From contig NZ_JAFVMF010000014.1 of assembly GCF_017377715.1 (NCBI RefSeq), positions 62,001 through 126,000 of the forward strand: a stretch of DNA of 64,000 nt, in the 5' to 3' direction. Position numbers and translations under genes: made by a program. This stretch comes from Acetobacter sacchari. GTDB taxonomy: Bacteria; Pseudomonadota; Alphaproteobacteria; Acetobacterales; Acetobacteraceae. This document shows positions 1 to 64,000 of the stretch, in pieces. The notes under the pieces were generated by a model. That model saw nothing but the letters and a program-made list of their open reading frames with translations. It ran no database searches and was not told the origin of the DNA. The number at the start of each line of letters is the position of its first letter. Positions within the stretch are counted from its first letter, which is position 1.

Positions 1-535
1 CCTGCTGCGCATCGACATGCGTCGTCGATTGCGGAGCGGGGATGATTGTCGGATGTATCAGCAGGACTTCGTCATCCTGAGTGGAAGGCGGCTGATTTCG
101 ACTTGAGGGAACTCCGCGAGACGAAAAGTGCGGATACGCGGAGGCAGGACCGTCTCCGGTTGCGCTGTCTTTCTCACGGGTTTGCTCCATGGGCGGCTCA
201 ACCTCGGGGGCAGTAAATGTTGTCGGGTTATTTCCCGGCGTCAGCCTGCCGGAAGCATCGTTACCATTTGACGAACGGGGCGTTCCGTTCGGAGCGACCT
301 GTGTTTGAGAAGGGCCTGCGGACGGCGTGGCGGATACGTCGGCGCGAGAGGCGTTCCGGGCGTCGCCAGAGTCGTCTGTCGGCGCGGCGTTCGCGTATAC
401 CGATCCCAAGGTGGCGTCCAGCGCAAAAACGCCCCCGGCCAGCAGGCACGCCTGCAGGGTTGCGCGTAGCGCAATGCGGGCGGGGGATACGCATGTTTGT
501 GAGGGAGCTGAACGTCCGAAGAGTCTGACTGTCAA
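1..535 (-). CDS. N-terminal part of an unidentified secreted protein (cut by left edge)
   Basis: An open frame runs from the left edge to about 535 on the minus strand with no stop. A TTG start at 535-533 is proposed because AAGGAG lies five bases upstream. The translation begins with a basic stretch and then a hydrophobic, signal-peptide-like segment (RATLQACLLAGGVFALDA), with a possible cleavage near YANA. About 130 Ser/Thr/Pro/Asn-rich residues without recognisable domains follow, as often found ahead of an envelope domain. The direction is divergent from tldD. I do not recognise the family; an outer-membrane or periplasmic protein is only an inference from the signal peptide. The main domain lies outside the window. 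Confidence 0.6.
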   Translation of the reverse strand, partial: MTVRLFGRSAPSQTCVSPARIALRATLQACLLAGGVFALDATLGSVYANAAPTDDSGDARNASRADVSATPSAGPSQTQVAPNGTPRSSNGNDASGRLTPGNNPTTFTAPEVEPPMEQTREKDSATGDGPASAYPHFSSRGVPSSRNQPPSTQDDEVLLIHPTIIPAPQSTTHVDAQQ

Positions 536-815
536 AAGGACTCCTTATTCCGCCAGCCCGAACGAGAACCGAATCTTGCATGGCGAGATCTCGCCGCTCA
601 TATGCATGTTACGAAACAATGAGCCGATGATCGTAGAGTTGCATCCAGCGAGCGCCGAAAAGCCGCCGCCGGGTTCGCTTGCGCGTCTAGGAGGCGCTTT
701 CCGCGGCAGGTCTTCCGGGATCGGCGAAAGCGGCTATGATTTGCGTTCGCCCCCCAGCCTCGGACGTCCGACGTGACGTATCGCGGCGTCGGCCAGCAGT
801 TCGGGAGTCTCGCCT

Positions 816-2318
816 ATGTCATCCGCATCTTCAAGCCCGAACCCGGATTGCGGTCGCTCCGTGAACCGAACCGACCCTCTCGGCGCGCTGGCTACGACCG
901 ACCGTCTGTTCTTCGAACGCACAGGCGCCAGACTTGATCGCTCGGCCGCAGAAGCGCTGACGGCGAGCGCGCTGGAAGGCATGGACGACGGGGAACTCTT
1001 CCTCGAATACCGGGAGAGCGAGGGCGTCTCGCTCGAAGATGGCGTCATCCGCACCGCATCCTTCAACACCAGCGCCGGTTTCGGGCTGCGCAGCGTGCTG
1101 GGCGAGGAGTCGGGTTTCGCGCATTCCGATGAAATCAGCGAAGAGTCGTTGCTGCGCGCGGGCGAGACGGTCCGCGCGGTGCGTGCAGGCCGCTCCGGCG
1201 TCCGTGCCGAGCCGCCCCGCGCCACCAATGCGCGCCTGTACAGCGAGCTCAACCCGCTGCACGACACCGATTTCAGCTTGCGCGCCGCAGTCCTGAGCGA
1301 GATCGACGCTTATGCGCGCGGCAAAGACTCCCGGGTCGTGCAGGTCATGGCGTCTCTCAGCGCCGAGTGGCAGGCGGTGCAGATCATCCGCGCCGACGGA
1401 CAGCGCGTGGCCGACCTGCGGCCTCTGGTTCGGTTGAACGTCTCCGTCGTTGTGGAGAAGGACGGACGGCGCGAGAGCGGCTCCCACGGGCAGGGCGGTC
1501 GCTTCGACATCACGCGGATGCTCACGCCCGATGTCTGGCGCGATGCGGTGGACGAAGCGCTGCGGATGGCGCTGGTCAATCTCGACGCGCGTCCGGCGCC
1601 GGCCGGGGAAATGGAGATCGTGCTCGGTTCCGGCTGGCCGGGCATCCTGCTGCACGAAGCCGTCGGCCACGGTCTTGAGGGCGACTTCAACCGCAAGGGC
1701 ACCTCGATGTTCGCCGGACTGGTCGGCAAGCGCGTCGCAAGCCCAGGCGTCACGGTGATCGACGACGGCACGCTGCCGGATCGTCGCGGCAGCCTGACCG
1801 TCGATGACGAAGGCACCCCGTCCGGACGCACCGTCATGATCGAGGACGGCATCCTGACCGGCTTCATTCAGGACCGCATGAACGCGCGTCTGATGGGCGT
1901 CGCGCCGACCGGCAACGGGCGGAGGCAGTCATACGCCTACTCCCCGATGCCGCGCATGACCAACACGCTGATGCTGGGCGGCGACGCGACGACCGAGGAC
2001 ATGATCCGCTCGGTCAAGCGCGGACTCTACGCCGTCAATTTTGGCGGCGGGCAAGTGGACATCACGTCGGGCAAATTCGTCTTCGCCACGTCCGAGGCAT
2101 ACCTGATCGAAGACGGCAAGGTGACGGCGCCGGTCCGTGGCGCGACGCTGATCGGCAACGGCGCGGACGCGATGACCAAGGTGTCGATGATCGGCTCCGA
2201 CGTCGCGCTCGATCCCGGGATCGGCACATGCGGCAAGTCCGGGCAGGGCGTACCGGTCGGCGTCGGGCAACCGACGCTGAAGATGACGGGGCTGACCGTC
2301 GGCGGCACCGTCGGCTGA
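816..2318 (+). CDS. tldD: TldD-type metalloprotease
   Basis: The 500-aa product is full length for TldD, the metal-dependent protease that acts with TldE/PmbA on small peptides and modified precursor peptides in the cytoplasm. The zinc-binding HExxxH motif appears as HEAVGHGLEGD near residue 280, followed by the conserved FNRKGTS and a glycine-rich C-terminal half typical of the family. GGGAG lies about nine bases before the ATG. No tldE/pmbA partner is visible in the window. The next gene is on the same strand after about 165 bases, so co-transcription is possible but not shown. Confidence 0.95.
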   Translation: MSSASSSPNPDCGRSVNRTDPLGALATTDRLFFERTGARLDRSAAEALTASALEGMDDGELFLEYRESEGVSLEDGVIRTASFNTSAGFGLRSVLGEESGFAHSDEISEESLLRAGETVRAVRAGRSGVRAEPPRATNARLYSELNPLHDTDFSLRAAVLSEIDAYARGKDSRVVQVMASLSAEWQAVQIIRADGQRVADLRPLVRLNVSVVVEKDGRRESGSHGQGGRFDITRMLTPDVWRDAVDEALRMALVNLDARPAPAGEMEIVLGSGWPGILLHEAVGHGLEGDFNRKGTSMFAGLVGKRVASPGVTVIDDGTLPDRRGSLTVDDEGTPSGRTVMIEDGILTGFIQDRMNARLMGVAPTGNGRRQSYAYSPMPRMTNTLMLGGDATTEDMIRSVKRGLYAVNFGGGQVDITSGKFVFATSEAYLIEDGKVTAPVRGATLIGNGADAMTKVSMIGSDVALDPGIGTCGKSGQGVPVGVGQPTLKMTGLTVGGTVG

Positions 2319-2484
2319 CAGGCCGGCCGTCTTTCCGGTTTCCTTTCCCCTGCAAACTGTCCTGTCAGACGGGATGGCGTCGCTTCGCCGTCCCGCGTCC
2401 GGGAAATTTCTCCGCAGCCGGAGCCAAGTTATCCATGATCCATTCGCTCCCTTTTGCGCCGGATTTCGCGGCTGACAAACGGTC

Positions 2485-3834
2485 ATGAGAGCGACGTTCA
2501 GACCAGATCGATCCTCGCCCGGCCCTGTAGCAGTCGGGCTATCGCGGTTACTCGGGGGTATCGCTATTCCAGCGACGATCCTGCTGCCGATCCTGCTGTT
2601 CCGCACGCGCGCCCTGTCGGATGCGGTAGTCTCCGTCGTCACCGTTCTTTTCGTACTGCGAAGCGCAGCTTTGCGCGACTGGTCATGGCTGCGGGCTCGC
2701 TGGCTGCAATTCGGGCTGGCGCTCTGGGGCGTGATCGTCGTGTCGTCGGTTCTGGCAGGGCCTGCGTCCTCAGCGATTCAGGGCGTCCTGAGCGTCCGGT
2801 TCTTTCTGTTCGCCGCAGCAGCCTCCTTCTGGACTCTGGCCGGGCGCAGGGCTCGCGGCGCTGCGGCAGGCGTCTGCGCGGCGCTGGCTGGCTGGACCGT
2901 GCTCGAGTGCTGGCAGCAATACCTGACCGGATACAATGCTCTCGGCTACGGCCGCTGGGGCGACGGAGCCCTGACCGGGCCTTTTCTGAAGCCGCGCGCG
3001 GGCAACGCTCTGCTGATGGTGATGTTTCCCGGCGCGATGCCGGTGGTGTTGCGGCTTTTGGCCCGTGATACATGGCGATCGAAGCTCGTCGGCCTCACGG
3101 GGCTGCTACTGCTCATCGCCAGTATGATCCTGATCGGGCAGCGCATGGCGAACCTGCTGATGGTGGCCGGGCTGCTGCTGACAGCGTTGCTCGTACGTCG
3201 CATGCGTCTGCCCGTGATCGCCGCCCTCGGTCTCGGCGTCGTCGTGCTGGCGGCGCTGCCGGTTATCTCCCCACCGACCTATAGTAAGCTGGTCATAAAA
3301 TTCGCCGATCAGATCAGTCACTTCACAGCCAGCCCCTATGGTCAGATCTATACGCGCGCGGCCGTGATGGTCGCCGAGCACCCCAAGCTGGGCGTCGGGT
3401 TCGACGGGTTCCGGTTTCATTGCCTTGACCCGCAGTATTTCCATGGCCTGCCGCAGTTCGACATTCCCTTCGTCGGACCTGCGGAAAACGGCTGCAACAT
3501 CCATCCGCATAATTACTATCTGCAGGTCGCGACTGCGGCAGGGCTTCCGGGGCTGACGTTGCTCATGGCGATGATCCTGTGCTGGCTGCGCCTGATCGCA
3601 CGTCCGTTCCTGCCTTCACGCGGCGCAGAGCGCATGTCCAGAATCACGCCCGCCGCCGCCCCGACGCCAGAGAACGCCATGCTGCTCGTGGCATGCGTTG
3701 TGACGATCTGGCCGATCGCGAGCACCAGCGCCCTGTTTTCGCTGCCGTCGGGCGGGTGGGTGTTCCTGATCGCGGGGTGGGCGATGGCGGCGACGCGCGG
3801 CGAGACGCCGGAGCGGGCGGCGGGGAGAGTTTAG
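2485..3834 (+). CDS. O-antigen ligase / polymerase family membrane protein
   Basis: A 449-aa integral membrane protein with about ten hydrophobic segments spread over its length. A large soluble loop precedes the motif HPHNYYLQ near residue 340, which is characteristic of the O-antigen ligase (Wzy_C / WaaL) superfamily. Members join undecaprenyl-linked glycans to lipid A core or polymerise polysaccharide at the outer face of the inner membrane. No LPS or capsule cluster lies next to it, so the substrate cannot be told. A 41-aa ORF and a CPBP membrane protease follow closely on the same strand. Confidence 0.8.
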   Translation: MRATFRPDRSSPGPVAVGLSRLLGGIAIPATILLPILLFRTRALSDAVVSVVTVLFVLRSAALRDWSWLRARWLQFGLALWGVIVVSSVLAGPASSAIQGVLSVRFFLFAAAASFWTLAGRRARGAAAGVCAALAGWTVLECWQQYLTGYNALGYGRWGDGALTGPFLKPRAGNALLMVMFPGAMPVVLRLLARDTWRSKLVGLTGLLLLIASMILIGQRMANLLMVAGLLLTALLVRRMRLPVIAALGLGVVVLAALPVISPPTYSKLVIKFADQISHFTASPYGQIYTRAAVMVAEHPKLGVGFDGFRFHCLDPQYFHGLPQFDIPFVGPAENGCNIHPHNYYLQVATAAGLPGLTLLMAMILCWLRLIARPFLPSRGAERMSRITPAAAPTPENAMLLVACVVTIWPIASTSALFSLPSGGWVFLIAGWAMAATRGETPERAAGRV

Positions 3835-3849
3835 CCAAGGAAATTCGGG

Positions 3850-3975
3850 ATGCCGCAAAAGGAGACGCCTGAGATCGGGGCGCCTGAAACCGGGTCGATG
3901 ACCGAGCTCATTGCGCGGACGTATTCGCGCAGCCTGTATGTTGATGATTACGCTGTGCCGGTGGCGTTGCGATGA
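3850..3975 (+). CDS. 41-aa conserved-position small protein, coupled to CPBP protease
   Basis: A 41-codon frame starts at ATG 3850, 13 bases after the preceding gene, and its stop overlaps the next start as ATGA (3972-3975). The product begins MPQKETPEIGAPETG and ends YVDDYAVPVALR. It is hydrophilic, with no membrane segment, Cys or signal peptide. The upstream AAGGAAAT gives a weak ribosome site. I recognise no family. The exact overlap with the protease gene suggests translational coupling, and a role as partner or substrate of that protease is speculation. It may also be a non-functional spacer ORF. Confidence 0.5.
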   Translation: MPQKETPEIGAPETGSMTELIARTYSRSLYVDDYAVPVALR

Positions 3976-4610
3976 CGGGCATATCCGGGCGCATTCGCCG
4001 GGCGGCTGAATTCCTGTTGCTGTTCGTCGGAGGGCCGCTGGCGATCCTCGCGCTTCATCGTGCGGGCGTTCTGTTCGGGCTGCTGTGGGCTGCAGCGGCT
4101 CTCGCCTGGATCAGCCAGCGCGGCGCAACAGCTCCACAGTCCGGCCAGACGCTTGGCGCCGCGTTACGAACGCCTCTGCTGCGCTTCATCGTCCTCGCGC
4201 CGCTCATTATGATCGCCGCGTGGATCTGGTCGCCACAGACCCTGTTCAGCCTCCCGCGTGAAAAGCCCGGCTTCTGGCTCGTGATCGTGGTTCTCTATCC
4301 GCTGCTGTCCGTCTGGCCGCAGGAGATGCTGTATCGATCGTTTCTGTTCCGGCGCTACGGCGGGCTGTTCGGCGGCGACAGGGGGACAATCGCCGCCAGC
4401 GCCTTGGCGTTCGGCTTCGCCCATATTCTGTTCCTTAACTGGATCGCCATAGCCATGACGACGATCGGCGGCCTGCTGTTCGCAAGAGACTATGCGCGAC
4501 ACCGGGATCTGCGGGTGGCGTGCATCGAGCACAGTCTCTACGGCTGCCTGATCTTCACCATCGGGCTGGGCAGGTTTTTCTATACGGGAGCAGCCTGGAA
4601 GCACGGCTGA
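3972..4610 (+). CDS. CPBP family intramembrane protease
   Basis: A 212-aa polytopic membrane protein (about six hydrophobic segments) of the CPBP / Abi family, related to Rce1-type glutamic intramembrane proteases. Motif 1 reads PQEMLYR near residue 118; the usual first Glu of EExxxR is Gln and the second Glu and the Arg are kept. Motif 2 is FGFAH near residue 151, and the late His motif is EHSLYG near residue 187. Start and preceding stop overlap (ATGA), so translation is probably coupled to the 41-aa ORF. The substrate is unknown; members have been linked to peptide processing and bacteriocin immunity. Confidence 0.8.
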   Translation: MTGISGRIRRAAEFLLLFVGGPLAILALHRAGVLFGLLWAAAALAWISQRGATAPQSGQTLGAALRTPLLRFIVLAPLIMIAAWIWSPQTLFSLPREKPGFWLVIVVLYPLLSVWPQEMLYRSFLFRRYGGLFGGDRGTIAASALAFGFAHILFLNWIAIAMTTIGGLLFARDYARHRDLRVACIEHSLYGCLIFTIGLGRFFYTGAAWKHG

Positions 4611-4647
4611 GCCACGCGCGGCCTTCGTCGACATTTCGCTTGTCTTT

Positions 4648-4662
4648 GTTCTTATTTTGTTC
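4648..4662 (+). promoter_or_regulatory. LexA (SOS) box upstream of recA
   Basis: The site reads GTTC, seven bases (TTATTTT), GTTC, exactly the alphaproteobacterial LexA consensus GTTC-N7-GTTC. It lies about 200 bases before the recA ATG. A second, imperfect pair, GAAC-N6-GAAC at 4670-4683, has a spacer one base short. LexA repression of recA is therefore expected. Confidence 0.85.
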
Positions 4663-4860
4663 CAAAAGAGAACAGAAGCGAACGAATAGTTAACGAGGCA
4701 TGTCGCACGCAGCGGAGGCGGATGAATTCTCGCCGGACGCATTGCGAGGAGGGCTGGGCTTATGAGAGAGTCAGCGGACAGCGCAGTTATGACGCTGGAG
4801 GCGCCGAGACTGGCGGCGACGGCGCGGCCCGTCGTCGCGGTCGGGGTTCGAGGAGTGGAA

Positions 4861-5889
<1,029 letters not shown>

Positions 5890-6020
5890 ACGCTAAGGCG
5901 GCAGGGGCTCGGAGACGTTCCGGGACCTCCGCCTCGACATTCCCTGAACAGGCGCCCTTGACGGAACGAGGCTATGTTGCTCGTTTCGTCATCGCATCAT
6001 CAGGGGAAGAAGCGTCGATT

Positions 6021-6947
6021 ATGTCTTTCGTTCTCAAGGCCTTTCAGGATCGCGAAAATACGTGGCGGGAACTGTTCCATGAACAGATGCCTGAAATGGA
6101 ATTCCATAACTGGCCGGAATACGGCGATCCCGAGCAGGTGGAATATGTCGCGCTCTGGAAACCCGAAGCGGACCTGGCCACACGTTTCCCAAATCTGAAA
6201 CTCGTCTTCTCTCTGGGGGCAGGGGTCGATCAGTTCGACCTGTCCACGCTGCCCGACCATGTCGGTCTGGTGCGCATGATCGAACCCGGCCTGACGCAGG
6301 GGATGATCGAATATGTCGTCGCTTTCGTGCTGTCCGCACATCGCGATCTTCCGCTCTATGCACAGCAGCAGCGCGGCCATGTGTGGCGTACGTGGCCAGA
6401 GCGGCAGGCTGCGCAAACTCGGGTCGGGATCATGGGACTTGGAACGCTCGGCGTTCCTTGCGCGCAGGCGATCGCAAACCTTGGCTTTCCAACCCTCGGC
6501 TGGAATCGTAGTCCGCGCGATATTGACGGAGTTCAGGTCTTTCACGGCGCCGACACCCTCGACGCATTCCTTGCCCAGACCGATATCCTTGTCTGCCTCC
6601 TGCCACTGACCGATGAAACCCGCGGCATGTTCAACCGGACTCTGTTCGCGAAACTCCCCGCTGGCGCGACCCTGATCAACGCCGGCCGCGGCCCTCAGGT
6701 CGTCGCCGAGGATCTCATCGAGGCGCTTGATTCTGGCCATTTGAAGTGGGCCATCCTTGATGTGACGGACCCGGAGCCCCTGCCCGAGAGCGATCCGCTG
6801 TGGGATCACCCGCAAGTCGTCATCACGCCGCATATCGCCAGCAACACCCGCCCGGACACCGGCGTCGCCAGCATCATCGCCAATATCCGCCGCTATCGCT
6901 CCGGGCAGCCTCCAGAGGGCCTCGTCGACCGCTCGAAACGGTACTGA
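6021..6947 (+). CDS. ghrA: Glyoxylate/hydroxypyruvate reductase A-like D-2-hydroxyacid dehydrogenase
   Basis: The 308-aa product is close to the 312 of GhrA, a cytoplasmic enzyme that reduces glyoxylate and hydroxypyruvate with NADPH. The Rossmann nucleotide-binding motif is GIMGLGTLG near residue 137. The catalytic Arg lies in NAGRGPQ, the acidic residue in DVTDPEPLPE and the His in TPHIASNT. ATG 6021 is chosen because the product then starts MSFVLKAFQ, as expected for the family; an in-frame start at 5958 would add 21 unconserved residues. Substrate preference within D-2-hydroxyacid dehydrogenases cannot be settled by sequence alone. Confidence 0.85.
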   Translation: MSFVLKAFQDRENTWRELFHEQMPEMEFHNWPEYGDPEQVEYVALWKPEADLATRFPNLKLVFSLGAGVDQFDLSTLPDHVGLVRMIEPGLTQGMIEYVVAFVLSAHRDLPLYAQQQRGHVWRTWPERQAAQTRVGIMGLGTLGVPCAQAIANLGFPTLGWNRSPRDIDGVQVFHGADTLDAFLAQTDILVCLLPLTDETRGMFNRTLFAKLPAGATLINAGRGPQVVAEDLIEALDSGHLKWAILDVTDPEPLPESDPLWDHPQVVITPHIASNTRPDTGVASIIANIRRYRSGQPPEGLVDRSKRY

Positions 6948-7023
6948 CCAACATCGTCGAGCGAGGGAGGCGCCATCGCCATTTCGTGGTAAAGGCGGCG
7001 ATCCACGAAATGGCGGAGGTTCC

Positions 7024-8280
7024 ATGGTCATCGCTTCTGCGGCGCGCGTCACGCCCCCCAACCGGCCCCTGTTTGGGCGCGTCACGCCACCCGGCTCGAA
7101 GTCGATCACGAACCGCGCGCTACCTCTGGCCGCATTGTCTGAGGGCGTGAGCCGTCTGACCGGGGCGCTCAAGAGCGACGACACGCGATACATGGCTGCC
7201 GCACTACGCCAGATGGGCGTCGACGTGGAAGAACCCGACGACACGACTTTCGTCGTCACCGGAACCGGAAACCTGAAGCGCCCCGACGCTCCGCTGTTTC
7301 TGGGCAACGCCGGCACAGCCGTTCGCTTTCTTACCGGCATAGCGCCTTACGTGCCCGGCGTGGTCGTATTGGATGGCGATGCGCATATGCACAAGCGTCC
7401 CATTGCGCCACTTATCGCCGCCCTGACTGCACTGGGCGTGGACGCCACGGCGCCAACGGGATGTCCGCCAGTGACCGTGCAGGGCTCGGGACGTCTTTCA
7501 GGTGGGCTCGTGAAGATCGACGCCGGACTTTCGAGCCAATACGTGTCTGCGATCCTCATGGCTGCAGGCAAAGCCGATGCGCCGGTCGAAATCCAGTTGC
7601 AAGGTTCTGGGCTTGACGCCCGAGGTTACGTAGATCTGACGGTGACCGCCATGCGCGCCTTCGGCGGTGCGGTGAAACAAACCGGGCTTATGAACTGGCG
7701 TGTCGAACCAGCACGCTACGTTGCATGTGATCTTGTCATTGAACCCGATGCATCCGCCGCGACTTACCTGTGGGCCGTTGGCACGCTTACGGGAGGCGTC
7801 ATCGATGTCGGACTGGCGCCCGAAGCATTCTCACAACCAGATGCGCGCGCTTATGAGATGATACGAGCGTTCCCGCATATGCCGTCACAGATCGACGGCT
7901 CCCAGATGCAGGACGCAATTCCGACGCTTGCAGTCATGGCTGCGTTCAATGCAACGCCGGTTCGTTTTTGCGGCATTCGGAATCTTCGCGTGAAAGAGTG
8001 CGATCGCATCAACGCTCTTTCCACAGAACTGAACCGCATCCGTCAGGGTCTGGCGTCCGAAGAGGGCGACGATCTGATTGTAAACGGAGATCCTTCACTC
8101 ATAGGGACATCGCTCCCGACGCAAATCGAGACTTACGCGGATCATCGCATCGCCATGGCCTTCGCTCTAGCAGGCTTGATGATCGAAGGAATCGAAATTC
8201 TCGATCCATCATGTGTCGGCAAGACCTACCCGGGGTTCTGGGATGCGTTACGCAATCTAGGAATCGATGTCGAGCACTAA
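7024..8280 (+). CDS. aroA: 3-phosphoshikimate 1-carboxyvinyltransferase (EPSP synthase)
   Basis: AroA joins shikimate-3-phosphate and phosphoenolpyruvate in the sixth step of the shikimate pathway. The 418-aa protein has PGSKSITNRA near residue 23, LFLGNAGTAVRFL near residue 90 (class I-like PEP loop) and RVKECDRI near residue 320. GGAGG lies four bases before the ATG. It is convergent with the chemotaxis operon, only 30 bases from the stop of the cheT-like gene, and I see no terminator in that gap. Codon use is slightly less GC-rich toward its 3' end. Confidence 0.95.
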   Translation: MVIASAARVTPPNRPLFGRVTPPGSKSITNRALPLAALSEGVSRLTGALKSDDTRYMAAALRQMGVDVEEPDDTTFVVTGTGNLKRPDAPLFLGNAGTAVRFLTGIAPYVPGVVVLDGDAHMHKRPIAPLIAALTALGVDATAPTGCPPVTVQGSGRLSGGLVKIDAGLSSQYVSAILMAAGKADAPVEIQLQGSGLDARGYVDLTVTAMRAFGGAVKQTGLMNWRVEPARYVACDLVIEPDASAATYLWAVGTLTGGVIDVGLAPEAFSQPDARAYEMIRAFPHMPSQIDGSQMQDAIPTLAVMAAFNATPVRFCGIRNLRVKECDRINALSTELNRIRQGLASEEGDDLIVNGDPSLIGTSLPTQIETYADHRIAMAFALAGLMIEGIEILDPSCVGKTYPGFWDALRNLGIDVEH

Positions 8281-8310
8281 GAGGAAACGAATTTCTGTGG
8301 AACTGGACCG

Positions 8311-8670
8311 TCAGAAAATCTCCGGTTCCACTGATGCTTCTTCACGTCTAACAGTGTCGCCCTCGCGCAAGAACGTGGCAATATCGTCAAGCGTGATGCA
8401 ATCCAGTATCGGAGCCAGACTTAGCGCCATGTGCCGTTCGATAACGGCTGGACACTTGGCAACACGCCCGATGACTCCCGCCAACGCGAACGCCGTCTGG
8501 GTAGCGTAATCCAACACCTGAAGTTCAATCGACAACGCGTCGTTGCCCCCAGGAACCTCGATTTTACCCATCACCCCCTGCAAGCTTTCGAGCCTACCCC
8601 CAAGAGACGAGGTCAGTTGACTGATTCGCTCCAGCGCTGTACTCAAAGATACGTCAGACTCCATAATCAT
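8311..8670 (-). CDS. CheT-like chemotaxis protein with DxxxQ motif
   Basis: The last gene of the chemotaxis operon encodes 119 mainly helical residues. Its start overlaps the cheD stop as ATGA. Its position after cheD is that of cheT in the Sinorhizobium meliloti che operon. The segment LQVLDYATQTAFAL contains D-x-x-x-Q, the motif CheZ-type phosphatases use on phospho-CheY and which has been noted in CheT. The family assignment rests on gene order plus this short motif, so it is an inference. It could be a CheY-P phosphatase or a modulator of CheR. Confidence 0.6.
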   Translation of the reverse strand: MIMESDVSLSTALERISQLTSSLGGRLESLQGVMGKIEVPGGNDALSIELQVLDYATQTAFALAGVIGRVAKCPAVIERHMALSLAPILDCITLDDIATFLREGDTVRREEASVEPEIF

Positions 8671-9197
8671 ATATCCGCCTCATGCTCTGGAAACGGAATT
8701 TCATTTTTTCCTCTCTGATCCATCATAGTCCCGTCGCCGACGGCGTCCTGCATCCAGGCATGTTGCACCCGACCGCTCACCGGCCAAAATCTTATCCGAC
8801 GTCCTTTCGACCCACCCAGACTAGACGAAACACGATTAATTCTCTCCGAAGAAAGATATTTTCGAATAGATTCGGAATTTCGGTCCTCAATATCGCGCAA
8901 CAGTGGCTGTACTGTCGCGCCACCAAATACTTTACACTGCAAGTTGCCCCTGCGGGCTCCACGCAAAAGAAGGCTGTCTACCAAAAACTCCATGACGTGC
9001 AAACCAGAAGACGATGTTGCTTGCGACGAAATGAGAGCGAGATTCGGCAAGAGAAAATGATTCATACCGCCTATTTTCGCCCCCGTGTCGAATAAGCAAA
9101 CAGAAACACAAGATCCCAACAGGGTGACAAGGACGTCCGCAGGATCGGAGGATACCTTGACTTCTCTCAATATGACGTCGACGATCCGACACGACAT
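8667..9197 (-). CDS. cheD: Chemoreceptor glutamine deamidase CheD
   Basis: CheD deamidates Gln residues of chemoreceptors and can bind CheY or CheC-type proteins. The family core is clear: VLVTLLGSCVSVCLFD with the catalytic Cys, GGMNHFLLP with the catalytic His, and KVFGGATV. ATG 9197 (176 aa, MSCRIVDV...) aligns with usual CheD starts. A GTG at 9233, which overlaps the preceding cheY end by 17 bases, would add 12 residues. The stop overlaps the cheT-like start (ATGA). The C-terminal third from about residue 130 is less conserved. Confidence 0.9.
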   Translation of the reverse strand: MSCRIVDVILREVKVSSDPADVLVTLLGSCVSVCLFDTGAKIGGMNHFLLPNLALISSQATSSSGLHVMEFLVDSLLLRGARRGNLQCKVFGGATVQPLLRDIEDRNSESIRKYLSSERINRVSSSLGGSKGRRIRFWPVSGRVQHAWMQDAVGDGTMMDQRGKNEIPFPEHEADI

Positions 9198-9216
9198 TGC
9201 ACTACATGAAAGCGCG

Positions 9217-9610
9217 TCAGACCGTAATGACACCGAAAACTGCCTCTATTGCGGCTTTCAATTTGCCCACAGTGTAGGGTTTGGCCAACAGATTATTTAC
9301 GCCGTGCTTTATCGCTTCCTGCACCAAGTCTTTGCTAGCTTCTCCTGTCAAAATAATAAAAGCGACTTTCGTCGTTTTAGGATTCGTTCTTATGTGCTTC
9401 AATAAGTCCAAGCCATTCATTTCCGGCATATTGAAATCCGAAATAATGAGGTGGGCCTGATTTTCTGAAAAAAAAATCCAGAGCTTCCTTGCCATTTCTC
9501 CGTTCAGAAACCTGGAACACTCCCAATTGGGCAAGACTATTTCTTAATAGAGTACGTATTGATGTCTGATCATCAACGATCAAGACTCGAATTGCCGACG
9601 CGGCGGGCAT
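9217..9610 (-). pseudogene. cheY: cheY response regulator, frameshifted in a nine-T run
   Basis: Two overlapping frames together make one complete CheY receiver. The first starts at ATG 9610 and reads VLIVDDQTSIRTLLRNSLAQ; the second resumes with HLIISDFNMPEMNGLDLLK (phospho-acceptor Asp), LTGEAS and KPYT and ends at 9217. The break falls at nine A's at 9468-9476 (nine T's on the coding strand). With eight, the frame joins as ALDFFSENQAHL, as expected for the fold. As given, translation yields 77 residues lacking the phosphorylation site. Start and cheB stop overlap (TAATG). The cause may be a sequencing error, slippage or a true mutation. Confidence 0.85.
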
Positions 9611-10669
9611 TATCGCACTACTCCCGGCTCAATTGAGCGAAACTCTGCCGCTACCGAAACTATCTCAGATAGAGACATCACCCGCGCCACTGCTCCCTTC
9701 TCCGCAGCCACCCGCGGCATACCATAAACGACGCAACTTGCTTCGTCCTGCCCGATGGTTAAAGCTCCAGCTTCACGCATGGCACCCAATCCGGCAGCCC
9801 CGTCAGAGCCCATCCCAGTCAAAATAATTCCCAAACTACGTGGACCAAAATTCTCTGCCGCCGAAAGAAACAATTCATCAATGGAAGGACAGTGGCCATT
9901 TACAGCCCCCCCCCGGCGCAAGGTCGCAAACAAATTTCCCCGCATTGCGATCGATTCGAAGGTGTCGATCACCTCCCGGCGCGATATAGACCGTGCCCGA
10001 ACGAAGAACATCCCCTTGCCCGGCCTGCACAACCGAAACATCGCACAATCGATTCAGCCTTGAGGCAAGGCTCGCCGTGAACAGACGCGGCATGTGTTGT
10101 GTAACCACTACGGGCAGTGCGTCGACTGTCAGCGCAGGAAGAATCTCCCCTAGCGCCTCCACTCCACCGGTAGACGCGCCAATGAAAATAGCTTCTATCT
10201 CGGATCTCATAATGTTGGGTGAAGTTTCATCGCGCATTTTGGGCGCCGCGAGCGGATTTCGCCGTCGTGGTACACCAAAGGCTGCCGCCTGCTTTACGAT
10301 CGGGACCAACCGGGCGTAACCAACGATACCCTCCCCCGCCAAAGGTTTCGGGAAGCAATCGAAGGCGCCCAGCCGTAACGCCTCTATCGAAAGATCAGCC
10401 CCTCTCTGGGTAAAACCCGAAACCATTACAACAGGGATGGGACGAAGACGCATGATTTTCTCGAGAAATTGCAGACCGTTCATCGTTGGCATTTCGACAT
10501 CCAGCGTGATCACATCGGGCTGATCAGCGATGATCATATCCCGCGCTTCGATCGGGTCATTCGCCATCCCCGCGATTGTCACGGCTGGGTCACTCCGAAG
10601 AGCAGAAGCGATTAACGCTCTGCCCGTACGTGAGTCATCAACGACTAAAACGCGAATCGGCCTGTTCAT
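9610..10669 (-). pseudogene. cheB: cheB chemotaxis methylesterase, frameshifted in a nine-G run
   Basis: CheB removes methyl groups from chemoreceptors. The first frame (from ATG 10669) holds the receiver (VLVVDDSRTGRALI; phospho-Asp in VITLDVEMPTMNG) and the start of the esterase with the catalytic Ser in FIGASTGGVEAL and His in VVTQHMPRLF. It then hits nine C's at 9906-9914 (G's on the coding strand) and ends at 9878. The esterase continues in another frame as [14 protein letters not shown] and [13 protein letters not shown] (catalytic Asp) to 9610. Eight G's would restore the gene. The ATG overlaps the cheR stop (ATGA). The uncorrected product lacks the catalytic Asp. Confidence 0.88.
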
Positions 10670-11523
10670 TGTATCCTCTTGTAATAAGTATTCGGGCAGG
10701 AATCGCTCAACGCCATGGGAATCAAATGCTCTGGAATTTTTTCAGAGTGCCCAAGATATAAATATCCGCCCGGAGAGAGGCAGGGGAAAAGTCTACTCAA
10801 TATCAAATTCCTTTGACCCTCCTCAAAGTATATTGTGACATTTCTACAAAATATGACTAAAAAATCTCGACTAAATGGCCAATTCGACAGGAGATTGAGA
10901 CGTCGAAAAGTGACCATACTTTTCACTTGTTCCACGACAGAAAAATGATCATTCACAGGGAAAAACCATTGACTCTTCGTATCGTCTGATAACTTTTCTA
11001 CTTTGTATCTAGAATATATTCCAGATTTCGCGATATCAATCATTTCCGCGCTTATATCCGTTGCCAGCACTTTTATATCCCAACTGAGAGCCTCGGGAAA
11101 TGAACTCAGTATCGTCATAGCAATCGAATATGCCTCTTCGCCCGATGAGCACGCCGAGGACCATATCCTGACCGGAGCACCCCGCCGAGCGCGGGAAATT
11201 AGCTCGGGCATTATTACACGGCTCATATGCTTGAAGTGATGATTTTCCCGAAAAAAACTCGTAACATTTGTCGTGAGCACGTCAATCATTCGATCGAATT
11301 CATCAGTTCCTAGCGAGCTCGTAACAAATTTTATGTAGGTCGAGAAATTTGAAAAATTGCAAACTCGAACGCGTCTAGAAACTCGCGAATATACCAAGGT
11401 TCTATTCAATCTCTCTCTGGAATATCCACATTTTTCACAAACTATATCCTGTATATTTCTTATATCATCTGGGCAGTACGGCACATCAGAAAATTCATCT
11501 TTGAATCCAACACCGTGCCTCAC
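10666..11523 (-). CDS. cheR: Chemotaxis protein methyltransferase CheR
   Basis: CheR transfers methyl groups from S-adenosylmethionine to glutamates of chemoreceptors. The 285-aa product is the usual length, with an N-terminal helical domain and FSNFSTYIKFV, then LTTNVTSFFRENHHF, the SAM-binding WSSACSSGEEAYSIAM, FCRNVTIYF and the late LGHSEKIPEHL. The start is GTG 11523, overlapping the cheW stop as GTGA; the stop overlaps the cheB ATG. Base composition is AT-richer than the flanking chromosomal genes. This gene is intact, unlike its neighbour cheB. Confidence 0.95.
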   Translation of the reverse strand: MRHGVGFKDEFSDVPYCPDDIRNIQDIVCEKCGYSRERLNRTLVYSRVSRRVRVCNFSNFSTYIKFVTSSLGTDEFDRMIDVLTTNVTSFFRENHHFKHMSRVIMPELISRARRGAPVRIWSSACSSGEEAYSIAMTILSSFPEALSWDIKVLATDISAEMIDIAKSGIYSRYKVEKLSDDTKSQWFFPVNDHFSVVEQVKSMVTFRRLNLLSNWPFSRDFLVIFCRNVTIYFEEGQRNLILSRLFPCLSPGGYLYLGHSEKIPEHLIPMALSDSCPNTYYKRIQ

Positions 11524-11999
11524 GTCACCGAATCCAATATCGTCGCAGCGACCACATCCAGATTTAGAACACCCACCATTCGGTCGTTGATCGCGATGAG
11601 GCCCGACACAAAGCCTTTGTCCTTATCGGCTGCGACATTTGGAACCCCCTGAACCATAGACTTTTTAACATCGATTATATCAGAAACACTATTTACTAAA
11701 AATCCGAAAATTTTTTCTGAAATTTCAACTACCATAACAACGTCACGCCCACCGTCCTTATCTACAGAGTTACCTAGCAGATGACGCATGTTTATAACAG
11801 GAAGCACAATTCCTCTAAGATTGATCACTCCACTAACAAAATCTGGAGCGAATGGAATCGGAGTCGCTCCTAACCAACCGCGAATTTCTTTCACTTTCAA
11901 TATATCAACACAATATTCTTGTTTTCCCACTTGAAAGGAGATAACTTTTTCTGACCCATCGTCAGTTTCTTGTCGTAGAAAATCTGTCATGTCGTCCAC
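11520..11999 (-). CDS. cheW: Chemotaxis coupling protein CheW
   Basis: CheW links chemoreceptors to the kinase CheA at the cell pole. The 159-aa protein shows the CheW fold in order: VISFQVGKQEYCVDILKV, then IPFAPDFVSGVINLRGIVLPV (conserved NLRG region), then VNSVSDIID and a C-terminal hydrophobic strand. It overlaps the cheA end by 13 bases and the cheR start by four, so the operon is tightly coupled. Composition is AT-rich like the rest of the cluster. Confidence 0.95.
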   Translation of the reverse strand: MDDMTDFLRQETDDGSEKVISFQVGKQEYCVDILKVKEIRGWLGATPIPFAPDFVSGVINLRGIVLPVINMRHLLGNSVDKDGGRDVVMVVEISEKIFGFLVNSVSDIIDVKKSMVQGVPNVAADKDKGFVSGLIAINDRMVGVLNLDVVAATILDSVT

Positions 12000-13909
12000 T
12001 CCGACGAGCGTTGCACGACGTTTGCGAATTCGTTCGGGTATGGTAATTTACACATGTTTTCCGAGCCTATGTGAATTATAGACGACGTGTCCAAAACCAA
12101 CGCGACATTTCCGTTTCCCAAAATAGTTGCTGCTGAAATACCGCGAGTCGCACGAAAATTCTTTTCTACATTTTTGCTTACAACCTGCATCTGCCCATCT
12201 ATACCGTCGGCTAACAACGCCACTCTATTTCCGTCGTCATCTTCAACAACCAGAATAACTTCACGGCCCTGGACGTTTTCACCCACTGAAAATCCTAAAA
12301 CAACGCCTATATCGAGTAACGGCATAAACACGCCGCGTATGGAAAGCGCGGGAATGCCGTCTCCCATCAAAAATACATCTTCGCAATTGAACAACATCGT
12401 TTCAACTATGCATGAAACTGGGAGAATAAACGTTTGCCCACAAGAGGTGATCGCCATTCCCTCGATTACCGCGAGCGTTAATGGTAAACTCAAAAGAAAT
12501 GTGGAACCGACACTTTTTTTTGAAAAAATTGCCACACGCCCCCCAACATCAAGTATCGCTCTTTTCACGACATCCATACCCACCCCTCTCCCGGACAAAT
12601 CGCTGACTGTAGATGATGTCGAAAATCCTGGGAAAAATATTAGATTATCTATTTCATTCTCACTCAAATTAGCTTGAGAGTTAATAATTCCTTTCTCAAC
12701 CGCGATTGACCTTACGCGCTCCCTGTTAATTCCGCCGCCGTCATCTGCCACTGTAATTATAATTCTCCCCGACTTTTGACTCGCAGATAAGCGAATTGCT
12801 CCTTCGGCGCTTTTTCCATTTTTCAACCGATCTTCCGCCGACTCTATCCCATGATCAACCGCATTTCGCAGCATATGCGTGAGAGGGTCTGTTAGCCTTT
12901 CGATCAAACTTCGATCGATTTCTGTGTCCTCACCTTCCATCGTTAGCTGAATCGATTTTCCGGTTGCGTGAGCCGCTTCACGCACAACTCTTTGCATTCT
13001 CTGAAAAACTGTGCGCAGCGGTTGTGCTCTGACAGCCATTACTGCATCTTGGATATTTCTCGTGAGTTGATCGATATCGCCTAAGGCGTTTTCTATGGAT
13101 ACTGGTTCTGTTCCCTCCCGATGGTTTTTCTCATACTTTTCTCGCAATGTTGCTTGGCCGATTACCAACTCGCCGACCAGATCGACAAGTTTGTCTATTC
13201 TTTCCAAATCAACTCTAATAGTTACGGAATTATTTTGAGAATTTACTTTGAGCGCGGTCGCAGCGCCTTCCGCTTTTACATTTCCTATTTTGTTATCTAA
13301 ACTTACCTCAGAAAAATTTTTCGACTTTTCACTTTCTTCGCACGATGAATTGTCCTCGATAGCCTCGAATATTTCAAACCCAACGTCAAATTCGTCGCCT
13401 ATTACATTATCAATTTCTGACAACTCCATGGAAACTGGAGAAAACAACGGTGCGTTTCCTCGCTCTTCGTCAGTTTCTTCTGCATCATCGTTTCGATTTT
13501 GGGTTGTATTTTTTTTTAACGAATCATCGCAATCAAGAGAATTGAGTTCTTTAATACTTTGATCCTGCTTTTCAAGCGGCTGAGCTAATCCCTCACGCTC
13601 CGCTCTTACTGAATCGCTGAGAACGTCAGTAGCTCTAAGAAATATTTTTATGACGTGAGAATCAGCATCAATCTTTCTCGATCGCAAAAGATCAAAAGCT
13701 GTTTCAAATACGTGCGCGAAGCGCACTAGGTCCGGCATCCCAAACGAGCCGGCTCCTCCTTTTACAGAATGAACGGACCTGAATGCCGCATTAATAATTT
13801 CTTCAGTAGCACCACCATCTTTGATTATTTCTAAATTTTGTTCAAGCTCACTCAGAAGCTCATCACACTCCTCGAAAAATATATTTTTTATGGAATCAAA
13901 ATCGTCCAT
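11987..13909 (-). CDS. cheA: Chemotaxis histidine kinase CheA
   Basis: CheA phosphorylates CheY and CheB in response to receptor state. From ATG 13909 (GGAGAG just upstream) there are 640 residues. The HPt domain carries His near residue 47 in FRSVHSVKGGAGSFG. A long acidic Ser/Glu-rich linker follows, with no clear CheY-binding P2 domain. Then come P3 (IDKLVDLVGELVIGQATL), the ATPase P4 (HMLRNAVDHGIE, VADDGGGINRERV, GRGVGMDVVKRA) and a C-terminal CheW-like P5. A longer in-frame ATG at 13933 would overlap the cheY tail. The gene is AT-rich and has several long T/A runs but stays in frame. Confidence 0.95.
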   Translation of the reverse strand: MDDFDSIKNIFFEECDELLSELEQNLEIIKDGGATEEIINAAFRSVHSVKGGAGSFGMPDLVRFAHVFETAFDLLRSRKIDADSHVIKIFLRATDVLSDSVRAEREGLAQPLEKQDQSIKELNSLDCDDSLKKNTTQNRNDDAEETDEERGNAPLFSPVSMELSEIDNVIGDEFDVGFEIFEAIEDNSSCEESEKSKNFSEVSLDNKIGNVKAEGAATALKVNSQNNSVTIRVDLERIDKLVDLVGELVIGQATLREKYEKNHREGTEPVSIENALGDIDQLTRNIQDAVMAVRAQPLRTVFQRMQRVVREAAHATGKSIQLTMEGEDTEIDRSLIERLTDPLTHMLRNAVDHGIESAEDRLKNGKSAEGAIRLSASQKSGRIIITVADDGGGINRERVRSIAVEKGIINSQANLSENEIDNLIFFPGFSTSSTVSDLSGRGVGMDVVKRAILDVGGRVAIFSKKSVGSTFLLSLPLTLAVIEGMAITSCGQTFILPVSCIVETMLFNCEDVFLMGDGIPALSIRGVFMPLLDIGVVLGFSVGENVQGREVILVVEDDDGNRVALLADGIDGQMQVVSKNVEKNFRATRGISAATILGNGNVALVLDTSSIIHIGSENMCKLPYPNEFANVVQRSSEWTT

Positions 13910-13919
13910 AAAATCTCTC

Positions 13920-14296
13920 CTATTTTTCGTCAACTATACGATTGATAGCTCGCACAAGAACTTCCGGTACAAACGGCTTAATGATCCAACCTGTGGCACC
14001 CGCATTTCGCGCAAGAATTTTTTTTCTTGACTCATTTCTGTCGTGAGAACAAGTATCGGAGTCTTTTTTGTTAAATCCAATATTCTAATATTACTTATAA
14101 ATTCATACCCATCCATGCGAGGCATGTTCAGGTCGGTTATTATCGCGGCGGGAGCGCAGGCGAGAGACTTCACCAATTGAACGCCATCTAAGCCGTCGAT
14201 CGCCTGCCGCACCGTATAGCCAGCATCGATTAGTATTTTATTCAGTAAATTTCTTATGGTGATCGAATCATCGACTGTGATAATAGTATTTGACAT
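13920..14296 (-). pseudogene. cheY: cheY response regulator, frameshifted in an eight-A run
   Basis: The receiver starts at ATG 14296 (MSNTIITVDDSITIRNLLNK), with the phospho-acceptor in IITDLNMPRMDGYEF and VLTTEMSQE. After eight T's at 14018-14025 (A's on the coding strand) the given frame reads unrelated residues and stops at 13934. With nine A's the other frame continues LARNAGATGWIIKPF, including the conserved Lys-Pro, and stops at 13920, 10 bases before the cheA ATG. The restored protein is about 125 residues, the normal CheY length. As given, the last helix and the conserved Lys are lost. Confidence 0.85.
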
Positions 14297-14315
14297 TTTG
14301 TTACTTTCCATGTAT

Positions 14316-15839
14316 TTAAAAGTCTTCCCACCCGTCATCTGACGGTATTTTACTGTCGACATGTTTTGTTTTTTGAATATTTTTTTGTTCTATTTTATCA
14401 AAGGATACCAAAGATTTTGTTTGTTTCGTTTTCTGGCCCAGGCTACGAATATGATCCTTCATATGAAAATCACCCACGAGATTTTCAAGATCCCTCGTTT
14501 CTCTGGTAAGATTGTGGCTCGCTGCCGTTGTTTGTTCTACCATCGCCGCATTCTGCTGCGTCGTCTGGTCCATTTCCCCAATAGCCCTGTTAATTTCAGT
14601 CAAATTCTCAGCCTGCTGGTGCGCCGATGAGGAGATGTCTTCGATCAATGATGATATGGTACCTACATTGTGTGATATTTTCGATAGTGCCGCGCTTGTC
14701 TGTGTCACCAACGTTACCCCGCGGGAAACCTGACGGCCCGACAATAGGATAAGTTCCTTAACATCTTTAGCAGAGGCGGCGGAACGTTGTGCAAGCGATC
14801 TAACTTCCGTGGCAACAACAGCGAAACCGCGTCCTGCGTCGCCTGCCCTTGCCGCTTCGACTCCAGCGTTGAGCGCCAGAAGATTCGTTTGAAATGCAAT
14901 TTCGTCTATAACACCCAATATATCAGCGACTTTTTTTGAGGAATCCTCTATTTCCCGCATGGCTTCTATGGTCGACTTCATCACCGCACCGGACTCTGTG
15001 GCCTCGTCACGAGCGCCGCCCGCCGCTTTTCTGGCATCAAGGGCGGCCTGCGCTGTTTTCTGAACCCCAACAGTAACTGTATTTACAGAGGCGGCTGTCT
15101 CACCAAGATTGGCAGCCTGCCTTTCAGTACGACGGGCCAGATCGTCAGACGCTAATGCAATTTCCGACGAGCCCGACGCTATTGTCGCTACGCTTGACGC
15201 AACTCGTCCAAAAATTTCGGCTAATTTATCAATCGATTCGTTAAAGATATTTTTTTGAATTTGATATTTATTATCTATAATATTATCGGAACGATATCCA
15301 AAGTCGCCAGCAGCGAGCTTCTTCATCGCGTCCACCATCTGCTCCAGAGCCTGGTTCGCTGAATCCCTTTCTTTTTCCGCTAAATCTAAACGTAGTTGAA
15401 TACTATTTTTCGATACATTTTCGTTTTTCAATTCTTTTTTTAAATAATCCATGCGATCGACGAATTTCAAACTGGCGTGCTCGATGGATTGACGCAACCC
15501 CTTTATTATACCAAATTTAAAAGAAGAGGAATTAAGATTTATCGGCGATGAAACGTCTGCTTGACTGACGAATCGAATTACCTCAAGAATAGGTGACTTT
15601 ACTTTTTTAACAAAAAACATAATTATAGGAAAAGTAGAAAATAAAAACAAGGCAAACGTAAATAAAATTAACAATGGAGAAAAATTTCCAATTTGTAAGC
15701 GCAAAACTATAGGAAAAATACACAAGAAAATTATCACACAACTTATGTACGCCGAAACAAAACTCTCTAAAGAAGAACGAAGCAGGCGCATTTTTTCACT
15801 TCCACTCGCGGGTCGAAATTTAAATTTTTGACTCCGCAA
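14316..15839 (-). CDS. Methyl-accepting chemotaxis protein without a periplasmic sensor domain
   Basis: The 507-aa receptor opens the che operon. Two hydrophobic helices near residues 25-80 are separated by only a few residues, so there is no periplasmic ligand domain. A helical linker leads to the signalling hairpin, whose tip reads [18 protein letters not shown]. The extreme C-terminus is DGWEDF after a charged tether, similar to the pentapeptide that binds CheR or CheB in other receptors. Position matches icpA in rhizobial che operons. Input is probably cytoplasmic or membrane-borne; the ligand is unknown. Confidence 0.92.
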
Positions 15840-15903
15840 CAGCTAACCCCCGTTCACCGGGTCCTATCAAACTCATGTAAATACCGAATTTTGATAAAAA
15901 ATG

Positions 15904-15955
15904 GTTACCAAACGCGTTAAAGCGCCTCGATGCCCCGCGTCAACTTTTTGGTAAC
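15904..15955. promoter_or_regulatory. Inverted repeat in the divergent receptor promoter region
   Basis: GTTACCAAA at 15904-15912 is mirrored exactly by TTTGGTAAC at 15947-15955. The arms are nine bases, separated by 34. The repeat lies between the divergent mcp (start 15839) and globin-coupled receptor (start about 16022), a natural place for one regulator to control both. No matching known operator comes to mind. Confidence 0.45.
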
Positions 15956-16021
15956 GTGTTCGGAATTATTTTTAAATTATGCTTTTTAAGCCGCTCTATT
16001 GTCTTTCGACAGGATTCCGAC

Positions 16022-17536
16022 GTGAACAATTTGCATGATGACATACAACGCAAACTACAGTTCCTGGGGTTAGGCACACGCGAGTGCGATATCATTCGCT
16101 CAGCCCAACCAGACATTATGAAGGCCATACCTGCGGGCCTGGATCTCTTCTACGAAAAAATTTTACAAGTTTCCGAGCTTTCAAGTTTTTTTGAGAATTC
16201 AGAGCATATAAAATCTGCAAAGGGTCGCCAAAAGAGCCATTGGCATTCTGTCACTGACGCGAAATTTGGTTCAGATTATATTACCGCGGTTACCGCAATC
16301 GGGAACATGCACGCCAAGCTTGGATTGAATCCCGGCTGGTATATTGCTGGTTACAGTGTCCTTTTAGGAGAAGTCGTTCGTAGCGTAATCAAGGACGCGT
16401 GGCCGTCCTCTAAGCGATCCTTATTCTCTGCTCCGGCTCCGAAGAGCGGAGGCGAGGAACTGGGTGAACAGATCGCGCTGCTGATCAAGGTCGTCCTTCT
16501 GGATATGGATTTAGCGATTTCGACCTACCTGGAGAATCTGGAGGGCGCAAGAGTTCGAGCGCAGGAAGCCAGGATAGCAAGCCTCGATACACTTGCCTCT
16601 GCTTTAGATCGCGTCGCAGAGGGGGACCTCCTACTCGGCGATTATGAGGCCCTGTCACATGACGGAGGGCGTTTGGAAGGGGCTTTCGCCAACGTCATCA
16701 ACGGCCTTAGCGAGATCATCCTTGAGGTGAGACATTCGTCCGAATCGGTGGAGGTTGGCGCTCGCGAAATTCGCAAAGCAAGCGAAGAGGTATTACAGAG
16801 AATTTCTGAGCAGACCACAGGTCCTCAATCGGTCTGTAATACAATTGGCCCCTTGGCGGATTCGGTAAAATCTGTCGCTCAACGAGCAAAAAGCGCCGAT
16901 GCCGCTGTTTCTCTTTGCGGCCGGGAGGCACGGCAAAGCCGAACGGTAGTTGCGGAAACGATAGCAGCAGTAGATCAGATCGCCGAATCTTGCGGAAAGA
17001 TAAGCCAGATAATTGGGCTCATCGAAGAAATCGCACTTCAGACCAACCTCCTGGCCTTGAATGCAGGAGTAGAAGCTTCGCGTGCGGGTGACGCCGGACG
17101 GGGTTTTTCGGTCGTCGCCAAAGAAGTCCGTGCTCTGGCGCAACGCTCGGCAGGTGCCGCAAAAGAAACGAGGGCTCTTATTACCACTATCGGCGAGGAT
17201 GTCACAAAGGGCGTGAAGCTGGTGAACGAAACCGGTGTTGCGCTCGAAAGTATTTCCCGATCTGTTGTGGACGCTGGAGGACTGGTCGGCGAAATCGCCG
17301 AGGCAGCCGAAGAGCAGGCCCTCAGAATTGACGAAATCAATGCCGGGGTAGTTACGCTGGAACGCGAGATGAGAAGTAATGCAGCCATGATGCGGCGAAC
17401 CACAGGAGTAAGCCACGAGCTGGCGAGAAACTCGACTCACCTGATGCAGCTGGTCATGAACTTCAAGGTTCATGACCAGAAGCGACGACAGCGCGTTTCC
17501 ACGGGACGAGAACAGGTGGCGACGTTCCCACCGTAG
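16022..17536 (+). CDS. Globin-coupled chemoreceptor (HemAT-like aerotaxis sensor)
   Basis: A soluble receptor with an N-terminal protoglobin domain (residues about 1-170) and a C-terminal signalling domain. The predicted proximal haem ligand is His near residue 97 in IGNMHAKLGLNPGWY, the hallmark of globin-coupled sensors. The signalling tip is [18 protein letters not shown]. There are no membrane segments and no C-terminal CheR tether. GTG 16022 with AGGA upstream is preferred because the protein then begins just before the globin fold; an in-frame ATG at 15956 would add 22 residues. It is expected to report oxygen to the adjacent che genes. Composition is closer to the host than that of cheA. 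Confidence 0.9.
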   Translation: MNNLHDDIQRKLQFLGLGTRECDIIRSAQPDIMKAIPAGLDLFYEKILQVSELSSFFENSEHIKSAKGRQKSHWHSVTDAKFGSDYITAVTAIGNMHAKLGLNPGWYIAGYSVLLGEVVRSVIKDAWPSSKRSLFSAPAPKSGGEELGEQIALLIKVVLLDMDLAISTYLENLEGARVRAQEARIASLDTLASALDRVAEGDLLLGDYEALSHDGGRLEGAFANVINGLSEIILEVRHSSESVEVGAREIRKASEEVLQRISEQTTGPQSVCNTIGPLADSVKSVAQRAKSADAAVSLCGREARQSRTVVAETIAAVDQIAESCGKISQIIGLIEEIALQTNLLALNAGVEASRAGDAGRGFSVVAKEVRALAQRSAGAAKETRALITTIGEDVTKGVKLVNETGVALESISRSVVDAGGLVGEIAEAAEEQALRIDEINAGVVTLEREMRSNAAMMRRTTGVSHELARNSTHLMQLVMNFKVHDQKRRQRVSTGREQVATFPP

Positions 17537-17693
17537 GTTACAAAAGCCACCGGCTTCCTGTTGGCCTACGACGAATTCAGGATCGGCGAAGGCGATGTCG
17601 TTTAAGAGAAAATCCTCTATCTGATGTGGCGAGCAGGCCCTTAAAACGGCGCAATTTCATCTCACCAACCACCAATTGCACGTCTTCGGTCTA

Positions 17694-18773
17694 TCAGTTC
17701 CCTTTAGGCGCTGCGTCACGATATTTGTCCCAATGCATGGCCAGCTCCCTGACCACCACCGAGCCGACCTGGTATGCGGCGTCAAGCGAAGGGAGGAAGC
17801 CGGAGAAACCTGACTCATGCGCCTCCTCAGCCAGCAAATCGGCTGCGCTTTTACCCGGCGGGGGCATGTCGTAGTTACTTGCCGTGCGCAGAATCAGGAC
17901 GCGGTTGATATCGACTCGCCCAGCTCGGGCCTGCGCCGTCAGGGCCTGCATGAAGCCAATATCTTCTTCTGCCGTGGTGGCGAATACACCTTTGCCTTCA
18001 GTCCAATATGCTACCCAGCGCTCCGCCCAGGCGTTCATGCGCGCGCCAATCCAGAATGTCTCGGACGAAAGAGTGTCGCCCAGCATGACCTGTGGAGGCT
18101 TCTGAGCGTGCGCATAACCGCGATACCGCTCCCGGCTCGCCCGTAAACCGTCCGTATCCTGCAGCGCCACGTCGCGCGTCAAACCATAAGCCCACGAGAC
18201 CAAAGCGGGGTCCAACGTGTATGCCATGTCACCCCATTGAGAATGCAACGGTGGCGTCGGTTTGTCCGTCGGCGTCGCACCCATCACTGGGGTGAAACCG
18301 TCCGGCCAGCTTTTCGGTATCTCCCGGGCGTCAATCAGATGCGCGAGACCGCCATTGATCACGCGCGGCGCCCAGACAGCCGACCCCACCGAACCGAATT
18401 TCGGATCGATGCCTCCAATTCCCGCCAACACGAAATAGGTCTTTCTCAAATCGAAACGCGGATCGAGCACAAGCGCGGTCATCGCGGACGCCATATGCTC
18501 AGGCCCCTCTCCAGTGACAACGCCCAACACCTGAAGGTCTGGATTGTAGCGCATCAGGCCATGATCGGTGCCGGGCGCAGCCAGTTCCTGACGGAGCGGC
18601 AGTTTTTCGACCCATGTCTGAAATTCTCCAGGCACATCGCCCGAATCCTTACCGATCTCGAAAGTCGTCACCACGACGACGCGAACCGGAAGCTGAGGCT
18701 CCGTGGCGCTTGCGACGGATGAAACTACCGCTGACAACGCTGCGGCGGAAAAAAGAGCGGCACGAAAACGCAT
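17694..18773 (-). CDS. Secreted purine nucleoside permease/phosphorylase-like (NUP) protein
   Basis: A 359-aa protein with a clear signal peptide (MRFRAALFSAAALSAVVSS, cleavage near ASA). The body resembles the NUP family of purine nucleoside permeases, which share a nucleoside phosphorylase-like fold: VVVVTTFEIGKDSGD near the mature N-terminus, VTGEGPEHMASAM and FVLAGIGGIDP. It lies 29 bases downstream of the secreted adenosine deaminase on the same strand, so both probably act on purine nucleosides in the periplasm. Whether it transports, cleaves or binds nucleosides is not decided by the sequence. It is convergent with the globin-coupled receptor. Confidence 0.8.
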   Translation of the reverse strand: MRFRAALFSAAALSAVVSSVASATEPQLPVRVVVVTTFEIGKDSGDVPGEFQTWVEKLPLRQELAAPGTDHGLMRYNPDLQVLGVVTGEGPEHMASAMTALVLDPRFDLRKTYFVLAGIGGIDPKFGSVGSAVWAPRVINGGLAHLIDAREIPKSWPDGFTPVMGATPTDKPTPPLHSQWGDMAYTLDPALVSWAYGLTRDVALQDTDGLRASRERYRGYAHAQKPPQVMLGDTLSSETFWIGARMNAWAERWVAYWTEGKGVFATTAEEDIGFMQALTAQARAGRVDINRVLILRTASNYDMPPPGKSAADLLAEEAHESGFSGFLPSLDAAYQVGSVVVRELAMHWDKYRDAAPKGN

Positions 18774-18802
18774 GGGACAAAACCTTTGTCGAGCAGGACG
18801 GA

Positions 18803-20398
18803 TCAGAGCGGTTTTTCAGCAGCCACGTTGTGTTCGAAACGAATAAAATCGCCCTCCAGAGCCCATTGCAGGCGCGCCTTCTCGCTACTGGCGAGCAAAT
18901 CGTGACAAGGCCCGGCGGCGGCATCGGAACCGGGCGCGATACCCGCGCACGCGCTCTCGATCCTGAACGGCGTCGTTTGCGCCCAGAGGCTCCGCCCCGG
19001 CGCGAAGGCGTGCTCCAGCCCCGTCCGGGAAAGGTCGCGCAGGTTGGTGTAGGAGAGCGGGTACGTGAGGGCCGCACGCAGATATTCGTTCGTCAGCGAT
19101 CCCCGCGACACGCCTTCGTCATCCGTGGACAAAGCGACCGGAACGTCATGCGCCCGGTAGGTCATGAAAGGGTGCGCATCGCCGCGCACGCCGAGAATCT
19201 GATCGTTGCTGGTCAGATTGATCTCGACCATGACGCCATGCTGCGCCAGTTCAGCCAGCAAACCTTCCGGATCGCGTTCCGACAGAACATCAACGCCGTG
19301 ACCGATGCGACTGGCGCCAGCGACCTCAACGGCTTGACGGATATGGTCGCGCAAACCTTCCGGGGGCACGAGACCGCCCGTCAATTCGCCCGCATGTAAA
19401 GACAGCTTCACCGTGGGATGACGGGCGGACAGGAAGTGGAACATGCGCATGTGCAGCGCGTAATCGCGCATGGCGACTGGGTTGTCTTCCGGCGCGACGA
19501 TGTTGATCCCGACAAAACGCGGATCGGCCTCCGCCAACGCATATCCAAAGGCGATCTGGCTAAACACCATGCCGGGCGGAAGGACGCGAACCGTTTGATA
19601 CAGGTAACGGGCGCTGACGCCACATCCCGGCGCAGCGTCTGGCGACCCGCAGCGCATGATCTGCCGCGCGCCCGCCTCCATCTTGTCGGTCTCCGCGCGG
19701 GCTGCAGAAACGAGCGCCGCAAACTTTGGCGACACCGAGGCCAGTGTGCTGTTTAACCCGCCGTCGTCCGTGACCTGCGCATTCGCGCCGAGGCCCGCGA
19801 CCGGCATCAGTTGCGGCGAGATCATCAACTCGACATACTGGACGTGGTCCATGGCCGCCTGGTTCAGCGCATCGGCGAGCATATCGGGCTCATGCGCGTA
19901 CGTGGCTGGCATGAACCGGTCGAACGTTGCGAAGAAATGATCATGCCCCGACCGATCTTCCGGGGTCGGCACGAAGTCCCGCATCGACAGGGCGTCAATG
20001 GAACGTGCGTAGAGTGCTGGATTTGCAATCACGGCGGCGGCTGGCAGACCATCACTTTTGGCGTCATGGCCGCCAGCGGCGCAATGCGCGGAAGTGATCG
20101 CGCCGCCAGCCGACACGCAGAGCTGGTCGCGCGCCGCCCAGTCGAGCATGTGCTCGGCGTAGATCGCACCGACGAGATGATTGTGCAGGTCGGCGCCTTT
20201 GGGAAACGCCTGCAGGAAAGGACGCAGGCGGGCAGGGTTCGTGCGGATCTCGTCAAAACGCGACGCTGTTACGTCGAAATCGTGATCCACCGACGAGACC
20301 GCCGACGCAGGATAAGCAGCGTGAACATCTGCCGCCGCTGCAATGTGAGCGAGCGTTGCAGAGAGAACGAGGGCGGAAAGCGAGCGTCGGATCGTCAT
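18803..20398 (-). CDS. Secreted adenosine deaminase
   Basis: A 531-aa deaminase, longer than cytoplasmic Add (about 340), with an N-terminal signal peptide (LSALVLSATLAHIAAAADVHA). Metal and catalytic motifs are present: DLHNHLVGAIY (first His pair), LSLHAGELTGG (His and catalytic Glu), SRIGHGVDVL, and ALSTDDEGVSRG (paired Asp). Length and secretion recall eukaryotic ADGF-type enzymes. With the downstream NUP-like protein it suggests a periplasmic route from adenosine to inosine and on to purine bases. The start is 230 bases from the divergent M1 peptidase start. Confidence 0.88.
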   Translation of the reverse strand: MTIRRSLSALVLSATLAHIAAAADVHAAYPASAVSSVDHDFDVTASRFDEIRTNPARLRPFLQAFPKGADLHNHLVGAIYAEHMLDWAARDQLCVSAGGAITSAHCAAGGHDAKSDGLPAAAVIANPALYARSIDALSMRDFVPTPEDRSGHDHFFATFDRFMPATYAHEPDMLADALNQAAMDHVQYVELMISPQLMPVAGLGANAQVTDDGGLNSTLASVSPKFAALVSAARAETDKMEAGARQIMRCGSPDAAPGCGVSARYLYQTVRVLPPGMVFSQIAFGYALAEADPRFVGINIVAPEDNPVAMRDYALHMRMFHFLSARHPTVKLSLHAGELTGGLVPPEGLRDHIRQAVEVAGASRIGHGVDVLSERDPEGLLAELAQHGVMVEINLTSNDQILGVRGDAHPFMTYRAHDVPVALSTDDEGVSRGSLTNEYLRAALTYPLSYTNLRDLSRTGLEHAFAPGRSLWAQTTPFRIESACAGIAPGSDAAAGPCHDLLASSEKARLQWALEGDFIRFEHNVAAEKPL

Positions 20399-20627
20399 GG
20401 CAGTATCGTGTTCTCTCCCGCACAGCTTGGCAATGCTGATCGAGACAGGCCGCAGCTTGACGGCGAGGGCTGGTTCGGCTGCACCTTACACCACCACCAT
20501 GACGAACGAAGCGCCTGCCGCTATGGGCGCCGATTGCGAAAGGTTACACCCCTTGCCCCGGCTCATCATCCCGACGACCGCTCCCTTCGACCATGAACCC
20601 GATCAACGGCATCGGAACGGAAGACGC

Positions 20628-22727
20628 GTGAGCCCGCGGCTGGCGCTTCTTGCCTGCGCCGCGCTGGTCGCGACCGCATGCCCGGAGCTTTCGGCGCGCG
20701 CAGCGGATCAGACGCCCCCCGGCGCTCCTCCGCCTGAACCTTCACGAATCTTCGCGCCGCTCGCCTCCCCTCAGCCGGTCAACGCCTACCGGTCCGGCTC
20801 CGGCGCTCCCGGCCCGCTGGCATGGCAGAACGGGGCCGATTACGACATCAAGGTGTCGATCGACCCGACCAACAAGACCGTCACCGGCAGCGAGGTCATC
20901 ACTTACACCAACAACAGCCCAGGCGATCTAGACACGCTGTGGGTGCAGCTCGACCAGAATATCTACAAGGAAGGCGCCCGTGCGGATTTCTCGTCGCCCG
21001 AACGGCACGCGAACCACACGGACGGTTTTTCCATTGAAAGCGTCTCAGTCGGCGACGACGGGCATACGACCCCGATTCAGCCCCTCGTCTCCGACACCCG
21101 CATGCAGACACCGTTGCCCCAGCCTCTCCCCAAGGGCGGCAAGATCAAGCTCCGTATCGCCTGGCACTACACCGTGCCGGGTCCGTGGGGCGGTCGCACG
21201 TCGGTGACGCCCAGCAAGAACGGCGACATCTACGAGATCGCCCAGTTCTATCCCCGCATGGCCGTCTACGACGACATTCGCGGGTGGGACACAGCGCCCT
21301 ATCTCGGTCAGGAATTCTATCTCGATTACGGCGATTTCGATTACAGCGTGACGGTCCCGGCGAACTTTATCGTCGTTGGCTCCGGCGCCCTTGCCAACCC
21401 TGCCGAGGTCCTGTCGCAGGAGCAGCGCGACCGTCTGGTGACGGCGTCGAAGAGCGACCAGCGCGTGATGATCCGCACGCAGGCTGACGTAGAAGCCGCA
21501 ATAGCGCCACCGCCTGCTCCCGTCGCGGCGACTCCGTCTCCTGCCAAACCGGACGCAAAGGCCGACGCCAAACCTGACACGGCCCCCGCGACCAAGACGT
21601 GGCGCTTCCACATGAGCGATAGCCGCGACGTCGCGTTCGTCGCCTCAGCCGCGCTTCTGTGGGATGCGGCGAAGCTGGACCTGCCGCCCGTCGCGCCGGC
21701 GCCGGGCAAACCTCCTGCGCCACGCCTCGCCATGTCGGTCTATCCGGTCGAGGGCATTGGGTCGCACGGGTGGGATCGCTCAACCAGTTACGTCAAGCAC
21801 GCCATCGAATATTTCTCCGAAAAGTGGTACCCGTATCCTTGGCCAAACGCCATCAACGTCGGCGGCCATGGCGCGGGCATGGAATATCCTGGCATCGTCT
21901 TCGACGGCATGCAGGATCGCGACCCGATGCTTTTCTGGATCACCACGCATGAACTCGGCCACGGCTGGTTCCCGATGATTGTCGGCTCGAACGAACGCCG
22001 CAATGCGTTTATGGATGAAGGTTTCAACACTTTTATCGACGCCCTTGCGTCGGATCACTTCAACCACGGCGAATTCGCGCCAAAGCATGATTCTGAATAC
22101 GCGCCGGATACAGGCAAACCGGCCGACGACATCATCAAGGTTCTTAAGGATCCTGACGCCCCGGTCCTGATGGCGCCCAGCGACGTGGTGTCGGAAAAAT
22201 ACCGTCATCCCGTCACCTACTTCAAGGCCGCTTACGGTTTGACGTTGCTGAGAGAACAGATTCTCGGTCCTGACCGTTTCGACCGTGCGTTCAGACGCTA
22301 TATCTCGCTTTGGGCGTTCCACCACCCCACGCCATCCGATTTTTTCCGTCTGATGGACAGCGAGGCGGGCGAGGATCTCTCATGGTTCTGGCGGGGCTGG
22401 TATTTCAACAACTGGGCGCCCGACTACGCCATCAAACAGGTCAGCTACGTCGATGGGGACCCGAAGAAGGGGGCTCTTGTTCAGGTCGCCAACCACGGAT
22501 GGTTGCCTTTGCCTGTCGTACTGCAGATCACCTGGGCGGACGGAAGCTCCGCACGTATGACGCTGCCCACGGAAACATGGATGCTGCGCAACGAAATCAC
22601 GCTGCAAATCCCCGGCTCACAACAGATCCGCACTGCGGTTCTCGATCCGGACCGCGCCATTCCCGACGTCAATCGTGCGGATAATTCATACGGCGCAGTC
22701 CCGACCGCGACGCCTCAGCAGCACTGA
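20628..22727 (+). CDS. Secreted M1 family metallopeptidase
   Basis: An aminopeptidase N-like zinc peptidase of 699 residues from GTG 20628, chosen because GGAAG lies four bases upstream and the product then begins with a signal peptide (RLALLACAALVATACPEL). An in-frame ATG at 20397 would put about 77 unlikely residues ahead of it. The exopeptidase loop is GAGMEYPG and the zinc site is HELGHGWF followed by NAFMDEGFN (HExxH-x18-E). A Pro/Ala/Lys/Asp-rich insert near residues 300-320 interrupts the N-terminal beta domain. The Cys near the end of the hydrophobic stretch could alternatively be a lipobox. Confidence 0.9.
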   Translation: MSPRLALLACAALVATACPELSARAADQTPPGAPPPEPSRIFAPLASPQPVNAYRSGSGAPGPLAWQNGADYDIKVSIDPTNKTVTGSEVITYTNNSPGDLDTLWVQLDQNIYKEGARADFSSPERHANHTDGFSIESVSVGDDGHTTPIQPLVSDTRMQTPLPQPLPKGGKIKLRIAWHYTVPGPWGGRTSVTPSKNGDIYEIAQFYPRMAVYDDIRGWDTAPYLGQEFYLDYGDFDYSVTVPANFIVVGSGALANPAEVLSQEQRDRLVTASKSDQRVMIRTQADVEAAIAPPPAPVAATPSPAKPDAKADAKPDTAPATKTWRFHMSDSRDVAFVASAALLWDAAKLDLPPVAPAPGKPPAPRLAMSVYPVEGIGSHGWDRSTSYVKHAIEYFSEKWYPYPWPNAINVGGHGAGMEYPGIVFDGMQDRDPMLFWITTHELGHGWFPMIVGSNERRNAFMDEGFNTFIDALASDHFNHGEFAPKHDSEYAPDTGKPADDIIKVLKDPDAPVLMAPSDVVSEKYRHPVTYFKAAYGLTLLREQILGPDRFDRAFRRYISLWAFHHPTPSDFFRLMDSEAGEDLSWFWRGWYFNNWAPDYAIKQVSYVDGDPKKGALVQVANHGWLPLPVVLQITWADGSSARMTLPTETWMLRNEITLQIPGSQQIRTAVLDPDRAIPDVNRADNSYGAVPTATPQQH

Positions 22728-23269
22728 GGCCGCAGACAAACCAAGCGGAGACGCTCAGATGGCGGCGACGCAAACGCCGCCGTCCGAGCACCCTCCACCA
22801 TATTCTGTGAGTCACAAGAGTGATGTCGGATGTGTCTCCGCCCAAGGAGATGCACTCTGAGAGGAGATGGTTTTTTCAGACGACGAAAGTTCTTTTTAAA
22901 ATCTAGGCACTTCATAAATTTCTCGTCGACGCAGAGCCCCCGTTCACCACCGGAAAACCGCGCCTACTCTGCGACAGACTCCTTGCAAATTACCAGGCGA
23001 TCTCGAAAACAACATGACAAATCATAAGAAAATCCATTCCTTCCGATCAATCGTCCAATTAGCGATCCCATAGTGTCTTACCGAGCGAGCATGCGATCTC
23101 CTCCCGCCCTCAGTCCGTTTTTGGATTTTAGAAGACAGCCGCACTACTCGACGGAAACCATGACCATCATACTGGCTCACCCCCATGGATCCGACTCATT
23201 GCCTGAGCACACGCCGCCATCAAATCGATTTAGAAAGTTTTTTGTTTTTCAGAAAATAATCAAAAAAAT
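22728..23269. other. Intergenic region between M1 peptidase and ptsI
   Basis: A 540-base gap between two convergent genes. A hairpin of seven-base arms (GGCGGCG at 22761-22767, CGCCGCC at 22775-22781) may end the peptidase transcript, though no T run follows. On the minus strand a seven-T run directly follows the ptsI stop. The remainder is AT-richer, and I see no convincing coding frame, tRNA or repeat. Confidence 0.5.
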
Positions 23270-25177
23270 CTAGCCCATTTCAGCGTTTCCGAATTCCTGC
23301 AACACTTTCATGATCGCTTTACTATCCGTTTCCGCCAACACGCGGCGTCCGAGGCGCACGCACTCTTCGTAACGCACGGAGCGGATGACCTGTTTTACGC
23401 GCGGCACAGCCGAGGCCGTCATCGACAGCGACCGTAACCCCAGCCCGACCAGCAAAGGCGTGAGAATAGGGTCGCCAGCAATCTCTCCACACAGGGAAAC
23501 AGGCGTGCGATGTTGCAAGGCGGCGTTCACCACGTCCGCGATCATGCGCAGCACGGCAGGATGCAGCGCGTCATAAAGCGACGCGACATCGGCGGACGCC
23601 CGGTCGGCCGCCAGAGCGTACATGGTGAGGTCATTGGTTCCGATAGCCAGAAAATCGGCATGCTGCGCGAGCGCGCCCGCCGTAAGAGCTGCGGCAGGAG
23701 TTTCGATCATGGCGCCGAACGGCGGCAGGGTTTCCGCGAGGGCGACCCCTTTGCGCCGCAGCCTGCGGGCCACTCGCTCGTAAATATCCCGCGCAGCGGT
23801 GATCTCTTCCACAACCGTCACCATCGGCAACAGGACCTGCAACGGGCCAACAGCAGACGCGCGAAGGATCGCGGCAAGCTGGGTCTCCAGCAGCGCCGGA
23901 TGCTTCAGCAACAGGCGTATTCCCCTCAACCCGAGCGCCGGGTTCGCCGTCTCACCCAACGTCGACAGCCCCGCCCGCTCCAGCGCCTCGCTCGGTTTTT
24001 CACCGCCCCAGTCGAGCACGCGGATCGTGGTCGTGTCCGCGCCCATCGCCTCCACCAGACCAGCGTAAAGCTCGAACTGCGTCGTCTCATCCGGTAGTTC
24101 TTCGGAGTTGATGAACAGAAACTCCGTGCGCAGCAGACCGATCCCCGCGGCACCGGATTGTGCAATCAGCGGCAGTTCTGCGGGCAGTTCCAGATTGGCC
24201 TGCAACAAGACTTTCTCGCCGCTCGCCAGCTTGGACGAAAGTCGACGCATCCGTCCAAGCTTCTGCCGTTCCTGCGCGTAGGCTGCGACAGCCCCTCTCG
24301 CCTCCACAAGAGTGTCGCTGGCCGGATCGACGACGACACGCCCGCGATCTCCATCGACCACCACCTCCGCGCCACCAGACACCGCGTCGAGCGCCCCCGC
24401 TACGGCGAGAACGGCGGGAATGCCCAGCGCCCGAAGCATGATTGCCGTATGGCCGGTCGCGCCGCCCTCTTCACTGACGACGGCGGCGACCCGCGACGGG
24501 TCGATCAACGCAGCGTCAGAGGGGCGCAACGATTCAGTGACCAGAATCGCGCCGTCGGGCATGCCCCGCAACGTCAGAAAAGGCGTACGCGTCAGATTGC
24601 GCAGAAGACGACGCCCGATTTCGCGAAACTCGTCAGCCCGTCGCCTTGCCGCAGCGGCATCTTCGCCACTACCCGCTCTTGCGCCCTGTGGGGGATGCGA
24701 CGCCTGCGCAAGCGCCTCCGTTTCCTCAAAGACCGCGGCTTCTGCAGACAGGCCTTCCGCGATGCGCCGCGTCACCCCGCGTTGCAAACGCGACGGCCCC
24801 AGCATCCGCCGATAGACGTCAAGCAGAGAACCGATTTCGAACTGACTGTCTTCAGGCAATAACGCCAGTCTCGCCTGTAGTTTTCCGAGTTGCGAGATCG
24901 ACCGGATGACGGCGTCGCGGAAACGCTCCTCTTCCTCTTCCCGGTTAAGCGAACTTAATCGCTCCCGCAGATCAGGCTCCGGATCCTCCCGAACGACAAA
25001 CGCCGGTCCGATCGCAACGCCGACACCAATCGACTCGCCGGTCAGAACCTGCTCGGTTCTGGTCTCCAGCGAATGCGGGCGCTCCTTTGTGTGAGCCCGC
25101 CGACCGCTATCCGCTGTCGCCCGCTCCGTCCCTTGTTTCGAGTGTTTCATGGCCGTGATCTGTATTTGTAACGCCAT
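23270..25177 (-). CDS. ptsI: PTS enzyme I (phosphoenolpyruvate-protein phosphotransferase)
   Basis: Enzyme I takes phosphate from phosphoenolpyruvate and passes it to HPr. The 635-aa product has an N-terminal extension of about 45 polar residues, then the phosphohistidine domain with the active His in GGATGHTAIMLRALGIPAV, and the PEP-binding barrel (LLRTEFLFIN, ASVG-like and IGTNDLTMYALAADR motifs, late CGEIAGDP with the catalytic Cys). In-frame ATGs at 25177 and 25150 are both possible. It is the last gene of the hprK - rapZ - EIIA - HPr - EI group. No sugar-specific permease is in the window, which suggests a regulatory rather than transport role. Confidence 0.93.
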   Translation of the reverse strand: MALQIQITAMKHSKQGTERATADSGRRAHTKERPHSLETRTEQVLTGESIGVGVAIGPAFVVREDPEPDLRERLSSLNREEEEERFRDAVIRSISQLGKLQARLALLPEDSQFEIGSLLDVYRRMLGPSRLQRGVTRRIAEGLSAEAAVFEETEALAQASHPPQGARAGSGEDAAAARRRADEFREIGRRLLRNLTRTPFLTLRGMPDGAILVTESLRPSDAALIDPSRVAAVVSEEGGATGHTAIMLRALGIPAVLAVAGALDAVSGGAEVVVDGDRGRVVVDPASDTLVEARGAVAAYAQERQKLGRMRRLSSKLASGEKVLLQANLELPAELPLIAQSGAAGIGLLRTEFLFINSEELPDETTQFELYAGLVEAMGADTTTIRVLDWGGEKPSEALERAGLSTLGETANPALGLRGIRLLLKHPALLETQLAAILRASAVGPLQVLLPMVTVVEEITAARDIYERVARRLRRKGVALAETLPPFGAMIETPAAALTAGALAQHADFLAIGTNDLTMYALAADRASADVASLYDALHPAVLRMIADVVNAALQHRTPVSLCGEIAGDPILTPLLVGLGLRSLSMTASAVPRVKQVIRSVRYEECVRLGRRVLAETDSKAIMKVLQEFGNAEMG

Positions 25178-25210
25178 GTTGCGCCAGACGCCGCGCGCCT
25201 GTCTACAGGG

Positions 25211-25504
25211 TCAGTCGTCTTCGCCGAAGCCACTGGCAATCAACGCCACCAACGCATCCAGTGCGGCCGATGCATCAGGACCGGTGGCGCGTAACTGAAT
25301 TTCGGCGCCCTTACCGGCGCCAAGCATCATCAGTCCCATGATCGACTGGCCGGGAACGCTCTCCTGTCCATAATCGACCGTGACTTCGGCACCGAAGGTC
25401 TCCGCAAGAGCGACAAAGCGGGCTGACGCGCGGGCGTGAAGACCTTTGGCGTTGACGACGACAACGGATCGCGTCGCGTCGCCCACCCCGCCATCGGGCA
25501 TCAT
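25211..25504 (-). CDS. ptsH: PTS phosphocarrier protein HPr
   Basis: The 97-aa HPr carries the phosphorylated His in NAKGLHARASARFV and the regulatory Ser in QSIMGLMML, the target expected for the HprK kinase encoded upstream. The start overlaps the stop of the EIIA gene (ATGA), and the EI gene follows after 33 bases. Both phosphorylation sites are intact, in contrast to the EIIA neighbour. Confidence 0.95.
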   Translation of the reverse strand: MMPDGGVGDATRSVVVVNAKGLHARASARFVALAETFGAEVTVDYGQESVPGQSIMGLMMLGAGKGAEIQLRATGPDASAALDALVALIASGFGEDD

Positions 25505-26076
25505 CCAGCCTTACGCGCGACAGACCGCAGCGACGGACGGAGAACCGCCCCTGCGTCGGGTGATTGTTTCGCGGGCTGCTGCTGAGCGCAATCGGCCACA
25601 ACGGCCACCTGCTCAGCGGGACCGTCCGAAACGAGCCTGACCGTCGCGCTCTCCGCGCATCTCCGCGCGCCTTCCAGACATTGCTGCGGCAGGTGAGACG
25701 AACACGCGATGTATTTGTGGGCCGCCTGCTCCGCCAGCGTCGTGCATTCAGTAAGGTTACGGTGGTCGCGCATCTTGGCGAGCTTCACCAGCATGGGCAG
25801 GTTGGCGCCGCCCAGAACCTCAATTTTACCCGCGCAGCTCATCGCAACCGCAAGATTGGACGGCGTGCTGCCGAGCATGTCGGTGACCAGCACCACCCCA
25901 TCGCCAGTGTTCACGTCGTCTACACGCGCGCTCAGCTCAGCCCGACGCGCCGCCAGATCGTCATCCGCGCCAACGCTGACCGTCGCGATCTGCGTCTGCG
26001 GACCGACCACATGCTCCATCGTCTCGCGCAGGGCCACGCCAAGAGATCCTTGCGTGACCAAAACAATACCGATCAT
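25501..26076 (-). CDS. PTS EIIA (mannose-type) lacking the phosphorylated His
   Basis: A mannose-family EIIA domain: MIGIVLVTQGSLG, VVLVTDMLGSTPSNLA and EVLGGANLPMLVKLA match the fold. In this family the phosphorylated residue is the His of the VTHG motif near residue 9; here the codon is CAA (Gln), so the phosphate acceptor is absent. A C-terminal tail of about 60 residues, rich in Ala, Gln and Ser, follows the usual end of the domain (KYI). ATG 26076 is preferred over the upstream in-frame start at 26097 because AAGGA lies just before it and it overlaps the rapZ stop (ATGA). The gene may be a non-phosphorylated regulator or an inactive domain. Confidence 0.88.
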   Translation of the reverse strand: MIGIVLVTQGSLGVALRETMEHVVGPQTQIATVSVGADDDLAARRAELSARVDDVNTGDGVVLVTDMLGSTPSNLAVAMSCAGKIEVLGGANLPMLVKLAKMRDHRNLTECTTLAEQAAHKYIACSSHLPQQCLEGARRCAESATVRLVSDGPAEQVAVVADCAQQQPAKQSPDAGAVLRPSLRSVARKAG

Positions 26077-27266
26077 GCGTTTCCTTGCGCTATGCAACGT
26101 AATGCGTCTGTTCCGGACGAAGCACGCCGCGACCCGCGCGTCAATCGCTCGGCAGAAGCGGTTGCAGACTCGTCATGCCTCGATGCGACGTCGGCGCCAG
26201 CCGAGGGAGCGGCCTCTCCGGACGCACGATCTGTAGACGGCGCATCGCCAGCGCCCGTTTCATGCGCATCTGAAATTCCGTCCGTCGGCTCGCGCGCCCA
26301 GCGCCAACCGCCGCTCGTGCCGCCCACGCCCAGTCGGGCAAGTTCGCGATGCGCCACCGCTATGGGCCAGTCGCCGGTCGCAAGCCCCTCCGCCTCCCCT
26401 TCTGCGGCGCGGCACACGCCCTCTTCCGTCAAACGGCGCGCCAGCGCCTCCACCAGCGTCACGGAGCGATGTCGACCGCCACTGCACCCGATGGCGATCG
26501 TCGCGTATTTCTTTCCCTCACGCACGAAGCGCGGCAGGACCAGCTTCAGCATCGCCTGGATCTGGGCGAGAAAGGGCTCGTAATCCGCATCGGCGCGCAC
26601 ATAGTCGACCACGGCCTGATCCAGACCAGTCATCGGCGCCAGAGCCGGATCGTAGTGCGGATTACGCAGGAACCGTGCATCGAACACCATGTCCGCTTCA
26701 CGCGGCAGGCCAGACGGATAGGCGAACGACATCAGGATGACCGTCAGGCCCTCATCCGGCCCGGTCAGCCAGGCGCCGAAACGCGCCTCCACCAACCGGC
26801 GCAATTCGGGGGCAGACAGGTCGGACGTGTCGATGACCAGATCGGCGCTGCCACGCAGCCTCGCCGTAAGGGCGATCTCCGCCTCGATGCCTTCCTTCAC
26901 GCTGCCATGCGGCGCCAGCGGATGACGGCGCCGAGTAGCCGTATAGCGACGCAGCAACGTCGCCTCTTCGGCGGCCGCATAGATCAGTTCCGCATGAAGA
27001 TGAGGATTGACGCGAAGCCGGGCCAGCGCCTCCAGCACGGCGGTCGCATCGAACCCGCGCGTACGGGAATCGACGCCGATAGCGATCGGGCGATCCGCAC
27101 GCGCCACGATGTCGTCGAGCATACCGAGCGGGGGATTGTCGATCACTTCGTGACCCAGATCCTCCAAAATCCGCAGGATGGACGACTTTCCCGCCCCGGA
27201 CAGACCGGTGACGAGAAGAATCTGACGCGGCGTAACGCTGTCTTCAGAAGGGCTAAGTGTCACCAT
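26073..27266 (-). CDS. rapZ: RNase adapter RapZ-like nucleotide-binding protein with long C-terminal tail
   Basis: RapZ-family P-loop proteins bind nucleotides and, in enterobacteria, guide RNase E to the GlmZ small RNA. The domain shows Walker A LLVTGLSGAGKSS near residue 20, MSFAYPSGLPREADMVFDARF and, near residue 270, KKYATIAIGCSGGRHRSV. ATG 27266 gives 397 residues; the family is usually about 285-320. The extra roughly 100 residues are Ala/Ser/Gly/Asp-rich and look disordered. The gene is coupled to EIIA by ATGA overlap and sits in the conserved alphaproteobacterial hprK - rapZ - PTS order. The role in glucosamine control is not established outside enterobacteria. Confidence 0.92.
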   Translation of the reverse strand: MVTLSPSEDSVTPRQILLVTGLSGAGKSSILRILEDLGHEVIDNPPLGMLDDIVARADRPIAIGVDSRTRGFDATAVLEALARLRVNPHLHAELIYAAAEEATLLRRYTATRRRHPLAPHGSVKEGIEAEIALTARLRGSADLVIDTSDLSAPELRRLVEARFGAWLTGPDEGLTVILMSFAYPSGLPREADMVFDARFLRNPHYDPALAPMTGLDQAVVDYVRADADYEPFLAQIQAMLKLVLPRFVREGKKYATIAIGCSGGRHRSVTLVEALARRLTEEGVCRAAEGEAEGLATGDWPIAVAHRELARLGVGGTSGGWRWAREPTDGISDAHETGAGDAPSTDRASGEAAPSAGADVASRHDESATASAERLTRGSRRASSGTDALRCIAQGNA

Positions 27267-27426
27267 GGAACCGAAAAGGCGCCTTGTGTGATGAAAATGG
27301 ACAGGCCCAGAAAGTAGCGACTGTGGCCCAGAGCAAAGACGGGGCACGGGCGAACCTGTGCGCTACCCTCGCTTTCGCGCGCATCATATCAGTACGTCCC
27401 CACAAAGTGGCAACATTTCGTAGCCT

Positions 27427-27933
27427 TCAGATATCGCCAAGCGACATAACCCCAATGCGACCACGGAGTGGCGCGGGCGCCACGCAGTCCAGCGCGACGT
27501 CGATCCGCGCGACGGCGGAAGCGTGAAACCCGTTCAACCGCAAGAGCGGCAACCCGCTCGGCTCATGCGTCTCGGGCTCCGGGGACCGTTCCGAGGCCAT
27601 TGCGGTTTCCTCGCCTCCAGACGCGATGAGCGCAACCGCGAGATACGCGCGCACGCGCTCAACAAACGGCATGCGCACCAGCCCCCACCCCCGAACCTCG
27701 ACCATCCCCCGCAATGGCGCCGGTGCGCAGGCCACCCCGTCTGCGAGTAACACCCGATCATCGGCGACAAGGTCGTACCCTGCATGAACGAGACGAAGAA
27801 GGAGGTCCGATTTACCAGCCCCGGAAGGCCCGAAAATCAAAACCCCAGCGCCATTTCTCGCGGCGCAGCAGGCGTGCAGCGAACGAGAGGCGGGTGGGGC
27901 GGCGGCCTGTCCGCCCGGGGTGAGCATTACCAT
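27427..27933 (-). CDS. hprK: HPr kinase/phosphorylase, short alphaproteobacterial form
   Basis: The 168-aa protein corresponds to the C-terminal catalytic domain of HprK only, as is normal in alphaproteobacteria (Gram-positive HprK has about 310 residues). Walker A is GVLIFGPSGAGKSDLLLR, followed by YDLVADDRVLL and the HprK signature region VEVRGWGLVRMPF. A run rich in Glu, Ser and Pro (about residues 110-127) interrupts the end of the domain. It starts the PTS group, 160 bases ahead of rapZ, and should phosphorylate the regulatory Ser of HPr. Confidence 0.92.
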   Translation of the reverse strand: MVMLTPGGQAAAPPASRSLHACCAARNGAGVLIFGPSGAGKSDLLLRLVHAGYDLVADDRVLLADGVACAPAPLRGMVEVRGWGLVRMPFVERVRAYLAVALIASGGEETAMASERSPEPETHEPSGLPLLRLNGFHASAVARIDVALDCVAPAPLRGRIGVMSLGDI

Positions 27934-28123
27934 CCGGCAACGTCTTTCGTTTTGCTCGCTTCACGATTATGACCACATTGTGGCGACGCCGGAAACCCGG
28001 CTGACGCGAGACGTTTTTGCGAGACGCGCCCCGCGCCTCGAACAGTCAGGGGAGAGCGCAGAGCGTGAATGCCGGCTCGATCATAACGCCAACCGACACC
28101 GGCGCCTGCCGGCGCGCCGCGCA

Positions 28124-28477
28124 ATGACCGTGGTATGCGAGCAGGAGCGCGACGGCATCAGCCTCCGGCGCGTTAGAGGCTTCGACCGTCACGCCGACCA
28201 CTTCCCTCCGCGCATGAGCGAGCAACTCCGTCTCGCACTCTCCGCCGGACGGGCGGCGCTCGCCGCCCGCGGCGCATCAATGACCGACGTGGTCAGGGTC
28301 ATCTATCGCGTCAAGGAAACCGACGGCCTCCCGCATTGTGCGCCATTTCTGTATGGCGCGTTCGGTGAGAGGCAGCCGATATCAACCCTGCTTGTCGTTC
28401 CCGAGTTCGAACGGCCTGACGTCGAGATTGAGATCGACCTGTTCGTCCATCTGCCTGTGCGCACCGCGCTCCTATAA
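28124..28477 (+). CDS. RidA/YjgF-like family protein
   Basis: The C-terminal 80 residues match the RidA fold pattern: LRLALSAGRAALAARGASMTD, VVRVIYRVKETDG, and the late VEIEIDLFV strand. RidA proteins hydrolyse reactive enamines and imines. The usual N-terminal GPYSQAV segment is not seen, so the protein (117 aa from ATG 28124) is shortened or divergent at its start. The open frame extends to 27920, but those residues are Arg-rich and look non-coding and overlap the divergent hprK start. The Arg that coordinates substrate carboxylates in RidA is not identifiable with certainty. Confidence 0.6.
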   Translation: MTVVCEQERDGISLRRVRGFDRHADHFPPRMSEQLRLALSAGRAALAARGASMTDVVRVIYRVKETDGLPHCAPFLYGAFGERQPISTLLVVPEFERPDVEIEIDLFVHLPVRTALL

Positions 28478-28604
28478 ACGCCGCAGGCCCGTGCAGCCGG
28501 TGTGACCGCTATCTGCGGACGATCCCGCAACAGAGCGCTTTATCGCACCGCCATCAGACGCTACGTTGAAAACTCCGAGTTTTCTGGCCTGACGGATTGC
28601 TTCA

Positions 28605-31073
28605 TTGTCGTTTCCTCCAAACGTCTCCACCGAGCAGCCCACGTCGCAGAAAGATATCGCCGCACGTGCGCAACTGGACCAGTTACACAAAATCGAGCAC
28701 GCCCTAGCCGAAGCGAACGCCACAATTGCAAGCCTGCAGCGGCAGATCGATTCCTTCGAAAACAGCACATTCTGGCGCATCACCTACCCAGCCCGCATCG
28801 CCCTGAAGCGAGCGCCAAGGCTGGCTCGGCTGATGCGCTTGTCCCTCAAATCGGTGTGGTGGGTCGTCAGCGGACAATTTCCCGCCCGTTTTCGGCTTTA
28901 CCGTCTCAGCCAGGCGCAACTCCATAAGTCGCGCGCCAGCGCCGAACTGGCAGCGCCAGCAACGACCGCGCCTGACGCCGTTGGCGTTGCAGAGCTGGTC
29001 AACGCACCCCATACACTGCAGCCTGGCGCGGGGGCCGCGTCCGCCCTACCCACCTCCGACGCGTCCGAGTCAAAACCTCCGGCGGCCAGCGTTCTGGCTG
29101 TTTCGTCCCCGCCGATGGATTTTCAACCGACGCGCCCGCTGTTTTTTCCCCGGCATGCAGAGCCGGTTCTCAGCATCGTCATTCCGACCTACGGGCAGGT
29201 TCCGGTCACGCTCAGATGCCTGCAATCGATCGTCGATAATCCTCCGACCGCACCCTATGAGGTGATCGTGGCCGAGGACGCGTCGGGAGATTCCGCAATC
29301 ACCCGGCTAGCGGAAATTCGCGGCCTGATCCTGATCGAGCAGCCCCGAAACCTCGGTTTCCTGAAAAACTGCAACGATGCGGCGAAGAAGGCGGCGGGAC
29401 GTTACCTCCATTTCCTGAACAATGACACGGAAGTCCTGCCGGGAGCGTTCGACGCGCTGGTGACGAGACTGGAGGCAGACCCCACAATCGGCATGACAGG
29501 GTCGAAACTGCTGTTCCCCGACGGGCGGCTGCAGGAAGCGGGCGGCGTCATCTGGAACGACGCCTCGGGCTGGAATGTCGGACGAAACGACGACCCGGAA
29601 CGCGCCGCCTACAACTGGCCGCACGAGGTCGACTACATCTCCGGCGCATCGATTCTCGTCCCGCACGACCTGTTCGAGACGCTCGGCGGTTTCGACGAGA
29701 CATTCGCGCCTGCCTATTACGAGGACACCGATCTCGCTTTTCGCGTAAGGCAGGCAGGCTACTGCGTTATTTTCGAGCCAAAGTCGCGCGTGATCCATCA
29801 TGAGGGGCTATCCCACGGCACGGACGAGGCAACCGGAGTGAAAGCCTATCAGGCGCGCAACCGCGAGATCATGCTGACACGGTGGAAAGATACTTTGGAG
29901 GCCGATCACTTCTCGCCCGGGACGCATGTCTTGCGGGCGACTGCGCGTGGGCGTCACCGTCGCACGATCCTGATCGTCGACCACTATGTGCCTGAGCCCG
30001 ACCGGGACGCCGGTTCGCGCGCCACGATGTGCGTTATCCGCGCCCTGCTCGACGCCGGATGGCTGGTCAAATTCTGGCCGCACGCGCCGCGCGCCCGCAC
30101 GCCCTATTCCCCGGCCCTGGAACACTTGGGGGTGGAGATACTGGACTACACAAGCCCGCAGGAATTTCCTGAGTGGATTGCGGCGAACGGCGCGGATCTG
30201 GACCACGTCATGCTCATGCGCCCTACGGTGGCGCGCTGGTACATGCCATATCTGAAGACATCCCCCCGACCGTTTCTGTCGTTTTATGGCCACGACATCC
30301 ATTTTCTACGGATGATGCGGGAGGTCGATCTGACTGGCGACGATACATCTCGTCGCAATGCCGAAGACATGCGCGATCTGGAAATCGATCTCTGGCGACA
30401 GGTCGACTCAATCATCTACCTTGCGGAATACGAAGCCGCTCTGGTGCGCGAAATCCTGCCCGATGCGCCCGTCCATGCCGTGACGCCATTCTGCTTCAGG
30501 GACAGCCATCCCGCCCGCGCGCCAGCGAGCGGAGCGACGATCCTGTTCGTCGGCGGCTTCGCTCATCCACCAAATATCGACGCGGCTCAATGGCTGGCCG
30601 AGGAGATCATGCCCCGCGTGCTCGCCGTCATGCCCGACGCGCGACTGATTCTGGCCGGATCGAAACCCGCGCCTGCGGTCCTTGCGTTGGCGAGTGAGCG
30701 GGTGAGGGTGACCGGATATGTCACTGACGAAGAACTGGAGGCGCTGTATGCAAGCGCTCGCGTGGCCGCCGCGCCACCCCGCTTCGGCGCGGGCGTGAAG
30801 GGAAAAGTGGTAGAAGCGCTACACCACGGTCTGCCTCTGGTTACGACGCCAACCGGCGCCGAAGGAATTCCGGGCATTCACGACGTGAGCTCCGTTACCG
30901 ACGATCCCGAGGCCTTTGCAAACGCCATCGTCTCGCTTCTGCGCGACGATGCGCTGTGGCGGGAGCGCTCGGACCGGGGCAGAGCGTTGATAGAGACCCA
31001 ATTCTCTCCACGCACGCTGGAGGAAAGCCTCTTACGGGCGCTGGGAGAAGGGGCTGCCGACCGTTCCCGCTAA
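28605..31073 (+). CDS. Two-domain glycosyltransferase (GT2 plus GT4)
   Basis: An 822-aa fusion. Residues about 20-50 form a coiled coil ([19 protein letters not shown]), followed by a basic segment and a Pro/Ala-rich linker to about 185. A GT2 domain (about 185-430) has [17 protein letters not shown], the NDTEV Asp motif, GGFDETF and [11 protein letters not shown]4-like domain occupies about 445-815, with [19 protein letters not shown] near 745. Such fusions usually build surface polysaccharide in the cytoplasm. No sugar-nucleotide genes are adjacent, so donor and acceptor are unknown. Confidence 0.88.
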
Positions 31074-31122
31074 TCAGCACGTTCTCCCGTCTTTTCGTTC
31101 CACAAGCCCTGCAGGGCCATGC

Positions 31123-31137
31123 GAACAAAAAGCTAAC
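31123..31137 (+). promoter_or_regulatory. Probable LexA (SOS) box upstream of uvrA
   Basis: GAAC, seven bases, TAAC at 31123-31137: one base off the GAAC-N7-GAAC alphaproteobacterial consensus. It sits about 70 bases before the uvrA ATG. uvrA is a common LexA target, so the weaker site is credible. Confidence 0.5.
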
Positions 31138-31207
31138 ATTCGCCCTGTAAAAATCTGGTAGCCCCCCTATATTCGACGGTCGGAACGACAGGACGACTGA
31201 CGGCACG

Positions 31208-34180
31208 ATGACGAAGCAGACAATTTCCAGCCACGCCATCCGGGTCAAGGGCGCGCGTGCCCACAACCTGAAATCCGTGGATGTCGAGATTCCCCGCGAC
31301 AAGCTGACCGTCATCACCGGCCTTTCGGGGTCTGGCAAATCGTCGCTCGCCTTCGACACGATCTACGCTGAAGGGCAGAGACGCTACGTCGAAAGCCTGT
31401 CCGCCTACGCGCGGCAATTCCTCGAATTGATGGGCAAGCCGGACGTCGACTCGATCGACGGGTTGTCGCCTGCGATTTCCATCGAACAGAAAACCACGTC
31501 CAAAAATCCGCGCTCAACCGTCGGCACCGTCACTGAAATTCACGACTACATGCGCCTGCTGTGGGCGCGCGCAGGCGTGCCGTATTCGCCCGCGACCGGC
31601 CTGCCGATCGAGGCGCAAACCGTGAGCATGATGGTCGATCGCGTGATGGAGATGGCGGAGGGTACGCGGCTGATGCTGCTCGCCCCGGTCATCCGGGACC
31701 GCAAGGGGGAATACCAGAAGGAAATCGCCGAGCTTCAGCGCAAGGGCTTTTCCCGCGTCAAGGTCGACAGCGAACTGTATGAGATCTCCGAAGTCCCGAA
31801 GCTGAACCGCAAACTGCGGCATACGGTCGAAGCGGTGGTGGACCGTATCGTCGTGAAGCCGGGCATTGAAAGCCGTCTGGCTGACAGCTTCGAAACCGCG
31901 CTCGGCCTGTCAGACGGGATCGTCTACGCGGAGGAAGTCTCGCGCGACGCCGCGGTCGAAGGCGCACGCACTGTGTTTTCCTCGCGCTTCGCCTGTCCCG
32001 AAAGCGGCTTCACTCTGGAAGAGATCGAGCCGCGCCTGTTTTCCTTCAACGCGCCACAGGGTGCCTGCCCGACCTGCGACGGCATTGGCACGGAGACCTA
32101 TTTCGATCCGCATCTGGTCGTGCCGGACGAAGGCCTGTCGCTGACGCAGGGAGCCATCGCCCCGTGGCGCAACGCGCAGAACGATCTGTTCGAACAGACC
32201 CTGGCCAGCGTCACGGCCCATCTGGGCGTGGACATGACGACGCCATGGCGCAAACTGCCGGAGACGGCACGGACGGCCATTCTCGAAGGCACGCCGGACG
32301 ACGTCGTCTTCACCTATCGTGACGGCCGCAAGGCCTACGCCGTCACCAAGCCGTTCGACGGCGTGCTGGCCAATCTGCGCAAACGGCTGGCGATGACGGA
32401 CAGCGTATGGGCGCGGGAAGAGCTGACTCGCTATCAATCCGACAAGCCATGCCATGTCTGCGACGGTGCGCGGCTCAAGCCGGAAGCGCTCTGCGTGCGG
32501 GTCGCGGGCTTCAACATCGCGCAGGCGTCCGACCTGTCCATCCGCAAGGCGCTTGAGTGGTTCGACAACGTACTGCCTACGTTGACGCCGCAGCGCGCGG
32601 AAATCGCGAGGCGCATCCTGCGGGAAATTGTCGACAGACTGAAATTCCTTGTCGACGTCGGCCTGGATTATCTGACGCTTTCACGGGGCTCCGCCACCCT
32701 GTCCGGTGGCGAAAGCCAGCGCATCCGGCTGGCCAGCCAGATCGGCTCGGGCCTGACCGGCGTATTGTATGTGCTCGACGAACCGTCGATCGGTCTCCAT
32801 CAACGCGACAACGAGCGTCTTCTCGGCACGCTGGAGCGGTTGAAGTCGCTCGGCAACACTCTGATCGTCGTGGAACACGATGAAGACGCGATCCGCAGCG
32901 CCGACTGGCTGATCGACATGGGGCCGGGCGCGGGCGTCAATGGTGGACGCGTGATCGCCGCAGGCACGCCGAAGGAAGTGGCGGAATCCCAAGACAGCCT
33001 GACCGGCGCCTACCTGTCCGGCCGCAGGCAGATTCCCGTTCCGGCTCAACGCCGACCGTTCGACAAGAAGAAGGTCGTCACCGTCCGCGAAGCGACCGGC
33101 AACAACCTGAAGACCGTAACAGCCAGTTTCCCGCTCGGCACGTTCACGTGCATCACCGGCGTCTCGGGCAGCGGAAAATCCACGCTGGTCATCGACACGC
33201 TCTACAAGACCCTGTCACGTAACCTCATGGGATCCGGGCAGTCGCCCTCGCCGTGCGCGGGCGTCGACGGCATGGAGTTGCTCGACAAGATCATCGACAT
33301 CGACCAGTCGCCGATTGGCCGCACCCCGCGCTCCAACCCCGCGACCTACACCGATCTGTTCGCGCCGATCCGCGACTGGTTCGCTGAATTGCCCGAGAGC
33401 CGGGCTCGCGGCTACAAGCCCGGCCGCTTCTCCTTCAACGTGAAGGGCGGACGTTGTGAAGCATGCCAAGGCGATGGCGTGCTCAAGATCGAGATGCACT
33501 TCCTGCCGGACGTGTTCGTCACTTGCGACGCCTGCAAGGGCGCGCGGTACAATCGGGAAACTCTGGAGGTGAAGTTCAAGGGCAAGTCCATCGCCGACGT
33601 GCTCGCCATGAGCGTTGACGAAGCCTTGCCGTATTTTCAGGCTCAACCCCGCATCCGCGAACGGCTGGCGATCCTGCAACAGGTTGGTCTCGGTTATGTA
33701 GCGCTAGGCCAGCAGGCGACGACGCTCTCGGGCGGCGAGGCCCAACGCGTGAAGCTGTCCAAGGAACTGGCCAGACGCGCCACCGGCCGCACAATGTACA
33801 TTCTCGACGAGCCGACCACGGGGCTGCACACGGAAGACGTACGCAAGTTGCTCGACGTGCTGCACGCGCTGGTGGAGCAAGGCAATACTGTTGTCGTGAT
33901 CGAGCATAATCTCGAGGTCATCAAGACGGCGGACTGGATTCTGGATATCGGGCCGGAAGGCGGAGATGGCGGCGGCAGGATCGTCGCCGAAGGCACGCCC
34001 GAGACTATCGCCGCCTGCGCCGAGAGCCATACGGGGCGTTTTCTTGCGCCTTTGCTCAGGGCCACAGGACACCCTGAGGCTGCTACAAAAGTCTCCGGCA
34101 AAGGCAAGCCGCCTCGCAAAACCCCCGAGCGGTCAAAGGGAGGCGCCTCGAAGGCAAAACGCGACGCCACTGTCAGCTGA
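31208..34180 (+). CDS. uvrA: Excinuclease ABC subunit A
   Basis: UvrA recognises bulky DNA lesions with UvrB in nucleotide excision repair. The 990-aa product carries two ABC ATPase modules: Walker [20 protein letters not shown] near residue 37 and [16 protein letters not shown] near residue 652. Signature motifs are [17 protein letters not shown] and [17 protein letters not shown]. Zinc-binding clusters appear as [17 protein letters not shown] and CEACQGDG with CDACKGARY. The C-terminus adds about 45 Lys/Pro-rich residues beyond the usual end. An imperfect SOS box lies upstream. Confidence 0.97.
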
Positions 34181-34688
34181 CGGCGGACGTCTGAATTACT
34201 GCCACTTGACCTCAATGCAGAGGCAGCTCTTCAGACATCTATGCTGCCGATCAACCGCGCCCGCTCAGACGATCTCGCCTAACCGGAGCCGCTTTGGTGC
34301 AACAGGCGACAGCGTCTTTCACGGCGCGCCTACACGACGAAAAGGAAACGTTGACGCGCCTGATTGCGGCTTAGGTTTGCATCAAAAACGCCCCCTTCGA
34401 CAAAGGGCCGTCAAGTCGATTTTTGTCAGACGGCGCTTTTTCCGAAACTCATGACGTTCTTGACTTCGGAAGATTCGGAACGACATCATCTATAGTTTTT
34501 GATGGATAAGAATCCCCTTACTCATCCATGAATTTTCTTCAAGCAGAATTACGCGAAAGAAAAATTGATACCAAAAGAGTATATTTTAAAAATCTTCGAC
34601 AGTCTCAAAAATAAGAACGCACGAGAGAGAAACCCAATCCTGTAACGACCATCTACCCTGAAACAGCGCGCGGCAAGAACACGCCCAT
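34181..34688. other. Intergenic region between uvrA and panC
   Basis: About 500 bases between convergent genes. The half next to panC is AT-rich (34460-34640). Only weak hairpins are visible, and I see no convincing gene, tRNA or repeat. Confidence 0.5.
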
Positions 34689-35516
34689 CTAAACGACCAG
34701 ATTGTCGATGAGCCGAACCCCATCAAGCCAGGCTGCCGCCAACACCCTGAGAGAGGCGCCTGACTTCTCTGCGGGCGTCAAGGTCGTTGCTTCGCACACG
34801 TCAAGATAATCGATACTTTCGAAGCCGGAATCACGCAGTATTTGTATTCCCACATCAAGCGCAACGTCTCTCTCCGCACCGCTTCTTACAGCATCTGCGA
34901 CCTTCTGCATCGCTGAGTATAACGCAGGCGCGCGCCGCCGGGCGTTCTCTCCCAGACGCCGATTCCGTGACGACATGGCGAGGCCATCAGCCTCACGCAG
35001 CGTCACGCACCCCTCAATGCGTATCGAGTGGTTGAAATCCTTCACCATACGGCGAACGATCTGCAACTGCTGCCAGTCCTTCTCGCCAAAAAATGCGATA
35101 TCGGCCTTCGATATATTGAAAAGCTTCATCACCACGGTCGCCATGCCGTCGAAATGCCCCGGACGATGCGCGCCTTCCAGCCGCTCAGACAGGCCGCCCA
35201 CGCGGACGTTCGACACGAAACCTTCAGGATACATCTCGGTAATAGAAGGAACAAACACGGCGTCCACCCGATCCAGCAAGGCGACGTCCCGATTTTCGCT
35301 CCGAGGATAGGTCTCAAGATCAGCTGCATTGTTGAACTGCGTCGGGTTGACGAAAATCGACACGATCACGCGATCGCACTGTTCGCACGCCCGCTTCACC
35401 AGAGAGAGATGTCCGTCATGCAACGCTCCCATTGTCGGCGTCAGGCCGATCGTCGCGCCTTCAGCTTTCCATGCGACGACCTGGGCCTGTAAATCGGAGA
35501 TAGTACGAAAAATCAC
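34689..35516 (-). CDS. panC: Pantoate-beta-alanine ligase
   Basis: PanC condenses pantoate with beta-alanine, using ATP, in the last step of pantothenate synthesis. The 275-aa protein shows [15 protein letters not shown] near residue 26 (HIGH-type motif), [25 protein letters not shown], and [10 protein letters not shown] (KMSKS-like position). Its start overlaps the panB stop (ATGA), so the two are co-translated. Confidence 0.96.
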
Positions 35517-36331
35517 GCTCGCTCTCCGAAACTATGTTCTTGAGACGGAAACTGTCGGTTACGAACCTCTTCGGCGTAGACGCTGATCGCCTTCTCCGCC
35601 TGCACGGCCAGATTTGCATAACGTTTGACGAATTTCGGCCGAAAATCAGCAAACAGACCCAACATGTCGTCTACGACCAGAATCTGGCCGTCGCAATCCG
35701 GCCCCGCTCCTATCCCGATTGTGGGACAGGCGACCGTCGACGTGATCAGATTTGCGAGAGAATGTGGAATTTTCTCAAGAACGACCGCGAAGGCGCCAGC
35801 CTCGCTCACAGCGCGCGCGTCCGACAGCACACGCTCCGCATCCGCATCGCGCCCCTGCACCTTGTAGCCGCCAAGCGTATTAACAGATTGCGGCGTAAGG
35901 CCAATGTGTCCCATGACCGGGACGCCACGTCGCACCAGAAAATCTATGGTCGTGGCCATGTGGACGCCGCCCTCCAGCTTGACGGCGGCGGCTCCGGTTT
36001 CAGCAAGAATCCTCGCGGCGCTCCTGAACGCTTGCTCTGGACTCTCTTCGTAAGTTCCAAAAGGAAGATCGACGACACAGAGCGCATGCGACAAGCCGCG
36101 AACGACGGCTTTACCGTGCAGAATCATCATATCCAGCGTGACGCTCAGCGTCGACGGAAGGCCATGCAGGACCATGCCCACACTGTCGCCGACCAGCGCG
36201 ACGTCACAATGGGCGTCCACCAGCTTTGCGATCGGCGTTGTATAAGCCGTGAGGCATACGAGAGGTTCTCTCCCCTTTCGCAATCTGATGTCCGTGGCTG
36301 TCAGAGTTTTGTGCGATACATTGACGCTCAT
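35513..36331 (-). CDS. panB: 3-methyl-2-oxobutanoate hydroxymethyltransferase
   Basis: PanB makes ketopantoate from ketoisovalerate and methylene-tetrahydrofolate, the first committed step to pantothenate. From ATG 36331 it has 272 residues, the family length. Motifs include [14 protein letters not shown] (metal-binding Asp), [18 protein letters not shown] and [16 protein letters not shown]. In-frame codons upstream to 36487 would add 52 Arg/Ser-rich residues not expected in PanB. It forms an operon with panC. Confidence 0.96.
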
Positions 36332-36955
36332 TGTCTTAACTTTTGTTGCGTGTCGCGGCCTGTATATCCGCAGGAACGACAAATCGCCACCCGGCGCGCT
36401 GGAACTGGAGCGACCCCGCGAGGTTCGCGTCTCGCCGCCGGTCCGAACACGCCGATTGTCGCGCGTCCGGATATCTCTGGCCATCAACGTCGACCGGATG
36501 TCAGGCGTATACAGGGAAAGCAGCTTACCGCCGCAGCGTCATCTCTTAAAAACGAAGCTTTTCCCTGACCCGCGCTCGTCCACCTGCCGCGCTGAGACCC
36601 AACGCCGTCCTGTTGTTTCGGGGTCTTCAGACGTGGAGATCACTATACCGTCAGACAGAACATCTCGCGTTCAGAAGTTGCGCTCAGCGCATTCCACGCC
36701 AGCCACCGCCAAAACAGCAGTCCAGGTCCAAAAATCTGATTTACACAGGATAAGCGCGGCGGCCCGCACATGGACAATCCCTGATCAGATGCGCCTCTTT
36801 GACCGGACGCCCGTACCTTGTGTCCCCGGAAGCATTGCGCCCGCCTGCGGCGACGCGACGTCATATTCGATAGACGGGGACCCTGCGCCGTCGAGGACAT
36901 TATCCGATCAGGCGGCATCGGTTGATTGAATAAAGAGGCTCTCTAAAACAACAAG
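36332..36955. other. Intergenic region upstream of panB
   Basis: About 620 bases between the panB start and the terminator of the glycosyltransferase operon. It should hold the panBC promoter. Open frames on both strands here are Arg/Ser-rich and unsupported. No RNA gene or repeat was recognised. Confidence 0.5.
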
Positions 36956-36999
36956 CCAGAGCCTTATCCGTGAATCCCTGTGAACGGATAAGGCCCTGG
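36956..36999 (-). terminator. Strong hairpin terminator after the glycosyltransferase gene
   Basis: GCCTTATCCGT (36961-36971) pairs exactly with ACGGATAAGGC (36984-36994) around a 12-base loop. Four more outer pairs (36956-36959 with 36996-36999) extend it across one mismatch. The hairpin begins two bases after the stop of the minus-strand gene, and that strand then reads T-rich (TTGTTGTTTT), as in an intrinsic terminator. Confidence 0.85.
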
Positions 37000-37001
37000 C
37001 G

Positions 37002-38048
37002 CTACAATGCCGAAACCGGACTCAGCGCCTTTTCGAACATCTCGGTACACGCGTCCCACGTAAACCGTTCGGCGTGGGCGCGGCATGCGCCTCGATCAGC
37101 GTTCAGAGCGGCCAGGCATGCGGCGCGCAAGTCCGCGCCCACCGCGCCCACACGACCGCCAGTCCCAGCCAGAATATCGCGCGGGCCAGTGACGTCGTAG
37201 GCCGCGACCGGCGTGCCGCAGGCAAGCGATTCAAGCAGAACGAGACCGAACGTGTCGGTCAGGCTGGGAAACACGAAAACGTCCCCCCCGGCATATGCTG
37301 CGGCCAGAGCCCCCTCGCTGAGCCTTCCCGTAAAGAACGCCTCTGGAAAACGGTGTTGCAGCGCCGCGCGTTGCGGCCCGTCTCCCACCACCACCTTCGA
37401 TCCGGGAAGATCCAGTGAGAGGAACGCTTCGATGTTCTTCTCCACCGCAATGCGGCCGACATGAACAAACACCGGTCCCTGAACGCCGAGTTCGGTCTTC
37501 CAGTCCCGGCGCGGTTCGGGAGAAAACCGGGCAAGGTCGACGCCACGCGTCCACGGCTTCAACTTGGTGAATCCACGGGCGGCGAGATCTTCCCGCAGGC
37601 TCTCCGTGGCGACGAGCGTCGCCTCCGCCGCGTTGTGAAAACGTCTGAGAAGGGCGTAGGAGAGGCCCAGACCGATTTTCGCGCGCGCCTGCACGTATTC
37701 CGGGAAACGTGTGTGGTAGGAGGTCGTGAACGGCATTCCCCGCTTGCGCGCCCATCGCCACGCCGCCCAGCCTATCGGGCCCTCGGTCACAATATGCAGG
37801 GCCTGCGGGCGGAAGGCTCGCGCCATCCGATCGAAACCCGGTCCCGGCCAGACTGCGAGACGAATTTCCGGGTAAGTCGGGCAAGGAACGGACCGAAACC
37901 GGTCAGGTCCCAGCACCTCGACCTCGTGCCCGCGCGCGCGCAGTCCGTCGATTACCGTGGTCATGGTGCGCACGACGCCATTCACCTGCGGCTTCCAGGC
38001 GTCTGTTGCGACAAGGATCCTCAAGGGACCTGCATTCACGCCGATCAC
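37002..38048 (-). CDS. GT4 family glycosyltransferase (mannosyltransferase-like)
   Basis: A cytoplasmic GT-B enzyme of 348 residues from GTG 38048, which overlaps the stop of the upstream phosphatase gene as GTGA. N-terminal motif: RILVATDAWKPQVNGVVRT; later VHVGRIAVEKNIEAFL and FPSLTDTFGLVLLESLACG, the GT4 E-x7-E region. The pattern resembles GDP-mannose-dependent alpha-mannosyltransferases and sulfoquinovosyl/glucuronosyl diacylglycerol synthases that add sugars to diacylglycerol. With an LpxH-like phosphatase and a lipid kinase next door, a glycolipid product is plausible but not proven. Confidence 0.85.
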   Translation of the reverse strand: MIGVNAGPLRILVATDAWKPQVNGVVRTMTTVIDGLRARGHEVEVLGPDRFRSVPCPTYPEIRLAVWPGPGFDRMARAFRPQALHIVTEGPIGWAAWRWARKRGMPFTTSYHTRFPEYVQARAKIGLGLSYALLRRFHNAAEATLVATESLREDLAARGFTKLKPWTRGVDLARFSPEPRRDWKTELGVQGPVFVHVGRIAVEKNIEAFLSLDLPGSKVVVGDGPQRAALQHRFPEAFFTGRLSEGALAAAYAGGDVFVFPSLTDTFGLVLLESLACGTPVAAYDVTGPRDILAGTGGRVGAVGADLRAACLAALNADRGACRAHAERFTWDACTEMFEKALSPVSAL

Positions 38049-38956
38049 GCCAGCAGCGAAGCCTTGCGCGCAGCGACCACGCCGACCGTCGCAGCCTGCG
38101 CCATATCCGGTTCCGGACAAAGCCCACCCCGTGCCCTCCGACCACTCTCGGAACGGGAAGAGGCACTCGGAGAGCCGTATGACGCGCGCATATGCGAGCT
38201 CCAGTCGATCAGTGAGAAACGCCCCTGTCGGTCCTCGACCAACGCGGTGCAGCTTTCCACCCAGTCCCCGGTGTTCATGTAAGTCACGCCGCCGATATCG
38301 CGGATTTCCGGGTTATGGATATGTCCGCAGATCACGCCGTCGGCGCCACATTGACGCGCCTCGCGCGCCAACGCTTCCTCGAAGCGATCTATCGCCTTCA
38401 CCGCGCCTTTGACGCGCTTCTTGGCCCAGGCCGAAAAAGATCGGTAAGGCAGCCCCAGACGGCGCCGCGCTCCGTTGATCCAGCGATTGAGCGTCAGCGC
38501 CGCCGTATAGGCGTGATCGCCGAGCACCGCGAGAACCGGCGCATAGCGAACGACGCTGTCAAATTCGTCTCCGTGGATCACCAGATAACGTCGACCGTCG
38601 GCGGCAATGTGCTCGGCCTTGGGACACAGACGGATCGACGCGATCTCCAGTTCCATCGGCAGCCAAGCCCGGAACATTTCGTCATGATTACCGGGGATGT
38701 AGATCACTTCCACGCCCCGCCGGGCGAGGCGGAGGATCATGCGCAACAGTTCGTCATGCGCTTCATCCCAGTGCCAGGAGCGCCGCAACCTCCATCCGTC
38801 GATAATATCGCCGACGAGATAAAGCTTTTCGCAGTTCACGGTTTTCAGAAAGTCGACGACCAGGGCTGCGCGGCTGCCCTTGGTGCCAAGATGTATGTCC
38901 GAGAGAAAAACCGCGCGATAAGACGCCTGGCCGGAGAGGAGAGTATCGAAGCTCAT
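38045..38956 (-). CDS. UDP-2,3-diacylglucosamine diphosphatase-like metallophosphoesterase
   Basis: A calcineurin-like phosphoesterase of 303 residues. Metal-binding motifs in order: FLSDIHLGTKGS near residue 18, LVGDIIDGW near 47, YIPGNHDEMF near 86, VIHGDEFD near 127 and CGHIHNPE near 210. The arrangement matches LpxH-type enzymes and their paralogues that act on lipid substrates at the membrane. The last 45 residues are polar and Ser/Arg-rich, beyond the catalytic domain. It is co-transcribed with the GT4 gene. Whether it is the lipid A enzyme or a paralogue cannot be told here. Confidence 0.82.
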   Translation of the reverse strand: MSFDTLLSGQASYRAVFLSDIHLGTKGSRAALVVDFLKTVNCEKLYLVGDIIDGWRLRRSWHWDEAHDELLRMILRLARRGVEVIYIPGNHDEMFRAWLPMELEIASIRLCPKAEHIAADGRRYLVIHGDEFDSVVRYAPVLAVLGDHAYTAALTLNRWINGARRRLGLPYRSFSAWAKKRVKGAVKAIDRFEEALAREARQCGADGVICGHIHNPEIRDIGGVTYMNTGDWVESCTALVEDRQGRFSLIDWSSHMRASYGSPSASSRSESGRRARGGLCPEPDMAQAATVGVVAARKASLLA

Positions 38957-39137
38957 GGCGCCCCGCTTTCATCATGTCGCGACTGATGGTCCGTGACCTT
39001 CTCATAAGCGATCCGCGCCGCGCCGCACGTGACAGTTTGATGATTTCAGAACGGAGTTCCCTGATTGCATTGGCGTGACGTCCGACGCGGCCTAATGTTC
39101 GTGGCAGAGGAGGGGAAATCCCCCATGAAAGACACGA

Positions 39138-40082
39138 ATGTTTGTCATCCATAATCCGACCGCCGGGCGACGGAACACGCGCAAGCTGTGGGCCGTTCTC
39201 GACTGGCTGGTCAATCATGGCGCGCCGGTCAAAATCCTGGAGACCCGACACAGCGGCCATGCGACCGTGCTGGCGCGGGAAGCCGTGGCGAGCGGCGCGG
39301 ACATGGTGGTCGCCGCTGGCGGGGACGGCACGATCGCCGAGACTGTCGCCGGGATGATTGGCGGGCAGGCGCGGCTGGGCGTCATCCCTCTGGGCACGGC
39401 GAACGTGCTGGCCCACGAATTCGGCCTGCCGAACCACCCGCGCGAACTCGCCACGATCCTCTCCTCCCCTCGCAGCGCGCCTCTCTGGCCCGGCGTAATG
39501 CGATCGCCGACATCGACGAAGCTCTTCGTCCAGATGGTCGGAGCGGGCTTCGACGCTCACGTGGTGCACAACATCGATCTTCATACCAAACGCCGTATCG
39601 GCCGTGGCGCCTATGTCCTGCAGACCCTCCGGGAGTTGCAGCGCTACCAGTTTCCCGATTTGACGATCCGGCTGGACGGGGTGAAGCATCGCGCCGCCAG
39701 CGTCATCGTCAGCAAGGGGCGCTTTTATGGCGGTCCCTACATACTGGCGCCGGACGCGCGGCCGGGCGAGCGAGGCTTCACCGTGGCGCTGTTCCGCGAC
39801 GGCGGCCCGCTCTCCGCATTGCGGGCAGGGGCCGCTTTGCCGCAAGGGCGTATGGGCGCGTTACCGGGCGTTTCGTTGCTACACGCCTCGCACGTGGAGA
39901 TCGGCGGACCGATCGGGCTGCCGGTGCAGGCGGATGGCGATCCTGCCGGGATATTGCCGCTCAGCGTCTACGACGCCGAAGGGCCGATCCTCGTCGCTGC
40001 ATCCCCACAGGCAAAATACCGGCGCGGGGAGGCTGTGTTGTTTGACTCCGCATCGACCCCGCAGCAGCAAGCCGCTCAATAA
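39138..40082 (+). CDS. Diacylglycerol kinase family lipid kinase
   Basis: A 314-aa protein of the DAGK catalytic-domain family (YegS/DgkB-like). The nucleotide site shows FVIHNPTAGRRNTRKLW at the start and VVAAGGDGTIAETVAGMIGG near residue 59, followed by LGVIPLGTANVLAHEF. Members phosphorylate diacylglycerol, sphingosine or related lipids at the inner membrane. It diverges from the LpxH-like/GT4 pair with a gap of about 180 bases. No strong ribosome site precedes ATG 39138, so the start is uncertain. Confidence 0.88.
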   Translation: MFVIHNPTAGRRNTRKLWAVLDWLVNHGAPVKILETRHSGHATVLAREAVASGADMVVAAGGDGTIAETVAGMIGGQARLGVIPLGTANVLAHEFGLPNHPRELATILSSPRSAPLWPGVMRSPTSTKLFVQMVGAGFDAHVVHNIDLHTKRRIGRGAYVLQTLRELQRYQFPDLTIRLDGVKHRAASVIVSKGRFYGGPYILAPDARPGERGFTVALFRDGGPLSALRAGAALPQGRMGALPGVSLLHASHVEIGGPIGLPVQADGDPAGILPLSVYDAEGPILVAASPQAKYRRGEAVLFDSASTPQQQAAQ

Positions 40083-40321
40083 GCTTGAAGATGCTATCTA
40101 CCGTGTTTACGGCACAGACAACTCATATAACCGAAGTTCCGAATTCGTTAATTTATCGTGCCACACGCGCCGCGGTTAATTAAGCTTGCAATCATATATT
40201 TTCAGGAAATTTTATCGATTATTACACTGGTAACGTAATCTTTTTCTCAAATCATTGACGATGATAATTTTTCTTGTTTTGTTTAATTAAGTTTACACAT
40301 TAAGTAAAATTATGGTGACAC

Positions 40322-40828
40322 ATGGAACTTCCACCCGAACTTGTTCAAATTTCAGGCGGGGACGTAGAAATTTGGGGTTATTATAACCCGGTGAAAGCAC
40401 GCGACGTGGTAGAATCCGTAAGGAAAATTACCAACGCTCAGACAGACAAAGAAAAAAAGACGATTCTGCATATCATGTCAGGGACGCATGGCGCATGTAA
40501 CCAGCGCATCGGCGCGGTAAACCCACAAGCAGCCGAAAGGCAGTTCTATAAGGAGGACAAAGCGCTTCGCGGCAAACAATCGGAGAATGTTACGGTCGAA
40601 GTTCATGAGTTCAACACGGAATTTCTCATCAAGACGAGGTCTCTTGTAAGAATTAAAAATCCTTTTTCAAGCTCAAAATACAAAGAGGACAAATTAGCTG
40701 GAACAACACATTCAATGTCAACGTTGAATAGAAAACTTCGCCTTCTGGTGGAAAAGAACACCGATTGCAAACATATATTCCTTTTAGCCTATTGCTGCAG
40801 CGCCGGAGAGAAATTGTCTGCTCCATGA
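40322..40828 (+). CDS. AT-rich orphan protein with caspase-like His/Cys pattern
   Basis: A 168-aa cytoplasmic-looking protein without signal peptide or membrane segments. I do not recognise a family. Two features recall caspase/CHAT-type peptidases: a beta-strand ending in TILHIMSGTHGACN (His56-Gly57) and a second ending in HIFLLAYCCSAGE (Cys158/159-x-x-Gly). The protein stops only nine residues after the second motif, shorter than a full caspase-like domain. The gene and its upstream 240 bases are clearly AT-richer than the neighbours, which suggests acquisition. No good ribosome site precedes the ATG. A catalytic role is an inference from two short motifs. Confidence 0.6.
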   Translation: MELPPELVQISGGDVEIWGYYNPVKARDVVESVRKITNAQTDKEKKTILHIMSGTHGACNQRIGAVNPQAAERQFYKEDKALRGKQSENVTVEVHEFNTEFLIKTRSLVRIKNPFSSSKYKEDKLAGTTHSMSTLNRKLRLLVEKNTDCKHIFLLAYCCSAGEKLSAP

Positions 40829-40977
40829 TTGAATAAACGCACATAAGTATTCCCAGTATTCAATTTTTTATATCCCACTTCATGCCTTGATTCTATTTTC
40901 GCTGCGTTCTCGTACACCCACGAAGAGCAGCGCCATATTGTCTGCCCCTCATGGACATAAACTCTTGCCGACCGTGA

Positions 40978-41871
40978 TCAGAGGCGCTTCGGAAACCCCG
41001 CTGCAAGGTGGTCAATGAACGCCCGCACGGCCGAGGGTAGCCCCCTGCGCGTGGTGAACACGAGATGCACAATCCCGTTCGGCCCAGTCCACTCAGGCAG
41101 CACAGGCACAAGGCAACCGTCAACCAGCGCTTCGCGAACGAAATGATCCGGCAGCCACGCAACACCAAGGCCCGCAATCGCGGCGTCGCGCACCATGGTC
41201 ATATCCTGCGAGCCAAACCGAGGCGTTCGACGAATTTCGTGCGTTTCACCATTCTCGTTCATCAACGGCCAGACGCAATCGGTCACCTCGTCACTCGTTG
41301 TCAGCAACGGTGCGGTCGCAAGGTCCGACAGGGCGCGAATGCCCGCGGCTACACGGGGATGCGCCACGAGGACACGCACGGAGCGACCCAACGTACGCAT
41401 GGTCATTGCCGCATCCGACGTCAGCGCAAGACGGACACGCAGCGCGAGGTCGATGCGTTCCTTAACGAGATCAACAGGTCGATCCACCGCCAGAAGCTGT
41501 AGCCGCACCTTCGGGTAACGGCTCAGAAATCCGGTGATCAGATCTCCAATGACGGAGACCATCCCGGTGGGGCAACTGAATCGGACAATGCCTGCCGGCT
41601 CGGCCTGGGCGGCGCTGATGATCGCCTCCGCTGCATCCGCCTCGTCCAGCATGAGGCGACAGCGCTCATAAAATGCCTGCCCGAGTTCCGTGATGCGAAA
41701 ACGGCGGCTCGAACGCTCGATCAACCGTGCGCCAAGCCGGGTCTCCAGATCCGATATACGACGACTGAGTTTGGATTTCGGCTCGTGCAACGCGCGCGAT
41801 GCTGCGGAAAACCCACCATGCGTCACCACCGAGACGAAATATGCATGATCGTTGAGATCGCGCCGTTCCAT
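40978..41871 (-). CDS. LysR family transcriptional regulator
   Basis: A 297-aa LysR regulator: N-terminal winged helix (FVSVVTHGGFSAASRALHE near residue 12, then LSRRISDLETRLGARLIER) and a C-terminal effector domain from about residue 90 (GIVRFSCPTGMVSVIGDLI). It is divergent from a short-chain dehydrogenase starting at 41985, so that gene, and perhaps the hydrolase after it, is the likely target. The roughly 110-base gap should carry its operator. The effector is unknown. Confidence 0.93.
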   Translation of the reverse strand: MERRDLNDHAYFVSVVTHGGFSAASRALHEPKSKLSRRISDLETRLGARLIERSSRRFRITELGQAFYERCRLMLDEADAAEAIISAAQAEPAGIVRFSCPTGMVSVIGDLITGFLSRYPKVRLQLLAVDRPVDLVKERIDLALRVRLALTSDAAMTMRTLGRSVRVLVAHPRVAAGIRALSDLATAPLLTTSDEVTDCVWPLMNENGETHEIRRTPRFGSQDMTMVRDAAIAGLGVAWLPDHFVREALVDGCLVPVLPEWTGPNGIVHLVFTTRRGLPSAVRAFIDHLAAGFPKRL

Positions 41872-41984
41872 CGTTCCTCTTTCTGAACGCTGTGTGCCGA
41901 TATCACCGTCTACAGCATTTATCGTTGCGGTGTCATGTCTCTCTCACCGACGCACTAAACGCGTCTCGAACAGGGAGCAAAACA

Positions 41985-42737
41985 ATGGTTTACGGATTTG
42001 ATGGCAAAGTGGTGGTCGTGACCGGCGGCACAAGCGGCATCGGCCTGGCCACAGCCAAGGCGTTCGCCAAAGAAGGCGCATTCGTTTTCATTACGGGCAG
42101 AAGGCAGGATACGCTCGACGACGCCGTGGCCCAGATCGGCGGCAAGGTCACCGGCGTTCGCGGCGACATGAGCAATCTGGAAGACATCGACCGCCTGTAT
42201 GATGCGGTCCAGCAGAAGCATGGACAAATCGACGTTATTTTCGCCAACGCTGGCGGCGGAACGTTCGCGCCTTTGGGAGAAATCACGGAAGAACACTACC
42301 AGTCTACCTTCGACAGCAACGTCAAGGGCGTGCTCTTTACGGTGCAAAAAGCGCTCCCTCTGTTGCGCGATGGCGCTTCGATCGTGCTTAACGCCTCAAA
42401 CGTCAGCGCTGCTGGCACCCCCGCTTTCAGCATTTATTCGGCGACCAAGGCGGCAGTACGGAGCTTCGCACGCAACTGGATGCTCGACCTCAAGGACCGG
42501 CATATCCGCGTCAACGCAGTGAGCCCGGGAGTGACCGACACGGCAGGACTGAACCACCTTTTCGGCAACGGCGAACAGGCCGAAGGAACCAAAACCTACC
42601 TCGCCAGCCTGATCCCGTCGGGACGCGTCGCCCAACCCGAAGAGATCGCACGCTCGGTGCTTTTCCTCGCGTCTGATGAAGCCAGTTTCATCAACGGCAT
42701 TGAACTTTACGTCGATGGCGGTCAAAAGCAAATCTGA
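41985..42737 (+). CDS. Short-chain dehydrogenase/reductase
   Basis: A 250-aa SDR of the classical type: NAD(P)-binding VVTGGTSGIGLATAKAF near residue 11, FANAGGG near 84, catalytic Ser in LNASNVSAAG, Tyr-x3-Lys in YSATKAA near 148, and the C-terminal VDGG. ATG 41985 is preferred because GGGAG precedes it; the open frame extends upstream to 41892. It is divergent from the LysR regulator. The substrate is not predictable. Confidence 0.93.
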   Translation: MVYGFDGKVVVVTGGTSGIGLATAKAFAKEGAFVFITGRRQDTLDDAVAQIGGKVTGVRGDMSNLEDIDRLYDAVQQKHGQIDVIFANAGGGTFAPLGEITEEHYQSTFDSNVKGVLFTVQKALPLLRDGASIVLNASNVSAAGTPAFSIYSATKAAVRSFARNWMLDLKDRHIRVNAVSPGVTDTAGLNHLFGNGEQAEGTKTYLASLIPSGRVAQPEEIARSVLFLASDEASFINGIELYVDGGQKQI

Positions 42738-42862
42738 ACGTCGTCAGGTCCGCGCGGCGTCCTCCCGAACAAACATGCAGCGATGTTCGAATGAGCGCCG
42801 CGCGGTCGGATTATCAGACGTCTCAAGCCGCGGCATAACGCCTGCGCCTAGAATTTTCGGAG

Positions 42863-43705
42863 ATGATCATGTCTTTCGTCACGACCAGGGATGGCGTCGA
42901 AATCTTCTACAAGGACTGGGGGCCGAAGGACGCCCGTCCTATCATGTTCCATCACGGATGGCCGCTGTCATCCGATGACTGGGACGCCCAGATGCTGTTC
43001 TTTTTGCAGCACGGCTTTCGTGTGGTTGCACATGACCGCCGCGGGCACGGACGCTCGACACAGGTGTCTGATGGTCACGACATGGACCACTATGCGGCCG
43101 ACGCTTCTGCTGTCGTGGAAGCGCTGGACCTGCGAAACGCCGTGCATATCGGCCACTCTACAGGCGGGGGCGAGGTTGCGCGTTATGTAGCGAGACACGG
43201 TCAGCCCGCCGGACGCGTCGCCAAAGCGGTTCTGGTCAGCGCCGTTCCGCCCCTGATGCTGCGCACTGAAGCCAATCCAGAAGGCTTGCCTATCGAAGTG
43301 TTCGACGGATTTCGCTCGGCTCTTGCTGCAAATCGGGCTCAATTTTTCCGCGATGTGCCTGCTGGTCCGTTCTTCGGATTCAACCGCGCAGGAGTTGAGC
43401 CGCAGGAAGGCGTCATCCAAAACTGGTGGCGACAGGGCATGATGGGCAGCGCAAAGGCCCATTACGAGGGCATCAAGGCGTTTTCCGAGACTGACCAGAC
43501 CGAAGACCTGAAGGCCATTACCGTGCCGACGCTTGTCCTGCATGGAGAAGACGACCAGATCGTGCCGATTGCCGACGCGGCGCTCAAGTCGATCAAACTG
43601 CTGCCAAATGCCAAGCTCAAGACCTACCCCGGTTTCCCGCACGGGATGCTGACAGTGCATGCAGATGTGCTCAATGCGGATCTGCTGGCCTTCATCAAAG
43701 GCTGA
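42863..43705 (+). CDS. Alpha/beta hydrolase of the non-haem haloperoxidase type
   Basis: A 280-aa hydrolase. Oxyanion region FHHGWPLSSDDW near residue 33, nucleophile elbow IGHSTGGGEVARYVARHG with Ser near residue 98, acidic residue in LHGEDDQIVP near 227 and His in FPGHG-like YPGFPHGML near 257. This pattern is that of cofactor-free haloperoxidases/esterases (chloroperoxidase F family). It follows the SDR by 125 bases on the same strand, so it may belong to the LysR-controlled unit. The true start could be ATG 42863 or 42869. Confidence 0.9.
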   Translation: MIMSFVTTRDGVEIFYKDWGPKDARPIMFHHGWPLSSDDWDAQMLFFLQHGFRVVAHDRRGHGRSTQVSDGHDMDHYAADASAVVEALDLRNAVHIGHSTGGGEVARYVARHGQPAGRVAKAVLVSAVPPLMLRTEANPEGLPIEVFDGFRSALAANRAQFFRDVPAGPFFGFNRAGVEPQEGVIQNWWRQGMMGSAKAHYEGIKAFSETDQTEDLKAITVPTLVLHGEDDQIVPIADAALKSIKLLPNAKLKTYPGFPHGMLTVHADVLNADLLAFIKG

Positions 43706-43712
43706 CTTCCCG

Positions 43713-43744
43713 ATGCGGCCACGGTAAATCTGCAGTGGCCGCAT
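43713..43744 (+). terminator. Hairpin after the hydrolase gene
   Basis: ATGCGGCCAC (43713-43722) pairs exactly with GTGGCCGCAT (43735-43744) around a 12-base loop, eight bases after the stop codon. No T run follows, so termination efficiency is uncertain. The rest of the gap to 44089 between the convergent genes shows no gene or repeat. Confidence 0.6.
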
Positions 43745-44089
43745 TGTCCTAAAGCTTCATCGGCGACACCATGTCGCGCCCGCCATAGCGTTATCGCACT
43801 GGAACCGCCCGTAAAACCGAGCCCCCAATCTGACATGCTCTGACCAAAGCAACGCTCAGCGCTGCGAGTGACGGAATGTCCCCGACAACAATACCGCCGC
43901 TTCCAGGACACAACGCTTGTCATTCAGAAATGTCTTTTTGACTAACGCTTCCTTCTTCAATCACACCTGAGCGATAATATTTGGAGACGAACACATTGAG
44001 CGTATTCTTGATTTGAATGTCGATTAACTTACGCTCTCAGCGCTACGGTTCATATTCATCATCAACATCGATGCATACAGATTATTATT

Positions 44090-44485
44090 TCATATTTTTT
44101 CGCGTTTTGCTTCGAGGATGCTTGGCAGACGTATTTCAATCCAGTCCGCAAGCGCAGACACCTTCTCCGCCGCTTCCTGCCCCAACGGCGTAAGGCTGTA
44201 TTCGACATGTGGCGGCACCACATGAAACGCGACGCGATCAACAAGACCATCGCTTTCCAGCCACTTCAGGGTCTGAGCCAACATGCGCTCGCTCACGCCA
44301 CCAATAAGGCGGCGTAATTCACCGAACCGGTGGGTTCCGTTTTGCAGCGCAATCAGAACGAGAACGCCCCAACGGCTGGTCATATGCTTTAGCACCTCGC
44401 GTGAGGGACATTGAGCGGCCATAAGGTCGCCTCGACGCAATTGCTCCGACAGAGAGGCTCGCTGAGTTTTCGAATTTTTCTTCAT
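44090..44485 (-). CDS. HxlR family regulator (QorR-like)
   Basis: A 131-aa winged-helix protein of the HxlR family: CPSREVLKHMTSRWGVLVLIAL near residue 26, then RFGELRRLIGGVSERMLAQTL (recognition helix) and YSLTPLGQEA. It is divergent from a QorB-like gene, the same arrangement as ytfH(qorR)/ytfG(qorB) in enterobacteria. The conserved N-terminal Cys (CPSREV) is the likely redox or quinone sensor, as in QorR/YodB-type regulators. Auto-regulation through the repeats in the divergent promoter is expected. Confidence 0.9.
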   Translation of the reverse strand: MKKNSKTQRASLSEQLRRGDLMAAQCPSREVLKHMTSRWGVLVLIALQNGTHRFGELRRLIGGVSERMLAQTLKWLESDGLVDRVAFHVVPPHVEYSLTPLGQEAAEKVSALADWIEIRLPSILEAKREKI

Positions 44486-44510
44486 ACTTACTTTTATGTA
44501 CGTACTTACT
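44485..44510. promoter_or_regulatory. Repeats in the qorR/qorB promoter, probable HxlR operator
   Basis: TACTTACT occurs twice (44485-44492 and 44503-44510), 18 bases apart start to start, with the palindrome GTACGTAC (44498-44505) overlapping the second copy. The block covers the first codons of the regulator gene and lies about 60 bases before the qorB-like start. HxlR regulators often bind GTAC-containing inverted repeats. Confidence 0.6.
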
Positions 44511-44570
44511 AATCAGAAGCAAAGATCTTATGTCGTGATGTGTCACGGACCATAATCAGAGAGAAATGTC

Positions 44571-45416
44571 ATGGCCATTGCGATTACCGGTGCGAGCGGT
44601 CAACTCGGGCGGCTTACACTCAAGGCCCTCATAGGCCGAGAGATCGGAGAACACATCGTCGCCCTGGCGCGCGCACCTTCAAAAATAGAGCTTGAAGGCG
44701 TCGAAAAACGGGAATTCGATTACTCCAGAATCGACACGCTCGCACCTGCTCTGAAAGGTGTAGAGACGTTGGTCCTGATTTCATCAAGCGAAATCGGGCA
44801 CCGTGTCGTTCAGCATCGAAATGTCATCGAAGCTGCAAAGATCTCTGGCGTCCAGAATATTCTATATACCAGTGTGCTGCACGCCGATACGTCGCTTTTG
44901 TCGCTGGCAGATGAACATCGCAAAACCGAGGTCGACCTCGTATCGTCTGGCTTGTCTTTTACGATCCTCCGCAATGGCTGGTATACGGAAAATTACGTCA
45001 GTTCTGTCGGAGCCGCTCTCAAGGCAGGCGCATTTATCGGGAGCGCCGCAGGCGGCCGGATCTCATCCGCCGCTCGTGCCGATTACGCAGAAGCGCTTGC
45101 AGCCATCGCCACAAACAAAGGTCACTCCGGGAAAATCTATGAATTGGCGGGCGACAACGCCTGGACGCTTTCTGATCTGGCGGCAGAAATCTCGCGACAG
45201 ACTGGAAAGGAAATCCCATATCGAAATCTGCCTGAATGGGAATACGCCCAAGCTCTTATTGGAGCAGGCCTTCCCGCTGATCTGGCGCATTTCATAGCGG
45301 GTTGCGACACCGCCGCCTCGAAAGGCGCGCTTTTCGATGACGGGCTTCAGCTCTCCGCCCTGATCGGGAGACCAACGACGTCTCTTTCTGAAAGCGTCGC
45401 TCTTGCGCTTAAATAA
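44571..45416 (+). CDS. qorB: NAD(P)H:quinone oxidoreductase QorB-like (NmrA family)
   Basis: A 281-aa atypical SDR of the NmrA/QorB group. It opens with the dinucleotide-binding motif AITGASGQLGRLTL, and then shows VLISSSEIGHRVVQHRNVI and FTILRNGWYTEN, both typical of QorB. QorB reduces quinones with NADPH. It is divergent from an HxlR regulator that probably represses it until a quinone or other electrophile oxidises the regulator's Cys. AGAGA upstream of the ATG is a weak ribosome site. Confidence 0.9.
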   Translation: MAIAITGASGQLGRLTLKALIGREIGEHIVALARAPSKIELEGVEKREFDYSRIDTLAPALKGVETLVLISSSEIGHRVVQHRNVIEAAKISGVQNILYTSVLHADTSLLSLADEHRKTEVDLVSSGLSFTILRNGWYTENYVSSVGAALKAGAFIGSAAGGRISSAARADYAEALAAIATNKGHSGKIYELAGDNAWTLSDLAAEISRQTGKEIPYRNLPEWEYAQALIGAGLPADLAHFIAGCDTAASKGALFDDGLQLSALIGRPTTSLSESVALALK

Positions 45417-45506
45417 TCTCTCTATCGATATCAAACGCCGCGACGATTTGTGAAGAGAGCACCCGCCTGTCGCCGCGCCCTCATAAACGACAAAAAATCA
45501 ACCACG

Positions 45507-45533
45507 CTCAAAGGGGGAGCGTCCCCCCTTGAG
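45507..45533. terminator. Palindrome between convergent qorB and ppk2
   Basis: CTCAAAGGGGG is followed, after a short loop, by the near-complement CCCCCCTTGAG. It lies between the stops of qorB and ppk2 and is a likely shared terminator. Its Ca/tttG-type ends and G/C core recall the palindromes at 62894-62949. Confidence 0.6.
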
Positions 45534-45543
45534 CGGGAAGATG

Positions 45544-46443
45544 TCACCCGGCCTCGTCCACAAGCTCCTGCCGATACTTGTCCAGAGAACTTGCCAAATC
45601 CGGCTCCATCGTCGGCGTCTTCTGCCCCAGCTTCTCCATCGTGTCGATAATCGCGTGAATGACCACAAGCCGCGCAAACCATTTGCGGTTGGCGGGGATT
45701 ACGAACCATGGCGCGTGATCACACGACGTATGGCGAATCGCCTCTTCATAAGCGTGACGATAGTCTCCCCAAAATTCACGCTCTTTCATGTCTGCGCTTG
45801 AGAATTTCCAACGCTTGTCCTTCAGGTCAAGACGGCGGAGCAGCCGCTTGCGCTGCTCTTCACGCGAAATGTTGAGGAAAAACTTCAGCACGACGGTCCC
45901 CTGCCGAGACAGGTAGTGCTCAAAATTTCGGATATCGTCGAAACGCCCCTGCCAGAACTCGGGCGTCCCGACCTCTCCCGGAAGGTGTTCCCTCTCCAGA
46001 AGCTCCGGATGCACCCGCGTCACCAGAACGTCCTCGTAGTGGCTGCGATTGAAGATGACGATACGGCCGGCGGACGGGCCGGCGATGTGAATGCGCCACA
46101 GGAAACCATGTAGAAGTTCCTGCGGTCCCGGTTGCTTGAAGGAAGAGACCGTGACGCCCTGCGGATTTACGCCCGACATCACGTGTTTGATCGTGCCGTC
46201 CTTGCCGGACGTGTCCATGCCCTGAAAGACGATCAGCAGCGACTTCGTCCCGTTGGCGTACAGCAGGTCCTGTAGATCTGCGAGGCGCTTTTTGGCGACC
46301 TTCATCAGCGCCTTGCCTTCGGACTTGCTTAGCCCGATGTCGGCCTTGTCCTTCGGGTCGTATTTCGACAGGTCGAAATTCGCCGCGTCGTCGACGCGGA
46401 AGCGCCGCGTCAGGATAGTCTGGAGGTCGGCGCTCTGCTTCAT
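45544..46443 (-). CDS. ppk2: Polyphosphate kinase 2
   Basis: PPK2 enzymes transfer phosphate between polyphosphate and nucleoside mono- or diphosphates. The 299-aa single-domain protein has the Walker A-like IVFQGMDTSGKDGTIKHV near residue 73, Walker B-like FNRSHYEDVLVTRVH near 130 and the lid region with KFFLNISREEQRKRLLRR. This layout fits single-domain PPK2. Its 5' end lies 45 bases after a minus-strand SDR gene, so the two may be co-transcribed. Confidence 0.93.
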   Translation of the reverse strand: MKQSADLQTILTRRFRVDDAANFDLSKYDPKDKADIGLSKSEGKALMKVAKKRLADLQDLLYANGTKSLLIVFQGMDTSGKDGTIKHVMSGVNPQGVTVSSFKQPGPQELLHGFLWRIHIAGPSAGRIVIFNRSHYEDVLVTRVHPELLEREHLPGEVGTPEFWQGRFDDIRNFEHYLSRQGTVVLKFFLNISREEQRKRLLRRLDLKDKRWKFSSADMKEREFWGDYRHAYEEAIRHTSCDHAPWFVIPANRKWFARLVVIHAIIDTMEKLGQKTPTMEPDLASSLDKYRQELVDEAG

Positions 46444-46488
46444 GACACGTCCCCTTGCAGTAACTTCAGGCGGCAGTTTTGAATGGGG

Positions 46489-47244
46489 TCAGCCGACCCC
46501 GCGCTTTACGGCGAGACCCGCCGACGCCTGACACACCGGCATCATCTCGATGCGGTTGATGTTTACGTGTGCAGGCAGGCGCAGCGTCCACGAAACCGTC
46601 TCCGCGATATCCTCAGGCAGGAGAGGCTGCGTGTCGCGATAAACCTCCGCCGCTTTCGCGTCGTCGCCAAAGCGGACATTGCTGAATTCGCTGCCGCCAC
46701 ACAGACCTGGCTCAATATTCGTCGCCCGCACTCGCGTTCCCAGCAAATCGCTACGGAGGTTGCGCATGAACTGCGACACGAACGCCTTTGACGCGCCATA
46801 GACATTGGCGCCTGGATAAGGATACGTCCCGGCCGTGCTGCCGATCGAGACGACATGCCCATGGTTGCGCTCTGTCATTCCCGGCAAAAGCGCGCGCGTG
46901 ATTTCGACCAACCCGGTGACGTTGGTTGCGATCATGGTCTCCCAGTCGGCTATATTCGTCTCCTGCGCGGGGTTCAGGCCGAGCGCCAGTCCGGCGTTGT
47001 TCACCAACACGTCGACGCGGCGCCATGCTTCCGGAAGACTGTCTGGCAACGCCCGAAGCGCCTGCGTGTCCGTCATATCGAGTTGAAGCGGGAGGAAGGC
47101 ATCGCCCAGCGCATCCTGCAACGCGACCAGACGCTCCTTGCGACGCCCTGTCCCGATCACCCTGTATCCGTCACGGACCAGGCGTTCGACGATCGCCTTG
47201 CCAAACCCCGCGGTGGCGCCCGTCACCAGAACCGTATCGCTCAT
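46489..47244 (-). CDS. YdfG-like short-chain dehydrogenase
   Basis: A 251-aa classical SDR: VLVTGATAGFGKAIVERL near residue 4, VNNAGLALG near 80, catalytic Ser in VSIGSTAGTYPYPG and Tyr-x3-Lys in YGASKAF near 150. The pattern, especially NNAGLALG and PGLCGGSEFSNVRF, resembles YdfG, which oxidises serine, 3-hydroxy acids and malonic semialdehyde derivatives. ATG 47244 is preferred; a frame open to 47292 adds 16 unconserved residues. It is divergent from the AlgH/YqgE gene. Confidence 0.9.
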   Translation of the reverse strand: MSDTVLVTGATAGFGKAIVERLVRDGYRVIGTGRRKERLVALQDALGDAFLPLQLDMTDTQALRALPDSLPEAWRRVDVLVNNAGLALGLNPAQETNIADWETMIATNVTGLVEITRALLPGMTERNHGHVVSIGSTAGTYPYPGANVYGASKAFVSQFMRNLRSDLLGTRVRATNIEPGLCGGSEFSNVRFGDDAKAAEVYRDTQPLLPEDIAETVSWTLRLPAHVNINRIEMMPVCQASAGLAVKRGVG

Positions 47245-47348
47245 CGCACTTCTCCCCAGACTGCTGTGCGTTTCATTCCCTACACGCCGCATTAGCCGAG
47301 GTTGGGCGGCGTGTTGTCAAATAGCCCAGTGAGCCCCATATCCATTGA

Positions 47349-47951
47349 ATGGCTTCTGCTCCGACCGAAACGATCTACACGAATTTCCGCGACGCCCCCC
47401 TGACGGGGCGGCTTCTGGTCGCGACGCCTGCATTGTCGGACTCAGATTTCGCCCGCAGCGTCATCTACATATGCGCCCACTCTACAGAAGACGGCGCAAT
47501 GGGGATCGTGGTCAATCGGCGCCTGTCCCAACCGGCGTTCGACGATCTGCTTCTTCAACTGGACATAGCTCCAGCTCCTCCGCGCCGACGCGTCTCGCTG
47601 TGCGCTGGCGGACCCGTGGAATCCATGCGCGGTTTCGTCCTGCACTCCTCCGACTGGAGCGGGGACGGCAGCATGACGGTCGACGAAGGCGTGTCCCTGA
47701 CGGCCAGCCTCGACATCCTCAAGGATATCGCCGCCGGGTCTGGCCCGCGCGACGCACTGCTCGCCCTTGGACACGCAAGCTGGGCGGCGGGACAGATCGA
47801 GGAGGAAATCGCCCGTCACTCCGCATGGCTGGTGGCCCCGGCGACACGTGACATTCTTTTCGGCGTCGATCACACGGGCAAGTGGCGCAAGGCTTTGGCG
47901 GGGATCAACATCGATCCGCTGCGACTGGCGCCATTTGTTGGCAACGCTTAG
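47349..47951 (+). CDS. YqgE/AlgH (UPF0301) family protein
   Basis: A 200-aa protein with the UPF0301 pattern: LTGRLLVATPALSDSDFARSV near residue 19, MGIVVNRRLS near 50, CAGGPVESMRGFVLHS near 84 and LGHASWAAGQIEEEI near 137. The biochemical role of the family is not established; AlgH influences alginate production in Pseudomonas. This is the last chromosomal-type gene before the accessory island. No ribosome site is obvious before the ATG. Confidence 0.92.
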   Translation: MASAPTETIYTNFRDAPLTGRLLVATPALSDSDFARSVIYICAHSTEDGAMGIVVNRRLSQPAFDDLLLQLDIAPAPPRRRVSLCAGGPVESMRGFVLHSSDWSGDGSMTVDEGVSLTASLDILKDIAAGSGPRDALLALGHASWAAGQIEEEIARHSAWLVAPATRDILFGVDHTGKWRKALAGINIDPLRLAPFVGNA

Positions 47952-48333
47952 GACGTTCTTCTGGCGGCGTATTCAGACGTAGATTCGGTGTGCGGCCTCA
48001 CAGAACTGGAAACTTAAGAAAGTAGAGGCGACGACGACGCCCTCTCACGCATAACTGATGATCGTTCTCATAGTTAGGACCCTATGGAAAACGCTCGGGC
48101 TGTTGCCGTGCGCAGGCTCCAGACGTCAAAATCGAGCCTATCCTTGGCTATCTCGCACCAACACCAGACTCCACGCATTCAACTTTTGTTATCGTTCAAA
48201 ATTTTTCAAAAATGATATTGCGAATCATTCGCGATCAATCGTAACGTAATGCTGCAGGTTGTTTCTATGTGTTGCGCATGGCGATCGGTAGATTCTCCGG
48301 CGCCCTGCATTTTTTAAACCAAGGATAAATTAC
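47952..48333. other. Intergenic region before the peptide precursor
   Basis: About 380 bases with falling GC toward 48180-48330, marking the left edge of the AT-rich island. A 63-codon frame at 48058-48249 has no ribosome site or recognisable content. The promoter of the peptide gene should lie in the AT-rich last 150 bases. Confidence 0.45.
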
Positions 48334-48612
48334 ATGAGGCTTTTAACTCTCGACGAATTTAATCAGGTAGCGGGGGGCGCGCCCCCTCCTCCACCCGGCG
48401 ATGAGCAGATTGAAGTCCGGGGGACAGGTCCATACGCTCCTGGCGGAATTACGGGCGTAACTTTGGGGGGCTTAACTCCAGTAGGGGGAGGAGGGGAGGC
48501 CATGGTTACGGAGCGTGGACTTCTGCCGCGTGGGGGCGGCTTTCCAATGCTTTATTTGGTTCCGGTCAAACCACCATTACTGACCCATCTGGTCAGATCT
48601 CGGATGCGGTGA
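48334..48612 (+). CDS. Bacteriocin-like peptide precursor with double-glycine leader
   Basis: The 92-aa frame starts MRLLTLDEFNQVAGG, matching the class II bacteriocin/microcin leader pattern (Leu/Glu-spaced helix ending in Gly-Gly), cut by peptidase-containing ABC exporters. The segment after the GG is Pro/Gly-rich (APPPPPGDEQIEVRG, then TLGGLTPVGGGG). AAGGA lies eight bases before the ATG. From about codon 70 the frame looks unnatural (LVPVKPPLLTHLVRSRMR), while a neighbouring frame continues as protein-like sequence to 48740. A one-base loss in a G run (for example at 48530-48534) is therefore likely. No ABC exporter is in the window. Confidence 0.65.
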   Translation: MRLLTLDEFNQVAGGAPPPPPGDEQIEVRGTGPYAPGGITGVTLGGLTPVGGGGEAMVTERGLLPRGGGFPMLYLVPVKPPLLTHLVRSRMR

Positions 48613-48740
48613 AGGCGTGCATGCAAAACGGAGGAAGCACTGCAACGTTCACTGGAAGTTCCGGCGGGATGACCATAGATGGCAGGGTTATTTCTGGATC
48701 TGGGAATAGCGCCGTATATCAATTCACTTGTCACAAGTGA
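48545..48740 (+). pseudogene. Probable C-terminal part of the peptide precursor in the other frame
   Basis: In the frame one base earlier than the precursor, the sequence reads FGSGQTTITDPSGQISDAVK, then CMQNGGSTATF, RVISGSGNSAVYQ and FTCHK before TGA at 48738-48740. It has natural composition and two Cys that could form a disulphide. There is no start codon with a ribosome site of its own. Joined to the leader by one added base, it would give a precursor of about 135 residues. Confidence 0.55.
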
Positions 48741-49445
48741 AACTTGTTTTCCTGATATGTATAATGTAGAAATAGTGTGCAAGATTCTTGTAAAGCCATT
48801 GTGGAAACTCGAAATGGCGGGTTTTCATGAAGCGCCGTATGTATTCAGGCTATGGGTGGAGTTGCTATCAACCCACTTTTATCCATGGCGGACGGTTTAC
48901 AGGTGGTTTCGCAAGCTGCTTTCTGCGTCAGACTATGCAAGACGTTAAAATTATGCGCAACCAAAAGCGGACGGCTAGCAAAGCCTCTCAAGCAGGTCGC
49001 CTCCGCGACAATCAAAACATCATGGTTCAGGATGCAGAGGTCCAGATTGTGACGCAGGCAAGAGAGATCATCGGCCACACGCGCCATATGGAAGTTGATA
49101 TAGTTGCCCGTCGCTCTTAATCGAATTCACCCTCACAGATCTTTCAGCAGTTGGCCATATGAGCGTCGACGCTAACCGCGAATAGGTTATCTGGTCGCAG
49201 ATAAGTCCCACGATCGATCGCAAGTGATGAACAGCATTACCTTTTCGTATATACGGTTGAGCTCATACTGCGGTCATATGCGACACGAGCTCGCCCCCCG
49301 CTCGTGGTCATGGGTGATTAAACAGACATTCGGCAAGATGATGCGCGGACACCGTGACCCAGATTGCTCTGGACAAAATCACACTATATAGAGGTTTTTT
49401 TCTTTAATATACAAAACGAATAAGAAATTTAATCGAGGATTTATT
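48741..49445. other. Accessory stretch between peptide precursor and S41 peptidase
   Basis: About 700 bases of mixed composition. Overlapping short frames exist on both strands (48679-48948, 48827-49120 and 48852-49052 plus; 48845-49087 minus), but none has a clear ribosome site or a family I recognise. An immunity gene could be hidden here, or remnants of a lost gene. The last 100 bases are very AT-rich and should carry the peptidase promoter. Confidence 0.4.
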
Positions 49446-50897
49446 ATGAGGAAAAAGTTTATAATTTCTTTAATTATTACCAGTATTTTTATAATAGTTT
49501 TATTTTCGACTTATAAGGCGGTTTTTATTGATGCAGATTTTGTTTACGGACGATTTTGGGTTACATTAAATGAAAATTACTATAAAATCAATAATGATAA
49601 CTTCAATTTCTCAGATATTGAGAATAATTTTCGTCCAAAAAACAAAAATTCAGAATATTTATATGATTATTCTTTTAGTAATATACTGAACATTATGCCT
49701 TCTTCCCATTTTTATATCACCCCACCGCCGTCTGTTGTTTCAAAAACTGGGAAAATAATATTTGCATCAACTGGAATGGATATAAGCCCATCTAATTTAA
49801 TTTGCTCGGGTGTCGTAATTTCTTCTTTTCGTTCAATAATTAGACCACAAATAATCGGCGTGGACAAACAGAGTCCTCTTTCCGGACAGGGGATTGGTCT
49901 TGGTTGGCGCTTTGTTGCCGCGGAGACATCAGAGAACGACTCTTCAAATATAATTTTGACATTATATGACAATGGGGGGAAAATTCGAAAATTTCATATA
50001 AGAAAAAACCCATACATATTGTCAGATATAGAAAAAATATATTCAGAAATGAGATACAACTTAAATCCGGACAGGAATATCACCTTACCAAATTTAGGAA
50101 TTATCTCCACATCCGGCCGCGACGCCCAACTTCCAGAAGTATCGTATATTATACCAAACAGCCAAGCGGTAAATGAGCGTGTATCAATCGGTGATAAAGT
50201 CAAATTTCTCGAAACCGTCAATGGCGGCAAAGAAACACATATAGTTTTTACAAAAAAAACAAATGAAGAAATAAAGATGAAAATAAAAAACTCGTGCGTG
50301 AAAGATGGATTGTTCGGAAAAAGGGATATTAAGGTCATTAATAAAAATATCTCGTATGTTAGGTTTGATCGATTTGATAAATACTCTTTAGATTGGTTGC
50401 AAGAAAATGTTAAATACCTCTCAAATGACATAATCATTGATTTTAGGCGCAATCGGGGTGGGTTGATTTCTGTATTAGAAAACTTTTTGGGCATGTTTTT
50501 AGGTCCAGATAAAAATATAGGTTCTGATATCAGAAGGTTCACTACTATAACAGAAAAAACGCCATCAGATTCGCAGAAGATAAATTCTGGGAGGATAGTC
50601 ATCTTGTTAGGAAAAGCTACTGCAAGTTCTGCGGAGATCGCATCTGACATATTACGTTTATATAGAGGAGCTATTATCGTTGGTGAAACGTCAAGTGGTC
50701 AGGTTCTGACTTCGAGTTCTTTCTCTCTTCCAGATAATGGTAAAGTTGTATTGCCAATAGGAGAGTATCGAGATCCTTCTGGTATGACGCTTGAAGGGGT
50801 GGGCGTGTCTCCAGATCAAGTGATAAATTCACAGAATGCCGACCAAAAAGAGACGGATTTTTATTTGGAATTATCTAAATTATATTTAACAAAATAG
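49446..50897 (+). CDS. Membrane-anchored S41 family peptidase with TASSAE motif
   Basis: A 483-aa, strongly AT-rich gene (many Asn, Lys and Ile codons), unlike the GC-rich chromosome. An N-terminal hydrophobic helix (residues 5-22) anchors or exports the protein. The peptidase domain covers about 300-465: YVRFDRFDKYSLDWLQ, DIIIDFRRNRGG, then GKATASSAEIASDIL with the catalytic Ser, then VGETSSGQ and GVGVSPDQV. The Lys of CtpA-type enzymes is replaced (SSGQ), so it is closer to the tricorn-like branch. TASSAE is also the active-site motif of nisin resistance protein NSR, which cuts a bacteriocin. Beside a double-glycine peptide gene this suggests immunity or processing, not proven. Confidence 0.85.
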   Translation: MRKKFIISLIITSIFIIVLFSTYKAVFIDADFVYGRFWVTLNENYYKINNDNFNFSDIENNFRPKNKNSEYLYDYSFSNILNIMPSSHFYITPPPSVVSKTGKIIFASTGMDISPSNLICSGVVISSFRSIIRPQIIGVDKQSPLSGQGIGLGWRFVAAETSENDSSNIILTLYDNGGKIRKFHIRKNPYILSDIEKIYSEMRYNLNPDRNITLPNLGIISTSGRDAQLPEVSYIIPNSQAVNERVSIGDKVKFLETVNGGKETHIVFTKKTNEEIKMKIKNSCVKDGLFGKRDIKVINKNISYVRFDRFDKYSLDWLQENVKYLSNDIIIDFRRNRGGLISVLENFLGMFLGPDKNIGSDIRRFTTITEKTPSDSQKINSGRIVILLGKATASSAEIASDILRLYRGAIIVGETSSGQVLTSSSFSLPDNGKVVLPIGEYRDPSGMTLEGVGVSPDQVINSQNADQKETDFYLELSKLYLTK

Positions 50898-51682
50898 TTT
50901 TTTAGTTTGCTGTTTTCTGCAAAAATAAACACCACGAAAAATTGCCGACCTCTGACGTTTCTGCGACTGGTTACTGGAGTGACGTTAAGCTGCGCCAGGA
51001 ACTGCATGAGTTGGTTGCTTTCATGGTCCCAGCTTCCAATAATTTCGCCCATTTTCTTCCGTCATTCTCGCAACAAATTATCGCCGCACCTGAATTCAAC
51101 GACTGGCTTCGCCGCCAGACAAAGCCAAACAGGCTGCCCCTGCCGTCATACGCGGCACGCACCTCTCGATTTTGTTCGCCGCGAGGTGCATGTCATCGAT
51201 CATCATGCGTTCCGTCCCTCTGGCTGGTTGGACAGCGTCGTCCCAGTCCGAACAAAGACGCGTCGCCGACGCAGGTCTTGCCACAATCAGTTGAGCGACA
51301 AGGGGCAGTCACGCCGGAAACACCCCGCCAGTGCTTTGCTACACAAGCCACCTGACAGCGTAGGTAGACGCCCTTCTCGGCACGGCGAGCCCTTCTCTCA
51401 TGAAAGCCGCAGGCCGCGCACCCTCGGCTGAGAGAAACGCATCGAACGACGTCCTGTTTAATCTACATCAGGAATTGGAAGCCGAAGCCGGGCGCGACGA
51501 AATCTCCGGCTGTGCGCGCGAACACGTCGATCAGAGCTTTCGCCGCTCCTATAAAATTCACCGCGGCAGCGACACGCGCGCGCCCAATCCTTGCAACTCC
51601 TTCAGCAAGATCAACCGACGCTGACCCGCGACGTTTGCAGATACACGGCCATACCCCGTTCATTTCCCGCTCTACGACAACG
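50898..51682. other. Accessory stretch between S41 peptidase and mop
   Basis: Nearly 800 bases without a convincing gene. A frame at 50942-51355 begins plausibly (LRQELHELVAFMVPASNNFAHFL is broken by unlikely residues later) and an adjacent frame takes over near 51120, suggesting a decayed gene. A minus-strand frame at 51463-51690 has Ala/Val-rich content but no ribosome site. I could not match either to a transposase or any other family. Composition returns to GC-rich by about 51100. Confidence 0.4.
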
Positions 51683-51721
51683 CATCGCAATATACGCTCC
51701 CTCTGCGATGATATACGCTCC
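51683..51721 (+). promoter_or_regulatory. Repeats upstream of mop, possible molybdate-responsive operator
   Basis: ATATACGCTCC occurs at 51690-51700 and again at 51711-51721, 21 bases apart (two helical turns). An inverted repeat, CATCGCA (51683-51689) and TGCGATG (51704-51710), precedes each copy. The array ends 60 bases before mop. A ModE-type regulator is a reasonable guess because mop genes are often under molybdate control. Confidence 0.5.
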
Positions 51722-51780
51722 TCCTACCGAACGACGCCTGCAGCGTCGCCGTCACTCCTGAGCGTTGAAAGGATTAACCG

Positions 51781-51987
51781 ATGAAACTGAGCGCACGGAA
51801 CCAGATCAAGGGGACCATCTCCAAAATCGTCAAAGGCGCCACGACGTCGCATGTCACGATCGACATTGGCGGCGCTTCCGTCATGGCGTCGATCACCAAC
51901 GAAGCCGTCGAGGAGCTCGGCCTGACGGAAGGGGCGGCTGCGTTCGCAGTCATCAAGGCCTCGGACGTCATGGTGGCCGTCGAATAG
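51781..51987 (+). CDS. mop: Molbindin (TOBE domain molybdate-binding protein)
   Basis: A 68-aa protein that is a single Mop/TOBE domain: MKLSARNQIKGTISKIVKG, then VTIDIGGASVMASITNEAVEELGL and AFAVIKASDVMVAVE. Molbindins assemble into hexamers that store molybdate or tungstate in the cytoplasm. AAAGGAT lies just upstream of the ATG. It stands alone with no mod transporter genes in the window, but has its own repeat-rich promoter. Confidence 0.93.
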   Translation: MKLSARNQIKGTISKIVKGATTSHVTIDIGGASVMASITNEAVEELGLTEGAAAFAVIKASDVMVAVE

Positions 51988-52290
51988 CCGCGGTCGCCGC
52001 CATCAGAATGAAGGTCGTGTTCGCCGAACACGCAGGGCTCTCCTGATCAGGGCACTGTGATAGGGGCGATAATCGCACGGGGCCATGAGAGGGGAGGGCC
52101 AGGAGCTGCGTGCGGAAAATTCGCTTGCACGCATTTCGTTGCGATTTTAGCATGACTATAAAGTGTGATCGAAACCCTCATGGCTTCGCGCCTGATTTGC
52201 TGCGGCCAATGAAAATCTTGTGGAGCCAGGTATCCAGCAGGTTTTCTGAATCGAAACTACCTGCGTAACGGAAAAATCGCCTGGCAGGGT
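51988..52290. other. Intergenic region between mop and the first flavoprotein
   Basis: About 300 bases holding the promoter of the tandem flavoprotein genes. GGAG at 52291-52294 is the ribosome site for ATG 52301. No gene, RNA or clear operator was recognised. Confidence 0.45.
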
Positions 52291-52300
52291 GGAGAACCGA

Positions 52301-54304
52301 ATGACTTTGCCTGCGTCGGACGACATGCCGACCGCCAGAAAATGGCCCAGCATCAGTCGCCGCGATTTTATTAACGGCGTCGCAGCCATCGCCACCGCAC
52401 CATCGATACCGGGCCGCGCTGCGGAAGGCGGAATTTTTATCCCTCCGCCGCAAGAAACAGGCCTGCGCGGCAGCCACCCGGGCGCGTTCGAAGCCGCGCA
52501 TGCGTTGCGAGACGGCGCGCTCAAGCCAGAAAGCGTTCGTGACACAGGCGAACTCTACGATCTCGTGATCGTCGGCGGTGGGTTGAGCGGCCTTGCGGCG
52601 GCGCATTTCTTTCGTCGATACGCGGGAACTGACAAAACCGTTTTGATCGTGGAGAATCACGACGATTTCGGCGGTCATGCAAAACGTAACGAATTTGACG
52701 TTGACGGACACAAGATTGTTCTCAATGGGGGAACGCTGGAGATCGAGTCTCCCGAGCGCTACAACGAATGGGCGCGTTCGATTCTGAACGACATCGGTGT
52801 CGACCTCTCCGCTTACGAGCGCGAAAACGCCCCTCAGGACTCTCTTTATGAGACTCTTGGCATGAAGCCCGCATTTTTCTTCGATCGCGAAGGTTGGTCC
52901 GCGGATCGTATGGCTCGCAGAGGTTCACGTCGCGACGCGCCTTGGCCGAGCCTCGACGCCGCAGCGATCGCTCAGGCGCCGCTCAGCCCCCGCGCCCGGA
53001 AGGACCTTGAGCGCCTGTTGGCGAGGACGCAGCCGGACTACATGCCCGGCGTCGCCGTCGCAGAAAAAAAGAAACGGCTCGCGACGCTTGCCTACGATAG
53101 ATATCTGCTGGACTACGTAAAGGTCGACCCCACTGTGGCGCGCATGTTTCGCAAGGCTGGAGCGGGGGTCTTCTGCGTCGGCGCGGACGCCATGCCCGCC
53201 CTGTTCGCCTGGGCGATGGGATATCCCGGTTTCTCCGGCCTTGGTCTGGGCGTCATGCCCGAGGGCCTTCTCTCCGATCTGCCCGGCGGCGAGCATGGAC
53301 GCCAGACCGAGACCGATCGCTCCGTTCATTTCCCTGACGGCAACGCCACGCTCGCTCGCCTGCTCGTCGCGTCCCTGATCCCCGAGGCGACGACGGCGCG
53401 TGGTCAGAACGCTATGGGCACAGCCGATTTCGACTACATGGCGCTTGACCGGGCGTCGAACAAGGTCCGCATCCGGTTGTCCACGCTGGCGCTGAACGTC
53501 GTCCATGACGGTCCGACGGAGAGCGCGGAGGCTGTGTCGGTCCTGTGTTGTCCCGCCTCAGAACCTCACCCGACGGCCATACGAAAAGTGCGCGGGCGAC
53601 AGGTCGTGATGGCGTGCTGGAACATGTTCATCCCGTATCTGATCCCCACTCTGCCGGACGCACAGAAAAAGGCGCTCGCCTACGGGGTAAAGGGGCCGAT
53701 CGTCTACGCCAACGTCGCCCTGCGTAACTGGCGTGCATTTCACAAACTCGGCGTGTCGGACATTGACAGTCCGAACATGTATTTCGAGCAGGTGCAGATC
53801 GCCGAACCTGCCTCTCTGGGCGCTCTGAAAGCGCCGACCAACCCGGATCGGCCGATCGTCGTGCGTATGATCAAGACGTTCGACGCACCCGGACTCCCGA
53901 CCAAGCGCGATCAGCACCGCGCCGGTCGGGCGGCGCTGCTCGCCACGCCATTTGAGACATTCGAACGCGAAATCCGCTCTCAATTGCAGAGACTCCTTGG
54001 ATCTGGCGGTTTCGACGCGGACCGCGACATAGCCGCCATCACCGTCAATCGCTGGCCCCACGGCTACGCCTACACCTATAACAGCCTTTACGAACCTCTG
54101 AACTGGGTCTTTACCGAAACAGACGAGCGTCCCTGTGTCGCAGCGCGTCAACCGTTTGGTCGCGTCGCCATCGCAAACTCCGATTCCGCGGCCAGCCCCC
54201 ATACCGACGCAGCTTTCGAAGCCGCGCATCGCGCGGTGGTCGAACTGCTTGAGCGTGAAGCGTTTCCCTTTGTTTCTGCAACGCCGGGTCCGTCCACATT
54301 TTGA
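52301..54304 (+). CDS. Tat-exported FAD oxidoreductase, spermidine dehydrogenase-like (copy 1)
   Basis: A 667-aa flavoprotein with an N-terminal Tat signal (SRRDFINGVAAIATAPSI). The conserved entry TGLRGSHPGAFEAAHALRDG is followed by the FAD-binding motif LVIVGGGLSGLAAAHFF near residue 93 and NHDDFGGHAKRNEF. The C-terminal substrate/FAD region shows ITVNRWPHGYAYTYN and PFGRVAIANSDS. This architecture is that of bacterial spermidine dehydrogenase (SpdH), which oxidises spermidine in the periplasm. The substrate here is not proven. A GTG at 52289 is in frame, but ATG 52301 has the better ribosome site. A paralogue follows after 45 bases. Confidence 0.85.
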   Translation: MTLPASDDMPTARKWPSISRRDFINGVAAIATAPSIPGRAAEGGIFIPPPQETGLRGSHPGAFEAAHALRDGALKPESVRDTGELYDLVIVGGGLSGLAAAHFFRRYAGTDKTVLIVENHDDFGGHAKRNEFDVDGHKIVLNGGTLEIESPERYNEWARSILNDIGVDLSAYERENAPQDSLYETLGMKPAFFFDREGWSADRMARRGSRRDAPWPSLDAAAIAQAPLSPRARKDLERLLARTQPDYMPGVAVAEKKKRLATLAYDRYLLDYVKVDPTVARMFRKAGAGVFCVGADAMPALFAWAMGYPGFSGLGLGVMPEGLLSDLPGGEHGRQTETDRSVHFPDGNATLARLLVASLIPEATTARGQNAMGTADFDYMALDRASNKVRIRLSTLALNVVHDGPTESAEAVSVLCCPASEPHPTAIRKVRGRQVVMACWNMFIPYLIPTLPDAQKKALAYGVKGPIVYANVALRNWRAFHKLGVSDIDSPNMYFEQVQIAEPASLGALKAPTNPDRPIVVRMIKTFDAPGLPTKRDQHRAGRAALLATPFETFEREIRSQLQRLLGSGGFDADRDIAAITVNRWPHGYAYTYNSLYEPLNWVFTETDERPCVAARQPFGRVAIANSDSAASPHTDAAFEAAHRAVVELLEREAFPFVSATPGPSTF

Positions 54305-54349
54305 AGACTATTGCGCACGTCGGTTTCGCGTACTGATCGAAAGAACGAT

Positions 54350-56230
54350 ATGACAAAATTTGATATCACCCGAAGAGACTTCGTGCACGGTGTTTCGGGC
54401 GCAACGCTCGCCGCGCTTCTTTCGGGCAAGCCCGCTACCGCAGCGGCGCCGTCAGACGCATCGACATATCCGCCGTTGCGAACTGGGCTAAGGGGGCAAT
54501 ACCCCGGTTCGTTTGAAATCGCTCACGCCGCGAGAGACGGTCATTTCAACGGCCCTGTATCCGCGAAAAGTACCGGCGAACATTACGACCTTATTGTTGT
54601 CGGCGGCGGCATCTCAGGGCTGAGTTCCGCCCTGTTTTACCAGAAGGCTCTTGGTCCGAAAGCGCGCATTCTGGTTCTGGACAATCATGACGATTTTGGC
54701 GGTCACGCCAAGCGTAACGAGTTCCTCCACAAAGGCCGCATGTATTTGTCCTATGGCGGGACAATGAGCATCGAAACGCCATTTCCCTACAGTTTCACCG
54801 CCAAATCGCTCCTTACCGAACTTGGCGTGACGCCGTCCCGGTGGAAAGACGTCGTGCAGCGGAAAACCTTTGCTGGCATGGGATCGGGCGTATTTTTCGA
54901 CCGCGAGCACTTCACTGCGGATAGTCTCGTTCCCGGTTTCAACCATGAAGAAGCGCCGACCGCCGCATTTTGGGACGCCGCACCTCTGGATTTCGCGTCG
55001 AAAACGGCGCTTTTGCGCTTGTATGACGCCAACACGAACTTTATGCCGGGCATGACGCCACACGAACGCCGCAAGCGTCTTGAGGCAATGAGTTATGAAA
55101 CGTTTCTACGCAAATACGCAAAATTGCCAGATCAGGCAGTTTCTTTCTTTGACGGCGTGGGATATCGCAACAACATGCGCATCGACACATGTCCTGCGTT
55201 CATGGCCATGCGCGGCGGCGCGCCGGGTTTCGCCGGAATGGAAGTCGAGCAGGACCCGCTTGAAGAGGCAGATTTTTTCCATTTTCCTGACGGAAACGCG
55301 TCGATAGCTCGGCTCCTCGTCGCGCGGCTGGTCCCGAAAGTTTTCGGCGCACCGCAGACCATGGATAGCATCGTGACGGCCACCGCCGACTACAGCCATC
55401 TGGATCGTCCTGATCAACCTGTACGCATTCGGCTGAAACAGATGGTCGTTCGCGTAGAGCATGTCGGCGACGCCTCCGTTGTCGAAAACGCCTCTGGATC
55501 CATTCACCCCGTGCGCGTGGTTTATCAGAAGCCGGACGGGTCGGACGACCAACGTTACGAGGCGAAAGCCGCGAATGTAATTCTCGCCTGCTTTAACAAC
55601 ATCATTCCTTACATAGCACCGCAATTGCCCGAATCGCAGAAGCAGGCGCTGAAATACCCGTCAAAAGTGCCCATGATGTACACCAGCGTCCTTTTGCGGA
55701 ACTGGCGCGCCTGGAAATCCGCCGGGGTCAACACCGTCATGGCGCCTCATGGCTATTACCAGCATCTTTTACTCGATACGCCACTGCAGCTCGGCGATTA
55801 CGAAAGTGTCGGCGCAGTGGATGAACCCGCGACTCTTCATATGTTACGCAATCCAAATTTTCCCGGCCACCCGAGAAAAGATCAAAACCGGATGGGACGT
55901 CAGGAAATGTTGGCGACGTCCTTCGAAACCATCGAATCCGAAACGCGCGCGCAACTCCAAAGAACGTTCGGCTCATACGGCTTCGACGAAAAGCAGGATA
56001 TTCTCGCAATCACCGTCAACCGATGGCCCCACGGTTACGCCTATACCTACGACACTCTTGGCGACCCCACTTTTCCCGACGCCGAGCAACCGCATGTCAT
56101 AGGCCGAAAGCCTTTTGGGCGGATCGCCATCGCCAACGCAGATTCCGGCGCGGCGGCGTTCACCAACATCGCCATAGACGAGGCGGAGCGGGCTGTGCAG
56201 GAGAGTCTCGCAAGCCGGGGTTATGATTGA
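54350..56230 (+). CDS. Tat-exported FAD oxidoreductase, spermidine dehydrogenase-like (copy 2)
   Basis: A 626-aa paralogue of the preceding gene with the same order of motifs: Tat signal TRRDFVHGVSGATLAALLSG, TGLRGQYPGSFEIAHAARDG, LIVVGGGISGLSSALFYQ, DNHDDFGGHAKRNEF, and ITVNRWPHGYAYTYD near the end. The two differ throughout, so the duplication is old. It starts 45 bases after copy 1 and is probably co-transcribed. No cytochrome c or small subunit gene accompanies the pair, so the electron acceptor is unknown. Confidence 0.85.
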   Translation: MTKFDITRRDFVHGVSGATLAALLSGKPATAAAPSDASTYPPLRTGLRGQYPGSFEIAHAARDGHFNGPVSAKSTGEHYDLIVVGGGISGLSSALFYQKALGPKARILVLDNHDDFGGHAKRNEFLHKGRMYLSYGGTMSIETPFPYSFTAKSLLTELGVTPSRWKDVVQRKTFAGMGSGVFFDREHFTADSLVPGFNHEEAPTAAFWDAAPLDFASKTALLRLYDANTNFMPGMTPHERRKRLEAMSYETFLRKYAKLPDQAVSFFDGVGYRNNMRIDTCPAFMAMRGGAPGFAGMEVEQDPLEEADFFHFPDGNASIARLLVARLVPKVFGAPQTMDSIVTATADYSHLDRPDQPVRIRLKQMVVRVEHVGDASVVENASGSIHPVRVVYQKPDGSDDQRYEAKAANVILACFNNIIPYIAPQLPESQKQALKYPSKVPMMYTSVLLRNWRAWKSAGVNTVMAPHGYYQHLLLDTPLQLGDYESVGAVDEPATLHMLRNPNFPGHPRKDQNRMGRQEMLATSFETIESETRAQLQRTFGSYGFDEKQDILAITVNRWPHGYAYTYDTLGDPTFPDAEQPHVIGRKPFGRIAIANADSGAAAFTNIAIDEAERAVQESLASRGYD

Positions 56231-56441
56231 CGCTCGCAACACAGAATAGATCGTTCTCTGGCGCGTCTGATCACGAGTGCGACTGTCGCTTGTCATACGA
56301 ATCTATTTTTAGAAAAGTCAAACTTTGAACTCGTGATCGAATAAGACCTGCTTGAAGGCAGCAGGCTGTCGTCGTCCACAAAATTCTGACGCATACAGCA
56401 CCAGAGTTTTGGGAAACGCAAAAAACTTCATCGCCCGGCGT

Positions 56442-58181
56442 TCAAGACTCCTTCCCCTCCAGAATAGTCTTCACTTCCACCTTTCCTTCATCAGCCAGAG
56501 GGGGCTGCACGCGGCTGGGCAACAGCGCGCCCTGCTCGGCGAGACGCGGGTAGGCGGCCGCGGCAACGATGTGGGAGTTTACTCGCTTCAAATCCCGCAA
56601 CAGATCCAGCTGCGCTTCTCCGGGGTCGTGAGCCGAAGGCGCCGCGTCGGACCGAACACCCGCGGCCTGCTGCGTCTGGCGCAGACGCTCGAAATAGGCG
56701 TTCGTGGCGTCCATCTCGATTTCACGGAATACGTCCTTCTGCGCGGCAAGACGCCGCGCTATCGCATCGTCTCCGCCCAGCAGGATGGTTGCACATGAAT
56801 CGATATTGACGTGAATTCGGTCGATCATCTTCGTCACAGGCGTCAGAAGATCCTGCGCCAGACGTATGCGCTGACGAGCCAGTTTCTGCGCTTCAGTCAG
56901 CAAGTTGCGCTCGGCGATGTCGCTTGCATGGATCAATTGCGTGCAGAACGCGAGGATATCCTCCGCGCGCGTCAATTCGTCCTGAGTCGCAGATTCCGGG
57001 TCAAGCGCCACAAGGTAGCTGCGGATCGCGGTCCCAAGCTGCCCCATTGAAGCCGCGTCACGCCGGATGCTCAACGCGGGTTGCGCGTCTGCCGTGATGA
57101 GGGACTCCCGCAGGGCGCCCATGATGTCGACGAGAAGATCGCAAAGGCGCAAGGCTTCGCGCGTGGCGTTAGCGACGGCGATCTGCGGCGCATTGTCGAG
57201 CATCGACCGATCGAGATAAAGCGGCGTGCCGGGCGTGAGCGTCACCTGCCGCGGCGGGTCGGGAAACATCTTCTCCAGCAGACGCGCGTAGCGGTCGATA
57301 AAGGGCAACGCGACAACCGCCAGGGCCAGATTGAACACGGTGTGAAAATCCGCGACGCTTCGCTGTGGAGTCCCCTCCCAGCCCGACACCCAATCCGCCA
57401 GGGGTCGGAGAAACGGCAGAACCAGCGCTGCAGCCGCCGCGCGCAACAGGAGATTGCCGAGCGGCAGACGCCGCGTGGCGGCGTCGGTCGCGTCGCTTTC
57501 CAGCACCGGGTTGATGGACGTGCCTATATTGGCGCCCAGCACCAGCGCGAAGGCGGTCGCAGGCCCGATCGCGCCCCGCGACGCAAAGCTCGCCACCAGC
57601 ATCACGGTCGCGACGGAGGAATGACTCATCCAGGTGACGCCAGCGGCCAGCAACACGGCCGCGAGAGGATGCGCGCCAACGACGCCAAGCACGTTCTGCA
57701 GTTCCGGGCGGTGCGCATAGGGCTCCAGCACGTCGATGAACTGGCGTAACGCGAGCAGAAGCAAGCCCAGCCCGATAAACACGCGGCCCGAATCCCTCAC
57801 CGGCCCCCGGCTTTTGCGAAACAACACGACGCCCGCCAAAATCAGAGCCGGCGCCACGGCGGTGACGTCGAACGCGAGCACCTGCACGATCAGCGTGGTG
57901 CCGACATTGGCCCCGAGCATAACGGCGAGGGACGCCGACAGCGCTATGTGCGCCCGCGCCGCCATGTTGGTGATCATCAACCCGGTCGCGGTCGAAGATT
58001 GAAGGACAGCCGTCACGCCAAGACCGGTCGCGAAGGCCTGCAACCGCCCGCGAAGCATTCTCTCGAGAAACACGTTCAGGCGCGGCCCGAAGGTGCGCCT
58101 GACGCCGGTCTGCACCATGTGGACGCCCCACAGAAGCAGGGCGACGCTGCCGGCCAGATCGATGGCGGTCAAAAGCTCCAT
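56442..58181 (-). CDS. Na/Pi cotransporter family protein with PhoU-like domain
   Basis: A 579-aa inner-membrane transporter. Two inverted membrane repeats carry the QSST-type motif: VTAVLQSSTATGLMITNM near residue 55 and WMSHSSVATVMLVASF near 190. Each is followed by a glycine/asparagine motif (LGANVGTTL, LGANIGTSINP). From about residue 340 a helical PhoU-like domain continues to the end. Such proteins (YjbB/NptA group) move phosphate with sodium or export it. It is convergent with the flavoprotein genes and divergent from piuC. Confidence 0.92.
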   Translation of the reverse strand: MELLTAIDLAGSVALLLWGVHMVQTGVRRTFGPRLNVFLERMLRGRLQAFATGLGVTAVLQSSTATGLMITNMAARAHIALSASLAVMLGANVGTTLIVQVLAFDVTAVAPALILAGVVLFRKSRGPVRDSGRVFIGLGLLLLALRQFIDVLEPYAHRPELQNVLGVVGAHPLAAVLLAAGVTWMSHSSVATVMLVASFASRGAIGPATAFALVLGANIGTSINPVLESDATDAATRRLPLGNLLLRAAAAALVLPFLRPLADWVSGWEGTPQRSVADFHTVFNLALAVVALPFIDRYARLLEKMFPDPPRQVTLTPGTPLYLDRSMLDNAPQIAVANATREALRLCDLLVDIMGALRESLITADAQPALSIRRDAASMGQLGTAIRSYLVALDPESATQDELTRAEDILAFCTQLIHASDIAERNLLTEAQKLARQRIRLAQDLLTPVTKMIDRIHVNIDSCATILLGGDDAIARRLAAQKDVFREIEMDATNAYFERLRQTQQAAGVRSDAAPSAHDPGEAQLDLLRDLKRVNSHIVAAAAYPRLAEQGALLPSRVQPPLADEGKVEVKTILEGKES

Positions 58182-58410
58182 CCAGCGCTGTTCCTCTCTT
58201 CGTCATACATGGACCGACGCCGCTGTGGCGTCGCCTGCCCGCGAATCATAAACCTGTCCACGCCATATGGGTCCAGATGAAAGCGTCCCGGCTTTGCCGC
58301 CCGGAGTTTGATGTCGCCGCTCAAAGGCGATAGAAACGCAATTCAGACGCGTTCGCGTATTGTCGCATCCAGGTACGTGATCTTGCGACAAGGCGCAGCA
58401 GGAGACGAAG

Positions 58411-59094
58411 ATGCTGGTTCATGTGAAGAACGTTTTGACGGCAGAGGAAGTCGCCTACTGCCGGGACGTGCTGGAGAGCGCCGAATGGGGCGACGGCAAG
58501 GCGACGGCTGGCCAGCAATCAGCGAAAGCCAAACATAACCTGCAAATTCCTCAAAAATCACCTCAATGCAGAGAACTTGGGGAGTTGGTGCTGCGGGCGC
58601 TTGGCCGAAACCCGACCTTCACCAGCGCCGCCCTGCCGCTGCGCGTCTTTCCACCGCTGTTCAACCGCTACGACACTGGCATGTATTTCGACGCGCATGT
58701 CGATAACGCAATCCGCCCCGAACCCGAAACAGGCTATCGGATCAGGACCGACGTGTCCTCCACGCTGTTCCTCACGCCGCCGGAAGACTATGACGGCGGC
58801 GAACTGGTGATACGGGACACTTACGGCGAGCATAGCGTGAAGCTTCCGGCGGGCGATCTTGTCCTCTACCCGTCCACGAGCCTCCACAGCGTCAAACTCA
58901 TCACGCGGGGCAGTCGCTGGGCGTCCTTCTTTTGGACCCAGTCCATGGTGAAGGACGACGGCAAGCGCACGCTTATGTACGAATTCGATCAGGCGATCAT
59001 CGAGATCCGCAAATCGCTACCGGACTCCCATGAAGGCGTGCTCGGGGTGACCGGGACGTACCATAATCTTCTACGACAATGGGCCGAACTTTAA
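58411..59094 (+). CDS. piuC: Fe(II)/2-oxoglutarate dioxygenase PiuC (PKHD-type hydroxylase)
   Basis: A 227-aa PKHD-type hydroxylase. The iron ligands are His and Asp in [11 protein letters not shown] near residue 96 and the distal His in [15 protein letters not shown] near 158, with the 2-oxoglutarate Arg in [15 protein letters not shown] precedes the ATG by six bases. PiuC genes are often linked to TonB siderophore receptors and iron control; none is seen here. The length matches YbiX/PiuC. Confidence 0.95.
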
Positions 59095-59304
59095 TGGGGC
59101 CAGAGCGGTCACAGCCTCTCAGCTGTCTGGGAAAGTGCGTTTAAAACATAATCCGAGGCGGCGACTTTTGGTCGCTTCCATTTCGCACCCCTGGGAAAAA
59201 TCTGCATCATCCAGAACCCGGCGCGCCTCAGAAAGAGGGGGTCAGGGCGTTGTGCAAATGTCATGTCGCTGTAGTTTGGGGACACGATCCCGGCGTCAAT
59301 ATCT

Positions 59305-60420
59305 GTGCCGTCGATCAAAAAGACCGAACAACAACTGGCGGCCTCAACGTTGCGAATCCACACTGTTCTGCCATTGCTCACAGCGTTTTTTCTCAGTGGG
59401 TGCTATGAGATCGGCCCGACACGGCTCGACCGTGATCAGAGCGATTATTCCAGAGCCCTGACGAGCGCGAGCAAGCAGCAGACATTGTTGAATGTCGTAA
59501 GACTGCGCTACGCGGACACTCCGGGATTCCTTGATACGACGCAGCTCATTTCCGGATATCAGTTACAGCGCAACGTATCTGTCGGCATCGGGACCTATTC
59601 GGTCGCAACGCGGCCTTACGGCGGCATCGCGGCGCAATTGCAGGAGAGTCCGACCTTCACCTTCCAGCCGGTCACGGGGGACGCCTACGCGGAAAGCTTT
59701 CTCCGCCCGCTTCCACCCGCCAACCTGCTCCCGCTCGTCATGGGCGGACTGCCCATCGACGTTCTGTTTCGACTGTCCGTTCAATCAGTCAATCTGATCA
59801 ACAACGTTGGCCCTATGGGGGGAGAGAACGCTCGCGGAACTCCGGTATTTTTTGACCTTCTATCCGACCTGAGAGCGTTGCAGCTTGCCGGCCTGCTTGG
59901 CATCCAGCTTGAGAGGACGCCACAGACGCAGGGAATGGAAGCTCAGCCAGACCGCGTCTACCTCTCCATCATGTCGTCCGATGATCCGGTCTTATCCGGA
60001 GTCGTCCGCGAAGTAAGGCGCCTGCTGGGAATGGCCCAGAACGATGAACGGGTCGAAGTCACTTATGGCGGCGGGCGCCCGCGTCCAGGACAAATTCGCC
60101 TTCTGACCCGGACAATTCTCGGCGTTCTGGGACAGATCGCCTATCAGATCGAGGTTCCGCAGGATGACATCGTCTCCGGTCGCACGCGACCGACAATCAG
60201 GCTGACAGGGCACGAGAAACGTCCCATTGTCGTGATTCACGTCGCGAATGAAAAACCTGATTCGGTCTTTGTATGGACCACGTACAATCATAAATACTAT
60301 TGGATCGCCGACAACGATTATGACAGCAAACTGGCTTTCACGATGTTGCAGATACTTCTCGAACTCTCCAAGACAAGCAAGGAGCCGAACACAATCGTAA
60401 CCATCCCGGCGAACGGTTGA
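59305..60420 (+). CDS. Predicted lipoprotein of unknown function
   Basis: A 371-aa protein with a lipoprotein signal peptide (TVLPLLTAFFLSGCYEIG, lipobox LSGC), so probably attached to a membrane facing the periplasm. The mature part begins with a polar segment and LLNVVRLRYADTPGFLDTTQ, seen as a conserved-looking block. No catalytic motif is evident. GTG 59305 is the most upstream start and has no ribosome site; TTG 59350 would shorten the signal peptide by 15 residues. It follows piuC by 210 bases on the same strand. I do not recognise a named family. Confidence 0.75.
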   Translation: MPSIKKTEQQLAASTLRIHTVLPLLTAFFLSGCYEIGPTRLDRDQSDYSRALTSASKQQTLLNVVRLRYADTPGFLDTTQLISGYQLQRNVSVGIGTYSVATRPYGGIAAQLQESPTFTFQPVTGDAYAESFLRPLPPANLLPLVMGGLPIDVLFRLSVQSVNLINNVGPMGGENARGTPVFFDLLSDLRALQLAGLLGIQLERTPQTQGMEAQPDRVYLSIMSSDDPVLSGVVREVRRLLGMAQNDERVEVTYGGGRPRPGQIRLLTRTILGVLGQIAYQIEVPQDDIVSGRTRPTIRLTGHEKRPIVVIHVANEKPDSVFVWTTYNHKYYWIADNDYDSKLAFTMLQILLELSKTSKEPNTIVTIPANG

Positions 60421-61005
60421 TCCCGGCTTGTTCCATAGCTTTTCTGTTTGCGTAGCACGCGTCATGCAAGAGACCCGGGCTCGGCTATATGCAAACTTCC
60501 ATTCTGTGGAGAACGCTTGCAACGTGCGGTGGAAGCATTTTACAGACGGGTTTCACATTCTATGCAATATCTTTTTCCCTATAAAGTTTTATACTATACA
60601 TTGATTAAATATTTCAATAGACTCTGCTATCCAAAAGATCTTTATCCAAATACGAATTCGGCCACGCTCAAAGCATGACACCATTCTGGCTCGACTGCGG
60701 TCGCTCTAAATTTTCACAAAATTTTGAAATATGCCTGATAAAGAAGCATCATTTATCATGGCCGAAATTCAGGATGAAAATACGAAAACTTAACGCACAA
60801 TAAATAAAATATTATGAATACTTATAAATTAAGATAGGAAAATTCTCGGGATTTTCTGAAAAATCCCAACAAATCATAGAAACGCCACAACAGCGTCCGT
60901 GAGAGAAACGGCAGACCACAAACTGACTCTCTCAGCCCCATCCGATGCGTGAGTAAACGTCCACGAGCAAACCGTGTTCGGGCGACAACGCCACCCGAAC
61001 ACGCC
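60421..61005. other. AT-rich intergenic region after the lipoprotein gene
   Basis: About 585 bases between convergent genes. The stretch 60560-60840 is markedly AT-rich. Frames at 60448-60678 (plus) and 60822-61115 (minus, overlapping dnaB) have no supporting features. No tRNA or repeat was recognised. Confidence 0.45.
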
Positions 61006-62538
61006 TCAATGCATCGGATAATCGTCGTGCATCGTGTCGAGATCCGCGAAACGCGTGAACTCGCCTTCGAAATACAGATGCACAACGCCAGTCGGACCGT
61101 GACGCTGTTTCTCAAGAATCAACTCAGCCTTGTTATGCACAAGCTCCATCTTACGCCGCCAGTCGTCCAGCGCCGCCTGGTATTTGTCGGCGGAATCAAA
61201 CGCCGTTTCTTTCGGTTCACGCTGCTGCAGGTAGTATTCATCGCGATAGACGAACATCACCGCGTCGGCGTCCTGCTCGATCGAGCCGGATTCACGCAGA
61301 TCCGACAGCATTGGGCGCTTGTCCTCACGGCTCTCCACCTGACGGGAAAGCTGCGACAGCGCGATGACCGGCACTTCCAACTCCTTGGCGATCGCCTTCA
61401 GCCCCTGCGTAATCATCGAAATTTCGAGCACGCGGCTTTCCGGCTTGGTGCCGACGGCAGGCCGCATGAGTTGCAGATAGTCGACCACCACGAGACTCAA
61501 CCCCCTGGTGCGCTTCAACCGTCGACAGCGCGTACGCATGGCCGACAGTGAAATCGCCGGCGTATCGTCGATCATCAGCGGCAGCTGCGCCAGTTCGCGG
61601 CTGACGCGCACGAAACGGTCAAACTCTTTCTGCCCGATATCGCCACGGCGGATGCGCTCGCCGGACACCTCCGCCTGCTCGGACAGAATACGCGTAGCCA
61701 ACTGCTCCGCCGACATTTCAAGCGAGAAGATCGCAACAGCGCCGTCAGGCTGTACGCCGTCGCCCTGCTCCTGCGCGCGACGCAATAACTCGCGTGCGGC
61801 GGAGAACGCTACCTTTGTCGCGAGCGCCGTCTTGCCCATGGCCGGACGTCCCGCAAGGATCAGCAGGTCCGAGGGATGCAGGCCGCCAGTTTTCTTGTCG
61901 AAGTCGCGTAATCCGGATGTCAGGCCGGAAACGTCGCCAGCGTTGCTGAACGCCTTCTCCGCAACCTGAATCGCATTGGTCAGGGCGCGGTCGAACGCTG
62001 TGAAGCCGCCATCCTGCCCCTTGTCGGTAGCCAGACGGAAAAGCTGCTCTTCGCCCGCCGCAATCTGGTCGGGGCCATCCAGCCCCTCGGTCGCGCCAAA
62101 GGCGTTGTTGACGATGCCTTCGCCGATATCGATCAGCTGCCGGCGTATCCAGGCGTCGTGGATCGCGCGGCCATAGTCGCCAGCGTTGATGATGCCGACC
62201 ATCGAGGTCAGCAGCCTGGCGAGGTAGGCCATACCGCCGACGCTGTCGAGCAACCCGGAATGCTCCAGCGTCGCGCGCAAGGTCACCGGATCGGCGAGTT
62301 GTCCGTTCTCGATGCGACGGGCTATCGCGTCATAAATCTCCCCGTTCACGCGGCTGGCGAAATGCGCGCCGGTCAGGAAGTCCGAAACACGGTCATAAGC
62401 CCGGTTGTTGGTCAGCAGGGCGCCGAGCAGAGCCTGCTCCGCGTCCGGGTTGGCCGGAGGCTGACGCAGGGAGACGCCCAGCATGCCGCCGTCCTGAGAC
62501 GACGGGGCGGCGGAATCGGGGGAGTCGAGAATGGTCAC
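61006..62538 (-). CDS. dnaB: Replicative DNA helicase DnaB
   Basis: DnaB unwinds DNA ahead of the replisome as a hexamer. The 510-aa product has the N-terminal helical domain (PPANPDAEQALLGALLTNN near residue 27) and the RecA-like domain with Walker A LAGRPAMGKTALATKVAF near residue 230, Walker B LVVVDYLQLMRP and the C-terminal SDLRESGSIEQDADAVMF with the Arg finger region. There is no intein. Composition matches the GC-rich chromosome. GAGGTGACC precedes the ATG as a ribosome site. Confidence 0.97.
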   Translation of the reverse strand: MTILDSPDSAAPSSQDGGMLGVSLRQPPANPDAEQALLGALLTNNRAYDRVSDFLTGAHFASRVNGEIYDAIARRIENGQLADPVTLRATLEHSGLLDSVGGMAYLARLLTSMVGIINAGDYGRAIHDAWIRRQLIDIGEGIVNNAFGATEGLDGPDQIAAGEEQLFRLATDKGQDGGFTAFDRALTNAIQVAEKAFSNAGDVSGLTSGLRDFDKKTGGLHPSDLLILAGRPAMGKTALATKVAFSAARELLRRAQEQGDGVQPDGAVAIFSLEMSAEQLATRILSEQAEVSGERIRRGDIGQKEFDRFVRVSRELAQLPLMIDDTPAISLSAMRTRCRRLKRTRGLSLVVVDYLQLMRPAVGTKPESRVLEISMITQGLKAIAKELEVPVIALSQLSRQVESREDKRPMLSDLRESGSIEQDADAVMFVYRDEYYLQQREPKETAFDSADKYQAALDDWRRKMELVHNKAELILEKQRHGPTGVVHLYFEGEFTRFADLDTMHDDYPMH

Positions 62539-62893
62539 CTCCTGAGCATAACACCCGGAGGGTGGGTTACGCAGGGCTTAAGAGTGTTTCAAGAGGGGCC
62601 GCGCAGGCCCGGCGCTTCGGGGGCGCCGTTATTGCTGACTCTCCGGCAGGAGATGGACAAATATACCCGCCTTCGCAGCCCCACGACGACGCGAACGGCG
62701 CACTATGCCACTCGGATGCTCGTTCTCGTGCGGCGGAGCCGCCCAAAACCCGGTCCGCGAAGCGCGATAAAACCGGGGGCATCCGGTCAGGACTGGGCCT
62801 TGCGGCGCCAGCGGCTAAAAAACGCCCCGCAACCGGCTTACAAACGAGAATGGCAATAGCCCTAAGAGAGTTCTCCTCTGAACAAACAGGGAT

Positions 62894-62949
62894 CAAAGGG
62901 ACCACGTCCCTTTGTGGGGAGCGGGGCAAAGCCCCGAAACCTGCTCCCC
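62894..62949. repeat. Double palindrome (repeat-like hairpins) downstream of glyS
   Basis: CAAAGGGAC (62894-62902) pairs with GTCCCTTTG (62906-62914). Next, GGGGAGC (62916-62922) pairs with GCTCCCC (62943-62949) and encloses a second stem, GGGGC (62923-62927) with GCCCC (62931-62935). The block starts 12 bases after the glyS stop and may terminate it. The modular form resembles dispersed intergenic palindromes of acetic acid bacteria. The rest of the gap 62539-62960 shows no gene and should hold the dnaB promoter. Confidence 0.65.
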
Positions 62950-62960
62950 CTGAATGCTCC

Positions 62961-64000
62961 CTACCCGTCGATCTGCCCGAAATCGGCGATCAGCCGTGTC
63001 ATGCGCGCAAGCTCCGACAACAGCCGCAGCCTGTTGACCCGAACCGCCGCATCATCGGCGTTGACCGTCACAGACTCGAAGAACGTGTCCAGAACCGGAC
63101 GCAGGCCCGCCACGTCGCGCATCGCGTCGCTGAAGCGCTCTTCCGCAATCGCCGCCTCGACCGCCGGGATCACGCGCGACAAAGCCTCCGCCAGCGCGCG
63201 CTCCTCCGGCTGGCTATACAAAGACGCATCGGGCGCGCCCTCGTGCGGACCATCCTTCCTGTCTTCGATGCGGAGGATGTTGGCGGCGCGCTTCGTCGCA
63301 GCCAGCAGGTTGCGACCGTCCTCGGTCTCCAGCATCGACGCCAGAGCGTCAGTGCGCGCCAGCAGGCGCGTGATGTCGGTGTCGGTGTTGCCCGCCGAAA
63401 TCGCTGCAAGAATGTCGTGACGCGCACCCTCGCTGCGAAGCTGCACACGCAGGCGTTCCGCGATGAAGCCCGGCAGGAGATCCAGATCGGGCGCGTCGCG
63501 CAACGCCTCCGGCAACGCTTCGGCGGCGGCCACGAACAGCGCGACAAGATCCAGACGCAAGCCGTTGGTGCGGATCAGATTGATCACGCCCAGCGCGGCG
63601 CGGCGTAGGCCATACGGATCGCCTGACCCGCCCGGCTTCGCGCCGGCGGCGAAGAAACCCGCAAGCATGTCGAACCGGTCGGCGAGCGCTGCCGCCACGG
63701 ACACCGGCGCCGTCGGCACGCTGTCGGACGGGCCGCGCGGCTGGTAGTGCTCGGCCACGGCGGCGCAGACGGCGACGGCCTCGCCATCATGGCGAGCGTA
63801 ATACCCGCCCATCACGCCCTGAAGCTCCGGGAATTCCCCGACCATGCCGGTCAGCAGATCGGCCTTCGCCAGCAGGGCCGCGCGGGCCGCCTGTTCGGCG
63901 TCCGCCCCGATCATCGGCGCGATCAGCCGCGCCAGCCGCACCAGACGGGCGACGCGCGCGCCCTGACTGCCAAGGCTTGCGTGGAACGTCACGGCGTCGA
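62961..64000 (-). CDS. glyS: Glycyl-tRNA synthetase beta subunit, C-terminal part (cut by right edge)
   Basis: The frame runs in from the right edge without a start and ends at 62961, giving about 346 C-terminal residues of a protein normally near 690. Recognisable GlyS segments are KADLLTGMVGEFPELQGVMG, YYARHDGEAVAVCAAVAEHY, GSGDPYGLRRAALGVI (a family signature) and the C-terminal anticodon-binding helical domain ending FFESVTVNADD and RLRLLSELARM. The GTG at 63990-63992 is not the true start, because the frame stays open beyond it. glyQ is expected just outside the window. Confidence 0.93.
   Translation of the reverse strand, partial: DAVTFHASLGSQGARVARLVRLARLIAPMIGADAEQAARAALLAKADLLTGMVGEFPELQGVMGGYYARHDGEAVAVCAAVAEHYQPRGPSDSVPTAPVSVAAALADRFDMLAGFFAAGAKPGGSGDPYGLRRAALGVINLIRTNGLRLDLVALFVAAAEALPEALRDAPDLDLLPGFIAERLRVQLRSEGARHDILAAISAGNTDTDITRLLARTDALASMLETEDGRNLLAATKRAANILRIEDRKDGPHEGAPDASLYSQPEERALAEALSRVIPAVEAAIAEERFSDAMRDVAGLRPVLDTFFESVTVNADDAAVRVNRLRLLSELARMTRLIADFGQIDG

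Follow-up and report, generated by a model that had tools for sequence, protein, structure and literature searches.

We find that the interval between an AlgH-like gene and a Mop-type gene in the window analyzed here (64,000 nucleotides; contig 37, bases 62001-126000, in a draft genome of 4.55 Mb) holds a double-glycine (GG) leader ORF and a membrane-anchored S41 peptidase, which probably do not form a system. The reading that we favor, and consider probable, is that an orphan and probably disrupted peptide gene of the resident export system lies beside an independently acquired envelope peptidase, in a turnover interval left by operon decay. The original prediction had taken the two genes as one AT-rich island encoding a peptide and an enzyme that may cut or mature it, with a TASSAE motif in the peptidase recalling that of the nisin resistance protein NSR. 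Features of the interval are collected in Table 1; the name Mop for the gene on its right flank is our assumption.

Table 1. Features of the interval, with positions in the window
Feature	Position	Strand	Evidence or remarks
AlgH-like (DUF179) gene, left flank, conserved	47349..47951	+	Pfam PF02622, E 9.5e-44
Peptide ORF, 92 aa	48334..48612	+	Starts MRLLTLDEFNQVAGG; AAGGA ribosome site 8 bases upstream
Probable original C-terminal part of peptide, other frame, small-residue rich, two Cys	48540..48740	+	Putative; no homologue found
Weak terminator-like hairpin, end of peptide region	48723..48741	+	8 bp stem, 3 GC pairs
Decayed IS5-type (IS12528-like) transposase	48862..49355	+	Three collinear pieces, three frames
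S41 peptidase, 483 aa, membrane-anchored	49446..50897	+	Pfam PF03572, E 7e-25, residues 301-459
Relic of modA, former molybdate ABC transporter operon	51312..51676	-	Aligned to modA of congener G011
Mop-type TOBE-domain protein, right flank	51781..51987	+	Pfam PF03459, E 7.3e-16

The 48334 ORF carries a double-glycine leader of the genus type

The ORF at 48334 carries a GG leader of the type found in the genus, beyond what chance would yield. We scored all starts with a profile of 14 leaders from the C39 loci of the genus (own genome's included, window ORF left out), and found that MRLLTLDEFNQVAGG scored 12.96 and ranked first of the 3,761 starts in the window (runner-up 4.94). Among the 35,457 starts of the control loci, which total 593 kb, the best scored 8.01, with C39 loci and other copies of the window ORF removed before counting and one remaining copy of that ORF set aside. 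Thus, the GG leader that had been predicted at 48334-48612 was borne out. The leaders that built the profile themselves score 23.7-33.3, which marks the one in the window as divergent among them. A simple GG-type regular expression gave one match in the window, compared to one in 60 third-order Markov copies of the window. Plausible ribosome sites were found at both the peptide ORF and the peptidase ORF.

Our genome has one C39 peptidase ABC exporter, on another contig (G000:C100), with its own peptide, and the leader at that locus is MRELSAVELDTVSGG. C39 exporters were found in 20 of 49 genus genomes (own included), at 22 places in total, and 20 of the 21 places outside the own genome were fetched, which makes 21 examined with the own locus. 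A short ORF with an MRELT..E...VSGG or MKNLN..E...VSGG leader lay near C39 at 17 of the 20 congener loci, and at 18 without the start filter. From its leader, the window peptide could be processed in trans by the resident exporter.

Homologues of the peptide itself were sought in 100 genomes; a match at E <= 1 turned up in 45 of them, counting our own, the best other match having an E of 0.004. We fetched 30 other loci from the searches with the peptide (19) and with its tail (11), weaker peptide matches lying outside this set, and the strict GG pattern found no leader at any of them; the looser pattern gave chance-like matches at three. Nor was a GG-leader peptide seen among the ORFs read at 12 of the 19 and 5 of the 11 loci, aside from one look-alike, MRTFDEFHQLAG in G033 (L017), which we set aside as antisense to a long ORF. 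Conservation of the leader ORF in relatives, which the proposed system would lead one to expect, did not emerge: the best peptide matches in relatives lack a GG leader at these 30 other loci, and no intact precursor was found conserved. A DNA pattern for D-E-F-x-x-[hydrophobic]-A-G occurred at 21 places in 15 of the 49 genus genomes, and all 20 beyond the window ORF were judged not to be GG-leader precursors. Plasmid searches with the peptide ORF or its tail returned nothing, a DNA search with the peptide returned a single match of 27 bases that we took as chance, and Pfam, NCBIfam and PHROGs gave no match for the peptide ORF.

The peptide gene appears to have lost its frame

Comparison of the two reading frames makes it rather likely that the peptide gene has lost its frame after about residue 55, and the actual precursor was probably something other than the 92-aa ORF. 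The alternative frame is open from 48414 to 48740, and its last 66 codons are 56% G/A/S/T/N, compared to 21% over the final 38 residues in the frame as annotated. Among 3,000 shuffles, a small-residue content of 56% was reached in 0.4%, and an open run of 108 codons in 3.7%; codon usage was indecisive between the two frames. The weak hairpin that closes the peptide region is one of eight terminator-like sites in 3.9 kb, where 3.8 were expected. The apparent frame break may instead be a sequencing fault. Since its own frame is probably broken, the peptide is likely not made in full.

A dead insertion sequence lies between two genes of different composition

The two genes differ in composition: GC content is 58.4% in the peptide ORF, 46.2% in the gap and 34.3% in the peptidase, compared to 57.8% in the whole window, and the low-GC stretch, which starts at about 49400, is essentially the peptidase gene. 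Thus, the earlier description of both genes as AT-rich fails for the peptide ORF.

Weak plasmid matches of pieces of the gap (E 0.3-9) gave the first lead to an IS5-type relic. Using tblastn of the region with IS5-type transposases from Lichenicola and Gluconobacter plasmids, we found the relic as three pieces scoring 39.6, 33.4 and 29.4 bits, with a combined E of 2e-14, compared to 27.5 bits for the best of 100 shuffles. The IS5 query protein from L136 is a Pfam DDE_Tnp_1/DUF4096 protein, and the broken ORFs of the gap themselves gave no Pfam match. The insertion sequence between the peptide and peptidase genes is dead. With a collinear transposase relic filling the gap between the two genes, the notion of one island has to be given up. 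The relic is no proof that the genes arrived separately, since its insertion could have split two partner genes.

The interval replaces a decayed molybdate operon

The left flank of the interval is conserved: 47 of the 49 genomes of the genus, counting our own, have the AlgH-like gene at E <= 1e-20. Two congeners show the same site in different states. G011, whose flanks are 91.7% and 92.7% identical to those of the window, has modA and modB above NCBIfam cut-offs in this interval, together with a modC-like ATPase of 209 bits, below the family cut-off of 285 and covering 204 of 353 positions. G042, with flank identities of 96.6% and 95.7%, has about 650 bp alignable to modABC where the window has 3.7 kb. 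The island is absent at this site in both, and the peptide search gave no match in either genome (that of G042 is 68% complete, and the site is contiguous). Five other congeners (G044, G015, G027, G025 and G018) aligned to the window at the left flank only. Since G011 has mod genes, G042 has mod remnants and the window has a modA relic, we conclude that the stretch replaces a decayed molybdate operon. Positions 50942-51352 gave no informative match, and repeat, Rfam and tRNA scans yielded nothing useful.

The S41 peptidase has a predicted Ser-His active site

The peptidase proved to be what it had been called, a membrane-anchored S41 enzyme with TASSAE: it matches PF03572, a single hydrophobic helix spans residues 2-22 of the model at the N-terminus, and Ser394 lies in the catalytic column of the alignment. 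It probably faces the periplasm. We ran a motif script on 42 S41 loci, which recognized the motif at 26 and missed it at 16; L004 and L046, both among the 26, are the same protein, leaving 25 distinct S41 proteins with a recognized motif. TASSAE is unique to the window peptidase among these 25, and 20 of them have the lysine of C-terminal processing proteases (CTP) at its position. The five without it are L043, L046, L049, L050 and the window peptidase, which has Gln419 there. Moreover, His88 (PSSH) is aligned with the His of the relatives' (D/S)SH motif, which suggests a Ser394-His88 catalytic dyad. One relative, L047, has both a DSH motif and the lysine. At least two S41 genes besides that of the window occur in our own genome, and both have the lysine.

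Structure modeling without an alignment gave a pLDDT of 33. With six sequences the S41 core was modeled well, and residues 91-290 were mostly poor (mean 54.5); the surroundings of His88 are of low confidence, and the geometry of the dyad is not reliable there. The best structural matches are S41 folds of the CtpA/CtpB/IRBP type, with Z of about 20-22. The comparison with NSR that had been suggested as a check did not single it out: NSR matched with Z 19.7 (257 residues, 4.7 A), compared to 22.1 for CtpA (227 residues, 4.8 A). Since CTP, IRBP-type and NSR structures rank closely (Z 22 to 19.7), the structural comparison does not place the peptidase. By sequence, NSR is not the nearest relative, with a match much weaker than those of CTP and IRBP-type proteins: its phmmer E of 0.011 ranked 26th of 31 matches (best chain 9e-18; best bacterial S41 1.6e-10), and its profile match had an E of 4.1e-5, compared to 6e-51 for the best match.

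The peptidase is without a close relative in the collections searched. At E <= 1e-20, none was found in 119 other relatives searched (1/120 being the genome itself), and among 398 phylum genomes two matched, itself and G491; at E <= 1e-17, two of 385 class genomes matched, itself and one with a CtpA-like protein (the relative, phylum and class sets overlap). A profile search at E <= 1e-15 matched 384 of 397 family genomes, and among the best matches listed, only our own genome exceeded 100 bits (614.9; next 96.2), so the other profile matches were taken as housekeeping CtpA-like proteins. Plasmids gave 59 records, with identity of at most 30% among the 40 matches listed and none of these covering 80% of the peptidase, and phages gave 25, with identity of at most 29% among the 10 listed. 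Viral contigs gave no match with the single peptidase, A2 or A4 as query, and two loci carrying the same protein with query A1; genome contigs gave none with the single peptidase, and five loci with query A2. PADLOC and PHROGs had no match for the peptidase. The nearest relatives are S41 proteins of Pseudaquidulcibacter saccharophilus (L046, 27% identity) and of a Gluconobacter thailandicus plasmid (L043, 24%).

Peptide and peptidase genes were not found to recur together

The peptide and peptidase genes lie on the same strand, 0.7-0.8 kb apart. We inspected the neighbors of S41 relatives for GG leaders and those of C39 exporters for S41 genes, and found neither: the strict GG pattern, which recovers the leader at 19 of 21 C39 loci, detected no GG-leader ORF at 12 loci of S41 relatives from about 10 distinct sources (L028/L046 from one genome, L043-L045, L047-L050, L104, and L105/L106 with one protein; flanks of 1.5 to 8 kb, some of them short, the L047 locus comprising only 3.4 kb), and no S41 gene lay near C39 at the 21 loci examined (own included; 22 found). 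A match of the looser pattern at L043 was set aside, as it lies in an oxidoreductase. Since close relatives of the peptidase are lacking, this co-occurrence test is weak and not decisive, and more weight against the pair comes from the IS relic and the difference in GC.

The two-gene peptide-peptidase system as proposed is thus not upheld, with an IS5 relic between the genes, a weak hairpin closing the peptide region, 58% compared to 34% GC, and no recurrence found. No pair of this kind was found described in those parts of the literature available to us. The peptidase may still serve some peptide, since its frame is intact.

A distant S41 gene with 24% identity, carried by a Pseudoalteromonas plasmid, has downstream of it a small hypothetical gene, an HlyD-type adaptor and an ABC transporter in which no C39 domain is annotated. 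This context leans toward peptide-peptidase pairing.

Alternative explanations and relation to known systems

If the favored reading is right, the algH-like-to-Mop interval would be a turnover site left by the decay of the molybdate transporter operon, and would hold three unrelated pieces: an orphan GG-leader peptide gene, a dead IS5-type element and an intact S41 peptidase. The orphan peptide would be of the kind that the C39 peptidase ABC exporter of the genus cuts and exports, and the S41 enzyme, acquired independently, anchored by its single N-terminal helix and probably facing the periplasm, would probably use a Ser394-His88 dyad to cleave peptides, whether of the envelope or incoming. 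Against this reading stand the proposed frameshift, for which no homologue was found, the indecisive codon usage, the intact frame of the peptidase, the failure to find a close S41 relative or to detect Tricorn_C1 in the peptidase, the presence of both DSH and Lys in L047, and the low confidence of the model around His88.

We considered that the leader ORF might be a chance match with no peptide gene behind it, as no homologue of the peptide core was found and about one match to the simple GG pattern is expected per genome by chance (extrapolated from one match). This is extremely improbable, since the profile score exceeds those of all 35,457 control starts except a copy of the same ORF, and the ORF has a good ribosome site and is placed outside other genes. 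If the two genes were instead a pair, the S41 enzyme would cleave the peptide once exported and so shield its producer, much as NSR does with nisin, or would trim it in the periplasm to its mature form. The shared strand, the short distance of 0.7-0.8 kb, the true GG leader, the C39 exporter in the genome, and the likely Ser-His active site with TASSAE, as in NSR, all fit such a pair, but the IS5 relic between the genes, their very different GC, the probably broken peptide frame, the lack of co-occurrence at the 12 S41-relative and 21 C39 loci, and the distance of NSR from the nearest relative by sequence make it distinctly unlikely.

Other readings concern the peptidase itself. It could be a lone acquired enzyme of envelope defense or scavenging, partnerless here, that degrades antimicrobial peptides of other microbes in an NSR-like role, consistent with its membrane anchor, its S41 core, the Ser-His arrangement by alignment and its patchy occurrence, as the 119 other relatives searched yielded no match at E <= 1e-20; however, such a substrate would be hypothetical and the distant relatives whose neighbors were read sit in differing contexts, so that we regard this as unlikely. 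A diverged C-terminal processing protease of ordinary envelope protein turnover would agree with the best structural matches (CtpA/CtpB/IRBP-type folds, Z about 20-22) and with the Pfam S41 match, but the replacement of the catalytic Lys by Gln, the presence of at least two other S41 genes in the genome, both with Lys, and the foreign low-GC composition render it highly unlikely. A further idea, conceivable though distinctly improbable, is that this alphaproteobacterium acquired a Ser-His S41 peptidase whose mechanism is NSR-like and whose origin is a divergent tricorn-type branch, and that the enzyme gives protection in the periplasm against double-glycine peptides of the cell itself or of congeners. 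The C39-exported peptides that many congeners carry are a possible source of peptide for such protection. Should the peptidase prove to give such protection from GG-leader peptides, protease-type peptide resistance would extend from the Gram-positive NSR to a peptide-carrying Gram-negative lineage. The favored reading mainly does away with an appealing but spurious pairing: two genes that lie close together in a turnover interval, with an IS relic separating them, do not thereby make a system.

Comparison with known systems bears on both genes. The window peptide resembles the peptides of the genus C39 exporters, which we take to be of the PCAT kind, in leader length and in having M, R, L, T, E, V, G and G in the register of MRELT..E...VSGG; unlike them, it adjoins no exporter, has a core that differs from those of their peptides (128-144 aa, and one of 86 aa), and has probably lost its frame. 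The peptidase shares with tricorn-type S41 proteins (L046 and L043 among them) a YY...(D/S)SH N-terminal motif and the S41 core, and the CTP lysine is missing in L043, L046, L049 and L050 as in the window peptidase. In contrast, Pfam Tricorn_C1 is present in L043, L046 and L049 and was undetected in the window peptidase at E <= 1, overall identity to L043 and L046 is 24-27%, and the middle region of the window peptidase is poorly modeled. Unlike the S41A C-terminal processing proteases, with their Ser-Lys dyad, the window peptidase has Gln419; the labels tricorn-type and S41A are ones that we presume to apply.

NSR of Streptococcus agalactiae is described as membrane-associated (PMC4698656; PDB 4y68), with Ser236 and His98 as its catalytic residues (PMC4698656). 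It differs from the window peptidase in size (a solved chain of 312 residues compared to 483 aa) and in the seventh residue of its motif (TASSAEM compared to TASSAEI, with Ile), and no NSR-type operon was seen among the ORFs around the window peptidase. The two are alike in the S41 fold, the N-terminal membrane anchor, TASSAE around the catalytic Ser, the missing CTP lysine, and a His available from the N-terminal part. Of the likeness to NSR, the TASSAE motif originally pointed out is present and a Ser-His site is predicted; by sequence, NSR is far from the nearest relative (E 0.011). Since NSR uses Ser236 and His98, the mechanism of the window peptidase may resemble that of NSR.

Double-glycine leader peptides at exporter loci of the genus, and a distant S41 gene on a plasmid

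At the C39 peptidase ABC exporter loci fetched from congeners (L159-L178), we found at least three kinds of C39-associated peptide with a double-glycine leader in the genus: ten peptides of 128-144 aa, Cys-rich for most; five of 86 aa, glycine-rich; and two of 56-57 aa. The genome of A. sacchari itself also carries such a peptide. NCBIfam searches returned nothing meaningful for one 128-144-aa peptide, one 86-aa peptide and the A. sacchari peptide, and a plasmid search with one such C39-associated peptide gave no match.

On a Pseudoalteromonas xiamenensis plasmid (L045), a distant S41 gene is followed directly downstream by a small hypothetical gene, an HlyD-type adaptor gene and an ABC transporter gene, with a TonB receptor gene upstream.

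Other features of the window

The modABC molybdate transporter is decayed in A. sacchari and in one congener (G042), but not in a second (G011); the Mop protein is kept beside the decayed genes. Pfam searches gave no match for the 168-aa ORF at E <= 0.01 or for the 371-aa ORF at E <= 0.001. Genes of the chemotaxis block are 42-56% GC, lower than their GC-rich surroundings. One of its two MCPs contains protoglobin. The methylesterase domain has 174 positions, and the CheB match extends over just 81 of them.

Coordinates of the features described
Feature	Location	Remarks
Chemotaxis block	window 8667-17536	cheD, cheB, cheR, cheW, cheA, response regulator, two MCPs
168-aa ORF	window 40322-40828	44% GC
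Decayed modABC	window 47950-51780	
371-aa ORF	window 59305-60420	adjoins low-GC stretch at 60-61.5 kb
A. sacchari C39-associated double-glycine leader peptide	L026:13541-13957 (own-genome locus)	139 aa
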